Of a stretch of 64,000 nt of DNA, positions 1-64,000 are shown one piece after another. The stretch comes from Hydrotalea sp. (GTDB taxonomy: Bacteria > Bacteroidota > Bacteroidia > Chitinophagales > Chitinophagaceae). The DNA lies in contig JAKRSC010000024.1 of assembly GCA_022402565.1 (NCBI GenBank), forward strand, positions 294,042 to 358,041, read 5' to 3'. The notes under the pieces are model-generated. The model saw only the letters and a list, made by a program, of their open reading frames with translations, was not told the origin of the DNA and did not search any database. A program made the position numbers and the translations under genes. Within the stretch, counting starts at the first letter, position 1. Each line of letters starts with the position of its first letter.

Positions 1-362
1 ATTATACCCAAGAAATTAGTTCTTTGAAAAGCCAAGAACAAGCTGATTCCCCCATAAATTCTGAAGCAATTCAAGAATTGAAATCACAAACGATTCTAAC
101 CAACGACGATTGGATTAAGTTCAAAGAATTGTTTGAAAATATTTACCCTAAATTCTTCCCCTACTTCAAATCCAACTACCCCGATTTAACACAAGCGGAA
201 GTAAGGTTCCTAGCATTTACAAAACTTGAAATTACGCCCAAGGAAATGGCGAGCTTATTAGGTGTGAGTGATGAAGCCATCCGCACCTTACGCTTTAGAC
301 TAAAGAAAAAACTCGGATTGAGTCATGGAAAAGAAATTGAACAAGTGGTTATGAGCATCTAA
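1..362 (+). CDS. LuxR-type HTH regulator, C-terminal part (5' end outside window)
   Basis: The reading frame is open from the first bases of the window and ends at a TAA at 360-362, so only the C-terminal ~120 residues are present. The last ~60 residues form a LuxR/GerE-like helix-turn-helix: LTQAEVRFLAF, then EMASLLGVSDEAIRTLRFRLKKKLGL. In Bacteroidota such a tail commonly closes large sensor-regulators with N-terminal TPR or beta-propeller domains and a coiled coil; the stretch just upstream is hydrophilic and consistent with a linker (inference). A TTG at 24 is an internal codon, not a convincing start. DNA-binding transcriptional regulation is likely; the signal sensed cannot be judged. 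Confidence 0.75.
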   Translation, partial: YTQEISSLKSQEQADSPINSEAIQELKSQTILTNDDWIKFKELFENIYPKFFPYFKSNYPDLTQAEVRFLAFTKLEITPKEMASLLGVSDEAIRTLRFRLKKKLGLSHGKEIEQVVMSI

Positions 363-453
363 AAAATTACTCAATTTGATGTTAAATATAAAAATTCTTA
401 TTTTAGCGTCCGTTTAGGTTACTACCCATTTTTATTTACTTTCTAAACTCGTT

Positions 454-993
454 ATGACTATGTTTTTTATGAAATTTTTTAGGCGGAAATCTGTTTTAAT
501 TAACTCATATTACGAAAAATGGTCTAGGCTTAATTTTATAAATTTTATTCTTGTATCTAAGCTGCTTCATTATCTTATATCTATCCCTATTATTGCTCTT
601 GTTTCCATAAGCGGCGTTGAAGATGATTCAATTGGCGGGCCTGATTTAAGCAAATTATCCTTCATTGAATCGCTCATATTTATTGCAGTTGCAGCTCCCA
701 TTATTGAAACCTATTTAGGACAACATCTACCAATTAAGATCACTCAAAAATTTGTAAAAAATCACTCAAACAAAATTCCAATTTTGGTTTCTACCTTACT
801 ATTTTCAGCTTTCCATGCAACCTATAGCTTTTGGTACTTTTTGATAATTTTACCACTAGGATGGATACTTGCTGCTACATACACTATATTTCAAAATAGA
901 AAAGAATCCGCATTTTGGATTACAGCTGCCATTCATATGCTGCAGAACTTAATTGCTGTATTGATGAGGTACGAAGATTATTTTAATCTATAA
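454..993 (+). CDS. CPBP-family intramembrane protease-like protein
   Basis: A 179-residue protein with four or so hydrophobic segments. The CPBP (Abi, CAAX protease-like) signature is partly visible: an FxxxH motif in FSAFHATYSFW (motif 2) and HxxxN in IHMLQNL (motif 3) near the C terminus. Motif 1, normally EExxxR, is degenerate: APIIETYLGQ keeps one Glu and lacks the second Glu and the Arg. The family cleaves within membranes, in some cases prenylated or bacteriocin-related substrates. With the altered motif 1 the protein may be a variant or non-proteolytic member. Alternative starts exist at the second Met (residue 3) and the third (residue 6). It stands alone between the LuxR-type gene and a converging SDR gene. 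Confidence 0.65.
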   Translation: MTMFFMKFFRRKSVLINSYYEKWSRLNFINFILVSKLLHYLISIPIIALVSISGVEDDSIGGPDLSKLSFIESLIFIAVAAPIIETYLGQHLPIKITQKFVKNHSNKIPILVSTLLFSAFHATYSFWYFLIILPLGWILAATYTIFQNRKESAFWITAAIHMLQNLIAVLMRYEDYFNL

Positions 994-995
994 AT

Positions 996-1775
996 TCAAA
1001 TTCGCTCGCTTGCTAAATGTTTTTTGATTTTCATCATTATTTTATCAGGTGTTATTCTTGGTAAATTTGAGATGAACCAATTGTTGAAACCAACAATCTT
1101 TTTGCCTTTACCATGTAGCAAGAGCTGAATACCAGATTTTGCAACAGTTGCAGCTAGCATAGGCTTATTTGCAAACATTGCGTTGGTCCTGCGCATAGCA
1201 CTTGTATGAAAAGGTGTTTCTACTGTACCAGGACATAGTGCAGTTACAATTACACCTGTACCAGCCAACTCTGCTGCAATTGTTTCAGTAAAACTTAGTA
1301 CAAAAGATTTAGAAGCAGAATAAATAGAGTAATACGGAAATGGAATGAATGATAACAAAGAAGCAACATTCATAATTCTACCCTCATTTCTTTTTATCAT
1401 GTCCTGTGCAAATAGTTTTGTTAGGATAACTAAACTGCTAATATTGAGTTGAATCATTTTAAGTTCTTCCTCTAATGACGTATCAACAAATTGTCCATAG
1501 GCTCCAAAGCCTGCGTTATTGACTAAATGAGTGACAATGAAACCTTGCATTTGAATTTCATGATATAAATCAATTGCCTGCTTTGTATCGGATAAATCCT
1601 TTCCAAAATAATGAACATCAATACCATAAGCTGTAGTCAATTCTCGCTGCATTCTTTTTAGTTTTTCTACCCTTCGAGCAACAATAATTAAATGATAACC
1701 TTTCTCCGCTAATTGTAATGCCATTTCATAACCTATACCTGAAGATGCGCCTGTAATAAGTATATAATTTTTCAT
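996..1775 (-). CDS. SDR-family oxidoreductase
   Basis: A 259-residue classical short-chain dehydrogenase/reductase. The cofactor motif TGASSGIG is at residues 8-15, NNAG at 86-89, catalytic Ser139 in NVAS, and Tyr152 with Lys156 in YSASK. Arg34-Arg35 after the second beta strand suggests NADP(H) preference (inference). The start was placed at the Met preceding KNYILITG, 10 bases after the stop of the DUF2147 gene; the longer frame would run into that gene. It is the last gene of the efflux block. Its substrate is unknown, and the link with efflux rests on gene order only. Confidence 0.85.
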   Translation of the reverse strand: MKNYILITGASSGIGYEMALQLAEKGYHLIIVARRVEKLKRMQRELTTAYGIDVHYFGKDLSDTKQAIDLYHEIQMQGFIVTHLVNNAGFGAYGQFVDTSLEEELKMIQLNISSLVILTKLFAQDMIKRNEGRIMNVASLLSFIPFPYYSIYSASKSFVLSFTETIAAELAGTGVIVTALCPGTVETPFHTSAMRRTNAMFANKPMLAATVAKSGIQLLLHGKGKKIVGFNNWFISNLPRITPDKIMMKIKKHLASERI

Positions 1776-1785
1776 GAATTTGAAT

Positions 1786-2220
1786 TTATTTGATTTTAGT
1801 CCATGTTTCAGTTCTCCCAAAAAGTGAAATACCTATATATCCCCTAACTTCTAACTTGCTATCTGAAACTAAGGTTAACTTACAGTGGTATGTTTTGCCA
1901 TCTTTTGGATCATAAATTGTACCATCACTCCAAACATTTTTATTTTTGAATACAAAGTTTTTTAGAATAGTTAATCCAATCACATCTCTGTTTCTTAAAG
2001 ATGGATCAGGATTCTTGATATCCTTTGGATCGCCACCTGTACCCCATATAATTTTCCCATGAATTTTATTTTCATTCTGATAAATTTCAAATTTTGCATC
2101 TTTCTTTTCATTGATCCATTCGCCAATAATTTTGCTATTAGGCAAATTGATAAAAGATGGTTTTGAATCAGAAATAATAAAAAACATAGAACTAAGTAAA
2201 GCAATGAATGTAGTTGTCAT
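1786..2220 (-). CDS. DUF2147 exported protein
   Basis: A 144-residue protein with an N-terminal hydrophobic stretch resembling a signal peptide, followed by a DUF2147 domain: IGEWINEKKDAKFEIYQ, then KIIWGTGGDPKDIKNPDP, DVIGLTIL and a C-terminal WTKIK. Proteins of this family are small exported beta-rich domains of unknown function, often described as cell-envelope proteins. It follows the RND pump gene with a 16-base gap and precedes the SDR gene with a 10-base gap, so it is probably cotranscribed with both. Function is unassigned; an accessory envelope role beside the pump is only a guess. Confidence 0.8.
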   Translation of the reverse strand: MTTTFIALLSSMFFIISDSKPSFINLPNSKIIGEWINEKKDAKFEIYQNENKIHGKIIWGTGGDPKDIKNPDPSLRNRDVIGLTILKNFVFKNKNVWSDGTIYDPKDGKTYHCKLTLVSDSKLEVRGYIGISLFGRTETWTKIK

Positions 2221-2236
2221 AAGTGTATTTTAAAGA

Positions 2237-5200
2237 TTATGAATTAGGTGTCTGTTCAATACTGGGAGGAATTAATTTATACATAACGGGAGTAACAATT
2301 CTTGATAATATGGTGGATGTTACAAGTCCACCTATTAATACCAATGCAAGTGGAGAAATAATTGGATTGGTACTAACTGCTAGAGGTATTAATCCCCCAA
2401 TAGCAGTTAGTGATGTTAATACCACTGGAAGAAAACGAAGTTCACCTGCTTTTTCAATAGCTGCTTGTAAATCCTCTCCTTCTGCTCTTAGCTGATTCGT
2501 GAAGTCAACTAATAATATTGAATTTTTAACCTCTATACCGGCTAAACCAATAAATCCAATAATTGCGATGAATGACATAGGATTACCAGATAACCAGAGC
2601 ATAGTAACTCCTCCAATTACACCTAAAGGAATTACCGACAGAACAATCAATATTCCCTTAAATGTTTTAAACTGGAGAATTAAAACTGCTAAAAAAAGAA
2701 AAACAGTCAGAATGATTACAGTGGCAAATCCACCTCCAAATGCATCTCCTTCACTTTCTGCTTCACCAGAAAGTTTATAATAATACCCTTTGGGTAATTT
2801 CATTTGATTCAATTGTGGAATAACCTCGGTTAATACATCATTTGCTAAAACACCTTTTTTTGTATAGGATGTAATTTTTACAAACCTGCTCTTATTAAAG
2901 TGATTGATACTGGTAGGTGAAGTTTCAAATTCTATAGTTGCAACCTGATTCAGGGGAACTGCAACACCAGTTGCATTATTGATGAAAATACTGTTTAAAA
3001 CCCTTAGTGTTGCTTGTTTATCTTTTGGTGCATTCACCATTATATTAAAATCGTCCCCCTCACTGTTTGTATATGTACCCACCTGAAGTCCTGCTACAGA
3101 TAAACGTATTGTTTTATCAATATCTGCTGTTAATACTCCAAGAGATCTTGCTTTGTCTTTTTGAATATTTACTTTAATATCTGTTTTTAATGTATTCAAT
3201 TCATTGGTTACATAAATTGTCCCTTTGTTATTTTTTAAAATATTTTCGGCAACAAAAGACAATTTTCGAAGAGAGTCAAGGTGATCTCCAAATATCCTTA
3301 TAGAAATAGGAGCCTCAATAGGCGGGCCTTGCTCAAAGTCCTTCACCTCAACCTTTGCAAATGGGAATAATGCAAATTGATCTCTTAATTGCTGAATCAA
3401 AGCTTCTTTTACTTTGGGCTTTTCCTTGTTTGAGAGCTGAATAAAAATTTGAGCAAAATCAAATTTCTCTTCTTGCTGTGGTACATTATAATAGATCTGT
3501 GGATTACCTTTTCCCACATTAGAGGTAAAGAATTCAATTTGTTCGTACTTACTCAAGCTGTCTTCTACCATTTGTGTTATGCGACTACTTTCTTGTAAAC
3601 TAGTTTGAAGAGGCATTTTTATATTTATCAAGAAAATAGGCTTCTCAGAGGTGGGAAATAATTTAAATCCTATTAATGGAAACAACGTTAATGAAGCAGC
3701 AAACAAAACAAATGAAATAAATAATGTAAGAATTGGTTTTGCTAATGCTTTTTTAATAAGTTTAGAATAGGTAGCAGTTATGGCTTGTTTCATCAATCTT
3801 AAAAAAATATTCCCTCGAGAATCATGGTGAACTTTTAAGACTCGACTAGCTAAAAAAGGTACTACAGTAAGTGATACCAACATAGAAGCAACAACACTAG
3901 AGATAACTGCTAGGGGCAAGCCTCTAACAAATTCACCGGGTCCACCTGGTAAAAAAATCAATGGCAAAAATGATATTACTAGAGTTGCAGTACATCCTAG
4001 AACTGCTAAAGTAATTTGCTTAGTAGCTTTTATGGATGCTTCTTTTGGAGAATATCCGTCACGCAACCATCTTTCAATATTTTCTACTACAACAATACTA
4101 TCATCCACAAGTAGCCCAAGAGATACAACTAATCCAACAATACTTAATTGGTTAAGTGAAATACCAAATAAATTGAGTCCTACTAAACCTAAAGCTAATG
4201 ATAATGGTATTGCAATCATTACAACCATTGATGCCCTCAACCCAAGAGGAGCTAAAGTAAAAAGAACTAATAAAATGGCTATTAAAAAGTCAATACCTAA
4301 TCCAGATAATCGTAACTGTACATTGTCTGCTTGATCAAAATGTTTTATCAACTTCATATTACTGGGAAGTGACTTCTCGAAATTTGTAATAATAGGAGCA
4401 TATTGATCTTGGGTTGACTGTATATTTCCGCCTACTTTTTGTGCAGCATGAATGAGCACACATCTAAAGCCGTTTAATCTAGTAATATGAGTTTCCTGTT
4501 CATTTCTAAACCCAATACTAGCAACATCTTTTAGTAAAACAATCTGACCATTACCTTGAAAGATTATAGTATTAGCTAAGTCACTTACGTCTTTGAATTT
4601 ACCACTGGTTTTAATATTGAAAGTATTTGTAGATGCGGTAACACTTCCACCTGGAATATTAATAGCTTCACTCTGTATACTACCTAAAACATAGCTCAAT
4701 GGAATTTTTAATTCAGCTAGCTTGTCAATATGCAAATCAATTCTTAGTTCTTCATTTGGAACCCCAGAAATTTTGATTTTCTTTAGATTAACTACCTTTT
4801 CAAGCTGTTCTTTTAAATCTTCTGCCTGAGATTTAAGATCTTTATATGAGGCATTTTCACTTATAAGAGCTACTTGCAATATATTCACATCGCTAGGATC
4901 TACTTTTCTAATATCAATTTTCAAAATATCTTCTGGTAATGAAGTTCGGAGCGCATTCACTTCACGTATTACTTCCTGATATTTATTATCTACGATTACG
5001 CCATACTTAAATTCAACTCTTATCACTGCTAAGCCATCTTCAATAGAAGTAACAATTCTATCAATATTTTCTAGCTCATAAATTTTGTTTTCTATAGGTT
5101 TAACAACCAATTCTTCCATATCTTGTGGACTTGTACCTGGATAAACAACAACTATTGGAAATGTTGGCGGATTAATTTGAGGATCTTCTGCACGAGACAT

Positions 5201-5293
5201 TGTAAACATAGTTACCAGACCAACCACAGCAACCATAACAAATACCACTAAAGTAAATTGGTAGTTTTTTACAGAGAAATTTGTCAAGTTCAT
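2237..5293 (-). CDS. RND-family efflux pump inner-membrane subunit
   Basis: 1018 residues, the usual size for an AcrB/HAE-type resistance-nodulation-division permease. It has a first membrane helix at ~12-30, a large periplasmic loop to ~330, a cluster of helices at ~335-540, a second periplasmic loop, and a final cluster from ~850. The proton-relay Asp pair in helix 4 is visible at residues 397-398 (LGLLVDDSIVVVENIER). The loop opening YPGTSPQDMEELVVKPIE is typical of the family. The start ATG lies 5 bases beyond the adaptor-gene stop. The pump should export small amphiphilic compounds using the proton gradient together with the adaptor and TolC proteins encoded upstream; the substrate is not predictable. 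Confidence 0.95.
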   Translation of the reverse strand: MNLTNFSVKNYQFTLVVFVMVAVVGLVTMFTMSRAEDPQINPPTFPIVVVYPGTSPQDMEELVVKPIENKIYELENIDRIVTSIEDGLAVIRVEFKYGVIVDNKYQEVIREVNALRTSLPEDILKIDIRKVDPSDVNILQVALISENASYKDLKSQAEDLKEQLEKVVNLKKIKISGVPNEELRIDLHIDKLAELKIPLSYVLGSIQSEAINIPGGSVTASTNTFNIKTSGKFKDVSDLANTIIFQGNGQIVLLKDVASIGFRNEQETHITRLNGFRCVLIHAAQKVGGNIQSTQDQYAPIITNFEKSLPSNMKLIKHFDQADNVQLRLSGLGIDFLIAILLVLFTLAPLGLRASMVVMIAIPLSLALGLVGLNLFGISLNQLSIVGLVVSLGLLVDDSIVVVENIERWLRDGYSPKEASIKATKQITLAVLGCTATLVISFLPLIFLPGGPGEFVRGLPLAVISSVVASMLVSLTVVPFLASRVLKVHHDSRGNIFLRLMKQAITATYSKLIKKALAKPILTLFISFVLFAASLTLFPLIGFKLFPTSEKPIFLINIKMPLQTSLQESSRITQMVEDSLSKYEQIEFFTSNVGKGNPQIYYNVPQQEEKFDFAQIFIQLSNKEKPKVKEALIQQLRDQFALFPFAKVEVKDFEQGPPIEAPISIRIFGDHLDSLRKLSFVAENILKNNKGTIYVTNELNTLKTDIKVNIQKDKARSLGVLTADIDKTIRLSVAGLQVGTYTNSEGDDFNIMVNAPKDKQATLRVLNSIFINNATGVAVPLNQVATIEFETSPTSINHFNKSRFVKITSYTKKGVLANDVLTEVIPQLNQMKLPKGYYYKLSGEAESEGDAFGGGFATVIILTVFLFLAVLILQFKTFKGILIVLSVIPLGVIGGVTMLWLSGNPMSFIAIIGFIGLAGIEVKNSILLVDFTNQLRAEGEDLQAAIEKAGELRFLPVVLTSLTAIGGLIPLAVSTNPIISPLALVLIGGLVTSTILSRIVTPVMYKLIPPSIEQTPNS

Positions 5294-5298
5294 GATAA

Positions 5299-6345
5299 CT
5301 ATTTTCGAATGATTGAAATAATTGAGCTTTCATTTAAAAAAGCTGAATTTGATTTTACAATTTCTTTTACGCCTTCTAAACCCGTTTTTACTTGCACATA
5401 GTCATCATTAAAACTTGATATTTCAATGGCCTGCTTCTTAACCTTTCCCCCTTCAATTGGAATAAAAACAAAGGCATTATTGCCATCTGCTTCTACTATT
5501 GAGCTATAAGGTATTGACTGATAAGTGTACCTTTGATTGGTTTTGATAGATGCTTTACCGAACATACCTATTGCAGGTTGAACCGCATTGATTTTAAGTT
5601 TTATCTCTGCTTGAAATGTTCCACTTGCAATATCTGGGGTTAATAATTTTTTTGAAACTCTTCCCTCCAAATGCTGATTGGGATAAGCGTCTAAATATAC
5701 TTTTGCTAATGCACCCACTTCTATCAACGCCCAGTCTATATCTGATAATCCTACTTTCAGAACCCATTCATTAGACCCCTGCTCCCCAACAAGTAAAATG
5801 GGCGACCCACTTGCCACAATTTCACCTTGCTGAGCAATCTTTTTAATTACGAAGCCATCTCTTTGAGCATAAATTGAAGAATATTCTTTATTGAATGCAA
5901 TAGATTCATATTGTTGCTTTGCTATGTTAAAAGCTGTTGTAGCATTTTGATATTGCTCCAATGTTGCAACACTATCTTTAAAAAGACTTGCTACCCGTTT
6001 CAGATCGCGTTCTGCTTTTTCTAATGCCAATTTTGATTGTAATAAACCTGCTTCTATTTCATTTTCTTTAAGGGTTGCAAGCAATTTTCCTTTTTTAAAA
6101 TATGCGCCATTTTCAATAAATATTTTATCGACTACCCCACCAACCTTAAATGAATACTTGACTTCCTGCTCAATCGATAAAACACCTGTTACCTGTATAT
6201 CCTTTGAACCAACAGTATTAGAAAGTGTAAATGTTGTTACTGGTATTACTTCTTCAACTTCTAAAGAATTATTTGAGGCAGTCTTGTTATTACAAGCCAC
6301 CACCGATATTAATATTATAACTAGATACCTAAATTGAAATTTCAT
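5299..6345 (-). CDS. RND efflux periplasmic adaptor (membrane-fusion) lipoprotein
   Basis: A 348-residue adaptor of the HlyD/AcrA class. The start was placed at the Met giving MKFQFRYLVIILISVVAC, a signal peptide with a lipobox ending at Cys18, so it is a predicted lipoprotein. A lipoyl-like half motif (VGGVVDKIFIENGAYFKKGKLL) is followed by a short coiled-coil hairpin at ~90-140, the second lipoyl half (QRDGFVIKKIAQQGEIV) and beta-barrel domains. It bridges the RND pump and TolC. The chosen start lies 10 bases after the TolC stop; a longer frame would overlap that gene. Gaps to both neighbours are short, indicating an operon. Confidence 0.92.
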   Translation of the reverse strand: MKFQFRYLVIILISVVACNNKTASNNSLEVEEVIPVTTFTLSNTVGSKDIQVTGVLSIEQEVKYSFKVGGVVDKIFIENGAYFKKGKLLATLKENEIEAGLLQSKLALEKAERDLKRVASLFKDSVATLEQYQNATTAFNIAKQQYESIAFNKEYSSIYAQRDGFVIKKIAQQGEIVASGSPILLVGEQGSNEWVLKVGLSDIDWALIEVGALAKVYLDAYPNQHLEGRVSKKLLTPDIASGTFQAEIKLKINAVQPAIGMFGKASIKTNQRYTYQSIPYSSIVEADGNNAFVFIPIEGGKVKKQAIEISSFNDDYVQVKTGLEGVKEIVKSNSAFLNESSIISIIRK

Positions 6346-6355
6346 ATGAGATGTT

Positions 6356-7696
6356 TTAAAATTGATAAGATGCATTTGCGCGTTCAACCAAAGCTGCTTT
6401 AATGTAGGTTTCATACAATGAAATGTTTACTTGTAAATCATTTTGAATCAGCTGATTTTGTGCATCCAACAGTTCTATAAATAAAGCCTGTCCTTCTTTA
6501 TATAGCTTTAGTATATCGCTATAGTAGATACGCGCTGTCTTCTGATTAACAACTGATGCTTTATAATTTTCTAGTGCGTTCCTATAATTATTAGTTGCTG
6601 TATTATATTGAAGTCGAATCTGATTATATGCATATTCTGACTCACTTTTTTGTATTTTCTCATTTAAAGAGGCTTGCTGAATAGCATACTGACTTTTTCT
6701 AGAATTAAACAAATCCCATTGCAATGAAAGACCAATAAAATAATACCTTGAATTGTTATCAAATTTTCCATCAAAACCTTGTGATCCAAGATCTACAAAC
6801 GTATTTACTTTGGGCATTTGCCAAGACTTAGCTAAACCAGTCAAATCCCGACTAATTGCCTCTACTATTGAAAGCTTTTGAAGCTCTTCTCTTAATTGAA
6901 GTGTTGTATCTAACGAAATAGATGCAATTTGAAGCTGATAGTTAGAATCTATTTGAATTACATGATCTAAATCTTTATTCAATAGAAAATTAAAATACGA
7001 TCTAGCCGAGTTCGATTGGATTATAGCTGTACTTTTTAGAGTTTCATATTTAACAACTTCATTTTGTGCACGAACAACAGCAGTTTTATTCACTCGATCA
7101 TTCTTGAATAAAGACTCATTTACTCGCTTGGATTCTAATACTAAAGAAAGTGCATTCTCATAGATCTTAATCGCTTGAACAGATTGTAGATAAGCGAAGT
7201 ATGCAACTTTTATCTCTTTTACTAATTCCCTTTTTAAAAGATTCAATTCAAATGTCTGTAGTTGTATTTGCTCTTGCTTAGTTTTCTTATTAAAGGACAA
7301 CTCTTTGTTGTATAATGGAACAGTAGCTCTCAACCTTGCATCATAAAAATTATTCGGATTTAATAGAATTTTTTCATTTTGTAATTGTGGGAAACGATTG
7401 CTATTGGTTAATTGATTTAAAGAACTGTACACAGAATTCAATAAATCACCAGCAGGAAAATCTACTGTTCTGCCACCATCGGCTAGGAAGTAATCTGCTA
7501 AAAAAGATACTTTAGGGTAATACAATGACTTAGCTTCTTTGAGTGCAAACAAGCTTTTCTCTAATCCTAATTCTTGGCGATAAATATTCTGGTTACTCAA
7601 TAATCCTTCTTTTATGTATTTGTCTATTACGTTCTGCCCAGATTTTATTAGGGCACTAATAATTAGACTAAAAACAATTAAAAGTTTAGCTCTCAT
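6356..7696 (-). CDS. TolC-family outer-membrane efflux protein
   Basis: 446 residues with an N-terminal hydrophobic signal sequence (ending near residue 19) and two rounds of long amphipathic helices typical of outer-membrane efflux proteins, e.g. LGLEKSLFALKEAKSLYYPKVSF in the first repeat and LFIELLDAQNQLIQNDLQVN near the C terminus. It forms the trimeric exit duct for the RND pump encoded downstream. It is the first structural gene after tetR; the 48-base gap between them holds a 13-bp palindrome at 7715-7727 that fits a repressor operator. Confidence 0.92.
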   Translation of the reverse strand: MRAKLLIVFSLIISALIKSGQNVIDKYIKEGLLSNQNIYRQELGLEKSLFALKEAKSLYYPKVSFLADYFLADGGRTVDFPAGDLLNSVYSSLNQLTNSNRFPQLQNEKILLNPNNFYDARLRATVPLYNKELSFNKKTKQEQIQLQTFELNLLKRELVKEIKVAYFAYLQSVQAIKIYENALSLVLESKRVNESLFKNDRVNKTAVVRAQNEVVKYETLKSTAIIQSNSARSYFNFLLNKDLDHVIQIDSNYQLQIASISLDTTLQLREELQKLSIVEAISRDLTGLAKSWQMPKVNTFVDLGSQGFDGKFDNNSRYYFIGLSLQWDLFNSRKSQYAIQQASLNEKIQKSESEYAYNQIRLQYNTATNNYRNALENYKASVVNQKTARIYYSDILKLYKEGQALFIELLDAQNQLIQNDLQVNISLYETYIKAALVERANASYQF

Positions 7697-7714
7697 TGAA
7701 TTATGTTTTAAATT

Positions 7715-7727
7715 TGAACAATGTTCA
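7715..7727. promoter_or_regulatory. Candidate TetR operator before tolC
   Basis: The sequence TGAACAATGTTCA is an inverted repeat with 5-bp arms (TGAAC/GTTCA) around 3 bases, 18-31 bases upstream of the tolC start. The same arms recur at 8390-8402 in front of tetR. Two identical-arm palindromes around one TetR-family gene make an autoregulated repressor with a second site at the pump genes likely (inference). I see no perfect TAnnTTTG box beside this copy. Confidence 0.7.
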
Positions 7728-7744
7728 TATTAAACGAAAAAAAA

Positions 7745-8362
7745 TTATTTTTTATCAATCATTAAAACAAACTCCTCGTACCCTTTCAATATCATTTGCT
7801 CTGGGGCTACACAGGTTACACCTTGCACGCGCTGCCTAATAACCAAAGAAGCCATTCCATGAACCGCACTCCAAATAGCAAAGGACAGGGCTTCTGGTTC
7901 ATGACCAACGAAATGTCCTAATCTGATACAATCGTTCACAGTTCCTTTCAATAACTCAAATGTAGCTTTCCCTTCATTCCATTCGTCTTTATGCGTAGAC
8001 TCTAAAAATTCTATTGGCGCTTTCATACTGAACATTAAATCATACATTTCGGGGTGATCTAATGCGAACTTGAGGTATACCCTTCCTAAAGCTTTTAAGC
8101 GCTCCATTGGATCGTCTACACTAAAAAGAACTTTCATTTCACCGCCAAGCTGTCTAAATCCCTGCGTATGCAATTCATGTAGAATATCATTCTTATCCTT
8201 GAAATACACATAAACTGTTCCAATGCTATACTCTATTTCCTGAGCTATATTTCGAATGGTTGTATGTTCTATACCCCTTTCTGCAAACAACTTTTTTGCT
8301 GCATGAAGAATCATTTTTTTTAGCTCTTCCTTTTCCTTCGCCTTTCTTTCAGATATGCCCAT
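7745..8362 (-). CDS. TetR/AcrR-family transcriptional regulator
   Basis: 205 residues starting at the ATG that gives MGISERKAKEKEEL; the longer frame would begin inside the promoter and operator described at 8380-8411. The N-terminal helix-turn-helix is clear at ~34-54 (TTIRNIAQEIEYSIGTVYVYF), followed by FKDKNDIL. The C-terminal ligand domain resembles the TetR_C-type domains with the segment FALDHPEMYDLMFSM. It probably represses itself and the efflux genes directly downstream, released by a pump substrate. Evidence for this is gene order plus the two matching palindromes. Confidence 0.9.
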   Translation of the reverse strand: MGISERKAKEKEELKKMILHAAKKLFAERGIEHTTIRNIAQEIEYSIGTVYVYFKDKNDILHELHTQGFRQLGGEMKVLFSVDDPMERLKALGRVYLKFALDHPEMYDLMFSMKAPIEFLESTHKDEWNEGKATFELLKGTVNDCIRLGHFVGHEPEALSFAIWSAVHGMASLVIRQRVQGVTCVAPEQMILKGYEEFVLMIDKK

Positions 8363-8379
8363 ATTAATTATTGACAGAA

Positions 8380-8411
8380 CAAAATTAAATGAACGCTGTT
8401 CAATTTTCAAA
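8380..8411 (-). promoter_or_regulatory. tetR promoter with embedded operator
   Basis: On the minus strand a -33 TTTG (8411-8408) and a -7 TAATTTTG (8387-8380) are separated by 20 bases, matching the Bacteroidota consensus TTTG-N19/20-TAnnTTTG. The palindrome TGAACGCTGTTCA (8390-8402) fills the spacer between the two elements, where a bound repressor would block polymerase. The tetR start codon follows 17 bases after the -7 box. Confidence 0.75.
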
Positions 8412-8636
8412 AAAAATTTCCCCTTTCCTATCTCTAAAAATCAAAAACTCCTCTAAATATTTGATTGTCTTGAGTTTATAAATAGGCATTCATTTATTTA
8501 TCCAAGTTGTGAATGTATCCTATAACCTTTGCTTTAATTTAATAGGGCGCGTTGCTCCAAACGTATTTCATAAATACTTTTACAAAGAAATTGATGGTTT
8601 ATCCATCGCCTCAAACAAATTCAAAATAAAAATAAA

Positions 8637-9257
8637 TTGGAAATTAACCTCACCTTAATCCTAGACCTTCTTGGCACATTTGCTTTTGCGGTAAGTGGTA
8701 TTCGCTTGGCTTCTAAAAAGGAAATTGACTGGTTTGGGGCATTTGTAATTGGCTTAGTTACTTCAATAGGCGGGGGTACCTTACGTGATTTGTTGTTAGA
8801 TGTAACACCATTTTGGATGACTAACCACACTTATTTTCTTACTACAGCTGCTGCCTTAGCTGCTGTGCTAATTTTTAAAGAAAAATTGCTGAAATGGAAT
8901 AATACCTTATTCATTTTTGACACTATAGGACTTGGGCTTTTTACTATAGTGGGTATTACTAAATCAGTAAACACAGGACTATCATTTGGTGTTTGTATTG
9001 CTATGGGTACTATAACAGGAACTGTTGGTGGTGTTATTCGTGATATATTACTGAATGAAGTTCCACTTCTTTTTAAAAAAGACATTTATGCATTAGCATG
9101 TATTGCTGGTGGTCTAGTATATTTTGGCTGGATTTATATAAATATTACCCAAAATATCACTGAAGTTATAGGTGCGTTAACCGTAATTATAATTCGTCTG
9201 ATTGCTGTTAAGTACCACATTCATTTGCCACAAATGAAACCAATTCAGTCTAAATAG
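8637..9257 (+). CDS. TRIC-type (YadS/UPF0126) membrane channel protein
   Basis: 206 residues, seven predicted membrane helices in two homologous halves. Each half carries the family's glycine-rich turn: SIGGGTLRDLLL and TVGGVIRDILL. This is the trimeric intracellular cation channel (TRIC)/UPF0126 fold, which in prokaryotes conducts monovalent cations or has been proposed for amino-acid permeation; which applies here is not visible. No in-frame ATG exists upstream before a stop at 8592, so translation most likely begins at the TTG at 8637. The 226-base gap upstream holds the tetR promoter on the other strand and no further gene. Confidence 0.85.
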   Translation: MEINLTLILDLLGTFAFAVSGIRLASKKEIDWFGAFVIGLVTSIGGGTLRDLLLDVTPFWMTNHTYFLTTAAALAAVLIFKEKLLKWNNTLFIFDTIGLGLFTIVGITKSVNTGLSFGVCIAMGTITGTVGGVIRDILLNEVPLLFKKDIYALACIAGGLVYFGWIYINITQNITEVIGALTVIIIRLIAVKYHIHLPQMKPIQSK

Positions 9258-9316
9258 CTTTCATCTATCATTCATTTTCTCAGATAGCTCATTTAATTAT
9301 CTACTTTTATATAAAA

Positions 9317-9691
9317 ATGACTCAAATGCCTCACAAACTTTGGAGTATTGAGCCTCAAGAGCTTTATTTAAAAGTTACAATTCAAGGCGAATGGTCATTT
9401 GCTTCTATGAAAGAGGGTATTGAAGCTGTTAAAGAAACTGCAAACCAATTAGGCTTTCATAGAATATTCATTGATGCAAGAAATCAACCTCCTGTTTTAA
9501 CGATACTACAAAGATTTGAAATAGGAGAATACATGTCAAAAGCATGGGGCAGTAAATATAAAGTTGCAGCCCTAGGCCCAAATAAAATACCTTCCACATT
9601 CACAGAAACTGTTGCAGTAAATAGGGGTGTATTGTTTAAATTCTTTTCTGATGAAATACTTGCACTCAATTGGCTAATGAAAGATATTTGA
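9317..9691 (+). CDS. Small STAS/SpoIIAA-like protein
   Basis: 124 residues without signal peptide or membrane segment. The pattern of a beta strand with a conserved-looking opening (LYLKVTIQGEWSF), a helix, then HRIFIDARNQPP and a helix resembles SpoIIAA-like/STAS domains found in many Bacteroidota proteins of unknown role. I do not recognise a catalytic motif. The stop codon overlaps the region just before the SRAP gene, whose ATG lies 2 bases after this TGA, so the two are probably cotranscribed; functional linkage is not established. Confidence 0.6.
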   Translation: MTQMPHKLWSIEPQELYLKVTIQGEWSFASMKEGIEAVKETANQLGFHRIFIDARNQPPVLTILQRFEIGEYMSKAWGSKYKVAALGPNKIPSTFTETVAVNRGVLFKFFSDEILALNWLMKDI

Positions 9692-9693
9692 TC

Positions 9694-10464
9694 ATGTGCT
9701 ATGATATTTCATTGATTGCTACTTTAGAGAAAATTCAACATTATTTTCCAAACCTAGATTGGTACGAAGAAATTGAACATAACATTACAATGAGTGCTCA
9801 TATTATGGGCCATGGTTTTCCTCTTCTTCCCGTTATTTATAAAAACAGACAATCAAATAGCATTTGTGGCAGATTGATGGAATGGGGCTGCATACCTCAT
9901 TATATCAACGATGAAGAAGGATTTAGAATAAAAAGAAATAGTATGCTTAATGCTAGGTCAGAACGAATGCTCACAGACAAGACTAGCTATTGGTATAAAA
10001 TTAGAAATAGAAGATGCCTACTTCCTGTAACAGGCATTTATGAACACCACCAAGCAAAAGGTATGAAAAAGAAAATACCTTTCTGGATAGGACTACAAGA
10101 GCAAAGTATTTTCTTTTTAGCTGGATTGTATTCTGTTGCTCAACTGGGCGATAAACAATCTGGAGAAATGACAAGCCGTTTTAGTTTTTCAATTTTAACA
10201 CAAACTGCCTCTACAGAATATGGTCAAATTCATAATGGCGGTAAACATGCTGGAAGGATGCCGCTATTTTTACACAAGCATCAATGGAATGAATGGCTTA
10301 GAGATGATACCAACTTAGATGAGTTAGAACAGCTTGTAGAGCAATCTAACAAAGAACCTAATATAGTCTACCACTCAGTTTTTACGATTAGAGGGAAATC
10401 TGAAAGACCAGATGGATTAACTGCTGATGCTCCTTACGATTGGGGGTATACAATAAGTGATTAA
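9694..10464 (+). CDS. SRAP-domain protein (HMCES/YedK family)
   Basis: A 256-residue SOS-response-associated peptidase-like protein that shields abasic sites in single-stranded DNA by forming a DNA-protein crosslink. The start is set at the ATG that places Cys at position 2, because Met removal exposing Cys2 is essential in this family; a longer frame would not. The other active-site residues are visible: Asn86 in NARSE, Glu117 in GIYEH, and His185 in GGKHAGRMP. The N-terminal region is longer than in E. coli YedK. It follows the STAS-like gene with a 2-base gap. No lexA-type site was identified. Confidence 0.9.
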   Translation: MCYDISLIATLEKIQHYFPNLDWYEEIEHNITMSAHIMGHGFPLLPVIYKNRQSNSICGRLMEWGCIPHYINDEEGFRIKRNSMLNARSERMLTDKTSYWYKIRNRRCLLPVTGIYEHHQAKGMKKKIPFWIGLQEQSIFFLAGLYSVAQLGDKQSGEMTSRFSFSILTQTASTEYGQIHNGGKHAGRMPLFLHKHQWNEWLRDDTNLDELEQLVEQSNKEPNIVYHSVFTIRGKSERPDGLTADAPYDWGYTISD

Positions 10465-10468
10465 TAAT

Positions 10469-12361
10469 CTATCCTTCTTGTTTTTCAGAAAGTTCTAACC
10501 AACGCATTTCTTTTTCTTCTAGAGTAACTGAAATTTTTTGTAACGAATCTGCTAATTGTTGCATTTGCTCAAATGACAAGTTAGGTTGTTGCATGTCAAT
10601 TACCAACTGCGCCTTCAGTTTTTCGAGTTCTGGCAAATCCTTTTCTAAAGTCTCCCACTCCATTTTTTCCTTGAAAGAAAGCTTTTTTGATTTTCCCGCT
10701 GCTTGTACAGCAACTATTTTTCCTTCAACCTTAACTTCAACAACTTCTTCTTGTTTTTTCTTCTCCTCTTCTGCCTTTAACCATAAACGATACTGCGAAT
10801 AATTTCCTGGAAAATCGCGAACATTACCCTCTCCTTCAAAAATGAATAAATGATCAACTATTCTATCCATAAAATATCGATCGTGAGAAACCAATAACAC
10901 ACAACCCGTATAATCAATAAGAAATTTTTCTAAAACAGCTAGTGTAGGCAAATCTAAATCGTTGGTGGGCTCATCCAAAATGAGAAAATTAGGATTTCTA
11001 AATAACACAGTCAGTAACTGTAAACGCTTCTTCTCACCACCACTTAATGAGTGAACATAGGTGTATTGCTTTTCAGGAGAAAATAAAAACAGCTGAAGAA
11101 ATTGAGCAGCACTCAAGCTTCCGCCTCCTGCAAGTGGAAAGCTTTCCGCAAATGATTTGACATACTCAATGACCCTTATTTGATTTTTTACTTCTAAACC
11201 CTTTTGAGAAAAGTTTCCAAAAACAACCGTTTCACCTAAATTAATCTTCCCGCTATCTGCCTGCTCTAAGCCTTGCAAAATTTGAAGAAAAGTGGTTTTA
11301 CCAGTTCCATTCTTGCCTACGATACCAATGCGTTCACCTTTGCTGAATGTATAGTCGAAACCTTTTAAAATCTGCTTTTCACCATAGCTTTTATACACTT
11401 TTTTCATTTCAACCACTTTCCCTCCCAGTCTCGACATTTTAACTTGTAATGTCATGGAAGCATCATCTAATTTTTGCTTAGCTCTTTCTTCAACATCATA
11501 AAAACGGTCGATTCTGCTTTTAGCTTTGGTTGTTCTTGCCTTTGGTTGCTTACGCATCCATTCTAATTCCTTTCTATATTCGTTTCTGGCCTTATCCAAA
11601 GAAGCGGCCTCACTTTCCATTCTTAGCGCTTTTTTTTCAAGATAATGTTCGTAATCTCCTTTATAAACAAATAGCTTCTCTCTTTCCAACTCCCATATTT
11701 CCTCACAAACAGCATCTAAAAAATACCTGTCATGTGAAACTAATAACAGGGTTACATTTTCCTGATTCAAATAATACTCTAGCCATTCTATCATTTCTAC
11801 ATCCAAATGATTCGTAGGCTCATCCATCATCAATAATGTATGCGTATGATCAAAGCCAATTTCAATAAGAACTTTAGCTAAAGCAACTCTTTTACGTTGT
11901 CCACCACTTAAAGCCGACAATGGCTGATCAAGATGATGGAGGTTTAGTTTCCCCAATATCTGTCTAACTTTCGATTCAAAGTTCCAAGCCTGTAACTCAT
12001 CCATTTTTCCTAATAAATCGCTCAAATCCTGCACACTATCTTTTTCCACCGCTGACTCGTAAGCGCGAATTAAATCCATCACAGGATGTGCCAACTGAAA
12101 AATATTCTCTAGTATACTAGCCTGTTCAATAAACTTAGGTTCTTGCTCAAAATATGCTACTCTCACATCTTTATGAATCCAAATACTACCTTCCTCAGGC
12201 GATTCCTGCCCTGCTAAAATTTTTAACAACGTAGACTTCCCTACCCCATTTCTTGCAACCAAGGCTATTTTATCGCCTTCATTTATGTGAAAACTGATTC
12301 CTTTAAACAATGGTTCTGAACGAAAAGATTTTGTGATTTGGTCGGCCGATAGATAATGCAT
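10469..12361 (-). CDS. ABC-F family ATPase (Uup-like)
   Basis: 630 residues with two ABC nucleotide-binding domains and no membrane segment. The first Walker A is ARNGVGKST and the second GKNGTGKTT; signatures are LSGGQRKRVAL and LSGGEKKRLQL; Walker B sites are MMDEPTNHLD and ILDEPTNDLD. A P-site-type linker lies between the domains (~245-310), and the C terminus is a charged coiled coil (~540-630), as in Uup. ABC-F proteins act on ribosomes or DNA intermediates rather than in transport. The start is the ATG at 12361; the TTG six bases upstream lies within the -7 box TAGATTTG. The gene converges on the SRAP gene with a 4-base gap. Confidence 0.92.
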   Translation of the reverse strand: MHYLSADQITKSFRSEPLFKGISFHINEGDKIALVARNGVGKSTLLKILAGQESPEEGSIWIHKDVRVAYFEQEPKFIEQASILENIFQLAHPVMDLIRAYESAVEKDSVQDLSDLLGKMDELQAWNFESKVRQILGKLNLHHLDQPLSALSGGQRKRVALAKVLIEIGFDHTHTLLMMDEPTNHLDVEMIEWLEYYLNQENVTLLLVSHDRYFLDAVCEEIWELEREKLFVYKGDYEHYLEKKALRMESEAASLDKARNEYRKELEWMRKQPKARTTKAKSRIDRFYDVEERAKQKLDDASMTLQVKMSRLGGKVVEMKKVYKSYGEKQILKGFDYTFSKGERIGIVGKNGTGKTTFLQILQGLEQADSGKINLGETVVFGNFSQKGLEVKNQIRVIEYVKSFAESFPLAGGGSLSAAQFLQLFLFSPEKQYTYVHSLSGGEKKRLQLLTVLFRNPNFLILDEPTNDLDLPTLAVLEKFLIDYTGCVLLVSHDRYFMDRIVDHLFIFEGEGNVRDFPGNYSQYRLWLKAEEEKKKQEEVVEVKVEGKIVAVQAAGKSKKLSFKEKMEWETLEKDLPELEKLKAQLVIDMQQPNLSFEQMQQLADSLQKISVTLEEKEMRWLELSEKQEG

Positions 12362-12364
12362 GCG

Positions 12365-12372
12365 CAAATCTA
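12365..12372 (-). promoter_or_regulatory. -7 box immediately before the ABC-F start codon
   Basis: TAGATTTG on the minus strand matches TAnnTTTG and ends only 3 bases before the ATG at 12361. A -33-like ATTG lies at 12394-12391, 18 bases upstream. Transcription would begin at or within the start codon, suggesting a leaderless mRNA. A second weaker box for the divergent kinase gene, TATATTGC (12375-12382, plus strand), lies within the same 20 bases. Confidence 0.55.
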
Positions 12373-12423
12373 ATTATATTGCAATGAATCCAATTCATCC
12401 TTAACCATTTTACAAATTAATCC

Positions 12424-14283
12424 ATGCTGAGTTTCTTTAACCAACTCTCCATTCGACATAAACTACTGGTATCCTTTGCTGGGATCCTACTAATTCCATT
12501 AATAGCATTAATCTATTCAAATTATCTCCAAAATCAAAAAAAAGAATTAGATGAAAAAATTGAATGGGCTAACAAACTTGAAAACAAACTCTATCAAATT
12601 ATTATAACAAGGCAAAGATTTCTTCAATATGAGTCAACTACCCCCGACTTTTTTAAAAACAATTCAACAGAATTACTGGAAAAAGAAAAGCAACTTAGAA
12701 AAGATATCAATCAACTACTCGCTTCTGTTGAGCATGTTAAAACACTCTTAGCAGATCCTACTAAAAATAATTTAGACAGTACTTTTCAAACTTTTCTTTC
12801 AGGTTGTAGGTATTTTGATACACTGATAACCATTATAAAACAAAAAGGTATTGAAGATTATGGATTGGAAGGTAATATGAGAAGTATTGCTCATCAATTA
12901 GAGGGATCGGATAACAGGCATTTATCGCAAATTCTTCAAATTAGAAGAAAAGAAAAAGACTTCCTCTTAAGAAAAAAAGAAGCTGATAAAATTGCTTGGG
13001 AAAACTTAGTGAATGAATATTCTAATTCATTAAAAAATCAAACTGCAACAGAAAAAATCTTACGAACATATATAGCTTCTTTTTATGAACTGTATGCAAT
13101 TGAATTAAAGATTGGCAACAACCAATCTGGAATAAGATCCCAAATGCTACTAGCTCATGAGGAATCTATTAAACAAATGAGTTCATTTTCTTCAGCTCTT
13201 TTACAATACTCATCTTTCAAAAGCACTACAATTCTTATTTTACAAGTAGTTTCCAATAGCCTGGGCTTCATTCTTTCGTTGGTATTTGCAATTTTAATTG
13301 CCTTTCATATAACTCAACCCATCCTACAACTTAGTAGATCTATGCATGAGGCTACATTAGCAACTCCAACTATGGATATGACAGAAATGAAAGATCTTGC
13401 AGAAAGATCAGATGAAGTTGGACTATTAACAAGACAATACAATAAATTACTACAACAAATAAAAAGTAGCTTCTTTATAATTAGACAAAATGCACAAACA
13501 CTTGAAGAGTCAAATAAAAAGTTACAAACACTGAATACAGAATTAAAAAACCGAGAATCGTATCTAGAAATATTAAACTCCCAAAAAGATAAATTTTTAT
13601 CCATGATATCTCACGACATGCGTGGTCCGCTTGTGAGTATTATGGGATTTATGGATTTTTACAAAGACAATTTCAATAGTCTTACTGAGGAAGAACTTCA
13701 GTTTGTATCGGTCAATATGAATACACACCTCAAACGTGTGGTTGAAATGTTGGATGGCATGTTATTATGGTCAAGAAGTCAAACTGGTGAACTAAAGGCC
13801 CAACATCAAATTTTACAATTAGATAATTTGGTGCATGAAGTAGTTGAAATTGCCAAACCCATAGCATCACAAAAGGATATTTCTATAAAAACTGTGCTAA
13901 TACCTGCAACAATTTGGGCCGACAAAAATATGGTGCAGTTTATGGTAAGAAATTTAATCAGCAACGCAACTAAATTCTCCCATCCAAAATCATCTATATC
14001 AGTTTCTTTAGAAAAGACCGAAAAAGGCCCCAGATTAGTTGTAAAAGACAATGGAGTTGGAATTCCCGCAGAAAATCTTCAACACTTATTTGATGGACAT
14101 GTGAATAAATCAACTTTTGGAACAGCTCAAGAGCAGGGGGTTGGACTAGGCATTGTGCTTTGCAAAGACTTCATAACCAAATGCTTCGGGAATATTCAAA
14201 TTGAAAGTGAAGTTGGTGTAGGCACCACTGTATATTTGCAGTTCCCTACACCTTCAACAATTCAACCAACCATTGAAGTGTAA
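12424..14283 (+). CDS. HAMP-domain sensor histidine kinase
   Basis: 619 residues. A membrane helix at ~13-31 and a second at ~273-300 frame a helical extracytoplasmic sensor region. A HAMP domain (~295-350) and coiled coil follow, then a DHp domain with phospho-acceptor His397 (ISHDMRGPL) and a HATPase domain with N box RNLISNATKF, G1 DNGVGIP and G2 GVGLGIVLCK. No response regulator gene is adjacent, so it is an orphan kinase here. The DHp and catalytic sequences resemble those of the TPR kinase at 29231. The ligand is unknown. Confidence 0.9.
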   Translation: MLSFFNQLSIRHKLLVSFAGILLIPLIALIYSNYLQNQKKELDEKIEWANKLENKLYQIIITRQRFLQYESTTPDFFKNNSTELLEKEKQLRKDINQLLASVEHVKTLLADPTKNNLDSTFQTFLSGCRYFDTLITIIKQKGIEDYGLEGNMRSIAHQLEGSDNRHLSQILQIRRKEKDFLLRKKEADKIAWENLVNEYSNSLKNQTATEKILRTYIASFYELYAIELKIGNNQSGIRSQMLLAHEESIKQMSSFSSALLQYSSFKSTTILILQVVSNSLGFILSLVFAILIAFHITQPILQLSRSMHEATLATPTMDMTEMKDLAERSDEVGLLTRQYNKLLQQIKSSFFIIRQNAQTLEESNKKLQTLNTELKNRESYLEILNSQKDKFLSMISHDMRGPLVSIMGFMDFYKDNFNSLTEEELQFVSVNMNTHLKRVVEMLDGMLLWSRSQTGELKAQHQILQLDNLVHEVVEIAKPIASQKDISIKTVLIPATIWADKNMVQFMVRNLISNATKFSHPKSSISVSLEKTEKGPRLVVKDNGVGIPAENLQHLFDGHVNKSTFGTAQEQGVGLGIVLCKDFITKCFGNIQIESEVGVGTTVYLQFPTPSTIQPTIEV

Positions 14284-14312
14284 CTTTTTAACATCTTTTT
14301 TGTTGAAATATT

Positions 14313-15545
14313 ATGAAGCAATTTGAAGTACCGTCTGTTTATAGAAGTGAATTAATCTCAGCTATTAAAGCTAGCCGAAAGAAAGCCGATAAACTTAAAA
14401 AAGACTTTTCGCCAACTAAAGTTGAGGCGGGTAAAGTAACATTCTACCTAGCTCGCCATTTTGGATTCTGCTACGGCGTGGAAAATGCTATTGAAATTGC
14501 TTTCAGAACAATTGAAGAAAATCCAGGAAAAAGAATCTTTTTGCTGAGTGAAATGATTCACAATCCGCAAGTGAATGCCGATTTGTTAGCCAAAGGAGTT
14601 CAATTTTTACAAGATACTTATGGCAACCAAATTATTCCTTTTGAAGATATTCAATCGGATGACATTGTTATAGTTCCCGCATTTGGAACAACGTTGGAAG
14701 TTGAAAGCCTCCTTCGAAGTAAAGGAATTGCTGTTGAGAAATACAATACAACTTGTCCCTTTGTAGAAAAGGTTTGGAACAGAAGTGAACAAATTGCGAA
14801 GAAGGGATACACCATTATAGTACATGGAAAACCAAAACATGAAGAAACCAGGGCTACGTTTTCACATGCTTCGGAACATAATGCAACTGTTGTGGTAAAT
14901 GATATGGAAGAAACTCAGGTACTCGCAAAATATATAACTGGCGAATTGCCTTCCGCTACATTTTATGAAACCTTCAAAGGTCGCTATTCTGAAAATTTTA
15001 ACGTTGAGCGAGATTTGCAAAAGATTGGTGTTGTAAACCAAACCACACAACTTGCAACCGATACGCAAGCTATAGCCGACTATTTGAAATCGGTTATGAT
15101 TGATCATTTTAACTTAGCTGCCGATCAAATTTCAGAACGATTTGCAGATACCCGTGACACGCTTTGTTATGCAACCAACGATAACCAATCGGCTGTAGTT
15201 GGTTTACTAGAACAAGAAGCAGATTTTGCCTTGGTAATAGGAGGCTATAACTCATCGAACACCTCCCACCTAGTTGAATTATGCGAACATAAGCTTCCTA
15301 CTTACTTCATAGATAGCGCCGATAAGATTTTAGGTAAAGATGAATTGATTCATTGCAACTGGCGTACTAAGGAAATCAGTTCTATAAAAGACTATTTTCC
15401 TAACCAATCTTCTGTTCGTATCTTAATTACTTCAGGGGCAAGTTGTCCGGATGCTTTAGTTGAACAAGTCATGGTGAAGATTGCATCTTTTTTTGATGCC
15501 GAATCTTTTATCAGTGCAGCTAAGGAAGAATTTCAAGCAGCTTAA
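14313..15545 (+). CDS. ispH: 4-hydroxy-3-methylbut-2-enyl diphosphate reductase
   Basis: IspH/LytB, the [4Fe-4S] enzyme that makes isopentenyl and dimethylallyl diphosphate in the last step of the non-mevalonate pathway. Cluster cysteines are Cys53 (HFGFCYGVENA), Cys148 (NTTCPFVEKVW) and Cys285 (DTLCYATNDNQ); the HGKPKHEET segment carries substrate-binding residues. At 410 residues it is longer than the ~316 of E. coli, because of an N-terminal extension of ~40 residues and an insertion at ~215-240, a long form I believe occurs in other Bacteroidota. Near the C terminus SGASCPDALVEQ matches the family. It lies 29 bases after the kinase gene. Confidence 0.93.
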   Translation: MKQFEVPSVYRSELISAIKASRKKADKLKKDFSPTKVEAGKVTFYLARHFGFCYGVENAIEIAFRTIEENPGKRIFLLSEMIHNPQVNADLLAKGVQFLQDTYGNQIIPFEDIQSDDIVIVPAFGTTLEVESLLRSKGIAVEKYNTTCPFVEKVWNRSEQIAKKGYTIIVHGKPKHEETRATFSHASEHNATVVVNDMEETQVLAKYITGELPSATFYETFKGRYSENFNVERDLQKIGVVNQTTQLATDTQAIADYLKSVMIDHFNLAADQISERFADTRDTLCYATNDNQSAVVGLLEQEADFALVIGGYNSSNTSHLVELCEHKLPTYFIDSADKILGKDELIHCNWRTKEISSIKDYFPNQSSVRILITSGASCPDALVEQVMVKIASFFDAESFISAAKEEFQAA

Positions 15546-15604
15546 GTATACAGCTCCACATTGAAGTTGCATTTGATTTTGCTGAAATCTTACTATATTT
15601 AAGC

Positions 15605-16900
15605 ATGAAGAAAATGCTACTTATAAGTGCAATTGCCTTAACTGCATTGCCATTTTCATTAAAAGCCCAAAATACACCCAACTATTTGCCACTGGTACAA
15701 CAAGTAAATCCTAAAGTGATAGAATGGCGAAGACATTTACATCAGTTTCCAGAACTTTCTAATCGTGAATTTAATACGGCAAAATATATTGCCGCGCACT
15801 TAAAGTCACTAGGATTAGAAGTGAAGGAAGGTATTGCAAAAACTGGTGTTGTTGCTATTCTAAAAGGTGGTCAACCAGGACCAGTAATTGGACTAAGAGC
15901 AGATATTGATGCATTACCAGTAAAAGAAAGAGTAAATATTCCTTTTGCATCAAAAGTGAGAGCTGAATATAACGGAGATACGGTACATGTTATGCATGCA
16001 TGCGGACATGATAGTCACACTGCAATACTCATGGGAACTGCAGAAGTATTGAGTAAGATGAAAAAAGACATCGCCGGAACAGTTGTATTTGTTTTTCAAC
16101 CTGCAGAGGAAGGTGCTCCAGCGGGAGAAGAAGGCGGTGCTTATTTAATGGTAAAAGAAGGATTACTTGAACAAGAAAAAATTGAAGTGATGTTTGGCTT
16201 GCACATCAACTCTCAAACTGAAGTAGGTACCATAAAATATACCATTGGTTCAACCATGGCTAGTTCAGATTGGTTTACCATTCGCGTGAAAGGCAAACAA
16301 ACACATGGTTCTCAACCTTGGGGAGGCATTGATCCTATTGTAACTGCCTCACAAATTATTGGCGGTTTGCAAACTATTGTTAGTCGTCAATCTCAATTAA
16401 CTAAAGCTCCTGTAGTAATTACTGTTGGAAAAATTCATGCTGGTGTTCGTGAAAACATCATTCCGGAAGAGTTGGTCATGAGCGGTACAATCCGAACACT
16501 TGATCCTGCCATGCAAACCGATGTTCATGAAAAAATAAAAACAACAGCTATCAATATTGCAAGAGCATGCGGCGCTACTGCTGAAGTAGAAATAGACACA
16601 AAAACCTTGGTCACCTACAATTGGCCTGATCTAACAAAGGCTATGTTGCCTTCACTCGAAAAAGCGGCTGGAAAGGGAAATGTAAAGGAAACTGAATGGA
16701 CAACAGGTGCAGAAGACTTTAGCTTTTTTTCTGCTAAAATACCTTCACTATTTTTCTTCTTAGGAGGTATGCCAAAGGGAATGAATCCCAAAGATGCAGC
16801 GCCTCATCATACGCCCGACTTTTTTATAGATGACAGCATGTTAGATGTGGGTGTAAAAGCGTTTTGTCAGTTGGTATTTGATTATGCAAAAAGGAAATAG
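15605..16900 (+). CDS. Secreted M20D amidohydrolase (IAA-amino acid/N-acyl amino acid hydrolase type)
   Basis: 431 residues with a cleavable signal peptide (MKKMLLISAIALTALPFSLKAQ). The M20D metal-site motifs are visible: MHACGHDSHTA (~residue 130-140), the catalytic EE in QPAEEGAP, HINS, and HHTPDF near the C terminus. A dimerisation domain sits between, with KGKQTHGSQPWGGIDPI. The family removes acyl groups from amino acids or hydrolyses amide conjugates; the exact substrate is uncertain. The -7-like box TATATTTA ends 3 bases before the ATG. Its 3' end overlaps the next gene by 17 bases, so the two are probably translated from one mRNA. Confidence 0.88.
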   Translation: MKKMLLISAIALTALPFSLKAQNTPNYLPLVQQVNPKVIEWRRHLHQFPELSNREFNTAKYIAAHLKSLGLEVKEGIAKTGVVAILKGGQPGPVIGLRADIDALPVKERVNIPFASKVRAEYNGDTVHVMHACGHDSHTAILMGTAEVLSKMKKDIAGTVVFVFQPAEEGAPAGEEGGAYLMVKEGLLEQEKIEVMFGLHINSQTEVGTIKYTIGSTMASSDWFTIRVKGKQTHGSQPWGGIDPIVTASQIIGGLQTIVSRQSQLTKAPVVITVGKIHAGVRENIIPEELVMSGTIRTLDPAMQTDVHEKIKTTAINIARACGATAEVEIDTKTLVTYNWPDLTKAMLPSLEKAAGKGNVKETEWTTGAEDFSFFSAKIPSLFFFLGGMPKGMNPKDAAPHHTPDFFIDDSMLDVGVKAFCQLVFDYAKRK

Positions 16901-17843
16901 CAAGAATAAATCCCGATCTAAAGAGCAGGATTTTTATACGTTTGTACTTTCAGTTGTTTGTTTGATTTTATTGAATGTACAAACAGTTGCACAAGATACA
17001 CCCTATGTGATGGTATTGGGTATTGCACAAGACGGTGGCTACCCGCATGTAGGTTGCAATAGAGGCTGCTGCAAGCTTGCATGGAAAAACTCTTCAAAAC
17101 AACGATATCCTGTTTCTTTGGCATTAGTTGATCCAAAAGAAAATCAGTGGTGGTTGGTGGAAGCATCGCCTGATATTAAAATGCAACTTCACTTATTTCA
17201 GAAAAAGACAAAAGGACGATACCCATTTCTTCCCAAAGGGATACTCCTCACTCATGCACACATAGGGCATTATACAGGATTAATGCAATTAGGTAGAGAA
17301 GCGTTAAACGCAAAGGAAGTTAGTGTATATGTACTTTCAAAAATGGCTAACTATTTAAAAAGCAATGGGCCATGGTCGCAATTAATAGAACTAAACAATA
17401 TTTCGTTAATTACTATTGCATCAGATAGTCTTGTTCAGCTATCAAATTACTGGAGTTTTCAAGCAATGACAGTACCACATAGAGACGAATTTTCTGAAAC
17501 AGCAGGTTTTTCCTTGTATAGCAAATCCAAGCGTTATCTTTTTATACCAGATACCGATAAATGGGAGAAGATGCATACAACTGTTCAAGAGTTAGTTGCA
17601 CAACACGATCTGGCCTTTCTAGATGCTACTTTTTTATCTGCTGAAGAGTTAGCTTACAGAAACATTCGTGAAGTTCCCCACCCTTTTGTGAAAGAAACAA
17701 TGCAACTGATACCTGAAACGTTGGCTAATAAAGTTTGCTTCATACATTTCAATCATACTAATCCACTTCTATGGAATAAGCAATCCAAACGCTTCGTAAT
17801 TCAAAAAGGATTTTTAGTAGCACAGCAAGGAGGGATTTACTGA
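16884..17843 (+). CDS. Exported PqqB-like metallo-beta-lactamase-fold protein
   Basis: 319 residues. A positively charged N terminus and a hydrophobic helix at ~18-37 suggest a signal peptide or anchor. The rest resembles PqqB: GIAQDGGYPHVGC, a CNRGCC cysteine cluster (Cys58, Cys62, Cys63), THAHIGHYTGL and a later HRDEFSETAGFSL. The metal motif reads HxHxGH (His124, His126, Gly128, His129): the Asp of canonical HxHxDH is Gly. No other pqq gene is near, so PQQ synthesis is not supported. I chose the ATG at 16884 over a TTG two codons earlier. It overlaps the amidohydrolase gene and may act with it outside the cytoplasm (inference). Confidence 0.75.
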   Translation: MQKGNSKNKSRSKEQDFYTFVLSVVCLILLNVQTVAQDTPYVMVLGIAQDGGYPHVGCNRGCCKLAWKNSSKQRYPVSLALVDPKENQWWLVEASPDIKMQLHLFQKKTKGRYPFLPKGILLTHAHIGHYTGLMQLGREALNAKEVSVYVLSKMANYLKSNGPWSQLIELNNISLITIASDSLVQLSNYWSFQAMTVPHRDEFSETAGFSLYSKSKRYLFIPDTDKWEKMHTTVQELVAQHDLAFLDATFLSAEELAYRNIREVPHPFVKETMQLIPETLANKVCFIHFNHTNPLLWNKQSKRFVIQKGFLVAQQGGIY

Positions 17844-17845
17844 TA

Positions 17846-18502
17846 CTATCTAGCTCCAAATAGTAAACTGCCTATACGTACAAGAGTACTTCCCTGCTCA
17901 ACAGCTAAAGAATAATCACCACTCATACCCATACTTAAGGTATCAAGTTTATATGAAACCAAACTTGCATTAGCTTGATCAAAATATTTTTTTAATTGTG
18001 TAAACTCCTGCTTAACCTGAACTTGATTTTCTGTGAATGATGCCATACCCATTAAACCTCGAACACGCACAAAAGGGAAATTATTTAGCTGGACTAAAAG
18101 ATTAGACAACTCATCCATATCAAGCCCAAATTTAGTTTCCTCTTGTGCAATGTGCATTTGAAGCAAGCAGTCTATAATTCTACCAACTTTAGTCGCCTGT
18201 TTATTCACCTCCTGTAATAGCTTGATGCTGTCAATTCCATGAATCATATGTACAAAGGGAGCAATGTATTTTACTTTATTACTTTGCAAGTGACCAATAA
18301 AATGCCAACGAATATCTTTTGGTAACTCCTCCTGCTTCTGCACCAATTCCTGTACATAGTTTTCACCAAAATCACGATGCCCCAGTTCGTACAACGCCAT
18401 TATATCTGAAACCGGCTTAGTTTTAGAAACTGCAACCAGTATAACATTACGTTCTGAACACCATTCCAACAAAGATTGATACACACTTACTTGAACAGAC
18501 AT
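17846..18502 (-). CDS. yggS: YggS-family PLP-binding homeostasis protein
   Basis: 218 residues with the alanine-racemase-like TIM barrel of the YggS/PLPBP family. The PLP-binding Lys27 lies in LVAVSKTKP, followed by the family motifs FGENYVQE, WHFIGHLQSNKVK and the C-terminal LSMGMSGDYSLAVEQGSTLVRIGSLLFG. These proteins bind pyridoxal 5'-phosphate and keep free vitamin B6 and amino acids in balance without catalysing racemisation. An exact TAnnTTTG box (TACTTTTG, 18514-18507) ends 4 bases before the ATG. The exported-protein gene upstream ends 19 bases away on the same strand. Confidence 0.92.
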   Translation of the reverse strand: MSVQVSVYQSLLEWCSERNVILVAVSKTKPVSDIMALYELGHRDFGENYVQELVQKQEELPKDIRWHFIGHLQSNKVKYIAPFVHMIHGIDSIKLLQEVNKQATKVGRIIDCLLQMHIAQEETKFGLDMDELSNLLVQLNNFPFVRVRGLMGMASFTENQVQVKQEFTQLKKYFDQANASLVSYKLDTLSMGMSGDYSLAVEQGSTLVRIGSLLFGAR

Positions 18503-18506
18503 ATTA

Positions 18507-18514
18507 CAAAAGTA
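18507..18514 (-). promoter_or_regulatory. -7 box adjacent to the yggS start codon
   Basis: TACTTTTG on the minus strand matches TAnnTTTG exactly and ends 4 bases before the ATG at 18502. No good TTTG was found at the expected -33 spacing, so support is from the -7 element only. If used, the mRNA would be leaderless or nearly so. Confidence 0.45.
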
Positions 18515-18521
18515 TTTTCAT

Positions 18522-19691
18522 TTATTCATTCAACATAGCTGTTGTACATATATTTTCCAAGAATAAAGCCAACTGATAGGGAGGCGAATAATAATGGAAC
18601 TTCCCAATACCCATGTAACCAAGACTGGACTTATATTTTGCAGGCAACATAGAACTCATATTAGCTATAAAGAAAACCATATTCTCTTGCTCTATACTTT
18701 TAAGCCAATTGCCTTGTAAGTCTTTAGAAGCAAGCATCTTTGAAGGAGCTAACCAATACAAAGCTGTTCCCAACATTGCACGATCGCTAATGAGCGAAGC
18801 TGATTCATAAGCACTTGAAAGTTCATCAATCACTTGATCTTTTATCTCAAGCAAAGGAGTATACTTTGTGTTTTTCAACAAACGTGCTACATGGTACAAA
18901 ATAACTGGTGCTCTGTTGTAATGAGGTGAAATGAAAGAAGGATTGGTTTGATGGTATTTTTTTTGAATAGCATCTACCACCATATAAGCAGTTGCTGAAT
19001 CAGATTTAGTCCATGTCAAATTAAATCGCTCAACAAAAAGCAATACATTCGACATAACACTGATATCGAAATCTACTGGCATTTTCTTTCCAAACCATGT
19101 TGAATAAGCCGGAAGTTGTTCGTACTCCGGAAAGGTATTTTTCACTTTACCATATCCACCATTTATAAAAGATTGCATGATAGCATGAATCTGCTGAGCA
19201 GAATCTTTTGAACCATTCAAAGCCAACCAACTCATCACTGTATCATCCATATCATCTGGTAAAGCGTGTGAACGATCCATTAAATTCATCCAGCCTGCGT
19301 TGGGAAAAACCTTTTTGGGATCATTACTCCAAAAATGAAAAGTAGGTCTTCCAGTACGATGACGAAAAATAGCAAATGCAGGCTTTGCCTTTTCTAACAT
19401 ACTTTGAATGATCTTCTTTTGATGAGGGGGCAAGGCTGACTGTACATCTTGAAGAGTAAAAAGCACCAATGCTGTAAAAAAAATATTCTCATCAGGCCTT
19501 TCCAAATAACTGTTCCAGGCATAACGCCTATAACTAGGGAAAAGACCAGCTCTGAAATAATCATTCCCATTTGATTGCCATGCAGCAATTCTTTGAAGAA
19601 TTGTATGCGTAACAATAGTATCTACCGTTTGATTTCGTGCAGACACTATCAAACTTCCACTCAATAAGAAACAAACAATCCACCATCGCAT
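18522..19691 (-). CDS. Exported protein of unknown function with a DxDDT motif
   Basis: 389 residues starting at the ATG giving MRWWIVCFLLSGSLIVSA, a signal peptide; the longer frame begins in the terminator of the upstream gene. The mature part is helical. It contains LPDDMDDTVMSWLAL (residues 144-158), in which Asp147-x-Asp149-Asp150-Thr151 has the form of the DxDDT acid motif of class II terpene cyclases, which use an alpha/alpha-toroid fold. Repeated aromatic/helical segments (FFTALVLFTL, DRAMLGTALYWLA, YYSPPYQLALFLEN) fit a toroid but no other cyclase motif such as QW repeats is evident. I do not recognise the family. It could equally be an uncharacterised exported alpha/alpha-barrel protein. 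Confidence 0.6.
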   Translation of the reverse strand: MRWWIVCFLLSGSLIVSARNQTVDTIVTHTILQRIAAWQSNGNDYFRAGLFPSYRRYAWNSYLERPDENIFFTALVLFTLQDVQSALPPHQKKIIQSMLEKAKPAFAIFRHRTGRPTFHFWSNDPKKVFPNAGWMNLMDRSHALPDDMDDTVMSWLALNGSKDSAQQIHAIMQSFINGGYGKVKNTFPEYEQLPAYSTWFGKKMPVDFDISVMSNVLLFVERFNLTWTKSDSATAYMVVDAIQKKYHQTNPSFISPHYNRAPVILYHVARLLKNTKYTPLLEIKDQVIDELSSAYESASLISDRAMLGTALYWLAPSKMLASKDLQGNWLKSIEQENMVFFIANMSSMLPAKYKSSLGYMGIGKFHYYSPPYQLALFLENICTTAMLNE

Positions 19692-19711
19692 GGCGTGAAA
19701 ATAAGCATAGA

Positions 19712-19736
19712 AAAAGAAAACCGCCCTCGGGCGGTT
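19712..19736 (-). terminator. Rho-independent terminator after the acyl-CoA dehydrogenase gene
   Basis: A GC-rich hairpin with 8-bp arms (AACCGCCC and GGGCGGTT, 19719-19736) and a 2-base apex is followed on the minus strand by a T-rich tail with one interruption. It lies 7 bases beyond the acyl-CoA dehydrogenase stop codon and separates that gene from the exported-protein gene downstream. Confidence 0.88.
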
Positions 19737-19742
19737 CATAAT

Positions 19743-20897
19743 TTATTTCAAAATACTTCTACTAATAACAATTCTTTGCACTTCGCTGGTACCCTCATAA
19801 ATCTGAGTAATCTTAGCATCACGCATCAAACGCTCAACATGGTATTCTTTTACAAATCCATATCCTCCATGCACCTGAACAGCTTCTGTGCTAATCCACA
19901 TAGCAGCCTCACTTGCGTATACTTTAGCCATAGAAGAACTCAATGTATAATCCAACCCATTGTCTTTTTCCCAAGCCGCCTTCAAGCAAAGTAATCTGGC
20001 AGCTTCAACTTTTGTAGCCATATCTGCTAGCTTAAAAGCAATTGCTTGATGATGCATGATTTCTTTACCAAACGCTTTGCGCTGCTTGCTATATGCAAGA
20101 GCCAACTCATAGGCACCACTTGCAATACCCAATGCTTGAGCTGCAATACCAATTCTTCCGCCAGTAAGTGTCTTCATCGCAAATGTGAAACCAAAACCAT
20201 CTGCCCCTATCCTATTTTGCTTAGGAACTTTTACATCAGTAAACATAATGGTATGTGTATCACTTCCACGAATACCCATTTTATTCTCTTTAGCTGCCAC
20301 AGTTACTCCAGGCCAATTTTTCTCAACAATAAATGCATTGATGCCTTTTGACCCCTTAGCCACATCTGTTTGAGCCATTACCAAATAAACAGAGGCTGAA
20401 GAACCATTTGTAATCCAGTTTTTGGTTCCATTTAACAAATAATAGTCGCCTTTGTCCTCAGCGGTTGTACGCTGACTGGTTGCATCGCTACCAGCTTCAG
20501 GCTCACTTAACAAGAAAGCACCTATATACAATTCACCATCCTTTCTTCCTTGAGCAAGTGGAGTTAAATATTGTTGCTTTTGCTCTTCACTACCATAAGT
20601 TTCCAGACCCCAGCAAACCAAGCTGTTGTTTACACTCATACTCACACTGGTACTCGCATCTACTTTGCTGATTTCTTCCATAGCCAATACATAGCTCACA
20701 GTATCCATACCACTACCGCCGTAAGCTGGATCTACCATCATTCCCATAAAGCCCAATTCAGCTAATTTCATGACTTGCTCCTTAGGGAACTGCTGTTTCT
20801 CATCGCGTTCAATGACACCAGGTAAACAATCTTGCTGAGCAAAATCGCGCGCAGCTTTCTGAATCATTAAGTGCTCTTCACTGAGTTGAAAATGCAT
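19743..20897 (-). CDS. Acyl-CoA dehydrogenase
   Basis: 384 residues, full length for the family. Seen are the FAD/substrate motif region LSEPEAGSDA (~130), GTKNWITNG (~152), the adenine-binding QVHGGYGFVKEY and the catalytic Glu in IYEGTSEVQR near residue 368. The position of that Glu fits the short/medium-chain group. It performs the first oxidation of beta-oxidation and needs an electron-transfer flavoprotein, not encoded here. A promoter with a palindrome in its spacer lies upstream (20918-20948) and a strong terminator downstream, so it is probably monocistronic. Confidence 0.93.
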   Translation of the reverse strand: MHFQLSEEHLMIQKAARDFAQQDCLPGVIERDEKQQFPKEQVMKLAELGFMGMMVDPAYGGSGMDTVSYVLAMEEISKVDASTSVSMSVNNSLVCWGLETYGSEEQKQQYLTPLAQGRKDGELYIGAFLLSEPEAGSDATSQRTTAEDKGDYYLLNGTKNWITNGSSASVYLVMAQTDVAKGSKGINAFIVEKNWPGVTVAAKENKMGIRGSDTHTIMFTDVKVPKQNRIGADGFGFTFAMKTLTGGRIGIAAQALGIASGAYELALAYSKQRKAFGKEIMHHQAIAFKLADMATKVEAARLLCLKAAWEKDNGLDYTLSSSMAKVYASEAAMWISTEAVQVHGGYGFVKEYHVERLMRDAKITQIYEGTSEVQRIVISRSILK

Positions 20898-20917
20898 GTT
20901 TTTACTTTTTAGCCCGG

Positions 20918-20948
20918 CAAATGTAAGCTAACAGTTGTTAGGTTCGAA
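20918..20948 (-). promoter_or_regulatory. Acyl-CoA dehydrogenase promoter with palindrome in the spacer
   Basis: On the minus strand TTCG (20948-20945, one mismatch to TTTG) and TACATTTG (20925-20918) are exactly 19 bases apart. Between them lies CTAACAGTTGTTAG (20928-20941), an inverted repeat with 6-bp arms around GT, a plausible operator for a fatty-acid-responsive or other repressor. The start codon follows the -7 box after 20 bases. Confidence 0.65.
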
Positions 20949-20997
20949 AAACTGTGAAGAATTTTTATTCAAATGGCTTGCAGAATTAACAACAAGC

Positions 20998-22059
20998 CTA
21001 CATCCTATAAGTAATAGCATTGATATTCATGCCAGCGCCTACGGAAGCAAACATAACTAAATCACCAGTTTGAAGGCTGTGGTCTGCAATTTTTCCTTTT
21101 CGAACCAAATCAAACAAAGTAGGGATGGTTGCTACGGAGCTATTTCCCAATAAATGGATACTCATAGGCATAATATGCATGGGCGCAGGAATACCATACA
21201 ATTTGTACATGACTTTAATAAAACCCTCGTCCATTTTTTCATTTGCCTGATGCAAGAACACTTTTTTTAAAGAATGAATAGATTCGCCACTAGCATCTAA
21301 ACAAGATTTCATTGCAGCCGGTACATATCGCATTGCATATTCGTATACTTTCCGCCCTTTCATCTTAATATACCTTACCCTAGGATCTGAATCTGGGAAA
21401 TAAGATTTTCCCATGTTTAAATAATCAACTTCTTCATTACAATGTGCCATGACACTGGTTGACAAAATACCCTGCTCCACTCCTTCCTTCGCTTCTACAA
21501 TACAAGCACCTGCTCCATCAGAGAATATCATTGAATCGCGGTCGTACACATCTATTACCCTACTTAAAGTTTCGGTACCTATGACCAAACAGCATTTGGC
21601 AATTCCGGCTTTGATATATGCATCGGCCTGAATTACACCTTGAAGCCAACCTGGACAACCAAAAAGAATATCGTAAGGTATGCAAGCTGGATTTTGAATG
21701 CCTAATGCATGTTTCACCCTCGAAGCCAATGCTGGTAGTACATCAGTTTGTATGGTATGCTTTACTACATTCCCAAAATTGTGAGCTACAATTATTTGAT
21801 CAATATTTTCAGGATCAATACCTGCATTTGCAATAGCTTCTTGCGCAGCAATAACTGCCATATCAGAAGCATTTAAATCCTTTCTTGCATACCTACGCTC
21901 CGCAATGCCAGTAATTGCCTTAAACTTCTCAACAACTTCATCCGATGGCGTGGCAATGGGTTTATGGTGCTCATCATAAAATTGATTTACAGCGAAATCT
22001 CTATTGGTTACTACTACTTCAGGAATATAAGAACCTGTTCCAGTTATAACTGTTCTCAT
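20998..22059 (-). CDS. FabH-like 3-oxoacyl-ACP synthase III family protein
   Basis: 353 residues from the Met giving MRTVITGTGSYIPE; an alternative ATG lies three codons upstream at 22068. The ketosynthase III triad is present: Cys135 (FGCPGWLQG), His270 (HQANEKM) and Asn306 (LLGNSSVAT). The His motif is followed by an extended tail ending VGAGMNINAITYRM. Sequences of this subgroup condense acyl-CoA with malonyl-ACP or act in head-group/lipid pathways; it is not clearly the housekeeping FabH. It could supply the acyl chains that the neighbouring dehydrogenase later oxidises, but there is no direct evidence for that. Confidence 0.85.
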   Translation of the reverse strand: MRTVITGTGSYIPEVVVTNRDFAVNQFYDEHHKPIATPSDEVVEKFKAITGIAERRYARKDLNASDMAVIAAQEAIANAGIDPENIDQIIVAHNFGNVVKHTIQTDVLPALASRVKHALGIQNPACIPYDILFGCPGWLQGVIQADAYIKAGIAKCCLVIGTETLSRVIDVYDRDSMIFSDGAGACIVEAKEGVEQGILSTSVMAHCNEEVDYLNMGKSYFPDSDPRVRYIKMKGRKVYEYAMRYVPAAMKSCLDASGESIHSLKKVFLHQANEKMDEGFIKVMYKLYGIPAPMHIMPMSIHLLGNSSVATIPTLFDLVRKGKIADHSLQTGDLVMFASVGAGMNINAITYRM

Positions 22060-22182
22060 TGCTTGCATCTTCAATAATTGAGTAAGCAAGTTAACACATA
22101 AATGCTGAAATCAAACATGACCGACTGATAATCAATAACTAACAAGTGTTTGTTTATTTCTATGAAGGCATGCAACCTTTGC

Positions 22183-22190
22183 TATATTTG
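22183..22190 (+). promoter_or_regulatory. -7 box adjacent to the HD-protein start codon
   Basis: TATATTTG matches TAnnTTTG and ends 4 bases before the ATG at 22195. A TTTC (22157-22160) lies 22 bases upstream as a weak -33. The position argues against the longer frame that begins at 22150, because that start would precede the promoter. Confidence 0.5.
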
Positions 22191-22194
22191 CTAC

Positions 22195-22797
22195 ATGTCG
22201 CTATTATTACATAAAACAGAATTTGGTAATACCTCTAATGCTGGTCGTATTTGGACTAAAGAGGAGTGTAATACTTTGCTGGTGGAATGGGTACAGAACC
22301 CTAAACTTCGTCAACATATGGATCAGGTTGGACATTTAATGGAGCAATGGGCTGTTAAAAGAGAAGGCTTGGATAAAACAACTGCCAACGCCTGGTACAT
22401 GGCTGGTGTTTTACATGATGCGGACTGGGACCAATGGCCAGATCAACACTGTAAAAAAATTATTGAGTATTTAGAAGCTCAAGAAATTGACCCAACCGTT
22501 ATTCGTGCCATAGCTTCGCATGGACCTCGACATTTTGGAGTAGTACCTGAAACAAGGATGGATCAAATGCTGTATGCGTTGGATGAACTTAGTGGGCTCA
22601 TTCACGCTTATTCATTACTACGTCCACAAGGATATGAAGGCATGGAAGTTTCTGGTGTAAAGAAGAGACTTAAAGAAAAAACATTTGCGGCAAATGTATC
22701 ACGCGAAGAAATAGATGAAGCTTGTACAATAGCGAATGTTACTAAAGAGGAACTGATTCAGTTTGTTATTCAAGAATTAAGTAATCTACATAAATAA
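22195..22797 (+). CDS. HD-domain protein (predicted phosphohydrolase-like)
   Basis: 200 residues from the ATG giving MSLLLHKTEFGN; the -7 box just upstream excludes the longer version. An HD signature is visible in MAGVLHDADWDQWPDQH, with a further His in ASHGPRHFG and an Asp in YALDELSGLI, the order expected for an HD metal site. Many Bacteroidota carry such HDIG-type small proteins of unknown substrate. The C-terminal helices (KRLKEKTFAANVSREEIDEAC) resemble those of similar hydrolases. Nucleotide or phosphate-ester hydrolysis is likely but unproven. It is transcribed alone, followed by the M24 peptidase gene on the same strand. Confidence 0.75.
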   Translation: MSLLLHKTEFGNTSNAGRIWTKEECNTLLVEWVQNPKLRQHMDQVGHLMEQWAVKREGLDKTTANAWYMAGVLHDADWDQWPDQHCKKIIEYLEAQEIDPTVIRAIASHGPRHFGVVPETRMDQMLYALDELSGLIHAYSLLRPQGYEGMEVSGVKKRLKEKTFAANVSREEIDEACTIANVTKEELIQFVIQELSNLHK

Positions 22798-22857
22798 AAT
22801 TGACTCTTCATAACTTACCCTTCCCAATACAATACATAATTATAAAATAACCTCAAT

Positions 22858-24195
22858 ATGCGACCGTTACTTTTTGCCCTCATTCTTTTTTTAGGTTTTA
22901 TATCACAAGCACAACATATCCTTCCTCTTCGCGATCAAGCACGTGTTATTGATGAAATAACTGGTGAAAGACTTGAACAGGTGCTTCCCAATCTTATGAA
23001 AAGAGAGAATATCCAAATGTGGGTATTAGTTTGTCGCGAGTACAATGAAGATCCAGTTATTAAAACAATGCTACCAGCTAGTTGGCTTTCTGCAAGAAGA
23101 AGAACCATCTTAGTTTTTTACTATAACCCAACAACTGGGGAATATAAAAAATATGCAGTGGCTCGATACAATGTTGGAAAGCATATTCTTTCAGCTTGGA
23201 ATCCTGAAGAAGAACCCAATCAATGGAAAGCGCTGACAAAAATTATTGAAAAACATCAACCTAATCAAATTGCAATTAACTATTCTTCAAATTATGGCCA
23301 TGCCGATGGACTGAGCCTAACGGACTATAGAGAATTATTAGAACATCTTCCTAAACCTCTACAATCTAAGTTGGTAAGTGGCGAGAAACTATCAGTAGGA
23401 TGGTTGGAAACAAGAACTGAGAAAGAACTTCAATACTATACCCAACTTGTACATATTACTCATCAAATCATTCGTGAAGGATTTTCTGAGCAAGTCATTA
23501 TACCAGGAATAACTACCACAGATGATATGGTGTGGTGGTTTAGAGAAAAAATAAGAGGACTAGGATTGGAAACATGGTTTCAGCCTAGTGTGGCTGTACA
23601 AAGAAGAGACAATAGCAACCAAGAACAAGAACGAAGTTTTGCAAATCGTCCGAAAGAAGAAGTTATACAGCGTGGCGATTTAATACATGTAGATATTGGC
23701 ATACAATATTTAAGATTGAATACGGATATCCAACAACATGCATATTTATTGCTTCCAGGAGAAAAAGAAGCACCTACTGAATTACAAAATGCCTTCCGGG
23801 TTTCAAATAGATTGCAAGACATTTTAACCCAGCAGTTTGCTGTAGGTGTTACTGGAAATCAAATACTTCGTAACGCATTGGAACAAGCCAAAAAAGAAGG
23901 AATAACAGCAAGTATCTATTCTCATCCATTGGGAATGCATGGACATGCCGCTGGTCCAACCATTGGTTTATGGGACCAACAAGGTGGCGTTCTAGGAAGT
24001 GGCGACTATCCAGTGTATCCTAATACCGCCTATTCTATTGAATTGAACACAAGTTCTTTTCTGCCTTCGTGGAAAAAGCAAGTGCGTATTATGTTAGAAG
24101 AAGATGGATTTTTTGATGGAAAAACTTTTCATTATTTAGGCGGAAGACAAAAAAAACTTTGGACTATACCCGCCCTACCGAAAGAATTAGAATAA
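22858..24195 (+). CDS. Exported M24-family aminopeptidase (Xaa-Pro type)
   Basis: 445 residues with a signal peptide (MRPLLFALILFLGFISQAQ). An N-terminal creatinase-like domain (~30-200) is followed by the pita-bread metallopeptidase domain. The metal ligands are visible: Asp in HVDIGIQ, Asp in LNTDIQQ, His in HPLGMHGH, Glu in SIELNT and Glu in MLEEDG. Such enzymes remove N-terminal residues before proline or cleave related imido bonds; substrate preference is uncertain. The next gene, a methyltransferase, begins 1 base after the stop, so the two form an operon. Confidence 0.88.
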   Translation: MRPLLFALILFLGFISQAQHILPLRDQARVIDEITGERLEQVLPNLMKRENIQMWVLVCREYNEDPVIKTMLPASWLSARRRTILVFYYNPTTGEYKKYAVARYNVGKHILSAWNPEEEPNQWKALTKIIEKHQPNQIAINYSSNYGHADGLSLTDYRELLEHLPKPLQSKLVSGEKLSVGWLETRTEKELQYYTQLVHITHQIIREGFSEQVIIPGITTTDDMVWWFREKIRGLGLETWFQPSVAVQRRDNSNQEQERSFANRPKEEVIQRGDLIHVDIGIQYLRLNTDIQQHAYLLLPGEKEAPTELQNAFRVSNRLQDILTQQFAVGVTGNQILRNALEQAKKEGITASIYSHPLGMHGHAAGPTIGLWDQQGGVLGSGDYPVYPNTAYSIELNTSSFLPSWKKQVRIMLEEDGFFDGKTFHYLGGRQKKLWTIPALPKELE

Positions 24196-24196
24196 T

Positions 24197-24787
24197 ATGG
24201 AACAACAATTGAACGATACCTACTGGTCGATCAGATATCAAAAGCAACAAACAGGTTGGGATATTGGTGGTCCTAGTCAACCACTCAAAGAATATATTCA
24301 ACAATATACCAACAAAGAAGCACGCATACTTATTCCTGGTTGCGGCAATGCTTATGAAGCAAAACTTTTTATTGAGGAAGGTTTTCAAAATATAACCCTC
24401 ATAGACATTTCTAAGGTATTAGTTGAAGAGCTTCAAGAACAACTGGCAGCTTTTTATAATCAGGTTCAAATCATTCATGGCGACTTTTTTGACCACTCAG
24501 GGGAATATGATTTAATCATTGAACAAACATTTTTTTGTGCTATTGACCCAGTATTTAGAGAAAAATATGCACAAAAAATGCATGAACTATTAGCTGTAAA
24601 TGGAAAGCTGGTAGGCGTTTTGTTCAATAGATACTTTGAAGGCGGACCTCCATTTGGCGGAACAAAAGAAGAATATATTTCTACCTTCTCACGTCAATTT
24701 GAAATAAAAACAATGGAAACCTGCTATAATTCCATCAAGCCAAGAGAAAATACAGAGTTATTCATAAATCTCTCGCCTAAAAAGTGA
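24197..24787 (+). CDS. TPMT-family SAM-dependent methyltransferase
   Basis: 196 residues with a class I methyltransferase fold. It opens with YWSIRYQKQQTGWDIGGPSQPL, typical of the thiopurine/halide methyltransferase (TPMT) superfamily, then motif I ILIPGCGNAYEA and the acidic ILIDIS-type loop (TLIDISKVLVEEL), and QTFFCAIDPVFREKY. In bacteria these enzymes methylate thiols, selenium or tellurium compounds or halides; the substrate here is unknown. It is coupled to the M24 peptidase gene by a 1-base gap and converges on bshB1. Confidence 0.82.
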   Translation: MEQQLNDTYWSIRYQKQQTGWDIGGPSQPLKEYIQQYTNKEARILIPGCGNAYEAKLFIEEGFQNITLIDISKVLVEELQEQLAAFYNQVQIIHGDFFDHSGEYDLIIEQTFFCAIDPVFREKYAQKMHELLAVNGKLVGVLFNRYFEGGPPFGGTKEEYISTFSRQFEIKTMETCYNSIKPRENTELFINLSPKK

Positions 24788-24788
24788 A

Positions 24789-25529
24789 TTAAGTGGGAAA
24801 TTGAATAAAGGCATCCATGCTCTTTACGCCCAGCCACTTAGTTGAAATGAATCCTTCTGCATATTGCACACCAATTCTTTTCCCGAATGACAATGCTCTT
24901 GACTTAACAACTTCTAAAAAAGCAGGTGAAGAAATATAAGTATTGGGTTCATTTAATGCAGGATTATGAAACTGAGTAGCGTAAGCCAGAATAGACTCCA
25001 TTTTTTTATCAAAATGAGCACTAATATCAATAACAAAAGATGGCTCTAAAAAACGATCTTGTATGTAATGAAATACATAAGATGGTCGAAAAGCTTCTTG
25101 TTCATTCCCATTAGAATCTATGGTAATAATTTTTCTGAGTCCCGATAAAAAACAAGCATCCGAAATTAATTGAGCACTCCTACCATGATCAGGATGTCTA
25201 TCTTCAAGAGCATTTGCTAAAACAATAGACGGACGAAACCTGCGTATCACCTCAATCAATTGACGCTGATGCGCTTCATCATTTTTAAAAAATCCATCTG
25301 CCATGCCTAAGTTTTCTCGAACATGTACACCTAAAATTTTAGCCGCCAAAGCAGATTCTTCAGCTCTAGTTTCCGCAGTACCTCTTGTTCCCAATTCTCC
25401 ACGAGTCAAATCAATGATACCTACTTTCTTACCTTCAGCAATTGCCTGCAACAAAGCTCCAGCACATCCGAGTTCAACATCATCGGGATGAACGCCAATG
25501 GCAAGTATATCTAGTTGTTCTGTTATCAT
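24789..25529 (-). CDS. bshB1: Bacillithiol biosynthesis deacetylase BshB1
   Basis: 246 residues of the PIG-L/LmbE deacetylase family. Zinc ligands lie in AIGVHPDDVELG (HPDD) and DRHPDHGRSAQL (HPDH), and the motif TRGELGTRGTAETRAEE is characteristic of BshB1. The enzyme removes the acetyl group from GlcNAc-malate to give GlcN-malate in bacillithiol synthesis. BshA and BshC are not in the window. A -7-like CATCTTTG (25541-25534, one mismatch) ends 4 bases before the ATG, wedged against the L31 terminator at 25544. A bacilliredoxin (32362) and a YfiT-type transferase (60263) elsewhere in the window use the same thiol. Confidence 0.9.
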   Translation of the reverse strand: MITEQLDILAIGVHPDDVELGCAGALLQAIAEGKKVGIIDLTRGELGTRGTAETRAEESALAAKILGVHVRENLGMADGFFKNDEAHQRQLIEVIRRFRPSIVLANALEDRHPDHGRSAQLISDACFLSGLRKIITIDSNGNEQEAFRPSYVFHYIQDRFLEPSFVIDISAHFDKKMESILAYATQFHNPALNEPNTYISSPAFLEVVKSRALSFGKRIGVQYAEGFISTKWLGVKSMDAFIQFPT

Positions 25530-25543
25530 AGTGCAAAGATGAA

Positions 25544-25571
25544 TAAAAAAATCCCGCTACCAGAGCGGGAT
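25544..25571 (-). terminator. Rho-independent terminator after the L31 gene
   Basis: Hairpin arms TCCCGCT (25552-25558) and AGCGGGA (25564-25570), loop of 5, followed on the minus strand by a run of seven T (25551-25545). It lies 9 bases past the L31 stop codon and directly abuts the presumed bshB1 promoter. Confidence 0.88.
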
Positions 25572-25579
25572 AAAAATGC

Positions 25580-25831
25580 TTACTTTTTCTTTTCGTAACG
25601 CTTCTTGAACTTATCAATTCTACCAGCAGTATCAACCAACACATTCTTACCAGTGTAGAAAGGGTGTGAAGTGTTAGAGATTTCCAACTTAATCAATGGA
25701 TATTCGTTGCCGTCTTCCCACTGAATAGTTTCTTTGGTTGCGCAAGTAGAACGACTTAAAAAGCTGAAGCCGTTACTCATGTCTTTGAAAACTACAAAAC
25801 GATAGCTTTCTGGATGGATACCTTGTTTCAT
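25580..25831 (-). CDS. rpmE2: 50S ribosomal protein L31, type B
   Basis: 83 residues, start at the Met of [15 protein letters not shown]; the longer frame would begin in the promoter leader. Type B features are the length, the absence of the zinc-ribbon CxxC pairs (a single Cys in RSTCATKE) and the C-terminal [24 protein letters not shown]. The zinc-free form usually substitutes for the zinc form under zinc limitation where both exist; in many Bacteroidota it is the only L31. It has its own promoter and a 57-base leader with a hairpin, and a terminator behind it. Confidence 0.95.
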
Positions 25832-25849
25832 TTTTTTTGATTTAAGGTT

Positions 25850-25926
25850 GCACGGATTTTGCCGTACAGTTGAATAATTACCCCTAAGGGAGTGCAAAAT
25901 TAATACAAAGACTGTATGTATCCAAA
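25850..25926 (-). promoter_or_regulatory. rpmE2 promoter and leader hairpin
   Basis: On the minus strand a TTTG (25926-25923) and a TAATTTTG (25902-25895) are 20 bases apart, a near-consensus promoter. The transcript leader would carry a hairpin with 6-bp arms (25862-25867 pairing with 25850-25855, one G-T pair, loop of 6) about 19 bases ahead of the start codon. The hairpin might be a site of translational control, as in other ribosomal-protein leaders; that is inference. Confidence 0.7.
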
Positions 25927-25967
25927 GAGATTTTATTCCTCAATACTTAGCTTTAATACATTGAAAA

Positions 25968-26459
25968 TCAGCTCTTCATATTAACAAATTGCAATGGCAC
26001 TTTTAAATCAGAGCCATTCAGCATGGCAATAACTGCTTGCAAATCGTCAATTTTTTTCCCAGTAACCCGAATAATATCATCCATAATTGCAGGTTGTACC
26101 TTCAGTCCTGAGTCTTTAATAAGCTTAACTATCTTTTTAGCTTCCTCCTGCTTTAGTCCATTGGTAACTGGAATTTCCTTTTTGATCATTTTACCACTTG
26201 GATAAGCATCTTTTTCAAAGTTGAAAGCATTACCATCAATACCTTGCTTCATAGCACGACTAATGAGTACATCTATCAACTGTTTCATTTTCATTTCACT
26301 TTCAACCTCCAATCGAACAATAAAGTCCTTTTTATTTAATTCAATTTCAACTGGACTGTCCTTAAAATCGAAGCGATTGGCTATTTCTTTTTTTACTGTA
26401 TTGATTGCATTATCGAGGGTTTGCAAATCAACTTTACTAGTAATATCAAATGAAGGCAT
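25968..26459 (-). CDS. yajQ: YajQ-family nucleotide-binding protein (UPF0234)
   Basis: 163 residues, the standard length. MPSFDITSKVDLQTLDNAINTVKKEIANRFDF and the tail VTGKKIDDLQAVIAMLNGSDLKVPLQFVNM match the family. YajQ-type proteins have two ferredoxin-like domains; some bind cyclic di-GMP and modulate transcription factors, others bind nucleic acids. The role here is not determined. A TATCTTTG box (26483-26476) lies 16 bases before the ATG, inside the tail of the receptor-gene terminator, so the promoter and terminator share bases. Confidence 0.93.
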   Translation of the reverse strand: MPSFDITSKVDLQTLDNAINTVKKEIANRFDFKDSPVEIELNKKDFIVRLEVESEMKMKQLIDVLISRAMKQGIDGNAFNFEKDAYPSGKMIKKEIPVTNGLKQEEAKKIVKLIKDSGLKVQPAIMDDIIRVTGKKIDDLQAVIAMLNGSDLKVPLQFVNMKS

Positions 26460-26475
26460 ACGATTGAGATTTTTA

Positions 26476-26483
26476 CAAAGATA
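26476..26483 (-). promoter_or_regulatory. yajQ -7 box overlapping a terminator tail
   Basis: TATCTTTG on the minus strand matches TAnnTTTG and precedes the yajQ ATG by 16 bases. Its upstream end overlaps the T-rich tail of the receptor terminator (26481-26511), so the hairpin occupies the place of the -33 region. Confidence 0.5.
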
Positions 26484-26511
26484 AAAAGAAAGCCCTGGTA
26501 GAAACCAGGGC
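26481..26511 (-). terminator. Rho-independent terminator after the outer-membrane receptor gene
   Basis: Perfect 8-bp hairpin GCCCTGGT/ACCAGGGC (26492-26499 and 26504-26511) with a 4-base loop, followed on the minus strand by TTTCTTTTT. It lies 28 bases beyond the receptor stop codon. Confidence 0.88.
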
Positions 26512-26539
26512 CGTATGCTTGCACATGAGAAATAAATAT

Positions 26540-29008
26540 TTAGTTGCCGCCTATTTTTACTCTATCGGCTTCTTCATTCGATTTCCTTCTTGATGGTCCA
26601 GAGGAAGCTTTACCCTTGCTAAAACGATAAGTGAAAGAGACATTTAGTACTCTAGAATCACTTCTCTGTCTGAATCTTATATCAACATCGTCATATTTTG
26701 CTGAGCCATTAGGAAGCTGCGTCCAAAAAACATCTCGCACACTCAATCTAACTGTACCCTTTGATTTCAAAACTGACTTAGCAAGACCTAAATTCATAGC
26801 CCCTAAAGATTGTATGAAAATGACACCTTCTACAGCGGCAGACCTGTAAAATCCACTCACCTCTCCTGTCCAACCTTTACCAAATTTGAATGAGCTACTT
26901 CCATTAAAAACCAAAGTTGGTTGAGTAAAATCAATAAATGTTTGATTAACAAATCCTCTAAAGCGATTTTGATAATAATTCGTGTATAAACTCAAATTCA
27001 TCCATTTAGTAACAGGTATTTGACCAGATACTGCTATACCAATTTGATCTAATTCTGCGATATTGGCTTGCTTAATAAATGTTTCGTTGGTTGCAGCATT
27101 TTGCTCTATTACTTGTTGAATAATATTATTCACTTTTGAATAGTTCAAAGTACTTGTAATAGCACCCCCCAAAATCATGTGTGATAACTCAATGTTATGA
27201 CTGAACTGAGGTCTGAGTCCTGGATTGCCCTGCTGATACGTATAACGATCTAAGAAATAAACAAAAGGATTTAAATCTTGGTAATCTGGTCTCTTTAACC
27301 TTCTACCATAATTCAATACCAAGCTCTGCTTATCACTTATTTTATAGCTTAAATAAGCCGTTGGAAATAATTGTGCATAGGAAGTATCAAAACCACTTGC
27401 AGGTCTTTGTGCATTTCCTAATTGATCACCTTTTGCATCTGTTCTTTCTAATCGCAAACCTACTTGCATAGACCATTTTGGAGAAAATTGTCCACTATAA
27501 TTTACATAAGCAGCCTGAATTGCTTCTCTATAAATAAAGTGGTTACTTCTATTGTAATCAGGCACAATGCCATTATTAAGAACACTATCAAACTTTGCAT
27601 TATTATCTGTTTCAACCCAACTAAACTTAGCTCCTGCTTCAAATTTTGCTCCCTTCTTTAATGGTTGAACGTAGTCAACTTTTGCTGTATAAATATCAAT
27701 AAGGGTAGGCATATCGCCTAATAGCAAATCATCTGGCCCCGCGCTACTTCCATTGGCAAAGTAAAATTGGTTAGCAAGAGCTGTTCTATTGGTGCTTCTG
27801 TAACCTATATAATCAACATCGGCTGTAATTTCTTTTCCTGTACTATCCAAAACTCTTCTAAAATTCACATTAACCGATCCGTTTTTCCAACGGTCACGAA
27901 CTTCCGTATTTGAAATAGTAGTTCTTTGCAATGCACCAAACTTATCTTTAATGCTTGTACCACTGAACACGTCCATTGAAGCTCTATTATCAAATCCAGA
28001 TAACAGAATACCCCAGGTTGTTTTTTTATTCGCAAAATAATCAAGTCCAATTCTTCCATTGTGTGAATGACGCTGATCTTGCATACGTGTTTCTTGTCCA
28101 AATGTTGACAATAATTCTTTTGTAGTACTATGAATAAAGTTTCGCTCAAGATTCAATTCTTGAAATCTTTCTCTGTAGTTATAACTATAATTTCCAAACA
28201 CATTGAATTTTCCAACCCTGTAGTTGGCTACCACACTTTGATTTGCTTTTGGATAAACCCCTTGAGCATAGCCAGCCGTGATTGAACCATTGAAGCCTGT
28301 CATTTTAGTTTTCTTGGTCTTCAGGTTAATGATACCAGCATTACCAGCAGCATCGTATTTTGCCGGTGGATTAGTCATAATCTCAATTTGGTCAACTTGA
28401 GATGCATTCATATTTCTTAAGAGATTGGCTAAATCTGCAGCACCTAATTGAGTGGGTTTTCCATCAACCATCACAATTACCCCCGACTTACCCTTCAAAC
28501 TTATATTACCATCCCTATCAACTGTAATACCCGGCGACTTTTCCAATACTTCCAACACGTTATTCCCTGCGTTGGTAACAGCAGCTTCTACATTTACTAT
28601 GGTTCTATCAATTTTTTGTTCCACCAAAGGTTTCTTTGAAGTAACTGTAACGTTGCCTAAATCCTTTTTAAGTGGAATCAATTCTAAGTTTGTGAATTGA
28701 AATGAAGGATTTTCGACTGTTAGTTCAAAGAGAGACGACTCAAATTTCTCCATCCCAAAGGCTTCAACTACAACTCTATATTTCCCTTGTTTTGGAGCTT
28801 CTAACCCAAAAAAACCTTTCTCGTTACTTAGTGTTCTCTTAATTGAGATAGTGTCACTTGCCTCGTACAGTTTGATTTGTGCACCTGCAACGGGAGAACC
28901 AATAGCTGAAATCACTCCTTTAATTTGGAAGCTAATTTGTTGCTGACCAATTACTTGTGAGCTAAATAGTAATACGAATAACAAAATAAATGATTGTATC
29001 TTTTTCAT
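26540..29008 (-). CDS. Outer-membrane beta-barrel receptor (TonB-dependent-type, OMP_b-brl_3 group)
   Basis: 822 residues with a signal peptide (cleavage near residue 22). A carboxypeptidase-regulatory-like domain (~24-110; VAGAQIKLYEA, GFFGLEAPKQGKYRV) precedes a plug-like domain with LEKSPGITVDRDGNISLKGKSGVIVMVDGKP, then a long beta-barrel with an aromatic-rich end. This architecture is the Bacteroidota outer-membrane beta-barrel family related to TonB-dependent receptors. No SusD partner is adjacent, so glycan import is not suggested. A palindrome of the DtxR-box type covers its -7 box, hinting that the cargo or control involves iron or manganese (inference). Confidence 0.85.
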   Translation of the reverse strand: MKKIQSFILLFVLLFSSQVIGQQQISFQIKGVISAIGSPVAGAQIKLYEASDTISIKRTLSNEKGFFGLEAPKQGKYRVVVEAFGMEKFESSLFELTVENPSFQFTNLELIPLKKDLGNVTVTSKKPLVEQKIDRTIVNVEAAVTNAGNNVLEVLEKSPGITVDRDGNISLKGKSGVIVMVDGKPTQLGAADLANLLRNMNASQVDQIEIMTNPPAKYDAAGNAGIINLKTKKTKMTGFNGSITAGYAQGVYPKANQSVVANYRVGKFNVFGNYSYNYRERFQELNLERNFIHSTTKELLSTFGQETRMQDQRHSHNGRIGLDYFANKKTTWGILLSGFDNRASMDVFSGTSIKDKFGALQRTTISNTEVRDRWKNGSVNVNFRRVLDSTGKEITADVDYIGYRSTNRTALANQFYFANGSSAGPDDLLLGDMPTLIDIYTAKVDYVQPLKKGAKFEAGAKFSWVETDNNAKFDSVLNNGIVPDYNRSNHFIYREAIQAAYVNYSGQFSPKWSMQVGLRLERTDAKGDQLGNAQRPASGFDTSYAQLFPTAYLSYKISDKQSLVLNYGRRLKRPDYQDLNPFVYFLDRYTYQQGNPGLRPQFSHNIELSHMILGGAITSTLNYSKVNNIIQQVIEQNAATNETFIKQANIAELDQIGIAVSGQIPVTKWMNLSLYTNYYQNRFRGFVNQTFIDFTQPTLVFNGSSSFKFGKGWTGEVSGFYRSAAVEGVIFIQSLGAMNLGLAKSVLKSKGTVRLSVRDVFWTQLPNGSAKYDDVDIRFRQRSDSRVLNVSFTYRFSKGKASSGPSRRKSNEEADRVKIGGN

Positions 29009-29020
29009 AGCGGTTGTTTT

Positions 29021-29038
29021 ACTTAGGCAAACCTAAGT
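29021..29038 (-). promoter_or_regulatory. Palindrome over the receptor -7 box (DtxR/IdeR-like)
   Basis: ACTTAGGCAAACCTAAGT is a perfect inverted repeat with 7-bp arms around 4 bases, 13 bases before the receptor start. It contains TTAGG-N4-CCTAA, the spacing found in DtxR/IdeR metalloregulator boxes, and on the minus strand the -7 element TAGGTTTG (29035-29028) lies within it. A regulator bound here would occlude the promoter. Confidence 0.6.
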
Positions 29039-29230
29039 AGTATGTTTTGCATAGTACAGTGCTTTAACATGAACGGAGTTTTTTACTGATAAAAGGTTGA
29101 ACGAAACTTTTAAATATTAGTTACAAACCCACCTTCGATGTAGAAAATTTCAAGAATCATCACTACTGACTTGAACAAGGGAGAAGCAACTCTGTGAAAT
29201 TGAAATATTCATTAACTTGTAACATCGTTT

Positions 29231-31102
29231 ATGAGGCAGAAACTTATATTACTTCTTTTATTATCCAATTTTTCCTATACCCTATTTGCCCAAAGGGCAA
29301 TGGTAGATAGCATGTTAACTGTAATTAGCAAGGCTCAAAAGAATGATACATCTCTAGCTAAAAATTATGTTCAGTTAGCATTTTATTATTATCAAGTCTA
29401 TACAGACTCAACTATTTATTATGCCGAAAAAGGATATGAGCTTTCAAAAAAACTAGATTTCGAAAGTGGCATGATGCAAAGTTTAAATAGAATGGCTGTT
29501 GGCTATGCATCAAATGGAAAACTTCCAAAAGCCGTGGATTATTATCTCCAATCGTTACGCATTGCTGAAAAATTGAATGACCCAAAATGGATTTCATCGG
29601 CACTTAACAATTTAGGATATACTTATCGGTTACAAAAAGACTTTAAAAAATCATTAGATGTAACAGAAAAATCACTTGGAATTAACTTGAAAATGAATAA
29701 TACAGCTGGACTTGCTGTAAACTACACCAATATAGCTTGGGTGCAAGAAGCGATTGGGGATACAGCCAATGCTTTAAAAAATACCAGGTTGGGGCTATTA
29801 GAGGCAAAGAAAGTGAATGACCAATATCATGTAGCTATTGCAATGCATATTGCTGGGAAAGTGTACTTAAGAAAAAACCAGTTAGACTCAGCAAAATACT
29901 ATTTTGAAAATGGATTAATCAATGCAAGAAATGCAGAAGTAAAACAATTGATTGCACATCATTTTCTTGGATTGGGTCAAGTAGAAAGTAGACTCAAATT
30001 ATTTGATAAATCTTTGCCTTACTTAAGAAATTCTTTGATAATAGCACAAGAAATTAATGTACCTGAAATCATACAAGACGGAAGTTTAGAAATAAGTCGA
30101 AGCTTTGCAGGAATCAAGAAATGGGATAGTGCCTATTATTATTACAACCTTTATTCAGCTACAAAAGAAGCATTGTTTAGCCGAGAAAAAGAAAGTGTGA
30201 TTAATCAACTTAATTATAATTATGAACTTCAAAAACAACAAGAGAAATTAGACGACCAAAGAAAAATTATTTGGCTTATAGGAGGGTTTTCATTGGTGGT
30301 ATTGGTTTTTGCATATTCTTTTTTTAAAGGACGTCAAAAACAGCGTTTGATTAATAAACAGCTTTTGAAGAATAAGGCTGATTTAATGGAAAAAACAGAG
30401 TTATTGGAGCAAGGCAACCAAATGAAAAGTAAAATTATTTCTATAATAGCCCATGATCTTAGAGCTCCAATGGCTACATTAAAAAACACAGTAGATATAA
30501 TGGATCCTGAGATTATTCATACAGAGGAGCTAGAGATGATTAAGACAAACATAAGTGCACAATTAGATAGCATAGATAAGGTTCTTCAAAATTTACTCAA
30601 ATGGTCTACAGACCAAATGCAACATGGATCCAAAAAAGTAAAGCCAACTTCATTTTTATTGAATGAAACCATTCAACAAAATATAAACTTACTTCATGAA
30701 ACTGCAAACAGAAAAAAGATTACAATCCATAACCATGTTAAAGACCCTGTTGAAGTATTTGCAGATGAAACACAAATAAGCGTTGTTATAAGAAATTTAT
30801 TATCGAATGCAATTAAATTCACTCCCGATGAAGGTGAGGTATCTATTCACATTCGTTTTGTTGTGAATAAAGCTTTTATAATGGTACAAGATTCTGGATT
30901 AGGCATGTCTCAAGAAATTCAATCCAACTTATTCAAACATCACATTAACAATAGCACACGAGGAACAAATGATGAAAAAGGTATTGGACTGGGACTACAC
31001 CTTTGCAAGGAATTTATTGAAAGAAATCAAGGTGAACTCTTTATTGAAAGTCAGCTTGGAAAAGGATCCACCTTTAGCTTTAGTATTCCTCGAACAGCTT
31101 AA
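29231..31102 (+). CDS. TPR-containing sensor histidine kinase
   Basis: 623 residues. A signal peptide (to ~20) leads into tetratricopeptide repeats across ~50-310 (e.g. AVDYYLQSLRIAEKLNDPKWISSALNNLGY), predicted periplasmic. A coiled coil and membrane helix at ~342-363 follow, then a DHp domain with His408 (IIAHDLRAPMATLK) and a HATPase domain with VIRNLLSNAIKFTP, VQDSGLGMS and GIGLGLHLCKEFI. No response regulator is adjacent. Such TPR kinases are frequent in Bacteroidota. The 222-base region upstream holds the receptor promoter on the other strand. Its stop overlaps the converging lgt stop by 4 bases. Confidence 0.9.
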   Translation: MRQKLILLLLLSNFSYTLFAQRAMVDSMLTVISKAQKNDTSLAKNYVQLAFYYYQVYTDSTIYYAEKGYELSKKLDFESGMMQSLNRMAVGYASNGKLPKAVDYYLQSLRIAEKLNDPKWISSALNNLGYTYRLQKDFKKSLDVTEKSLGINLKMNNTAGLAVNYTNIAWVQEAIGDTANALKNTRLGLLEAKKVNDQYHVAIAMHIAGKVYLRKNQLDSAKYYFENGLINARNAEVKQLIAHHFLGLGQVESRLKLFDKSLPYLRNSLIIAQEINVPEIIQDGSLEISRSFAGIKKWDSAYYYYNLYSATKEALFSREKESVINQLNYNYELQKQQEKLDDQRKIIWLIGGFSLVVLVFAYSFFKGRQKQRLINKQLLKNKADLMEKTELLEQGNQMKSKIISIIAHDLRAPMATLKNTVDIMDPEIIHTEELEMIKTNISAQLDSIDKVLQNLLKWSTDQMQHGSKKVKPTSFLLNETIQQNINLLHETANRKKITIHNHVKDPVEVFADETQISVVIRNLLSNAIKFTPDEGEVSIHIRFVVNKAFIMVQDSGLGMSQEIQSNLFKHHINNSTRGTNDEKGIGLGLHLCKEFIERNQGELFIESQLGKGSTFSFSIPRTA

Positions 31103-32247
31103 GCTTTAGCTTTTAGCTTTGGTGCATATACATACAGTGCAACTCCGCCTAAAAACAATACAGTAGAAATAATTTCTGCCTGTGTTGGTTGAAAAGAACC
31201 AAAATTATAAGTTGTATTTACCCGGATTTTTTCAATCAGAAACCTTTCAACACCATTCATCATCAAATACACTGCTGTAAGTCGACCAGCTATTTGTATC
31301 CTTGTTCTTAAAATCCATAGAACTCCAAAAAGTAATAAACAAGTAATACTTTCATATAAGGGTGTAGGAAAAACTGCTTGTGGCAATTGGTTGCAATATT
31401 CACCCACACAACCAGGAATAGGAACACCTTCATTCAAAACATTATGTGGATACTGATAAGCCCAAAAACTATCCGGTAACCATGAAAATGGTTTGGGTGA
31501 AGAATTTACAATACCCCAATCACCATCGCCACTTACTTGACACCCTATACGACCAATAGCATATCCTAACATCAATCCCGGAGCTATTGCGTCGGCCAAA
31601 TGAATCACAGGCATTTTGTATTTTCTTGCATAATAGATTACCGCCAGAGTACCCATGATTAACCCACCATAAAAGGTTAATCCGCTAAACGCAACCAAAT
31701 TGCCAATTGGATCTTTAATAAACTCATTCCAATTTTCTAGGTTATGGAAAATTTTAGCACCAATAAATCCACTTATAGCAGCAAAAATGACCATATCACC
31801 CACCCGATCATGTGGCCATACACGAATAATTCTTTCTTCAGGAACAGCTAATTGTTGTTTCTTTTTTTCCCACCATTTTAGACCTCCAAATACCAATCCC
31901 ATTACAATCCCCATTGGCCAATGCCCATTTGAAGAAAAAATAAATGAAGGAGGATCCTGTAAGGCCTCACTAATTAAGAAAGCACCAATAATTTTAAACC
32001 CTAAAACAAATCCAAGGAAAAAATTTATTGTTAGCTCTAGAAAATCGGCCGGTGCACCCACTTTTATTTTCTGCTCAGTATAAACCATGTGGCCCTGCTT
32101 TTGCTTTCGTTTTAATTCTTGAGTTATTACCCATGCAGCAGCTAAAAAACACATTGCTACGAAGAAGCCAAATGAGTTTACCATTTTTAGGCCTTGCAAC
32201 TCAATTCCAAATAAATCTTTGAAAGCGTAGTAAAGATTTGGATACAT
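31099..32247 (-). CDS. lgt: Prolipoprotein diacylglyceryl transferase
   Basis: 382 residues with seven or so membrane helices. The Lgt core is visible: YGGLIMGTLAVIYYARKYKMP, ADAIAPGLMLGYAIGRIGCQVSGDGDWGI (the Lgt signature, with CQVSGDGDWG in place of the proteobacterial NFINGE), and FPTPLYES. It transfers a diacylglyceryl group to the lipobox cysteine of prolipoproteins in the inner membrane; one predicted substrate here is the efflux adaptor. At 382 residues it is longer than E. coli Lgt (291), as I recall is usual for this phylum, with extra sequence in the N-terminal half. Confidence 0.9.
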   Translation of the reverse strand: MYPNLYYAFKDLFGIELQGLKMVNSFGFFVAMCFLAAAWVITQELKRKQKQGHMVYTEQKIKVGAPADFLELTINFFLGFVLGFKIIGAFLISEALQDPPSFIFSSNGHWPMGIVMGLVFGGLKWWEKKKQQLAVPEERIIRVWPHDRVGDMVIFAAISGFIGAKIFHNLENWNEFIKDPIGNLVAFSGLTFYGGLIMGTLAVIYYARKYKMPVIHLADAIAPGLMLGYAIGRIGCQVSGDGDWGIVNSSPKPFSWLPDSFWAYQYPHNVLNEGVPIPGCVGEYCNQLPQAVFPTPLYESITCLLLFGVLWILRTRIQIAGRLTAVYLMMNGVERFLIEKIRVNTTYNFGSFQPTQAEIISTVLFLGGVALYVYAPKLKAKA

Positions 32248-32300
32248 ACTTTTTAATTGGGGTACAATGATACTTATTTAGCTTGAAATGATGAGGCTAC

Positions 32301-32329
32301 AAAAAGAATCCCACCTAGAAAGGCGGGAT
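32301..32329 (-). terminator. Rho-independent terminator after the bacilliredoxin gene
   Basis: Hairpin with arms ATCCCACC and GGCGGGAT (one A-C mismatch; 32308-32329) and a 6-base loop, followed on the minus strand by TTCTTTTT. It lies 33 bases past the bacilliredoxin stop. Confidence 0.75.
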
Positions 32330-32361
32330 CGATTACTAACTAACCCATCTAAAACACAAAC

Positions 32362-32778
32362 TTAATTACAATGCTTATCAAACTCACTAATCAAATGTTG
32401 TGCAATAACTTGCGCTGGTCGGCCTTCAATTTGATGACGCTCCACCATGCTTACCAACTGACCATCTTTGAATAATGCAATTGCAGGAGAAGATGGAGGA
32501 TATGGTAATAAATGCTCTCTTACTTTATTCACTGCCTCTTTATCGAAGCCTGCAAAACTAGTTGCTAAACGATCGGGACGCTTAGATGCATTATTAACTG
32601 CCATAAGAACACCAGGACGACAAGTACCTGCCGCACATCCACACACTGAATTTATGACTACTAATGTTGTTCCTTCTTGCTGTAAGGTTGCATCTACCTC
32701 TGCTGCAGTCAACATCTCTTCAAATCCTCCCTCCGTTAATTCTGCCTTCATGGGTAAAACGATTTCTGCTGGATACAT
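32362..32778 (-). CDS. BrxA/BrxB-family bacilliredoxin
   Basis: 138 residues, thioredoxin-like. The active site is CGC (Cys46, Cys48) in NSVCGCAAGTC, with Cys53 nearby, and the rest (RPGVLMAVNN, PPSSPAIALFKDGQLV) matches the YphP/BrxA family. It removes bacillithiol from oxidised protein thiols using the Cys-Gly-Cys motif. It fits with bshB1 in this window. A TAAATTTG box (32808-32801) with GTTG at 32831-32828, 19 bases apart, is 22 bases before the ATG. Confidence 0.9.
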   Translation of the reverse strand: MYPAEIVLPMKAELTEGGFEEMLTAAEVDATLQQEGTTLVVINSVCGCAAGTCRPGVLMAVNNASKRPDRLATSFAGFDKEAVNKVREHLLPYPPSSPAIALFKDGQLVSMVERHQIEGRPAQVIAQHLISEFDKHCN

Positions 32779-32800
32779 AACTGTTTAAATTTTTAGACTA

Positions 32801-32831
32801 CAAATTTAATATTTTACATCATTCCTCCAAC
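32801..32831 (-). promoter_or_regulatory. Bacilliredoxin promoter
   Basis: On the minus strand GTTG (32831-32828, one mismatch to TTTG) and TAAATTTG (32808-32801, exact TAnnTTTG) are separated by 19 bases. The ATG follows 22 bases later. Confidence 0.6.
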
Positions 32832-32931
32832 ACAAGAGAAATAAATATGTCACAATGTCGCTTAAGAAAGAGAAAATCGGCCATTATGTCTTTTCCGTTT
32901 GATGCGCAATGCCCACTTTGACCGAAAATTT

Positions 32932-32946
32932 GCCTTGGTACAAGGC
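32932..32946. repeat. Inverted repeat upstream of hsp20
   Basis: GCCTTGGTACAAGGC is a perfect inverted repeat with 6-bp arms and a 3-base centre, ending 28 bases before the hsp20 start codon. It is not a CIRCE element. It may be an operator or part of the promoter region; no regulator can be named. Confidence 0.4.
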
Positions 32947-32974
32947 TTGATTTAGATAAGGAAAATAATTTGTT

Positions 32975-33415
32975 ATGAACTACATGAACCACAACTCAAG
33001 TTTACCTCGCTTATTTAAAGCAATGGACCAATGGCTAGCACACGATATGCAATCGTTTGAACAAAAAAAATTTACAAGGAAAGTATATCCAGCAACCAAT
33101 ATTTCGGAAAATGAACAAGTCTATTTCTTAGAGATGATTGTTCCTGGAAGAAAAAAAGAAGACTTCAAAATTGAAATCAATGACAATAACCTAGAAGTTG
33201 CATATTCACCAAAGCCAGAAGAACAATCAGCCCCAAATGAATCAAAGTTCATTTTAAAAGAGTTTGAACTAGGGTCATTTAAAAGGATCTTCAAATTAGA
33301 TGATAGTATTCAATTGGATTCGCTAAAAGCAAGTTATGTGAATGGCATACTAAAAATTGAACTTCCAAAGAAAACTGTCTCGCAACCTACAAAGCGACAA
33401 ATAGAAATTGCATAA
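32975..33415 (+). CDS. Hsp20/alpha-crystallin small heat-shock protein
   Basis: 146 residues. An N-terminal arm with NHNSSLPRLFKAMDQWL is followed by an alpha-crystallin domain: YPATNISENEQVYFLEMIVPGRKKEDFKIEINDNNLEV, then FELGSFKRIFKLDDSIQLDSLKASYVNGILKIELPKK. The GILKIELPK strand is the usual end of the domain. It acts as an ATP-independent holdase in the cytoplasm. The gene is flanked by an inverted repeat upstream and a strong terminator downstream, so it is monocistronic. Confidence 0.93.
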   Translation: MNYMNHNSSLPRLFKAMDQWLAHDMQSFEQKKFTRKVYPATNISENEQVYFLEMIVPGRKKEDFKIEINDNNLEVAYSPKPEEQSAPNESKFILKEFELGSFKRIFKLDDSIQLDSLKASYVNGILKIELPKKTVSQPTKRQIEIA

Positions 33416-33431
33416 TCAAGTAAAACCAAAG

Positions 33432-33464
33432 AAAGCCTGAAATTGAAAAGTTTCAGGCTTTTTT
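33432..33464 (+). terminator. Rho-independent terminator after hsp20
   Basis: Arms AAGCCTGAAA and TTTCAGGCTT (33433-33442, 33451-33460), loop of 8, ending in TTTTTT. Lies 17 bases past the hsp20 stop codon. Confidence 0.9.
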
Positions 33465-33510
33465 GTAATATTTACCCGAAGTATGATACCAATAACATAA
33501 AAAATAGATA

Positions 33511-34383
33511 ATGAAATACATAGTAGCGTCTCTTTCTTGTTGGATCATTTGGTTTTTTCTTGGGAATCAAGCAACTGCACAACAACACAACCAACCTAAA
33601 ACGCTTCTTTGGAAAATTTCTGGTAAAGAGCTAGAAAAAGACTCTTATTTGTATGGAACCATTCATGTGATGTGTCCAAATGATTTGAAAATTGCTGAAG
33701 AAATTAAAGAGCGCTTATACGCTAGTAAATCACTCGTTCTGGAAATGAATTTATCTGATCCTGCAATTTTAATGAGTGTTCAAAAAGGCATGATCATGAA
33801 AGATAGCAGCCTCTCGCAATTACTCGATAGCAAATCATACAATGAATTAGCAACATCTTTATCTAAAGACTATTCACTTAATATTCAGATGTTCGAAAAG
33901 ATGACACCTATGCTTGGCATGAGTATGCTTTTCCCTAAAATTTTGGGCTGTATGCCTTCTAGTTGGGAAATGGAATTAATACAACTGGCAAAACAAAAAA
34001 GCCTTGGCATAGGCGGACTAGAAACTGGTGAAGACCAATTAAAAGCCATCAACAGCAACTCTCTAAAGAGCCAGGCTAATATGCTATATAGAACAGCTAT
34101 TCAAAAAGATAGTACGCAAGAATCTTTTCAAAAAATGTTGAACTATTATCAAGCTAAAGATCCATACGGCTTGTATGAGATGAGCAACCAGTCGGAAGAA
34201 TTCGCTTCAATGGAAGCCGACCTTCTTATTAAAAGAAATGTAAAGTGGATTCCAGAAATGACTAAGATGATGAAAAAGGAACCTACTTTCTTCGCTGTAG
34301 GTGCACTTCACCTTGCAGGACAACAAGGAGTCATTGAACTGCTTCGTAAAGAAGGATACACAGTTAGTCCAATTATGTATTAA
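33511..34383 (+). CDS. Exported TraB/GumN-family protein
   Basis: 290 residues with a signal peptide (cut near ATAQQ, residue ~24). The TraB/GumN core is visible at both ends: LLWKISGKELEKDSYLYGTIHVM near the N terminus and TFFAVGALHLAGQQGVIELLRKEGYTV at the C terminus. The family (related to erythromycin-esterase/ChaN/Tiki-like folds) has members proposed to be metalloproteases or heme-related; function here is unknown. Its TAA overlaps the ATG of the sigma-factor gene by one base, so the two are translationally coupled. Confidence 0.85.
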   Translation: MKYIVASLSCWIIWFFLGNQATAQQHNQPKTLLWKISGKELEKDSYLYGTIHVMCPNDLKIAEEIKERLYASKSLVLEMNLSDPAILMSVQKGMIMKDSSLSQLLDSKSYNELATSLSKDYSLNIQMFEKMTPMLGMSMLFPKILGCMPSSWEMELIQLAKQKSLGIGGLETGEDQLKAINSNSLKSQANMLYRTAIQKDSTQESFQKMLNYYQAKDPYGLYEMSNQSEEFASMEADLLIKRNVKWIPEMTKMMKKEPTFFAVGALHLAGQQGVIELLRKEGYTVSPIMY

Positions 34384-34886
34384 TGGAAATGGAATCAACT
34401 GAACAACAGTTTATTCAGCTTCTGGGCGAACACCAAAAGATTATACATAAAGTATGTAATCTTTATATGCATCATCCTTTGGATAAGGAAGATTTATTTC
34501 AAGAGATTACACTGCAGGCATGGAAAGGATATGCTCAGTTTAAAGGCAAATCAAAGTTCTCAACTTGGCTTTACAGGGTTGCTTTAAATACCGCTATAAC
34601 ATATTTCAAAAAAGAAAGAAAACAAATACAACAGGTTGATGAAGCCTGGGCAGGTGAAATTCCAGATCATGGAAAAGAGGATAATGAACAATTTAACTTA
34701 ATGTATAAAGCAATTGGTGAGCTTTCAAAAATTGATAAGGCTATTATTATGCTTTATCTAGATGATTTGCCCTACCAAGAAATTAGTGATATGCTTGGAA
34801 TTAGTCCTAATCATGTAGCTGTAAAAATGAACCGGATAAAAATAAAATTGAAAGAATCTGCCCTTAAATATTCTTCAACACTATAA
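34383..34886 (+). CDS. ECF-type RNA polymerase sigma factor
   Basis: 167 residues with sigma-70 region 2 (DLFQEITLQAWKGYAQFKGKSKFSTWLYRVALNTAI, ~38-75) and region 4 (LYLDDLPYQEISDMLGISPNHVAVKMNRIKIKL, ~126-158), and no region 3, as in extracytoplasmic-function sigma factors. It starts at the ATG overlapping the previous stop (TAATG). The next gene encodes a small membrane protein 9 bases later, a position where anti-sigma factors usually sit. Its target promoters and signal are unknown. Confidence 0.92.
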   Translation: MEMESTEQQFIQLLGEHQKIIHKVCNLYMHHPLDKEDLFQEITLQAWKGYAQFKGKSKFSTWLYRVALNTAITYFKKERKQIQQVDEAWAGEIPDHGKEDNEQFNLMYKAIGELSKIDKAIIMLYLDDLPYQEISDMLGISPNHVAVKMNRIKIKLKESALKYSSTL

Positions 34887-34895
34887 GGATTACTT

Positions 34896-35531
34896 ATGGA
34901 ACTAGATGATTTAAAACATAAGATAAAAAAAGAACTCGAACAGCCCTCTGCTAACTTAGAGAAATTGGCTTTTGAGAAGGCTTTGCATACGCCTACTAAG
35001 TCAATTCTTGGTAAGATTAAAAAGAGTATGATTCTCGAATTTATACTCAATATAATCTGCATTGCAGGCTTTGCCTATTTCGCTTATACTACCGAATACA
35101 AAGGGCTTGCTATCTATTTATGGACATTTGTTGTTGTGGGTTTGGTGTTTTTATTTATTCTTAGAAAATTATACCAACAACTGTTAGACGTCGAACAAAC
35201 GACTGGCAGCATTTTAAAAACGAGACTGGAACAACTATATATGCTGTTGAGGAAATTTGTGAAGCACTATTTCCAGATTACGATGGCCCTTATTCCTATT
35301 TGTTTGATTTACTCTTTTGCTTTAGGATACTACGATGAGCAATATCAACCATCAACAAACAGCACAACAAGTAATTCTGTAGAACCCTATATTGTTATAG
35401 CCATTACTTTAGCTTATATCACAGGATTTACACTGTTCATTTACTACTTCACCAAATGGTACCTTAGAAAATTATATGGAAAGCACCTAGATAATTTGAA
35501 GAACCTTCTTGATGAACTAAATGAGAACTAA
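34896..35531 (+). CDS. Membrane protein in ECF-sigma operon (possible anti-sigma factor)
   Basis: 211 residues. A charged cytoplasmic N terminus of ~45 residues (MELDDLKHKIKKELEQPSAN) leads to four predicted membrane helices at ~46-65, ~72-90, ~127-147 and ~167-188, and a charged C-terminal tail. I see no ZAS zinc motif and no recognised family. Position directly behind the sigma gene and the N-terminal soluble region suggest a membrane anti-sigma or accessory sensor (inference). It overlaps the converging NTF2-like gene by 4 bases. Confidence 0.65.
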   Translation: MELDDLKHKIKKELEQPSANLEKLAFEKALHTPTKSILGKIKKSMILEFILNIICIAGFAYFAYTTEYKGLAIYLWTFVVVGLVFLFILRKLYQQLLDVEQTTGSILKTRLEQLYMLLRKFVKHYFQITMALIPICLIYSFALGYYDEQYQPSTNSTTSNSVEPYIVIAITLAYITGFTLFIYYFTKWYLRKLYGKHLDNLKNLLDELNEN

Positions 35532-35986
35532 AAAGTGCATTTCCCTCTATATCGAGTATCTGTAATATTCTGGATTTTCCAAACACCCTGCTGCCGCACC
35601 ATCGTGAACAAGTTAACACCACAATGCGTGAAGTTTTTTCTAAAATAAAACTTATAGGGTGTCCAAACCATTGCCATGGGCGCATCCACTAAGATTTGTT
35701 CAAATCTTATTTTTTCATCCATTTCTCCTTCTTTGTAATTCCCAATAGATTCTATAAAGCGATCAACGGTTTCTTTTCTAATAATTGTAACTCCCTCCCT
35801 ATTCACACCAAAAGTGTGCATGATAGCACTATCTAAAAAAACACCCCTAACTTTTTCTTTATTGGCCTCTCGCATGCCATTAAATAATTCATTTATGACA
35901 TACTTTATACTGTCTTCAGTTGGCTGAGCCTGAATATAAGAAGATGAAAACACCAATCCAAGCGCGAGAAAAAAGAAAAATCGCAT
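35528..35986 (-). CDS. Exported NTF2-like protein
   Basis: 152 residues from the Met giving MRFFFFLALGLVFSSSYIQAQ, a signal peptide; longer frames would overlap speA. The mature domain looks like an NTF2/SnoaL-type cone: SIKYVINELFNGMREANKEKVRGVFLDSAIM, then FEQILVDAPMAMVWTPYKFYF and VNLFTMVRQQGVWKIQNITDTRY. Bacteroidota carry many such DUF4440/lumazine-binding-like proteins. No catalytic residues can be named. It starts 11 bases after the speA stop, so it is probably cotranscribed with speA. Confidence 0.72.
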   Translation of the reverse strand: MRFFFFLALGLVFSSSYIQAQPTEDSIKYVINELFNGMREANKEKVRGVFLDSAIMHTFGVNREGVTIIRKETVDRFIESIGNYKEGEMDEKIRFEQILVDAPMAMVWTPYKFYFRKNFTHCGVNLFTMVRQQGVWKIQNITDTRYRGKCTF

Positions 35987-35997
35987 AGCAATAAGTT

Positions 35998-37425
35998 TTA
36001 TCGAAGATACCCAAGTATTTTCAACATACTTTGAGCCGATTGCTCTTTTGCATACACCCAATCAACCATTTTCCCATTTTTATCCTGCTCAACAATTATA
36101 TGTTTAGGAGAAGGAATTAAACAGTGCTTGATACCACCGTAACCACTAATTTGATCTTGGTATGCACCTGTATGAAAAAATCCAACATACAATGGTTCCT
36201 TGTTGCTTTCGTCTTGCTGATTGATATTATTTATCTTAGGAAGAAATACCTCATTAATGTGTTCTTCACTATCATAATAATCGTGGCTATCACAAGTAAT
36301 GCCGCCTAAAACGACTCGCTGGTATTCATTGTACCATTTATTTATAGGCAACATCAGAAACTTCTCACCTATGCCCCACGTATCTGGCAAAGTTGTTATA
36401 AAGGAAGAATCAATCATATACCAACACTCACGATCATTTTGCACTTTTTCTCCAATTACGCTGTAAATATGTGCCATGCTTTCTCCTACTGTATAACTTC
36501 CAAATTCAGTATAGATATTTGGCATGGGCACTTTAGCCTTTTTACAAGCCTTTTTGATATTACCAACAATCTCATTTATCATGAATTGGTAGTCGTATTC
36601 AAAACCTAATGAGTGCTTAATTGGAAAACCTCCACCAATATTGATTGAATCTAACTCAGGACAAATTTTCTTAAGCTGACAATACAGGTTAATAATTTTA
36701 TTCAATTCACTCCAATAGTAAATATCATCTTTAATGCCTTTATTCAAAAAGATGTGTAACATCTTAAGTTGAAACTTTTCTTCATATCCTTCAATATGAT
36801 CTACATAAAATTCAAGAATATCTTTAGCTCTTATGCCCAATCGTGAAGTATAAAAAGGAAAGTTAGGCTCTTCTTCTGCCGCAACCCTAATGCCTAATTT
36901 AAAAGGTTGCTTTACAGATCTTCTATAAGCCTGCAATTCCTCTTTATTATCTAAAATTGGAATAACATTTTTGAAACCAGTATTAATGAGTTTTGCAATT
37001 CGACTGGTGTAGGCTTTTTGTTTGAAGCCATTACAAATGATGAAAGTTTCTTTATTAATCTTTCTTCTTTTATACAGCTGGTTAATGATCTCCAGATCGT
37101 ATGCGTAAGAAGTCTCTAAATGAATATTATGCTTGAGCGCCTCTTCAACTACAAATGAAAAGTGTGAACTCTTGGTACAATAGCAATAGAAATACTCACC
37201 TTCATACTTATGCTTTTTAAAAGCATTGGCAAACATGGACTTTGCTTTATTGATTTGCATTCCAATCTTAGGCAAATAAGTCAACTTCATTGGTGTACCA
37301 TACTTATCAATCAAACTCTTTACATCGAGTCCGTTGAATTGTAAGTCGCCTTCATCATTAATTTGGAAACCTTCTTGCGGAAAGTGAAAGGTTTGGTTCA
37401 CCAGGGAGGTGTAGGTGTTGTTCAT
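35998..37425 (-). CDS. speA: Arginine decarboxylase (biosynthetic, short form)
   Basis: 475 residues, fold type III PLP enzyme. The PLP Lys85 lies in YCYCTKSSHFSF; the glycine-rich loop is LDSINIGGGFPIKH; EFGSYTVGESMAH carries the phosphate-binding segment; GGITCDSHDYYD has the Cys-Asp pair of the active site. The sequence matches the ~460-residue arginine decarboxylase of Bacteroidota rather than the ~630-residue E. coli SpeA. It makes agmatine, the substrate of an agmatinase; an agmatinase-family gene sits at 48183. An NTF2-like gene follows 11 bases downstream. Confidence 0.85.
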   Translation of the reverse strand: MNNTYTSLVNQTFHFPQEGFQINDEGDLQFNGLDVKSLIDKYGTPMKLTYLPKIGMQINKAKSMFANAFKKHKYEGEYFYCYCTKSSHFSFVVEEALKHNIHLETSYAYDLEIINQLYKRRKINKETFIICNGFKQKAYTSRIAKLINTGFKNVIPILDNKEELQAYRRSVKQPFKLGIRVAAEEEPNFPFYTSRLGIRAKDILEFYVDHIEGYEEKFQLKMLHIFLNKGIKDDIYYWSELNKIINLYCQLKKICPELDSINIGGGFPIKHSLGFEYDYQFMINEIVGNIKKACKKAKVPMPNIYTEFGSYTVGESMAHIYSVIGEKVQNDRECWYMIDSSFITTLPDTWGIGEKFLMLPINKWYNEYQRVVLGGITCDSHDYYDSEEHINEVFLPKINNINQQDESNKEPLYVGFFHTGAYQDQISGYGGIKHCLIPSPKHIIVEQDKNGKMVDWVYAKEQSAQSMLKILGYLR

Positions 37426-37510
37426 TTACAACCGTTATTAGGAGATCATTAATAAGGGCGTAAAATTAGTATAAAAAAAAGCAGATTATCCAAATAAGAT
37501 TTACGGAAAA

Positions 37511-37539
37511 CAAAAAAGCCGACTGCTTGAGTCGGCTTT
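37511..37539 (-). terminator. Rho-independent terminator after rplT
   Basis: Arms AAAGCCGACT and AGTCGGCTTT (37515-37524, 37530-37539), loop of 5, followed by a T run on the minus strand (37517-37512). Begins 20 bases past the rplT stop codon. Confidence 0.9.
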
Positions 37540-37559
37540 AGAATTTATTGAAGAAAGTT

Positions 37560-37904
37560 TTACTTTAAAGAAGCAACTAATGCAGTGAAGCTTTCTGGAT
37601 TGTTCATAGCTAAATCTGCTAATACTTTACGATCCAAAGTAATTCCCTTTTTATTCAAAAGGTTTATGAATTGGCTGTAAGTCAATCCCTCTTGACGAAC
37701 TGCTGCATTGATACGAGCAATCCACAATTGGCGATATTCACGCTTCTTTAACTTGCGGCCTACATAGCTATAAGTTTGACCCTTTTCAACTACGTTTTTG
37801 GCAACTGTATATACGTTTTTACGCTTACCATAGAAACCTTTGGCGGCGTCTAAAATCTTTTTTCTTCTAGCACGAGATGCTACTGCATTTACTGAACGTG
37901 GCAT
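37560..37904 (-). CDS. rplT: 50S ribosomal protein L20
   Basis: 114 residues; [37 protein letters not shown] and [24 protein letters not shown] are characteristic. L20 organises 23S rRNA early in assembly and in other bacteria represses its own operon by binding the leader of the rpmI-rplT mRNA. It follows rpmI after 43 bases. A strong terminator follows. Confidence 0.97.
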
Positions 37905-37947
37905 AGGTTATTATTTTTAACCGGTATATCCGGCAGTGAATGAATGT

Positions 37948-38145
37948 TTATTTTAAACGAAGTAAGCGCATCACAAAATCTTTGTTTGTGCTTCCAACCA
38001 CGCCCTTCTTTCTCATGTTACGCTTGCGCTTGGTTGACTTTTTGGTGAGGATGTGACGCTTGAAAGGCTTTTGGAAGGTAATTTCACCGCTGCCGGTCAC
38101 TTTGAAACGCTTCTTTGCGCTCGAGTTTGTTTTTACTTTTGGCAT
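37948..38145 (-). CDS. rpmI: 50S ribosomal protein L35
   Basis: 65 residues: [44 protein letters not shown]. First gene of the rpmI-rplT operon. The usual upstream partner infC is absent here: the next gene upstream is tcdA. A perfect 6-bp hairpin (38150-38165) ends 4 bases before the start codon, where it would hold back ribosome access. Confidence 0.96.
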
Positions 38146-38256
38146 ATGATAATCTTATCAGATTACTCCCTACTGGCGCTCTACCACTGGGTAAAGACTT
38201 GTTGAGCCTTGTGGGAAATGGGCTGCAAAGTTAGGGGAATTGATTAAAAAAACAAG
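38146..38256 (-). promoter_or_regulatory. rpmI-rplT promoter and structured leader
   Basis: On the minus strand CTTG (38256-38253) and TAACTTTG (38233-38226) are 19 bases apart. The leader of about 75 bases contains GGCTC...GAGCGCC complementary segments and, next to the ATG, the hairpin TAATCT-GATA-AGATTA (38165-38150). This arrangement suits L20-type autoregulation; no known L20-leader consensus was matched by eye. Confidence 0.6.
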
Positions 38257-38258
38257 GG

Positions 38259-38996
38259 CTATTTCATTTCTTCCTTTGCTTGGTACAATCCACGCACTAC
38301 CACACTGGCTACAGTACAGCCAAAAATAGCGGGCATATAACTAATAGTACCAATAAGCGACTTCTTAGGAAAGGCCTTTTCTGTTACAATTACCTTACTG
38401 TCATCAATTTTTTCTGTACTGAAAACCGCTTGAAAGCCCGTCTTAACTCCTTGATTTTTAAGTCGTTTACGTACATACCTTGCCAAATTACAGCCAAATG
38501 TTTTAGAAATATCTGCCACTTTTACTTTAGAAGGATCTACCCTTCCACCAGCACCTAAAGAACTTACAACTGGTATTCCATGATCCAAACAAGCCTTCAA
38601 AAAAGCAACTTTGGGCCCCAGTGTATCAATACAGTCAACTGCGTAATCATATCTATGCTTACCTACTACTTCATCTACTAACTCATCTTTTAAATATTGA
38701 GGAATGACTTCTAAGACTAAATCAGGATTAATATCTTTTAATCTTTCAGCTAATACTTCAGCTTTCACTTTTCCTACAGTTGAATGAAGGGCAGCAATTT
38801 GTCGGTTGGTATTGCTAATATCTACTGTATCTGCATCTACTATGGTTATTTTTCCAACACCAGCACGTACAATCATTTCAGCACAAATTCCCCCTACTCC
38901 ACCCAAACCAACTACCAACACATGCTTTTTCATCAACTCTTCAAGAATGGGTTTACCCAATAACAATTCTGATCTACTCATCCATGCAGGTATCAT
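38259..38996 (-). CDS. tcdA: tRNA threonylcarbamoyladenosine dehydratase (ThiF/E1-like)
   Basis: 245 residues of the E1/MoeB/ThiF superfamily. The nucleotide motif VVGLGGVGGICAEM (~29-42), ISNTNRQIAALHSTVG (~65) and ACLDHGIPVVSSLGAGGRVDPSKVKVADISKT (~135-166) match TcdA (CsdL/YgdL). It uses ATP to cyclise t6A at position 37 of ANN-decoding tRNAs to ct6A. An alternative start is the Met six codons in (MSRSELLL). It is divergent from the Ycf48-like gene, with 43 bases between the starts. Confidence 0.88.
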   Translation of the reverse strand: MIPAWMSRSELLLGKPILEELMKKHVLVVGLGGVGGICAEMIVRAGVGKITIVDADTVDISNTNRQIAALHSTVGKVKAEVLAERLKDINPDLVLEVIPQYLKDELVDEVVGKHRYDYAVDCIDTLGPKVAFLKACLDHGIPVVSSLGAGGRVDPSKVKVADISKTFGCNLARYVRKRLKNQGVKTGFQAVFSTEKIDDSKVIVTEKAFPKKSLIGTISYMPAIFGCTVASVVVRGLYQAKEEMK

Positions 38997-39039
38997 ACAA
39001 GAAAGGTTTATTTTTAGTACTTCAATTAAGAACCTGCAA

Positions 39040-40029
39040 ATGAAATATTTTTTTCCTTTTTTTCTACTTTTTTCTCTTTGTATTATCAGCAGCCTGGCTC
39101 AATCGGTTCGTGTTTTGGCTGAATATGAACAAATTTCTTGGCGAGGATTATCCGTTTGGGATGATTCTTTTGTGGTCGTATCTGGACAAAAAGGTAAAAT
39201 TGGATTCTCAAAAAATGGTGGACGAACTTGGGAGTTTCCTACTATTAAAAACTATGAGCAACGCGACTTTAGAGATATTGAAATGATTTCCGAATCAGTC
39301 TGGATTACTATGGCTGTTGGTAGCCCAGGCATCATTTTGCGTACCGAAAACCAAGGGCAAGATTGGGTAGAAGTATATAAAGATGACGACCCCAATGTTT
39401 TTTTAGATGATGTATTAACTAATAGTAGTAAAGCTTGGTGCATAGGCGATCCTTTGAATGGGTCATTTTACCTGCTTGAAAGTATGGACAAGGGGAAGAC
39501 TTGGAAAAAAATAAACTTTCCACATCAACCTAAAGAGGGAGAGGCTTTTTTTGCTGCTAGCGGATCAAATATGATTTACTCGCAGAAGAAATTATGGTTT
39601 GTAACGGGCGGGAAAACCAGTCGACTACTCTCTAATTCTTATGAGATAATACTTCCCCTTAAACAAGGCAGTGAGTCTACAGGTGCAAATGCCATTGACT
39701 ATGCAGGGGACAGAATGATTATTGTTGGGGGTGATTTTTCGCGAGATAGCATTGCTGAGGGAAGCATTGCAATAGTAAAAAGACAAGGAAACACATGGCA
39801 AAATATGAAACCCTCTCAATTGCCAAGTGGATATAGGTCTGGGGTTGCTTGGGTATATGATTTTACATGGATTACCGTTGGCTTGAATGGAGTTGATTTT
39901 TCAACGGATAATGGTATGCAATGGAAAAAAATGAACGCACCAGGATTTCATACAGTGAAGAGAGCCAAACATGGCAAAACTGTTTTTATGGCTGGAGCAA
40001 AAGGAAGAATTGGAAAACTAATATTATGA
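39040..40029 (+). CDS. Exported Ycf48-like/BNR-repeat beta-propeller protein
   Basis: 329 residues. I chose the ATG giving MKYFFPFFLLFSLCIISSLAQ, a signal peptide; the frame remains open upstream but only through the divergent tcdA coding region. Repeats of the sialidase/BNR type are visible: FSKNGGRTWEFPTI, LRTENQGQDWVEVYK, ESMDKGKTWKKINFP and FSTDNGMQWKKMNAP, consistent with a beta-propeller related to photosystem-assembly Ycf48 in sequence. No photosynthesis is implied; many heterotrophs have exported relatives of unknown role. A small membrane-protein gene follows after 3 bases. Confidence 0.8.
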   Translation: MKYFFPFFLLFSLCIISSLAQSVRVLAEYEQISWRGLSVWDDSFVVVSGQKGKIGFSKNGGRTWEFPTIKNYEQRDFRDIEMISESVWITMAVGSPGIILRTENQGQDWVEVYKDDDPNVFLDDVLTNSSKAWCIGDPLNGSFYLLESMDKGKTWKKINFPHQPKEGEAFFAASGSNMIYSQKKLWFVTGGKTSRLLSNSYEIILPLKQGSESTGANAIDYAGDRMIIVGGDFSRDSIAEGSIAIVKRQGNTWQNMKPSQLPSGYRSGVAWVYDFTWITVGLNGVDFSTDNGMQWKKMNAPGFHTVKRAKHGKTVFMAGAKGRIGKLIL

Positions 40030-40032
40030 TGT

Positions 40033-40260
40033 ATGAAAAATAAACACCATATAAGGTGGCTAATTCAAGCACCTGTAGGACTCATCCTTTTTGGAGCAGG
40101 ACTTTCAATGGCAATTGACGCAGGCTTTGAAAGATACCAAGGAAATAGTTGGTTTTGGTACGGTACTGAGGCGCTAATTATCTGTAATGCAGGATTGTGC
40201 ATTTTTGGCGATTCAATTCTGCAAAAAGTTGCAGCTGAAAAAAAACATTCGGATAATTAA
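40033..40260 (+). CDS. Small membrane protein of unknown function
   Basis: 75 residues with two predicted membrane helices (~8-28, LIQAPVGLILFGAGLSMAI, and ~42-63). I do not recognise a family. The ATG begins 3 bases after the Ycf48-like stop and the reading frame is followed by a hairpin terminator, so it is probably the second gene of a two-gene operon. Confidence 0.65.
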   Translation: MKNKHHIRWLIQAPVGLILFGAGLSMAIDAGFERYQGNSWFWYGTEALIICNAGLCIFGDSILQKVAAEKKHSDN

Positions 40261-40319
40261 ACTTTTCTAGTAGAATACCATCAACTTTGTGATGTAGCTT
40301 TTAAAATAACCTACAATCT

Positions 40320-40355
40320 AAGGGAATCGTCGGGGGGTGATTCCCTTACTTTTTT
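40320..40355 (+). terminator. Hairpin terminator with a G6 loop
   Basis: Arms AAGGGAATC (40320-40328) and GATTCCCTT (40339-40347) enclose a loop containing GGGGGG, followed by ACTTTTTT. It lies 60 bases past the small membrane-protein gene and before the tRNA promoter. Confidence 0.75.
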
Positions 40356-40408
40356 ACCTCCTCTCTTCCAGAAATAGGATTTATAGTTTGAAGGATTTTT
40401 AAAAAAAA

Positions 40409-40439
40409 TTTGGATAAAATATTTCGCCTCCTATCTTTG
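40409..40439 (+). promoter_or_regulatory. tRNA-Val promoter (consensus Bacteroidota type)
   Basis: TTTG (40409-40412), exactly 19 bases, then TATCTTTG (40432-40439): a perfect match to TTTG-N19-TAnnTTTG. The tRNA starts 17 bases after the -7 box. It is the clearest promoter in the window and the main phylum-level evidence. Confidence 0.9.
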
Positions 40440-40456
40440 CACTCCCAACAAAAAAA

Positions 40457-40531
40457 GGGAGCATAGCTCAGCTGGTTTAGAGCATCTGCCTTACAAGCAG
40501 AGGGTCCGCGGTTCGAACCCGTGTGCTCCCA
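40457..40531 (+). tRNA. tRNA-Val (anticodon TAC)
   Basis: The 75-base gene folds as a full cloverleaf: acceptor GGGAGCA pairs with TGCTCCC, D stem GCTC/GAGC, anticodon stem TCTGC/GCAGA with loop CTTACAA (anticodon TAC, valine), T stem CGCGG/CCGTG around TTCGAAC, and A as discriminator. CCA is not encoded. A consensus promoter precedes it and a terminator follows. Confidence 0.97.
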
Positions 40532-40534
40532 CAA

Positions 40535-40560
40535 AAAGCCCACACCTTGTGGGTTTTTTT
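40535..40560 (+). terminator. Rho-independent terminator after tRNA-Val
   Basis: Arms CCCACA and TGTGGG (40539-40544, 40548-40553) with a 3-base loop, followed by seven T. Lies 7 bases beyond the tRNA. Confidence 0.88.
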
Positions 40561-40722
40561 ATTTTCCACTCTCTTTGAGCAGTACCTCGCAACATCTATT
40601 AAATCTCTATGGGGAAAAATCAATTATTCGTTTTGTTAATCGCTTCTTGTAGTTACTCGCCTTGTTCTTCCACACACATTCCCCATAACAAACAAATTGC
40701 CCAGCAATCCGTTTAGTGCATG

Positions 40723-40730
40723 TAACTTTG
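40723..40730 (+). promoter_or_regulatory. gcvP -7 box
   Basis: TAACTTTG matches TAnnTTTG, 28 bases before the gcvP ATG. No convincing TTTG at the right spacing. With so short a leader there is no room for a glycine riboswitch between promoter and gene. Confidence 0.6.
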
Positions 40731-40758
40731 CACAACCAAAAACAGCTAAAACTTCTAT

Positions 40759-43650
40759 ATGAATTTATTTGAACTGCAGGCTACTGAATTCTCTAGACGA
40801 CATAATGGCCCATCTGCTAAAGAAACTGAATCCATGTTGGCCACCATTGGAGCAAACAGCCTCAATGAATTGGTTGATAAAACAGTTCCGGCAAACATTA
40901 AAATGGAGCGACCACTTCGTTTACCAGCTCCCATGAATGAAGCTGCTTATTTACAACACATGCGTGAAATGGGCAGCAAAAACAAAGTATGTAAAACTTA
41001 TATCGGCCAAGGTTATTACGATACTATTACTCCAAGTGTCATTCAAAGAAATATTTTTGAAAATCCAGGTTGGTATACTCAATATACCCCCTATCAAGCA
41101 GAAATTGCACAAGGACGTTTGGAAAGTCTTTTGAACTTCCAAACAATGGTTTGCGATTTAACGGGGTTACCTATTGCTAACGCTTCTTTACTAGATGAAG
41201 CAACTGCTGCTGCAGAAGCAATGACCATGTTCTTTAACTTCTTAAATAAAAATACTGACCATATAGAGCGTCCAAAGTTTTTTGTAGATGAACAAGTATT
41301 CCCCCAAACGCTCGACTTGCTTCATACCCGAGCCGTTCCAGTAGGAATTGAATTGGTTGTGGGTAATTATTCATCTGCTGCAATTGATGAAACTTACTTT
41401 GGAGTACTTATTCAATATCCAAACGATAAAGGTGCCATCATTGATTACAGATCATTTATTGATCATGCACATCAAGCAGGTGCTCTAGTTGTTATGGCAA
41501 CCGATTTACTAGCATTAACGCTACTAACACCTCCAGGGGAACTTGGTGCAGATTGTGCCGTTGGCTCTGCTCAACGATTTGGTGTTCCAATGGGATATGG
41601 TGGTCCGCATGCTGCCTTTTTTGCTGCTAAAGATGAGTTTAAGAGAAATATACCTGGACGTATCATAGGTGTAAGTATAGGTGCACAGGGTGAGCGTGTG
41701 CTTCGTATGGCATTACAGACACGTGAACAGCACATTAAGCGTGAAAAAGCAACATCCAACATTTGTACTGCACAAGCTTTGCTTTCTAATATGGCAGCTA
41801 TGTATGGTGTTTATCATGGGCCAGAGGGCTTGAAGAATATTTCTAAAAGAGTCACTTTACTAACTCAAACACTTTCACAAGAGTTGGTGGAGGAAGGCTA
41901 CGAATTATATTCACAACATTTCTTTGATACAGTTGTGTTGAAAGTTGATAACCAAAAACACATTAAAGAAAGAGCCGAAAGCCGTCAAATAAATTTCCGT
42001 TATTTTCCAAATAATTGGATTGGCATTTCTTTAGATGAAACAACAACTATCAGCGATGTTCTTGATATTTTACTTGTTCTTAATAAAGGGGTTGAAGATG
42101 ATGCATCATTCAGCATTAGTGAAGAAGCAACGCTTGAACATATTCCCGGTTCAGTAGTTCGTACTTCTCCATTCATGCTTCATCCTGTTTTTAATAGTTA
42201 TCATAGCGAAAGCTTGATGATGCGTTACATAAAAATGTTGGAGAACAAAGATCTCTCATTGAATACTAGCATGATCTCCTTGGGAAGTTGTACTATGAAG
42301 TTAAATGCAGCAAGTGAAATGATGCCGCTAAGCTTCAGCTATTGGAGTAAAATTCATCCCTTTGCACCAGTTGATCAAACAGAAGGCTACCAACAGGTTT
42401 TAAAAGAATTAAGCGATTACTTATGTGAGATAACTGGATTTGCAGCTTGTAGCCTACAACCCAATAGCGGTGCACAAGGCGAATACGCTGGTCTATTAAC
42501 AATACGATCTTATCACTTAAGCAGAGGAGATGCGCATAGAAATGTTATGCTAATTCCAATCTCTGCTCATGGAACAAACCCTGCATCTGCTGTAATGGCT
42601 GGTATGAAAGTAGTAGTGGTAAAGGCTTTAGAAAATGGATATATTGATGTAGACGATTTGAAAACTAAAGCAGAACAATATTCGAACGAACTGGCTGGTA
42701 TTATGATTACATATCCAAGCACGTATGGTGTGTATGAAGAAACCATTAAAGAAATAACAGATATTATTCACAGCCACGGTGGCCAAGTCTATATGGACGG
42801 TGCAAATATGAATGCTCAGGTTGGATTAACTGCACCTGGATTAATTGGAGCAGATGTATGTCACTTGAACTTGCACAAAACCTTTGCTATTCCTCACGGT
42901 GGCGGTGGCCCTGGCATGGGACCCATTTGTGTAGCTGCACATTTGGCTGAACACTTACCTGGACATACAGCGCTTGGCAGCAGCAGCGGTTCAGGCGCTG
43001 TTTCTGCAGCTCCATTTGGTTCGGCTTCTATTTTATTAATCAGTTATGGTTATATCAGAATGTTAGGTGCCGATGGTGTAACAGCAGCTACTCAATATGC
43101 AATACTAAATGCTAACTACATGAGAGCTCGTTTACAAGGAGCTTATGATATACTTTATTTAGGAAGTAATGGCACATGTGCACATGAGTTCATTGTAGAT
43201 TTAAGACCATTTAAAAAGTCGGCAGATATTGAAGCAGAAGATGTTGCTAAACGTTTAATGGATTATGGCTTCCACGCTCCTACTATGAGTTTCCCTGTTG
43301 CGGGTACTATAATGATTGAACCAACAGAAAGTGAAGATAAGAGTGAGCTTGACAGATTTTGCGATGCTATGCTGAAAATTCGTGAAGAGATACAAGCTAT
43401 TGAGGAAGGAAAAGCCGACAAGAAAAATAACCTATTAAAGCATGCACCGCATACTCAATTTGTTGTTACATCGTCTAATTGGGAGAGACCTTATACCAGA
43501 GAAGAAGCAGTCTTTCCACTTGAGTATGTAAAACAAAATAAATTCTGGCCTTCTGTAAGTCGTGTGAATAACACACATGGAGACAGAAATTTAGTTTGTA
43601 CATGTGAACCTATTGAGTCTTACATGCAAGCAGCAGAAGCAACTAGTTAA
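40759..43650 (+). CDS. gcvP: Glycine dehydrogenase (decarboxylating), P protein
   Basis: 963 residues, a single-chain P protein uniting the two halves that are separate subunits in some bacteria. The N-terminal half ([35 protein letters not shown]) is structural; the C-terminal half carries the PLP Lys707 in [20 protein letters not shown]. It releases CO2 from glycine and passes the aminomethyl group to the lipoyl H protein. The gcvT and gcvH genes are not in the window. It has its own promoter and a bidirectional terminator. Confidence 0.97.
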
Positions 43651-43666
43651 TTTAAATTAATCTAAG

Positions 43667-43705
43667 AAAAAAAGGAGGCAGTTTCATTTGCCTCCTTTTT
43701 TTTTT
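43667..43705. terminator. Bidirectional terminator between gcvP and the response-regulator gene
   Basis: Arms AAAGGAGGCA and TGCCTCCTTT (43671-43680, 43689-43698) with an 8-base loop and T runs on both sides: after the hairpin on the plus strand and, as A's before it, on the minus strand. It serves the converging gcvP and response-regulator genes. Confidence 0.88.
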
Positions 43706-43721
43706 ACGTTTATGTAGAGAG

Positions 43722-44150
43722 CTATTTCCAAAAATCCTGAAATGACGGTTCATTCCAAATGATTTCTAAATCAGCCGTCTTAATTGGTTTCACCAAATAA
43801 TCAATAACATTTTTGTATTTGGATGCGTTTTGACGATCTACTTGATCAGTAGAAGAACTTACAACTACAACTTGAACGGTTTCCTTATAAAGCTTTGTGT
43901 CTAATTGATCAAGAAACTGCCAACCATCGCATATAGGCATATTAATATCTAAAAGAACAAGTGCGCGCATATCAGAAGTCCCTACTTTATCCAAAAGATC
44001 TAATGCTTCTTGTCCATTCTTGGCTGCAAGCAACTCAACATTCCATTGAAGCTTTTGAATCAGCTTTTGATGCAACAATTGAAAGATTGGATCATCTTCT
44101 ACTAAAAGAATATATCGTGTGGCAGCATGTTGCATTATATGTGTGTTCAT
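43722..44150 (-). CDS. Single-domain response regulator (CheY-like)
   Basis: 142 residues, receiver domain only. Acidic pocket Asp19-Asp20 (LVEDDPIF), phospho-acceptor Asp68 (VLLDINMP), Ser/Thr in VVSSSTD and Lys in YLVKPIKTADL are all present. There is no output domain. It starts 21 bases after the PAS/GAF gene stop and is cotranscribed with it, so it is the natural partner of that DHp-ending protein. It may act by protein-protein contact or as a phosphate shuttle. Confidence 0.92.
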   Translation of the reverse strand: MNTHIMQHAATRYILLVEDDPIFQLLHQKLIQKLQWNVELLAAKNGQEALDLLDKVGTSDMRALVLLDINMPICDGWQFLDQLDTKLYKETVQVVVVSSSTDQVDRQNASKYKNVIDYLVKPIKTADLEIIWNEPSFQDFWK

Positions 44151-44171
44151 ACCTTCTCTAAATTAATTGAT

Positions 44172-46904
44172 TTAATTGCGGAGTTTATTATTTTTAATAT
44201 CCTGCGCCTTATTTGTAATTGTCTGAATTATCATATCTAATTCATGAGCACTTGACTCAATCAATTTAATCCAGTCCTCTATTTCATCTGGCTTCAACTC
44301 TTTCAACTGATCAACAATGCCCATTAACCTAGCCAAAGGTGCACGCACAATATGAGACTGTGTCCATGCAATATCTTGAAGTGCTTTATTCTGCAACTCA
44401 ACTGTTCTGAAATATTGATTTCGTTCTGTTACGTCAATCACAATCTCATGTACTATTTGTCTGCCCTCTGAAATAATAGATGCAAAGGAAGCATAGATTT
44501 CTTTTACCTCTCCACTAGCATTTCTATGTTTCAAATCGAGGGTTTTGATTTTTCCAGATAGAATTGCATTTAAAAACCCAAAAATCTCTTCTTTGGTATT
44601 TGATACATTAATATCCCAAATAAACATATTTGCCAGTTGCTCCTTAGTAAATCCATAAAACCTTTCAAAAGCAGGATTTACATCAATATACCTTCCAGTT
44701 TCAGGATCAAGTAAGCACATAGGCGACATATTTTTATTGAATATATCTTTAAACCTTGCTTCGCTTTCTTCTAATTTTTTCGTTGCTCTTCTTTGCTCTG
44801 TTACATCTATTCCAACACATTGCATTTCTGTTGGGTTACCTTTATCATCAGTCAAACAGACAAATTCCCATAATGTAGTTCGAATGTTTCCATGATCATC
44901 AGGTTTATCTAATTCAACTTGAACCACCTTACCTGGCTCTGATAAACAAGAATGAACAGTTTCAATAGTTCTCTGATGATGGTAGTCACATATAGATGCT
45001 AGAACAGCTTCTTTGTTTTCATCATTTAGCTTCTTTACGTACGAGAAGTCCTCTTCAAAAGTTTTGTTCCAATAAGTATATGAACCAGTTAAATTAGTTC
45101 TAATAATATAACTGGTTTGCGTTTCAATGATACTCCTTAAACGCTGCTCGTTCATGGCTAATTGAATAGCATCTTTCTTACTTTGTGTAATGTCTTGAAA
45201 AGTGGCAAATACCCTAAACGGTTTTGTATCTCCATTTTTAAATTCGGGCATGGCACTTATCAGAATCCAAACATGTTGCTTTTTCAAGGGATGATAAACT
45301 CCCATTTCAACATTGTATACTGGCTTCCCAGTTTTTAGTGCAATCATAGCGGGATGTTGATCGCCGGGGAGTACATGAAACTCACTATCAATAGCACTCC
45401 ACTCTGTATCCATACTATCTTTACCCAACAATTGATTTCTGGTCAAACCTAGTAAATTAAGGGCGGCTTCATTCGCTTGTATAATTTTTCCATGTGCGTC
45501 TTGATATACAACTCCTTGAGCCATTGTATCAAAGAGATTTTTGAAATCTCTATCCTGTTCTTGAATTTTCTCAACATGCGATTTTCTTTGCAATGTATTT
45601 CCAATGATCTCAGATAATACTTGCATCAATTCTATTTCTTTGAAAGTAAAAATGCGCTTTACACGTACTGAATCAAGTCCAACTATTCCTACAATTTTAT
45701 CTTCTAATTTAATTGGAACCAACACAAACGATTGAATTTGTTGGGCACTTAAATGGCCAAACATTTCTACATTGCGTTTCAAAGAGTTGATATCTGGAAT
45801 ATGAATAATATCACCTACAGAGTTTTGATGCAACATGCCTCTGTACAAATCTATTGGCACATTTTGTAAATTTTCCTTTTGGATTGATATACCTTCTGCA
45901 CACCATTCAAAAGTGTTATTCATCAATATATGCTCTTCATCAAATTGAAAAATGTACACACGATCAACATGTAATACACTCCCAACCTGCCCCAACATAT
46001 CATTAATAGACTGCTCAATAGAATCTAAGGAAATATCAATAAAATCAGTTCCTAATTTGGTTAATAGGTTTCTAAATTCTTGTTCAATATAAGAAGCTGT
46101 AATATCTGCAACAATACCGGTAATTTTTTTCTCGCCACTTACAGACTCATTAAACATCATTTTCATTTCCAACCATTTCAAACTACCTATAGGAGTCACT
46201 AATTTGAAAATGATTTCTGAATCTTTTAACTCGCCTTTCTTTAGTAAACTAAATTGTTCTTCAACAAATGCTCTGTCATCAGGTTCTACCATTTGCAACC
46301 AATCTTGAAAAGAAATATTGTCACTTTTACTTTCGCAATCCATTATGGAATACATCTCATTCGACCAAAACATGGTTGGATTGCCAATATTCTTAGTCCA
46401 AAATCCAAATTGCTGTAACTGTTGAACATGTTTCAGCATTCCTTTGTAATCAATGTCATCCATTGATTCATTACTAATCTTTTCAACATTAAACGTATCA
46501 ATCATCTCAACAACAGCATATTCAAGCTCTTCATGTAAAAGCAATCGAACAGAAGCAGTACATTCAAGAACAATTTGTTGACCCCTGACAATTAGTTTTC
46601 CAAAGTTTGAGGATTTTTCTAGTAAGCTTGTTCTTACTTCTTCACTTCTGATATGCGCAAAAAAACTTTCTTCAAAAATTTCATTTGCATTTAATGTTTT
46701 GAAATCTGTTTTTGGAAGACCTAGTTTAGTTAAGAGTGAGAAATTTGCAAAAAGAATGGCGCCATCAGATAATTTAAATAAAAGTACCATGCCTGGCAAT
46801 TGCTCCAAGATGTTCGATCTTTTCTCAAAAATCCATTCCGCATGTGTAGATTTATACAAAAAGTAGATTAATTTAATATGCGCAATTACATTAAAAATCT
46901 GCAA
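44172..46904 (-). CDS. Multi-PAS/GAF protein ending in a DHp-like domain, no catalytic domain
   Basis: 910 residues, no membrane helix. In order: PAS-like (~30-140), PAS (~160-275, WSNEMYSIMDCESKS), GAF (~280-445, VYIFQFDEEHI, SFVLVPIKLEDKIVGIVGLDS), PAS (~455-575), PAS (~585-705), PAS (~720-835), then a helix pair with His851 in AWTQSHIVRAPLARLMG, like the histidine-containing DHp of kinases. The protein stops 59 residues later, with no ATP-binding domain. The start is a TTG; no ATG exists before the first PAS. It is followed by a receiver gene. It may be a phosphotransfer or dimerisation scaffold, or need a kinase encoded elsewhere. Confidence 0.82.
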   Translation of the reverse strand: MQIFNVIAHIKLIYFLYKSTHAEWIFEKRSNILEQLPGMVLLFKLSDGAILFANFSLLTKLGLPKTDFKTLNANEIFEESFFAHIRSEEVRTSLLEKSSNFGKLIVRGQQIVLECTASVRLLLHEELEYAVVEMIDTFNVEKISNESMDDIDYKGMLKHVQQLQQFGFWTKNIGNPTMFWSNEMYSIMDCESKSDNISFQDWLQMVEPDDRAFVEEQFSLLKKGELKDSEIIFKLVTPIGSLKWLEMKMMFNESVSGEKKITGIVADITASYIEQEFRNLLTKLGTDFIDISLDSIEQSINDMLGQVGSVLHVDRVYIFQFDEEHILMNNTFEWCAEGISIQKENLQNVPIDLYRGMLHQNSVGDIIHIPDINSLKRNVEMFGHLSAQQIQSFVLVPIKLEDKIVGIVGLDSVRVKRIFTFKEIELMQVLSEIIGNTLQRKSHVEKIQEQDRDFKNLFDTMAQGVVYQDAHGKIIQANEAALNLLGLTRNQLLGKDSMDTEWSAIDSEFHVLPGDQHPAMIALKTGKPVYNVEMGVYHPLKKQHVWILISAMPEFKNGDTKPFRVFATFQDITQSKKDAIQLAMNEQRLRSIIETQTSYIIRTNLTGSYTYWNKTFEEDFSYVKKLNDENKEAVLASICDYHHQRTIETVHSCLSEPGKVVQVELDKPDDHGNIRTTLWEFVCLTDDKGNPTEMQCVGIDVTEQRRATKKLEESEARFKDIFNKNMSPMCLLDPETGRYIDVNPAFERFYGFTKEQLANMFIWDINVSNTKEEIFGFLNAILSGKIKTLDLKHRNASGEVKEIYASFASIISEGRQIVHEIVIDVTERNQYFRTVELQNKALQDIAWTQSHIVRAPLARLMGIVDQLKELKPDEIEDWIKLIESSAHELDMIIQTITNKAQDIKNNKLRN

Positions 46905-46962
46905 CTGAATTGTAGTGAAATAACTAAAGTTTAGTCTTAATAATCACTACATCTTCTGATAT

Positions 46963-47577
46963 TTATGACCTATACCCATACATCCTCTCCACCTCCTTCA
47001 CAATTTTTTCCATATCAGAATCCTTTTTCAAAGGGTCGTATTGCATTTTCAAGTTGCTTCCAAATAGCAAAGCAATGGTCTGCCAAAATCCAGCAGAAAA
47101 TCCTCCTTTGTATTCTTGAATAATAGAATAACAATGATTGCCCGTTTCTCTATAAATCAATTTCATTAAAACTCGACCTTGATAAACTGAAAGTGAAGTG
47201 AGTTTATCGGCAAACTCTTTTTTCAACTCTTTTTCGCGTGATTGTATAATTTTTCTTCTCTCTTTTTTATCCTTTGCAGTTTGCAATTGATAATTCACTT
47301 CATTCATAATTTTAGATGCAGCTATAGCATACGGATAAGTCACATATACGGCATTCCTCAATCTAGTCCACTCTCTATGGTATGCAGCCCATTTTGCAGT
47401 AAGAATTCCTTTTACTTCAACTTCAGGCAAGTAACCCATAGGAATGGTATCGCCCATTTCGTTGATATAGGCATAAACCCGCATAGTATCTAAACTAGAT
47501 ACTGACTGTGCATTGCTTTTCTGAAAAAAAGAAAAGGCACATAAGAGTATGATACCCATAAATATCTTCACAGACAC
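46963..47577 (-). CDS. DUF4294 exported protein
   Basis: 204 residues with an N-terminal signal peptide (ending near SNAQ, residue ~24). The DUF4294 domain is recognisable: GDTIPMGYLPEVEVKGILTAKW, AVYVTYPYAIAASKIMNEVNYQL, ELKKEFADKLTSLSVYQGRVLMKLIYRETGN and GFWQTIALLFGSNLKMQYDP. Function is unknown; the family is found in Bacteroidota. The frame starts with GTG at 47577; the ATG six codons in is an alternative and would still leave a signal peptide. Confidence 0.78.
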   Translation of the reverse strand: MSVKIFMGIILLCAFSFFQKSNAQSVSSLDTMRVYAYINEMGDTIPMGYLPEVEVKGILTAKWAAYHREWTRLRNAVYVTYPYAIAASKIMNEVNYQLQTAKDKKERRKIIQSREKELKKEFADKLTSLSVYQGRVLMKLIYRETGNHCYSIIQEYKGGFSAGFWQTIALLFGSNLKMQYDPLKKDSDMEKIVKEVERMYGYRS

Positions 47578-47619
47578 AAGTTACAAAGTCTAATTGAAAA
47601 TCAAATAAATAGAAAGAAA

Positions 47620-48183
47620 TCAGTTTCCTTGTTGTAGCTGCTCTAGGCAATACTCATTAAATTCATTCTCTAATATATGGCTAACAGCCTCATCCACTGG
47701 TTGTTGGAAAAAAGTTGAATTGTTTTTATATTGAATAGTTAGTAAACCATCTTTCAATACAATATGCTCAATAGAAGCCCATTTAACCTCTTTTTTAGGG
47801 AATGTATTAAAGGTAACGCCCGTATCATCAAACCCTATTTCTTCTGGAAATTTAACTTGCTTTTCTAATAAAGCGGCCGCAATAAAAAAAACTCCAACCC
47901 AAGCGTATTGGGGTAAAAACAACCAAGCAAACCCTAAAGTAAAAAGCGCATACTTGTAAGTAACAATTTCATGTCTAAAAACAATATGCTGGAAATACAC
48001 TATCCATGCACTAATCACTAAACTTCCAATCAAGATATAACTGAGTGTGGAAGGAAATGAAACATACATTTCCACTAAAAAAACAACCAAGGCCAAGCCC
48101 ATCATCAATCTTGCCAGAGTATCTGGCCAGAAAAAGGACTTCCTTTTTAAGGTGACTATATATGGATACTGACCTTCTTCCAT
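47620..48183 (-). CDS. Membrane protein with C-terminal PH-like domain
   Basis: 187 residues. Predicted membrane helices lie at ~23-43, ~46-66 and ~80-105, and the C-terminal third (IGFDDTGVTFNTFPKKEVKWASIEHIVLKDGLLTIQYKNN) has the strand pattern of PH-like/YcxB-type domains. I do not recognise a named family. Its ATG overlaps the agmatinase-family stop by one base (TAATG), so it is coupled to that gene, although a functional link is not evident. Confidence 0.65.
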   Translation of the reverse strand: MEEGQYPYIVTLKRKSFFWPDTLARLMMGLALVVFLVEMYVSFPSTLSYILIGSLVISAWIVYFQHIVFRHEIVTYKYALFTLGFAWLFLPQYAWVGVFFIAAALLEKQVKFPEEIGFDDTGVTFNTFPKKEVKWASIEHIVLKDGLLTIQYKNNSTFFQQPVDEAVSHILENEFNEYCLEQLQQGN

Positions 48184-49226
48184 TATGAATTGCTCATCAT
48201 AAGCTGATTACACATTCTAAATAATATACGCGCTCCAACATTGGTATCCCAATCCGTTTCGCCAATGCCAACTTCAACTAAATCAAACCCAACAATTTTT
48301 CTTCCACTTGTAATAACTTTCTTAAAAAGATAAAGAATCTCCTCAGTTTCAAACCCACCCGAAACAGGTGTACCAGTATTTGGACAAAGCTTAGGATCTA
48401 AGCCATCTATATCAAAGCTGATATAAACTTTTTCAGGAAGGTGCTGAATCATTTCATCAGCAATCATTTTCCAAGACTCCCCTTCAAATTGACGCTCTTT
48501 AATATGTCTATCAAAATAGCTAATAACCCTAAAATTGCTATTGCAGATATAATCCCATTCCTCTTCGCAATAATCGCGAATACCAACCTGTACCAATTTT
48601 TTCACAGCAGCATTCTCTTCCAACACATTATACATAACAGATGCATGAGAATAATCAAATTGCTCATAAGCTTTTCTCAAATCACAGTGGGCATCAATCT
48701 GTAAAATACCTATCTCTCCATGTTTTTCCGTTATGGCTTTTATAAATCCTAGTGGTGTGCTATGATCACCACCAATTAGTCCAACCAATTTACCTGCATC
48801 TAACAAAGCCTTAGACTGCTCATACACCCACTGGTTCATAAAACGACTTCCCTCATTTATTTCTTTAAGGCTTTTACACATGAATTTGTTGTTATCCACC
48901 AAATCGCCTTTAGAAATATAATCAATAAACAGCTCAGCTTCTTTTCTGAGGTAATCGCTTTTAAGCAACAGCTTTTTGTCCACATCCTTCATATAATAAC
49001 CCTTACGCCACATATCCAAACAATCTGGATCAAACAAATCTACCTGCAAGCTTGATTTGAAAATATTCTCAGCAGCACGAGCAGTACCCGCACCATAACT
49101 TACAGTTACTTCCCAAGGAACAGGAAGCAATACCAAGCTAGCATCTTCCTCGGTAAAGGGGAGACCAAAAATGTTATTATTGGGATTTCCAGCTGAATTA
49201 GGGTCGAATTGAGATAAATCTGCCAT
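48183..49226 (-). CDS. speB: Agmatinase/ureohydrolase-family enzyme
   Basis: 347 residues of the arginase/agmatinase fold. The dinuclear manganese site is visible: GLIGGDHSTP, LQIDAHCDLR, and SFDIDGLDPKLCPNTGTPVSGG near the C terminus. It would hydrolyse agmatine to putrescine and urea if it is the partner of the arginine decarboxylase at 35998; formimidoylglutamase or another ureohydrolase activity is a possible alternative. A TAACTTGC box lies 17 bases before the ATG (49251-49244). The next gene is coupled by TAATG. Confidence 0.78.
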   Translation of the reverse strand: MADLSQFDPNSAGNPNNNIFGLPFTEEDASLVLLPVPWEVTVSYGAGTARAAENIFKSSLQVDLFDPDCLDMWRKGYYMKDVDKKLLLKSDYLRKEAELFIDYISKGDLVDNNKFMCKSLKEINEGSRFMNQWVYEQSKALLDAGKLVGLIGGDHSTPLGFIKAITEKHGEIGILQIDAHCDLRKAYEQFDYSHASVMYNVLEENAAVKKLVQVGIRDYCEEEWDYICNSNFRVISYFDRHIKERQFEGESWKMIADEMIQHLPEKVYISFDIDGLDPKLCPNTGTPVSGGFETEEILYLFKKVITSGRKIVGFDLVEVGIGETDWDTNVGARILFRMCNQLMMSNS

Positions 49227-49366
49227 GTTTTGTCAATTGCGATGCAAGTTAGTAGCTATTTCCGACTTTCGTAACCGAATTTGTAGGTTGTTGATAATGA
49301 TTCAGCTAACCTATCATTTTAACAAATGAAGATTCAACTATACAAGGAAAGGGCGTGTTTTTAATC

Positions 49367-49374
49367 TACATTTG
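49367..49374 (+). promoter_or_regulatory. ccmE -7 box
   Basis: TACATTTG matches TAnnTTTG, 18 bases before the ccmE ATG at 49393. No clean -33 TTTG was found. Confidence 0.55.
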
Positions 49375-49392
49375 CACACCGAATTTTGGATT

Positions 49393-49794
49393 ATGAAGAA
49401 GACGCATATTGCAATACTCGTTCTTATAGCTGCTGCTATAACAGTAATTATTAGTTATACGGGTGATTTAACTACCTACGAAAGCATTTCATCAGCTCGT
49501 GAAAAAGAAGGGAAATTTGTGAATTTAATTGCAAAATTAGATACCAACCAACCTTTGGAATACGATCCAGTTACTAACCCTAACTACTTGAGTTTTACAG
49601 CTATTGATACCTTAGGCAATACCGTAAAAGTCGTTTACAACAATTCTAAACCTACAGATATGGAGAAAAGTGAACGCCTGGTATTAAAGGGCAAAATGAA
49701 TGGTGACCAGTTTGAATGTAAAGAAATTCTAATGAAGTGCCCTTCAAAATATAAAGACGACCCCAACGCTGCAAAAGAAATTAGCGCAGAATAA
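49393..49794 (+). CDS. ccmE: Cytochrome c maturation protein CcmE (CxxxY type)
   Basis: 133 residues from the ATG giving MKKTHIAILVLIAAAITVI, an N-terminal membrane anchor; an earlier start would overlap the -7 box. The OB-fold domain (~35-115) includes RLVLKGKMNGDQFECKEILMKCPSKY. The heme attachment site reads Cys116-x-x-x-Tyr120 where E. coli CcmE has His130. Such CxxxY forms are known from other bacteria and archaea. It passes heme to CcmF for cytochrome c ligation. ccmF follows 29 bases later. Confidence 0.88.
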   Translation: MKKTHIAILVLIAAAITVIISYTGDLTTYESISSAREKEGKFVNLIAKLDTNQPLEYDPVTNPNYLSFTAIDTLGNTVKVVYNNSKPTDMEKSERLVLKGKMNGDQFECKEILMKCPSKYKDDPNAAKEISAE

Positions 49795-49823
49795 ACCTAT
49801 TACTGAAGAATTACACATTTAGC

Positions 49824-52280
49824 ATGAATTATATTGGTGAACATCTTTTACCTGGACAAATTGGACATTTTTTTGTCATCCTGTCTTTTGTTGCCAGCTT
49901 AATTGCAACAGGAGCTTTTTACAAAGCACAATATGCCATTGGACTAGAAAAAACAAATTGGCTAAAAATAGCCCGACTTAGCTTTTTACTTGAAACTGTT
50001 GCTGTATTAGGTAAATTTATTACGCTCTACTACATTATCTCTCATCATTTATTTGAGTATAAATACGCTTGGACACACAGCGATCTTCAACTTCAAACAG
50101 AATACTTGTTAAGCTGCTTCTGGGAAGGCCAAGAAGGTAGTTTTATGCTCTGGAGTTTTTGGCATTGTGTGTTGGGTTGGATCTTGATTTGGAAAGCTGG
50201 TGAATGGGAACCAGGCACCATGACGGTTATCAGTTTTGCTCAATTTGCTTTGGCTTCTATGCTGTTAGGACTTTACTTTTTTGGATCTAAGGTGGGCAGC
50301 AATCCTTTTGTTCTCATGCGCAATGAGAACATGATTAAGCCAGAAAATTTTCCTGTTGGATTCGATGCTAACGGAGTACTTCGAGCCGACTATCTTCAAT
50401 TTATTAAAAATGGACAAGGCTTAAATACATTATTGCAAAACTATTGGATGGTAATTCACCCTCCTGTATTGTTCCTCGGATTTGCAACTACCATCGTTCC
50501 TTTTGCGTATGCAATGGCTGGACTTATGAAAAAGCAACACCATTGGATTAAACCTGCAATTCCGTGGGCTGCATTTTCTGCTGCAATGTTAGGCACAGGT
50601 ATTATGATGGGTGCTGCTTGGGCTTATGAAAGCTTAAGTTTTGGAGGCTATTGGGCATGGGACCCTGTTGAAAATGCTTCTTTAGTTCCATGGTTAACTT
50701 TAGTGGCTGGATTGCATACGAATGTTATTTATAAAAATTCTGGATATTCCCTAAGAAGCACTTATTTCTTTTACATCATCACATTCAGTTTGATTTTGTA
50801 TTCAACTTTCTTAACTAGAAGTGGTGTGTTAGGCGACACATCGGTGCATGCTTTTACCGACTTAGGAATGAATACACAATTACTATTATTCGTGTTGGTG
50901 TTTCTTATTCCAGCACTGTATCTTTTCATTCGCAACTACAAACAAATTCCAGCCATTCATAAAGAAGAAAATACATATAGCCGTGAATTTTGGATGTTCA
51001 TTGGTTCACTTGTGTTGTTTCTTTCTGGAATGGTCATTATTGCAAAAACCTCCGTACCTGTTTACAATAAACTTTTTGGAACGAGTATTGCTCCACCTGA
51101 AGATGTTGAGTTCTCGCACAACCAAATTCAAATATTTGTTGCCATAGTAATTGGTTTATTAACAGCCTTTACTCAATATCTAAAATACAAAGACACACCT
51201 AAGGCATTTTTAGGAAAGAAAATCTGGATTCCAACGGTACTATCTGTTCTTATTAGTTTAAGCATTAGTATTTGGGGCGATATTTCATATACAAAAAAAG
51301 GGCCTGGCTTCTTGTTCGCTATTCATTTTGCAATTTTCGCTGCAGTATATGCAACCATTGCAAATGCATCCTATATCTGGTTGGGCTTAAAAGGGAAAGT
51401 AAAAGCCGCAGGCGCATCTGTAGCGCACGTTGGATTTGGAATGGTCTTATTGGGAATTCTAATTTCAAGTAGTAAAAAGGAAGTGTTGAGTTGGAATACA
51501 ACTGGTATTGCGGTATTCAAAAAGGATAAAAACGAAGACCCAGCTGAAAACATTACCTTATTCAAAGGGCAACCGACCGATATGGGTCAGTATATGGTTA
51601 CTTATACAAGAGATACCATAAATGACAGAGAAAGGAAACGTTTCTTCGAAATTGATTTCGCTTCTAAAGATGGAAAGGAGAATTTCCAACTTTACCCCGA
51701 TTTAATTAAGAACAATAAAGGCATGGAAGGCTTTGCTGCCAATCCAGATGCCCGCCATTATTGGTACAAAGATATTTTTGTGTACATCTCCTACTTTGCA
51801 GAGAATAACCAAAAGGACACAGCTTCATTTAAGAATAGAGAAGTTAAAGTTGGCGATACTTTATTCTACAGCAACGGATTGTTGGTATTCAATGATGTGG
51901 CAGTTAATCCAGAAGCAGAGAGTTCTAAATATGGGCCCGATGAAACAGCCTTGTTCCTTAATTTAACTGCATATGCGAAAGATGGCCGTCAATATAAAGC
52001 TTCACCAGGTATTGCACTAAAAGGCAATGAACTTAGAAACCTACCTGATACATTGGTATCACAAAGCCTTGTAGTTCAGTTTAACAAGGTCATAGATCAA
52101 GCGAACGGCAAACTGGAAATTGGCATTAAAGAGTCGGCCGCTGTTACCGATCTTATTACTTTGAAAGTATATCAGTTTCCAATGATCAATGTGCTTTGGC
52201 TGGGAATCATTGTTATGGTAATTGGTTTCTTTATGTCGGTCTACCAACGAATTAAAAGCAGCAAGCTAAAAGTTGCTTAG
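49824..52280 (+). CDS. ccmF: Cytochrome c heme lyase subunit CcmF
   Basis: 818 residues with about fifteen membrane helices. The periplasmic tryptophan-rich WWD segment GGYWAWDPVENASLVPWL (~residue 275-292) binds heme, and His residues in loops such as MVIHPPVLFLG are typical axial ligands. The C terminus has a soluble region (~570-785) before a last helix. It ligates heme from CcmE to apocytochromes. Other ccm genes are not in the window. Confidence 0.92.
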   Translation: MNYIGEHLLPGQIGHFFVILSFVASLIATGAFYKAQYAIGLEKTNWLKIARLSFLLETVAVLGKFITLYYIISHHLFEYKYAWTHSDLQLQTEYLLSCFWEGQEGSFMLWSFWHCVLGWILIWKAGEWEPGTMTVISFAQFALASMLLGLYFFGSKVGSNPFVLMRNENMIKPENFPVGFDANGVLRADYLQFIKNGQGLNTLLQNYWMVIHPPVLFLGFATTIVPFAYAMAGLMKKQHHWIKPAIPWAAFSAAMLGTGIMMGAAWAYESLSFGGYWAWDPVENASLVPWLTLVAGLHTNVIYKNSGYSLRSTYFFYIITFSLILYSTFLTRSGVLGDTSVHAFTDLGMNTQLLLFVLVFLIPALYLFIRNYKQIPAIHKEENTYSREFWMFIGSLVLFLSGMVIIAKTSVPVYNKLFGTSIAPPEDVEFSHNQIQIFVAIVIGLLTAFTQYLKYKDTPKAFLGKKIWIPTVLSVLISLSISIWGDISYTKKGPGFLFAIHFAIFAAVYATIANASYIWLGLKGKVKAAGASVAHVGFGMVLLGILISSSKKEVLSWNTTGIAVFKKDKNEDPAENITLFKGQPTDMGQYMVTYTRDTINDRERKRFFEIDFASKDGKENFQLYPDLIKNNKGMEGFAANPDARHYWYKDIFVYISYFAENNQKDTASFKNREVKVGDTLFYSNGLLVFNDVAVNPEAESSKYGPDETALFLNLTAYAKDGRQYKASPGIALKGNELRNLPDTLVSQSLVVQFNKVIDQANGKLEIGIKESAAVTDLITLKVYQFPMINVLWLGIIVMVIGFFMSVYQRIKSSKLKVA

Positions 52281-52304
52281 AGCATATTAAACTTTTTAGG
52301 GGAT

Positions 52305-52805
52305 TTACTTTATTTCGAAGGTAAATCCTCTTCTTTTTGATGGGTTTGGTCCGTAATATCCACTGGTTTGTGCACCAGTTATTAAAAGAGCACCATCAAT
52401 GCTAGTAAAGACACCTGAAATTACTAAAATGGCTCTCAAAGCTCCAGATTCTATTGCGCCTTCATTTAGAAAAGATGCAGTTAATAATGGGCCTATAATC
52501 ATCTGAGAGATTGCTCCGATTGTATTTCCTGTAGACCTAAAATGGTTTACTTTTACTAACTGTCCTACTTCAACCTCAATATTCCTTTTATTACCTCGCA
52601 ACAATAAATTACGTTGATCCAAAAAATCTAACTTTGCATTAATAGACCTAACTTGTCCGATACTATCTGTGTAATGGAACCTGTATTTTTTACCTTTTTC
52701 AAATTGAAGAACCCTAGTACCTTTCTCTGCAATTAAAGTCTGAGCATCACTATTCAGAATTGATAAACTGCATAAAAAAACAAACAAAAAAAACCTAGAT
52801 TTCAT
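52305..52805 (-). CDS. Exported protein, paralogue A of a tandem pair
   Basis: 166 residues with a signal peptide (MKSRFFLFVFLCSLSILNSDAQ) and no family I recognise. The mature part shows RVLQFEKGKKYRFHYTDS, strands with LRGNKRNIEVEVGQLVKVNHFRSTGN, a hydrophobic glycine-rich helix pair (IGAISQMIIGPLLTASF, ALRAILVISGVFTSIDGALLI) and a closing RRGFTFEIK. The gene at 53245 encodes the same length and pattern, so they are paralogues. An outer-membrane or periplasmic location is likely from the signal peptide. Confidence 0.7.
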   Translation of the reverse strand: MKSRFFLFVFLCSLSILNSDAQTLIAEKGTRVLQFEKGKKYRFHYTDSIGQVRSINAKLDFLDQRNLLLRGNKRNIEVEVGQLVKVNHFRSTGNTIGAISQMIIGPLLTASFLNEGAIESGALRAILVISGVFTSIDGALLITGAQTSGYYGPNPSKRRGFTFEIK

Positions 52806-53244
52806 TGTAATAAAAAATTTTAAGCAATTTTAAAATATCAATATTTAAAAATTTGCCACACACAACAACCAGTAGTTTTAAAAAGAATGACTTTTAAGAA
52901 TTTTGTACCTGGGATGAGAAAAGGAGTAAGAGGGAAAAAATCCAAGTTTTTTAAAATTTTCATAGACTAATTAATAGATGTGAGAGAATTTACTTGAAAC
53001 TTACTTAATGTTTACTCGCTATTTTATAAATAGATTTTTAACATACCTAATACTTGAATGAAAAATTTAATCAACTCATTCCAAAGATTTTTTTCATCTT
53101 TTCAATCATCAATTAACTTAAAATTCAAAGAAAAAAGCCCCCCACAATGCTTCATTAAGACTTTATGTTAAACTTGGGAAGATAGATTAACTCCAACATC
53201 GATATTTATTCATTAAAACTCTTTAGTCTATAACAATTAATCGT
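52806..53244. other. 439-bp AT-rich intergenic region between the paralogues
   Basis: Very AT-rich. I see no gene, no recognisable RNA and no clear TAnnTTTG promoter. One 27-codon plus-strand frame at 52887 (ATG to TAA) encodes a basic peptide but lacks supporting context. A gene remnant was looked for between the paralogues and not found. Confidence 0.6.
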
Positions 53245-53745
53245 TTACTTTATTTTAAAGGTAAATCCTCTTCTAATATTAGGCTGCGCAGCAAAAGAGC
53301 CAATTGTTGAAACACCTGCTATTTGTAAAATAGCATCTATCGCGTACAAACCACCCGTAGCAATCAATAAACCCCTCACAAATCCCGACTCTCCATTATT
53401 CAACAAAGCAATTGACAGAGCTGAGCCTGCTAAAAATTGAGCGCTTGCTCCAATAACCGCACCGGTGGATCTATAGTGACTCACTTCAAATAATTCTCTC
53501 AAGGGTATTTGAACTGTTTTCTTTTTACCAGTTAAGACAAGCGAATCCTTTCCAATAAAACTTAGTCTAGCCTTTATTGAAACGGGCATTCCAGCACTGT
53601 CGAAATACATGAAATGGTACTTTTTATCTTTTTCGAACTGAAGCACTCTGTTGCCTTTGCTTGCTACTAAAACCTGTGCAAATAAATCGTTTGTATTTGC
53701 CGTCATCAATACTATCCAAACGAAAAACAAAGTGAATTTTCTCAT
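53245..53745 (-). CDS. Exported protein, paralogue B of a tandem pair
   Basis: 166 residues with a signal peptide (ending near LFAQ, residue ~24). It matches paralogue A over its length: RVLQFEKDKKYHFMYFDS, LRELFEVSHYRSTGAVIGAS, hydrophobic segments GFVRGLLIATGGLYAIDAILQI and the ending RRGFTFKIK. The two differ in the signal peptide and in about half of the mature residues, so the duplication is old. Function unknown. It is on the same strand as A, with 439 bases between them. Confidence 0.7.
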   Translation of the reverse strand: MRKFTLFFVWIVLMTANTNDLFAQVLVASKGNRVLQFEKDKKYHFMYFDSAGMPVSIKARLSFIGKDSLVLTGKKKTVQIPLRELFEVSHYRSTGAVIGASAQFLAGSALSIALLNNGESGFVRGLLIATGGLYAIDAILQIAGVSTIGSFAAQPNIRRGFTFKIK

Positions 53746-53836
53746 AAAAACATTATTTCAATTACAAATGCGAGATATGTTATGAAGAAACCTAAAAAGA
53801 AATTGCAATTTAAAAACCATTATAACAGTTGTTATC

Positions 53837-54250
53837 TCATGAACTACTCAACAAAAATTGTTCCGCTGTCATAACCAAAATATTAGCTTTCTTATAGTCA
53901 TGTAAGTTGCGAGTAAGCAAAATTTCAAGCCTGTTTTCAATAGCTGTAAAATACTGTATGGCGTCTTCAAAATCTCTAAAATCGGAGGACAATGCCAAAT
54001 CAATTACTTTATCACCCACAGATAAAACGGACACCAAAGTTTTGAACTGAATGATCTTTTTTCTGGCTTGATTGGTATCTAAATGTCTCGATAAAATATA
54101 AAACAGATTAGAAAATGCTAGCGATGATACGTAAATTTTGATTTTTCCTTCATCTGCCAAAGAAAACAGATTTGCCGCAGCTTCATAATGAGGTTGCCGA
54201 GCACTTAACAAATCCATTAAAATGTCGGTGTCAACGAATACCCTCTCCAT
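53837..54250 (-). CDS. PIN-domain toxin (VapC-like)
   Basis: 137 residues, a PIN ribonuclease domain. Acidic active-site residues visible are Asp7 (FVDTDILMDLL), Asp9 and Asp93/Asp96 (DFRDFEDAIQ). The second-helix position that is often Glu reads Asn48 (SSLAFSNLFYIL), as I recall for COG5573-type PIN proteins. It probably cleaves tRNA or mRNA when its antitoxin is lost. The antitoxin gene lies immediately upstream on the same strand with no gap between its stop and this start. Confidence 0.88.
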   Translation of the reverse strand: MERVFVDTDILMDLLSARQPHYEAAANLFSLADEGKIKIYVSSLAFSNLFYILSRHLDTNQARKKIIQFKTLVSVLSVGDKVIDLALSSDFRDFEDAIQYFTAIENRLEILLTRNLHDYKKANILVMTAEQFLLSSS

Positions 54251-54493
54251 CTATTTGTATTTGTTCTTGAGATACTCAGAATAATCTTTTTTATGATCGT
54301 AATCATTTGGCAAATCGATCAAGCCTGATAGACTTTTAACCAATGGGGTAATTCGACTTTTCCTGGATGGGTTGGTTACTTTTTGCAAATAAACCTCCAC
54401 TAGGCTCGACACACTGGTATTATGCATTTTCGCATAGTTCTTTGCCCGTTCAATAACACCCTCATCTATCTTCAAAGTCAGTTTGGTACTCAT
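54251..54493 (-). CDS. Antitoxin of the VapC-like pair (DUF6364/RHH-like)
   Basis: 80 residues. MSTKLTLKIDEGVIERAKNYAKMHNTSVSSLVEVYLQKV has the beta-strand plus two helices of a ribbon-helix-helix DNA-binding antitoxin, as in DUF6364 proteins; the C-terminal half is charged and likely wraps the toxin (KSLSGLIDLPNDYDHKKDYSEYLKNKYK). Its gene ends where the toxin gene begins. Two direct repeats directly upstream (54502-54538) are likely binding sites for self-regulation. Confidence 0.85.
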   Translation of the reverse strand: MSTKLTLKIDEGVIERAKNYAKMHNTSVSSLVEVYLQKVTNPSRKSRITPLVKSLSGLIDLPNDYDHKKDYSEYLKNKYK

Positions 54494-54501
54494 AGAACAT
54501 C

Positions 54502-54538
54502 TTTATACGTGCAAAATAAATTATTTTATACGTACAAA
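54502..54538. promoter_or_regulatory. Direct-repeat operator of the toxin-antitoxin pair
   Basis: Two copies of a 14-bp element, TTTATACGTGCAAA (54502-54515) and TTTATACGTACAAA (54525-54538), differ at one base and start 23 bp apart, about two helical turns, so bound proteins would sit on the same face. They lie 9-45 bases before the antitoxin start, where an RHH antitoxin would regulate its own promoter. Confidence 0.75.
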
Positions 54539-54604
54539 CAAAATAATCTGCAATGCACGAACATTCATTAAGAAACTTCCATTAGACCTTCAATTGCCTT
54601 AACC

Positions 54605-54612
54605 TACCTTTG
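54605..54612 (+). promoter_or_regulatory. Radical SAM gene -7 box
   Basis: TACCTTTG matches TAnnTTTG, 15 bases before the ATG at 54628. It places the TTG at 54610 inside the promoter, so the ATG is the start. Confidence 0.6.
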
Positions 54613-54627
54613 CACTTTAACAATAGC

Positions 54628-55917
54628 ATGAGACCTTATTTATTATACTCGGACGGAGAAGGAAATATTTTTGAAGACAACAGTTTATACGCAGTTGGTC
54701 GCGCAGGATGGGATGCATTTGAAGTAGAACCCGACCAGTGGATTCCCCTTCCCGAAGGAGGAAATCTTTACGAGCTACCCGGAAGAAAAGGTATTGGCAT
54801 TGACGTACATACTGGCGAAATGCGCCTTTGCGATAAAGGCTGGGCTGTTGCCGCTTTTATTCCTCCCGCTCATACCACCCTCTGGCTTTCAGCCTATGAA
54901 ACCAGTCCAGATGCTCCTACTCTACCCCTTTTTTGCTATACAGCAGCGGGATGGATGGATGGAAAACATTGGGTTACAGCAGTAAAAATTGAACAAGATA
55001 TCAGACAGGAAGCTGCAGGATACAATGAAGATGCTATTGCTAATGGCACAAAACAACTCTTACAGCAATACCCAGAAAATAGACTGGTTAAACACCTAAT
55101 GGAGAATTGCTGCATGACTTATCATTGTCCAGCAGCAAGGAACTTTTCATTACATCGCTGGGAGTGCCCTATTCCTGTTTCGCCGGCATGTAATGCTAAC
55201 TGCATTGGTTGCATTTCTTTTCAGCCTGAAGATGAAAGTATTGTTAGTAACCACGACCGATTAACATTCAAGCCAACTGTTGAAGAAATTGTTGAATACA
55301 CCGTACCGCATTTAATGGAAGCACCCTATCCTATTGTAAGTTTTGGTCAGGGTTGTGAAGGTGAACCCTTATTGATGTGGGAAACGATTGCTCCTGCTAT
55401 TCAAGAAATGCGCAAACACACACAAAGAGGAAGTATCAATATAAATACAAACGGTTCTAGACCTGAATGGGTAAAAGCCCTTTGCGAAGCAGGTTTAAAT
55501 AGTATTAGAGTGAGTACCAACAGCGCTCGTAAATCAATTTATGAAGCTTATTATCGCCCTAATAATTATCAGTTTGAAGATATCGTGGAAAGTTTGAGAG
55601 TAGCCAATAGTTATGGTTGTTGGACCAGCATTAATTACTTTGTATTCCCAGGAATGACTGACTCTAATGAAGAATACGAAGCTTTGAGAAAACTTATTCG
55701 CACAACTGGTTTAAGTATGATTCAGTGGCGAAATTTCAACATAGATCCCGATTGGTATCTTGGAAAAATTGGCGTTACAGAAACTGGTGAAATGTGGGGC
55801 GTGAAACAAATGATGGAGATGATTCGAGATGAATTCCCCGACCTAAAGTTTGGATACTTTAACCCGCCAATAGAACGTATTAAAGGAAATTACGCAACCG
55901 ATTTTGCCCATCATTAA
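54628..55917 (+). CDS. Radical SAM protein of unknown function
   Basis: 429 residues. Residues 1-160 form an N-terminal region with no family I recognise (RPYLLYSDGEGNIFEDNSLYAVGR, GYNEDAIANGTKQLLQQYPENRL). A Cys-rich linker (Cys161, 162, 167, 180) precedes the radical SAM cluster Cys188-x3-Cys192-x2-Cys195 (SPACNANCIGC). The TIM-barrel part has VSFGQGCEGEPLL (a GEP-type motif), INTNGSRPEWVK and RVSTNSARKSIYEAYY. The remaining segment may hold another cluster or bind substrate. It is coupled (1-base overlap) to an EamA transporter. Reaction unknown. Confidence 0.82.
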   Translation: MRPYLLYSDGEGNIFEDNSLYAVGRAGWDAFEVEPDQWIPLPEGGNLYELPGRKGIGIDVHTGEMRLCDKGWAVAAFIPPAHTTLWLSAYETSPDAPTLPLFCYTAAGWMDGKHWVTAVKIEQDIRQEAAGYNEDAIANGTKQLLQQYPENRLVKHLMENCCMTYHCPAARNFSLHRWECPIPVSPACNANCIGCISFQPEDESIVSNHDRLTFKPTVEEIVEYTVPHLMEAPYPIVSFGQGCEGEPLLMWETIAPAIQEMRKHTQRGSININTNGSRPEWVKALCEAGLNSIRVSTNSARKSIYEAYYRPNNYQFEDIVESLRVANSYGCWTSINYFVFPGMTDSNEEYEALRKLIRTTGLSMIQWRNFNIDPDWYLGKIGVTETGEMWGVKQMMEMIRDEFPDLKFGYFNPPIERIKGNYATDFAHH

Positions 55918-56852
55918 TGCCCGCAATTCCTAAGCCTTCACAACTTCCATTCTCTACCGTAACAACCGGTGTGCTTTTGGCTATTCTAGCAACCGTTATT
56001 TGGTCTGGAAATTTCATTGTTGCTCGTTATGTAGCTAACGATATTCCTCCCATTAGTTTGGCTTTTTTCAGGTGGTTAACTGGTACATTGCTATTAACGC
56101 CCCTTGCATGGAATAGAGTTCAGCAACAAAAAAAACTAATTCGCATTAATATTAAGCACCTAGCTTGGACAGGCCTTGCTGGTGTAACGCTTTTCAATAC
56201 ATTCATTTACATGGCAGGCAAAACCTCACCAGCAGTTAATATGGCACTCATTGGAACAACCTCATCTCCAATTATGTCGAATATTTTAGCTGTTATTTTT
56301 CTCAAAGAAATTCTTTCATGGCAAAGAATTTCTGGCATGGTGCTTTGTATTGTTGGCATATTATGGTTGATTGCAAAAGGGAATTGGGCTAACCTCATGC
56401 AGTTTCATTTTACAGAAGGCGATTTATTGATTCTTGCTGGCGCATTTGCGTTTGCTGTTTACAATATTTTAGTTCGCAAGAAAAGCCAGTCGTTGCATCC
56501 TTTGTCATTTCTATGGTCGGTTTTTGCAATAGGAACTCTATTTTTATTGCCTGGCTGGCTCATTGAACAGCAATTCACTCCTGCCATTGATTGGAGCTTG
56601 GATAAAATTGCTATGATTTTTTATCTTGGAGCAGGGACTTCAGTAGCAGCTTTTCTTTGTTGGAATGCATCCATAGCTCGGTTGGGTCCAGCAAGAACCG
56701 CACTTTTTGGAAACCTTATTCCAATTTTCAGCACAGTAGAAGCTATTTGGTTGCTCAATGAATCCTTTCAAGTTATTCATTTTATTAGCTTCAGCCTGGT
56801 ATTGACTGGTTTGGTCATTGCTAATCTAAAAAGCAACCAAAAGCAACATTAA
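55917..56852 (+). CDS. EamA/DMT-family transporter
   Basis: 311 residues with ten predicted membrane helices in two EamA repeats; ANDIPPISLAFFRWLTGTLLLTPL and MALIGTTSSPIMSNILAVIFLKEILS in the first repeat, and SIARLGPARTALFGNLIPIFSTVEAIWLLNE in the second, match the drug/metabolite exporter superfamily. Its ATG overlaps the radical SAM stop (TAATG), which suggests translational coupling and perhaps a shared compound. Substrate not predictable. Confidence 0.88.
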   Translation: MPAIPKPSQLPFSTVTTGVLLAILATVIWSGNFIVARYVANDIPPISLAFFRWLTGTLLLTPLAWNRVQQQKKLIRINIKHLAWTGLAGVTLFNTFIYMAGKTSPAVNMALIGTTSSPIMSNILAVIFLKEILSWQRISGMVLCIVGILWLIAKGNWANLMQFHFTEGDLLILAGAFAFAVYNILVRKKSQSLHPLSFLWSVFAIGTLFLLPGWLIEQQFTPAIDWSLDKIAMIFYLGAGTSVAAFLCWNASIARLGPARTALFGNLIPIFSTVEAIWLLNESFQVIHFISFSLVLTGLVIANLKSNQKQH

Positions 56853-56953
56853 CCTTTTCTTTTGTGTAAAATCTGCATATCTGCATCCTTTTAACGTTAG
56901 TTTTCAACAAAGAAGGCCATTGCTGCCTTCATTTGTAACTTTAACCATAGATT

Positions 56954-57820
56954 ATGGAGCAGTCGAACCAGAATTCATTCACTAGTCAAAAAAACCTTCG
57001 TGCTGGGGGATATACCCTTACTGTACTTGCTGCTTTATTCATACTCTTATTTTTTCTTCAATTCAGCCTACCCCAAATTCCACCTATTCCTCAAGAAATG
57101 GGCATTGAAGTGAATCTTGGAAATAGTGAAACAGGAGAAGGCGACGAGGCTCCAATGGCACCAGGCGATTATGCCGCAACAGATACAGATCAAGCAAACC
57201 CTCCACCATCAACAGAAAGCAATCAAGAAGAAACCACTTCAGATTTGGATGACCCTGATGGTGAAACTATAGCAACAGGTACAAAAAAGCAACCTACAAC
57301 ACTTACTAAAGAAGCTGTTGTAAATAAAAACAGGACCAATAATAATAGTACAGCTACACCAGCAGCTCCACAACCGAAAGCCGTGTTTAGCAAACCTGGT
57401 GGAACAGGAACTGGCGGCAATCAGTCAGACAGCTACAACGAAACCCGCAATCAAGGAATTGCTGGTGGCAAAGGCGATCAGGGTAAACCAAATGGCAACC
57501 CTAATAGCGATAGCTACACAGGTAATGCTGCATCTGGTAATAGTGGAGTAAGTATAAGAAGTGGATTGGACGGTAGAAGAATTACAAAGCTGCCAAGTTT
57601 TGAAGACGATTTTAACGAAAATGCGCGAGTAGCAGTTGACATTACAGTTGATAAAAATGGAAATGTTACAAACGCAGTTGTAAATCCACGTGGCACTACA
57701 ACAACCAACGCTAATATTCGCAATATTGCTATTAGAAAAGCAAGAACCCTAAAGCTAAATCCAAGTACTGCCGAAGAACAGACTGGAACTTTAATGTTTA
57801 ATTTCCGCTTGCGCGAATAA
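56954..57820 (+). CDS. TonB-family protein with Gly/Asn/Thr-rich linker
   Basis: 288 residues. A single membrane helix at ~20-40 (TLTVLAALFILLFFLQF) is followed by a Pro, then a long Gly/Asn/Ser/Thr-rich disordered region (~50-205) and a C-terminal TonB-like domain (~210-288: DFNENARVAVDITVDKNGNVTNAVVNPRGTTT, RKARTLKLNPSTAEEQTGTLMFNFRLRE). This would link an inner-membrane motor to outer-membrane receptors. exbB and exbD are not beside it in this window. folC follows after 34 bases, an order common in the phylum. Confidence 0.8.
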   Translation: MEQSNQNSFTSQKNLRAGGYTLTVLAALFILLFFLQFSLPQIPPIPQEMGIEVNLGNSETGEGDEAPMAPGDYAATDTDQANPPPSTESNQEETTSDLDDPDGETIATGTKKQPTTLTKEAVVNKNRTNNNSTATPAAPQPKAVFSKPGGTGTGGNQSDSYNETRNQGIAGGKGDQGKPNGNPNSDSYTGNAASGNSGVSIRSGLDGRRITKLPSFEDDFNENARVAVDITVDKNGNVTNAVVNPRGTTTTNANIRNIAIRKARTLKLNPSTAEEQTGTLMFNFRLRE

Positions 57821-57842
57821 TACAAGTTTAGCAATCTGCTGC

Positions 57843-57850
57843 TAACTTGC
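57843..57850 (+). promoter_or_regulatory. TAACTTGC box adjacent to folC start
   Basis: TAACTTGC resembles a -7 element (TAnnTTTG with the last bases altered) and ends 4 bases before the folC ATG. Support is only by its recurrence in the same relation before other genes here (e.g. 49251-49244 and 22093-22086). Confidence 0.3.
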
Positions 57851-57854
57851 ATGC

Positions 57855-59186
57855 ATGAATTATCAGGAGACAGTAGAATTCTTGTACAGCAAACTACCTA
57901 TGTTCAGTCGACAAGGTGCTGCAGCCTACAAAAAGGATTTACATAACACGATTGCATTATTAGACAGCTTAGATCATCCTGAAAGAAAATTCAAATCTGT
58001 TCATATTGCGGGCACAAATGGTAAAGGCAGTTCATCGCACATGCTAGCAGCAATTTTTCAAAGTGCAGGATACAAAACAGGATTATACACCTCTCCACAC
58101 CTCCACGATTTTAGAGAGCGTATTAAAATAAATGGAGAAATGGTGAGTGAAGATTATGTGATTAAATTTGTTCAAACTTGCTTACCAACCATTGGAAAAA
58201 TTGAACCTTCCTTTTTTGAAGTCACCGTGGCAATGGCATTTGATTGGTTCGCAAAGCAAGAAGTAGATATTGCTATCATTGAAGTAGGATTGGGTGGGAG
58301 ATTAGATAGCACTAATGTTATTACACCTGAGATTTCCATCATTACCCAAATTGGAAAAGATCATATGAATATGCTGGGAAATACTTTATCTGCTATTGCA
58401 TTTGAGAAAGCAGGTATTATTAAACAAGGAGTTCCCGTGGTAATTGGAGAAATCCACCCAGAAACAAAACCTATTTTTCTTGAACAAGCAAAATTAAAAC
58501 AAGCCACTCTTCAATTTGCAGAAGAGTACCTTGTGATTGATGCAATAGAACAAAGAGCCAACAGTTTAGATGTGACGTTTAAAAATAGTTACATAGAACC
58601 TAAAACCTATACATGCGATTTACCTGGTTGGTACCAAGCTCGAAATATGCGTACAGTTTTAACAGCAACGCATATTTTGCGTGAATTGGGTTGGAATTTA
58701 GATGAAGAAGCAGTTCGAACAGGACTAAGCAATTCGAAAAGTATCAATGGCTTAATGGGACGCTGGGAAATTCTTCAAAGCAATCCAACAGTTATAGCAG
58801 ATGTTGGGCACAATGAAGATGGAATTAAAGTTATTCTTGAGCAACTGAGTAAATGTGCTTATAAGCAATTGCATATTGTCTTTGGAATGGCGAAGGACAA
58901 AGAAATTGAAAATGTCTTGCAGCTACTTCCTAAATATGCTGCATATTATTTCACCCAAGCTTCAATTCCACGTGCATTAGATGCACATATACTTTGTGAA
59001 ATAGCAAATAGATATGAATTAAAAGGAACAACCATTCCTTCGGTAAATAATGCCTTATTAAGCTCTATACAGCATGCCTCAAAAGATGATTTGATTCTTG
59101 TTTGTGGAAGTATTTTTGTGGTTGCAGAAATTGATCGTTCTATTTTTCAGCAATCCAATTCAACTGCAGCATCGCCTGAAAAATAG
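57855..59186 (+). CDS. folC: Bifunctional folylpolyglutamate/dihydrofolate synthase
   Basis: 443 residues of the Mur-ligase-like family. The ATP-binding P-loop GTNGKGSS is at 53-60; YTSPHLHDFRERIKING and IIEVGLGGRLDSTNVI are the FolC motifs; ITQIGKDHMNMLGNTLSAIAFEKAGIIK is a further landmark. The C-terminal ligase domain has IADVGHNEDGIKVI. It adds glutamates to folates and may also make dihydrofolate. Its end overlaps the converging Nudix gene by 47 bases. Confidence 0.95.
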   Translation: MNYQETVEFLYSKLPMFSRQGAAAYKKDLHNTIALLDSLDHPERKFKSVHIAGTNGKGSSSHMLAAIFQSAGYKTGLYTSPHLHDFRERIKINGEMVSEDYVIKFVQTCLPTIGKIEPSFFEVTVAMAFDWFAKQEVDIAIIEVGLGGRLDSTNVITPEISIITQIGKDHMNMLGNTLSAIAFEKAGIIKQGVPVVIGEIHPETKPIFLEQAKLKQATLQFAEEYLVIDAIEQRANSLDVTFKNSYIEPKTYTCDLPGWYQARNMRTVLTATHILRELGWNLDEEAVRTGLSNSKSINGLMGRWEILQSNPTVIADVGHNEDGIKVILEQLSKCAYKQLHIVFGMAKDKEIENVLQLLPKYAAYYFTQASIPRALDAHILCEIANRYELKGTTIPSVNNALLSSIQHASKDDLILVCGSIFVVAEIDRSIFQQSNSTAASPEK

Positions 59187-59685
59187 CGCCATATTGTACT
59201 CCATGTCCAAAGCGTTGCTCTTTCAACCAAAGCATCAAATCTGATTTAGGCAATAATTGTATTTGAATATCTTCATACGGATCTAATTGTTGACCTGATT
59301 GAAGTGAACATCCAGTTGCAAGAAAGAAATGTGCCTGATTATTTTCTAAAGCTGGGTTTGGATGAATAGAATACAAATGGTGCCATTCTTTAGCTACATA
59401 CCCTGTTTCTTCTAACAACTCTCTTTTAGCAGCTTGTAACGGATCTTCACCAGGATCAACCATTCCACCAGGTAATTCTATACTCATTTTGTGAACAGCG
59501 TGACGATATTGCTGCACCAATACAATTTCTTGATGTTCTGTTACTGCTACAATATTGCAGAATGAAGGAATATCTAAAACTAAATAAGGATACAAATTTC
59601 TTCCATCTGGCAAAACACACCTATCGGCTCTTACTTGCAACCAAGATTGCTGTAATAAAATATTTGATTCTTCTACTTTCCACAT
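59140..59685 (-). CDS. Nudix hydrolase (first of a tandem pair by position)
   Basis: 181 residues. The full Nudix box is present: GMVDPGEDPLQAAKRELLEETGY (G-x5-E-x7-REL-x-EE-x-GY). The upstream segment VQQYRHAVHKMSIELPGG is typical of ADP-ribose/nucleoside-diphosphate-sugar pyrophosphatases. Its ATG overlaps the stop of the second Nudix gene by one base (TAATG), so the two are coupled. It overlaps the converging folC gene by 47 bases. Substrate unknown. Confidence 0.88.
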   Translation of the reverse strand: MWKVEESNILLQQSWLQVRADRCVLPDGRNLYPYLVLDIPSFCNIVAVTEHQEIVLVQQYRHAVHKMSIELPGGMVDPGEDPLQAAKRELLEETGYVAKEWHHLYSIHPNPALENNQAHFFLATGCSLQSGQQLDPYEDIQIQLLPKSDLMLWLKEQRFGHGVQYGAIFQAMLQLNWIAEK

Positions 59686-60263
59686 TATTTGAACTTGTTA
59701 GATGAAAATTGAAGTACCCCTAATTCTTGCAAGGCATACAAAATAGTAGTCACCTGCATGGATTGGATAAATTCATTTTTCTGAAACATTTCTATGAAAC
59801 GCTCCCAACTCACTAAAAAAACTTCCATATCCTCAGATGTATCTAAAACAGCTTCTGCATCTTTATACCCACCTGTTGCCAAAAACATCCGCATAACATT
59901 GGTATTAGTAGTTGGATTGGGTGAAGTAAACCCTAAGTATTTGATTTCTTTAAATCGATAACCAGTTTCTTCCAATAATTCACGCGCCATGGCCGATTCA
60001 AAACTAGCATCAGAAGCATCTATACAGCCTCCCGGAAGTTCATTAGCAATTACTCCCAAACCATGACGATACATGCGTTCTAAAATCACTTCTCCATTTT
60101 CAGTAATAGCAACCGCTGTTGCATAATCAGGGAAGCCATATACATAAAAAGGTTCTATAAGAGTACCATCAGCTTTCTGACATACATCCGCTCTTACATC
60201 TACCCACTGATCCTTGAGTAATTGCTTAGATGAAATTGTCTTCCATTGTAAATCGTTTCTCAT
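59685..60263 (-). CDS. Nudix hydrolase (second of the tandem pair, box with Asp)
   Basis: 192 residues from the ATG overlapping the DinB stop by one base (TGATG). The Nudix box reads GCIDASDASFESAMARELLEETGY: the first metal-binding Glu is replaced by Asp while the REL-x-EE-x-G part is intact, so activity is likely but the metal site is slightly altered. It resembles the ADP-ribose pyrophosphatase group (FYVYGFPDYATAVAITENGEVILERMYRHG). It is a paralogue of the downstream Nudix. Confidence 0.85.
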   Translation of the reverse strand: MRNDLQWKTISSKQLLKDQWVDVRADVCQKADGTLIEPFYVYGFPDYATAVAITENGEVILERMYRHGLGVIANELPGGCIDASDASFESAMARELLEETGYRFKEIKYLGFTSPNPTTNTNVMRMFLATGGYKDAEAVLDTSEDMEVFLVSWERFIEMFQKNEFIQSMQVTTILYALQELGVLQFSSNKFK

Positions 60264-60790
60264 CACCAATTCATTTTTTCACGAAGCGATTGTATATGTG
60301 CTACATGATGTCGGCCATGCCAACTATACAAACCCAACGCATACCAAAGGTTCATATCTTTTTGTTGCTCTGGATGATAAAAAGTGTTTGACCAATCGTC
60401 CCAATCAAAGTCTTTCATAAAGAAGAACCAACGCTGATGTAAAGCATGTAATAATGTAATAGAAACATTTAAAGGAACAGTTTCAACATCTTGCAGTACA
60501 GCCCATCGTTCTTCGTAATAAGGTTTAATAGTTGGATGATCTTCTGTGTACGCCAACTTGAAACGGATATAAGCATTCATATGACTATCGGCCAAATGAT
60601 GCACCACTTGGTGAATGGTCCACCCGCCCTCTCTATACGGTGTATGCAACTGTTCAGCATCTAAGTTTTGAATTGACTGTTCAACCAATTCGGGTAAAAA
60701 GCGAATATCAAGCAACCATTTTTCTTTAGCATCTTCTGAATAGCCTTCAGTAACATAGGGACCAATTGGGTATCTGGGATCAATAAGCAT
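60263..60790 (-). CDS. DinB/YfiT-family protein (bacillithiol S-transferase type)
   Basis: 175 residues, DinB four-helix fold. Metal-ligand histidines are visible in WTIHQVVHHLADSHMNAYIRFKLA and in SWHGRHHVAHIQSLRE. The motif and the opening RYPIGPYVTEGYS match YfiT (BstA), a group including S-transferases that attach bacillithiol to electrophiles. It fits the other thiol genes in the window. It is the first gene of a coupled operon with two Nudix genes. Confidence 0.82.
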   Translation of the reverse strand: MLIDPRYPIGPYVTEGYSEDAKEKWLLDIRFLPELVEQSIQNLDAEQLHTPYREGGWTIHQVVHHLADSHMNAYIRFKLAYTEDHPTIKPYYEERWAVLQDVETVPLNVSITLLHALHQRWFFFMKDFDWDDWSNTFYHPEQQKDMNLWYALGLYSWHGRHHVAHIQSLREKMNW

Positions 60791-60801
60791 AAAAATGTTT
60801 T

Positions 60802-61575
60802 TTAAAAATCTCGCAATGAATGTCCAGTTAAATAAATAAATACATCCTCTAAATTAGCCCTTTTCATTTCTTTAGGTCGTTCAAATCCAGTACTAAGCAA
60901 ATCATCTATGAGCTCATCTGGTGTAGCCATACGGATGATGGTACCTTGATCTATTATTGCCACACGATCGCATAACAGTTCGGCTTCATCCATATAGTGA
61001 GTCGTTAAAATAACAGTGGTTCCCTTTTTCTGAATTTCCTTGATTAGATCCCACAAATTCCTTCTTGCTTGAGGATCTAAGCCAGTTGTTGGCTCATCTA
61101 AAAAAATGATTTGTGGGTCATGGATTAAAGTAGTTGCAATAGAAAATCGTTGCTTTTGTCCACCACTTAACTGCTTAAAAGTTGCCTTTGCTTTATCTTC
61201 TAAATTTACTTTAGCTAAAAGAGCCATAGGATCAATATCTCTATTATACAAACCTGCAAAAAGCTCTAGTAATTCAACTAATTTCAATCCCGGATAGTAG
61301 CCAGAGCTTTGCAATTGCACACCTATGATTTCTTTTATTTTATTAGGCTGCTTATCCAAGTCAAACCCTCCTACATGCACTTTCCCCGACGTTTTCTCGC
61401 GAAGTGTTTCCATAATTTCAAGGGTAGTAGATTTTCCCGCTCCATTTGGACCCAACAGTCCAAATATCTCTCCTCGCTTTACAGTAAAACTGATACCCTT
61501 CACAGCTTCAAATGAACCGTACCGTTTTACCAAGTTTTCTACTTCAATGATATTATCTTGTGTATTTGGTTCCAT
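60802..61575 (-). CDS. ABC transporter ATP-binding protein (exporter type)
   Basis: 257 residues, single ATPase domain of the CcmA/DrrA type. Walker A GPNGAGKST (~41-49), Q-loop region VQLQSSGYYPG, signature LSGGQKQRFS, Walker B IIFLDEPTTGLD and switch His in TTHYMDEAELL. The permease is not adjacent: the neighbours are a small exported protein and DinB. Its start overlaps the preceding gene by 23 bases, so it is cotranscribed with the 61553 gene and probably fbp. Confidence 0.88.
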   Translation of the reverse strand: MEPNTQDNIIEVENLVKRYGSFEAVKGISFTVKRGEIFGLLGPNGAGKSTTLEIMETLREKTSGKVHVGGFDLDKQPNKIKEIIGVQLQSSGYYPGLKLVELLELFAGLYNRDIDPMALLAKVNLEDKAKATFKQLSGGQKQRFSIATTLIHDPQIIFLDEPTTGLDPQARRNLWDLIKEIQKKGTTVILTTHYMDEAELLCDRVAIIDQGTIIRMATPDELIDDLLSTGFERPKEMKRANLEDVFIYLTGHSLRDF

Positions 61576-62083
61576 AACGTATAGGCAATGAAAAATTTAA
61601 CTGATAGGGCTGATTAATTAGAGTAGACTGATGAACCTTTGGCTGTGTTTGTTGATAATACATAGCACCTTGCAATAAATGAAGTTGTGCCTGATTTTTT
61701 ATTGCACCACCACCTGCGTTTAATAAAGCAATACCACCAATAATCCACCAATTAACACTACCCTGTCTGGCAGATATGAAAATATTGGCAATGCCTACTA
61801 TTGTTCCTGTATAAACCAACGCATTGCCCACATCGCGTTTCCGCTTATACTTTCTATAAAAAGATTCTAAGTTGGGGTCATTGATTTGATAAATCAGGCT
61901 TTGCAAATTTCTTCCAGTATATAGCTTTCCTTTATATATCATTCCAGGTTTAGTAAGTGTAGGTACAAAACTCAAACCATTAGAAGAATGAAAATATAAC
62001 TGCTCTTGTAATTCACTCAACTGAGCCGAAGAGCTAATGCTCAAAGACGTAAAGACAAGAATTATTAAAATTATTTTTCGCAT
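61553..62083 (-). CDS. Exported protein of unknown function
   Basis: 176 residues with a signal peptide ([21 protein letters not shown]). Two hydrophobic stretches (DVGNALVYTGTIVGIANIFIS and VNWWIIGGIALLNAGGGAI) follow a segment PGMIYKGKLYTGRNLQSLIYQIND. I do not recognise a family. An ATGATG pair at the start overlaps the fbp stop; the start could be either. It overlaps the ABC ATPase gene by 23 bases. Confidence 0.65.
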   Translation of the reverse strand: MRKIILIILVFTSLSISSSAQLSELQEQLYFHSSNGLSFVPTLTKPGMIYKGKLYTGRNLQSLIYQINDPNLESFYRKYKRKRDVGNALVYTGTIVGIANIFISARQGSVNWWIIGGIALLNAGGGAIKNQAQLHLLQGAMYYQQTQPKVHQSTLINQPYQLNFSLPIRYGTKYTR

Positions 62084-63090
62084 CATTTCCTGTAGCTATC
62101 TAGTTCTTCCATCATTAATTTACTTCCAATAAATAGTGGAGTTCTTTGATGTAATGACTCAGGCATAATATCTAAAATACGTTGTCTCCCATCAGTAGCT
62201 ACTCCACCTGCCTTTTCAACAATAAATGCGAAGGGATTACACTCATACATTAACCTAAGTTTTCCAGCAGGTTTGTCAGTTGTACCAGGATACATGAATA
62301 TTCCACCTTTAATTAAGTTGCGATGTACATCTGCAACCATACTACCAATGTAGCGTTGTGTGTAAGGACCTCCAGTTGACTTATTTTTTTTCTGACAAGC
62401 CGTGATGTACTCACGAACTGGCAAATCATATTGAAAGAAATTGCCATGGTTAACCGAATAAATTTTTCCTGTAGGTGGGCATTGAATATTAGGATGACTT
62501 AAAGTGAATTCACCTATGGATGGATCAAGAGTAAATCCGTTTACCCCTCGCTTTGTTGCATACACTAGCATTGTACTTGAACCATAAATTACATATCCTG
62601 CTGCAACCTGCTTATGTCCCGGCTGTAAAAAATCTTCTACAGTACATGGCGTTCCAAGAGGACTCACCCTTCTGAATACACTAAAAATAGTTCCTATTGA
62701 AACATTCACATCTATATTCCCACTTCCATCTAATGGATCAAACAACACCACATATTTGCTATTCATACTCACAGCATCATCAAAAATCACAAAATCATCC
62801 ATCTCTTCACTTCCTATACCAGCACAACTAATACCATGCTTTAAAACTCCCCAAAACTGATTATTTGCATATACGTCGAGTTTCTTAACATCTTCCCCCT
62901 GTACATTAATGGTGCCTGCATCTCCTAATATGTCTACTAGTCCAGCTTTATTTACTTCAACATTTACTCTCTTTGAAGCTAGGCCAATATCTCTCAGTAG
63001 TGAACTTAACTCACCGGTTGCCTGTGGAAAATCACGTAGTTGTTGGATGGTAAACTCATCCAGGGTTAAAATAGATCTGTTGATATTCAT
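62083..63090 (-). CDS. fbp: Class 1 fructose-1,6-bisphosphatase
   Basis: 335 residues. The metal/phosphate site [26 protein letters not shown] is visible, with [11 protein letters not shown] nearby, the [10 protein letters not shown] loop and [18 protein letters not shown] carrying substrate residues. It converts fructose 1,6-bisphosphate to fructose 6-phosphate in gluconeogenesis. It is divergent from aspartate kinase and the first gene of a block with the exported protein and ABC ATPase. Confidence 0.95.
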
Positions 63091-63168
63091 ATTTGCAGTT
63101 CGTTTAGATAAAGATAAGATAGCACCCGTTACCGTTGTACTTTTTTCATCAATTTACCAACCACCAAG

Positions 63169-63176
63169 TACATTTG
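63169..63176 (+). promoter_or_regulatory. Aspartate kinase -7 box
   Basis: TACATTTG matches TAnnTTTG, 17 bases before the ATG at 63194; a TTTC at 63144-63147 lies 21 bases upstream as a poor -33. Confidence 0.5.
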
Positions 63177-63193
63177 CTAAATAGAATACAGCT

Positions 63194-64000
63194 ATGGAAA
63201 TTTTTAAATTTGGTGGAGCCAGTGTCAACAGTGTAGAAAGAATACAAAATTTAGGGAATTTGGTAAAGGAATATGGCCAATCACCCATGGTCATAATTGT
63301 TTCAGCCATGGGAAAAACCACCAATGCCTTAGAAAAAGTAGTGGAAGCTTTTTTTAGTGGCAAGAAAGAGGAAGCCATTCAACTTTTTCAAGCAATTAAA
63401 CAGCAGCATATTAATACCACGAAGTATTTGTTAGTCAAGGAATTCAATCCTTGCTTCGCTCAACTTTCAGACTTTTTTACTGAAGCAGAATGGATGCTCC
63501 ATGATCAACCTGTTAGAGAATGGGACTATTACTATGATCAATTGGTTTGCTTAGGCGAACTTTTCAGTACTACCATCATTAGCTTCTATTTAAAAGAAGT
63601 GGGTATTCCAAACCAATGGCTCGATGTTAGAGATTTGATTAGAACCGATCAAAATTTTAGAGATGCAAATATTGATTGGGAGATTTCTACAAATCAGATC
63701 AAACAGCAAATTAGTAAATACCCAAAGGAAATAATTGTTACACAAGGTTTTATTGGTGCGACCGATGAAAATGAAAGCACTACTTTAGGAAGAGAAGGAA
63801 GTGATTATACCGCCGCAGTTTTTGCTCATGTTTTGGATGCTGAAAAAGTGGTAATCTGGAAAGATGTGGAAGCTGTTATGAGTGCAGATCCAAAAGTATT
63901 TCCAGAAGCTACTCCATTACCAGAGTTGAGTTTTCAAGAAGTATTGGAAATGTCGTTCTACGGTGCACAGGTCATTCACCCTAAAACCATTCAACCTTTG
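63194..64000 (+). CDS. Aspartate kinase, N-terminal part (runs off the window)
   Basis: The first 269 codons are present and open to the last base. MEIFKFGGASVNSVERIQNL holds the KFGGAS motif (5-10), QPVREWDYYYDQLVCLGELFSTTI the substrate region, TQGFIGATDENESTTLGREGSDYTAAVFAHVL the nucleotide part, and VIWKDVEAVMSADPKVFPEATPL the later motif. It makes aspartyl phosphate for lysine, methionine, threonine and diaminopimelate. Whether it is fused to homoserine dehydrogenase cannot be seen; the opening looks like a monofunctional kinase. Confidence 0.92.
   Translation, partial: MEIFKFGGASVNSVERIQNLGNLVKEYGQSPMVIIVSAMGKTTNALEKVVEAFFSGKKEEAIQLFQAIKQQHINTTKYLLVKEFNPCFAQLSDFFTEAEWMLHDQPVREWDYYYDQLVCLGELFSTTIISFYLKEVGIPNQWLDVRDLIRTDQNFRDANIDWEISTNQIKQQISKYPKEIIVTQGFIGATDENESTTLGREGSDYTAAVFAHVLDAEKVVIWKDVEAVMSADPKVFPEATPLPELSFQEVLEMSFYGAQVIHPKTIQPL

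Follow-up and report, generated by a model that had tools for sequence, protein, structure and literature searches.

The window, that is, the whole stretch of 64,000 nucleotides that was analysed, carries on its minus strand a gene for a multi-domain sensor protein, which ends in a HisKA-like DHp hairpin, and directly downstream of it a gene for a lone receiver. The features of this locus are as follows:

44172..46904, minus strand: PAS/GAF/DHp sensor protein without catalytic (CA) domain, 910 aa from TTG at 46904, 872 aa if read from ATG at 46790
Residues 41-85 of the sensor: very weak N-terminal PAS (Pfam E 0.075)
46137..46373, minus strand (residues 178-256): PAS (Pfam PAS_3, 33.7 bits)
45591..46013, minus strand (residues 298-438): GAF (Pfam GAF, 40.1 bits)
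45183..45515, minus strand (residues 464-574): PAS (Pfam PAS_9, 42.7 bits)
44802..45143, minus strand (residues 588-701): probable PAS, below cut-off (Pfam PAS, E 0.0014)
44424..44720, minus strand (residues 729-827): PAS adjoining the DHp (Pfam PAS_9, 40.3 bits; AlphaFold2 model)
44175..44402, minus strand (residues 835-910): HisKA-like DHp hairpin, C-terminal, with no CA domain after it
44352..44354, minus strand: codon of His851, predicted phospho-acceptor, with Ile as the next residue and Ala at His+4
44151..44171: gap of 21 bp between sensor stop and receiver start
43722..44150, minus strand: lone receiver, 142 aa, with the acidic pair, Asp68, Ser and Lys of the active site
43947..43949, minus strand: codon of Asp68, predicted phosphorylation site of the receiver

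The layout of the two genes had been described in a sequence-only reading of the locus and is borne out by the open reading frames of the window: the histidine motif is followed by a stop 59 residues on, and the receiver begins 21 bp downstream. The start of the sensor gene is ambiguous between the two codons given above and other TTGs, and the numbering of His851 is therefore uncertain. Five PAS domains and a GAF domain had been proposed, of which the GAF domain is clear and three PAS domains exceed the Pfam cut-off, the remaining two being borderline and, at the N-terminus, very weak. The same reading held that no catalytic domain is encoded and called for a profile search; this search was run and agrees with it, returning no HATPase_c match in the sensor (Pfam, E ≤ 1), and a frameshifted CA domain is ruled out by space, since the distance from stop to receiver is only 21 bp. 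The receiver is a single-domain response regulator with a complete set of active-site residues, and no complete kinase gene lies next to the sensor gene.

The HisKA profile scores 14.5 bits at residues 850-896 of the whole protein and 21.2 bits when the 76-aa C-terminus is searched alone, both under the Pfam cut-off of 26.9 bits, and it matches all 23 members of the family described below (E ≤ 10; best 8.8e-10). An Hpt domain (PF01627) was considered and rejected, since Pfam lists it neither for the window protein nor among the 25 of 28 families displayed for the 23 members. In the AlphaFold2 model of the PAS-DHp portion (mean pLDDT 95.4), the segment after His851 forms the remainder of alpha1 and the alpha2 of the hairpin, with no degenerate CA-like domain. 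The top Foldseek matches of this model are PAS domains and LOV-histidine kinases, including YF1 (4gcz) and SB2F1 (8a52); the latter kinases align over about 207 columns with a query TM of 0.49-0.56 and an rmsd of 6.8-9.7, so that the domain angles differ.

The hairpin is of a type found in Bacteroidota HisKA-like DHps, with the family motif QSHxVRxPL. Two further proteins of the same genome end just past the same hairpin, namely a PAS protein with a CA-less DHp end at 374 kb of contig C17 and, at 110 kb of contig C30 (L239:6630-7217, plus strand), a protein of 195 aa which, from a reading of its translation, has apparent transmembrane segments, followed by a coil and the CA-less DHp end. Scanning the genome contigs with the whole sensor gave eight loci, matching mostly the PAS/GAF parts. 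A DHp match at E ≤ 1e-5 is present in 42 of the 147 genomes of the taxonomic family; 30 of the 122 matches came with a locus, and 40 more regions cover about 41 of the other 92. None of the 32 loci first read, which include three from the own genome and one (L101) that ends at a contig end, encodes a same-frame HATPase after the DHp. In a sample of the phylum, a 23-sequence profile matches 134 of 395 genomes at E ≤ 1e-8, the weaker matches including ordinary kinases, and reaches a best value of E ≤ 1e-17 in at least 34 of the 395 genomes from at least nine families among the matches listed. The 60 regions taken from this sample were likewise drawn from the matches listed, those at E of about 1e-8 to 1e-12 being hardly represented in the reading. 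Among 147 distinct DHp instances, from loci chosen by DHp similarity, mostly best first and not at random, 137 lack a HATPase, nine have one and one is cut by a contig end; the best HATPase-bearing instance has an E of 4.5e-17, and 131 of the CA-less ones score better.

The CA-less design recurs in many related bacteria and is not a local accident. Whether the truncation is confined to one strain had been named as a point to check; it is common to many relatives, and the shared end point rules out a strain-specific truncation or frameshift. No sign was found that an ordinary kinase gene had recently been truncated here or misread in sequencing. At most, this explanation could draw on the two congeneric genomes, neither of which has a receiver close to that of the window (best identity 36-38%). 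It is extremely improbable, given that relatives from nine or more families end at the identical point and that the receiver begins 21 bp on.

Split kinases, in which a separate CA protein completes the DHp in trans, are known (PMC3591291). For the window sensor such an arrangement is very unlikely: no HATPase ORF directly follows the DHp at any of the 155 loci where there is space for one, and the own genome has 32 HATPase_c matches at E ≤ 1, of which 29 exceed the cut-off and some may not be kinases, all in frames of at least 268 aa. These counts led to the rejection of a kinase split between the sensor gene and a CA gene beside it.

The residues of the hairpin bear on what it could still do. 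The histidine is kept in 136 of 137 CA-less DHps, as are Arg at +3 (137/137), Pro at +5 (133/137) and an Asp in alpha2 (136/137). The sole member without the histidine, L172, has Tyr in its place, and a second CA-less DHp is encoded in the same locus. The alpha2 Asp occurs in only two of nine HATPase-bearing relatives and, in a larger set, in 153/157 CA-less against 6/41 HATPase rows, the latter being the kinases in the loci at hand and not a random kinase set, and one of the former (L193_2) being really a kinase with its HATPase in another frame. In this larger set, the residue after the histidine is D, E or N in 38/157 CA-less rows as compared with 41/41 HATPase rows (Fisher p 1e-20), D or E in 35/157 CA-less rows, and Ile in the window; T or N at His+4, where the window has Ala, is found in 2/157 CA-less rows. 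An acid at His+1 jointly with Thr/Asn is present in 0/157 CA-less and 10/41 HATPase rows. In CrdS, HK853 and others, the acid after the histidine is needed for autokinase activity only and the Asn/Thr for phosphatase activity only, the CrdS variant N375A having lost phosphatase activity while retaining phosphotransfer (PMC3510030). For the family, the residue-level predictions are no autokinase activity, weak or no phosphatase activity, and competent transfer.

A dedicated phosphatase, which would use water to dephosphorylate the receiver, was among the roles that the sequence-only reading had offered. The possibility has been raised for archaeal HisKA proteins without HATPase (PMC5847659), and CA-deleted HK853 is reported to be active as a phosphatase at pH 8 (PMC7005713). 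This role is nevertheless improbable for the window sensor because the Thr/Asn it needs is Ala there and T or N in only 2/157 rows, and a change of this residue inactivates CrdS as a phosphatase (N375A; PMC3510030); the argument is the weaker one of those drawn from the residues, since 16/41 HATPase kinases likewise have Ala at +4.

The pairing of the hairpin with a receiver recurs as well. Among 136 CA-less DHps with room, 19 have a lone receiver directly downstream; among the 313 remaining ORFs of these loci, 4 do (p 1.5e-7). These 19 comprise 10 of the 22 DHps with an N-terminal receiver domain (REC) and 9 of the 114 without, the other 105 of the 114 having no linked lone receiver. A tree built from 84 receivers over 124 columns, with a bootstrap that had not fully converged, places the window receiver in a clade of 24 rows (support 100/99). 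Its other members are the 18 remaining DHp-downstream receivers, four receivers found after complete kinases and an orphan from the own genome. The receivers located between a kinase and a REC-PAS-DHp gene form a separate clade of 14 rows (100/99), and 18 of 20 N-terminal RECs form a separate clade of their own. Viewed from the receiver side, the best BLAST hit assigns 38 of 60 receivers to the window type. Of these 38, 13 stand after a CA-less DHp and another 13 after a HATPase kinase, two are fused to a CA-less DHp and 10 are none of these. The clade is therefore a normal kinase partner, and the CA-less DHps share in that partnership; an exclusive association with CA-less partners was tested and did not hold, members also following complete kinases. 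The orphan (L237:8602-9069, plus strand; C21:158644-159027) has no kinase or DHp beside it, its neighbours being recX-like and dnaN-like genes, as named from their translations. At two other loci, L283 and L284, a CA-less DHp gene that includes a REC (661 and 664 aa) precedes a tandem pair of lone receivers.

Docking would suffice to account for adjacent and fused receivers, and the DHp could then be a non-phosphorylated scaffold which merely dimerises the sensor and docks its receiver. We regard this as quite unlikely, since it leaves unexplained both the near-invariant histidine (136/137) and the retention of Asp and Lys in 18/18 of the remaining receivers downstream of such DHps, 17 of which also have the acidic pair.

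A further arrangement is provided by REC-(PAS)-DHp proteins, of which 25 under 400 aa were collected. The sequence upstream is long enough for 23, and 22 of these are immediately preceded by a HATPase kinase on the same strand, while in 18 a lone receiver stands just upstream of the REC-(PAS)-DHp gene, between it and the kinase. A receiver follows in 10, leaving 13 without this last receiver, and all three elements (kinase, intermediate receiver and last receiver) are found in eight. The operons thus hold His, Asp and His, with a further Asp in 10, a layout that is compatible with a receiver-to-receiver phosphate relay as far as the gene order can indicate. In one member (L191), REC is joined to the DHp without a PAS between (model pLDDT 90, pTM 0.73). 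The kinase upstream of another operon (L193:2-2785) is split over two frames, with the DHp first and the HATPase after it. At four further loci (L261, L262, L263, L265), a lone receiver has downstream of it a REC-PAS protein of 473-483 aa with a C-terminal HATPase; these four proteins are possible CA-bearing relatives of the REC-PAS-DHp proteins.

The main rival to a phosphotransfer role is heterodimerisation, in which the CA-less DHp would pair with the DHp of a complete kinase in the way RetS pairs with GacS, thereby blocking it or being trans-phosphorylated by its CA domain. When the family profile is run against the PDB, its two best matches, and thus the closest solved DHps by sequence, are the GacS chains 7n0e_A and 7z8n_A, followed by 3a0r and ZraS and only then by the RetS chains 7n0e_B and 6dk7 (chain identities from PMC12148439); RetS works by a DHp heterodimer, in which it replaces the homodimer interface of GacS (PMC12148439), and a complete kinase adjoins 22/23 of the REC-(PAS)-DHp genes. 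Trans-phosphorylation, however, should keep the acid at His+1, which most CA-less DHps have lost, the neighbouring kinases with a profile-detected DHp carry another DHp type (e.g. SHDLQEPL), and the window gene is without an adjacent kinase. Heterodimerisation is thus unlikely for the window sensor.

Direct fusions of DHp and receiver also occur. In a protein of 1100 aa at locus L291, the receiver follows the DHp with no CA domain between, and it matches the window-receiver clade best. The window gene pair aligns across this DHp-receiver piece with 40% identity (residues 1-212 of 219, E 9.6e-39) and is its third best match in 395 genomes in a search that read through stops. Two more divergent fusions are L309 and L325. 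A FastTree phylogeny of 198 DHps, computed on 71 columns and with local support values only, unites 151 CA-less DHps in a single group (support 94), within which the window DHp adjoins the L291 fusion (81). Outside it stand the L309 and L325 fusions, three further CA-less sequences and L193_2, the kinase with its HATPase in another frame, so that, judging from this tree, CA loss may have occurred more than once.

Because the design recurs, the histidine is nearly always intact and a receiver is sometimes paired or fused, window-type proteins probably pass or drain phosphate rather than make it. On balance, and with modest confidence, we favour the reading that the window sensor is a sensor-controlled, CA-less histidine phosphotransferase, which relays phosphate to its receiver or drains it. 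A transfer hub, a phosphatase and a scaffold had all been put forward for it at the outset; the retained histidine, the complete receiver active sites, the operons and the fusion favour the first, the Ala at +4 makes the second less likely, and the third in its pure form does not explain why the histidine is conserved. In the favoured reading, the PAS/GAF domains would feed into, and presumably gate, a putatively dimeric DHp bundle, which would be unable to autophosphorylate. His851, if phosphorylated, would exchange phosphate with a receiver Asp, the putative donor being a phosphorylated receiver or a hybrid kinase elsewhere in the cell; the own genome has 32 receiver matches and two Hpt matches. 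Phosphate could then be passed from His851 to Asp68 of the neighbouring receiver, or the receiver could be drained the opposite way, the sequence being compatible with a flow in either direction.

Extended to the family, this suggests, more tentatively and at somewhat less than an even chance, a large Bacteroidota class of sensory phosphotransfer valves, which would gate the flow of phosphate between receivers and generate none. It is a similarly tentative proposal that PAS/GAF or REC inputs act in them on a CA-freed DHp that relays to, or drains, the partner receiver clade. If true, such sensors would control where phosphate goes instead of producing it, and compact test systems are at hand in the fused DHp-receiver, the kinase/receiver/REC-PAS-DHp/receiver operon and the sensor-receiver pair of the window.

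In Spo0B and ChpT, a degenerate CA-like domain follows the DHp. Together with PhyT, these kinase-derived proteins relay phosphate between receivers via a phospho-His, which is the likeness proposed here, and PhyT, at first regarded as a phosphatase, turned out to transfer phosphate from one receiver to another (PMC5898713; for ChpT see PMC3433190). PhyT has a degenerate ATPase domain (PMC5898713), whereas the window gene ends at alpha2 of the DHp, and the window protein differs from all three in its several sensor domains and in having no CA remnant. HisKA proteins without HATPase have already been described in archaea, where they are mostly misannotated as kinases, are termed 'possible incomplete histidine kinase' in P2CS, and have had their role left open (PMC5847659). 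Like the window protein, they have N-terminal PAS/GAF domains and a C-terminal HisKA-like domain with its histidine, and REC-PAS/GAF-HisKA variants exist there too (PMC5847659). Unlike the archaeal set, the Bacteroidota family has its own motif, has mostly lost the His+1 acid, is partnered by a clade of receivers, occurs in operons with kinases and includes a fusion of DHp and receiver. This Bacteroidota lineage looks new, in that no open-access paper on such a family was recognised from titles and the starts of abstracts, a search in which subscription papers may have been missed. Compared with a HisKA sensor kinase, the window protein retains the DHp with its histidine and lacks both HATPase_c and the His+1 acid. 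Its pairing with a receiver resembles that of HisKA kinases with single-domain regulators: receivers of the same clade follow complete kinases such as those of L227 and L231-L233, the window pair differing in having no CA domain.
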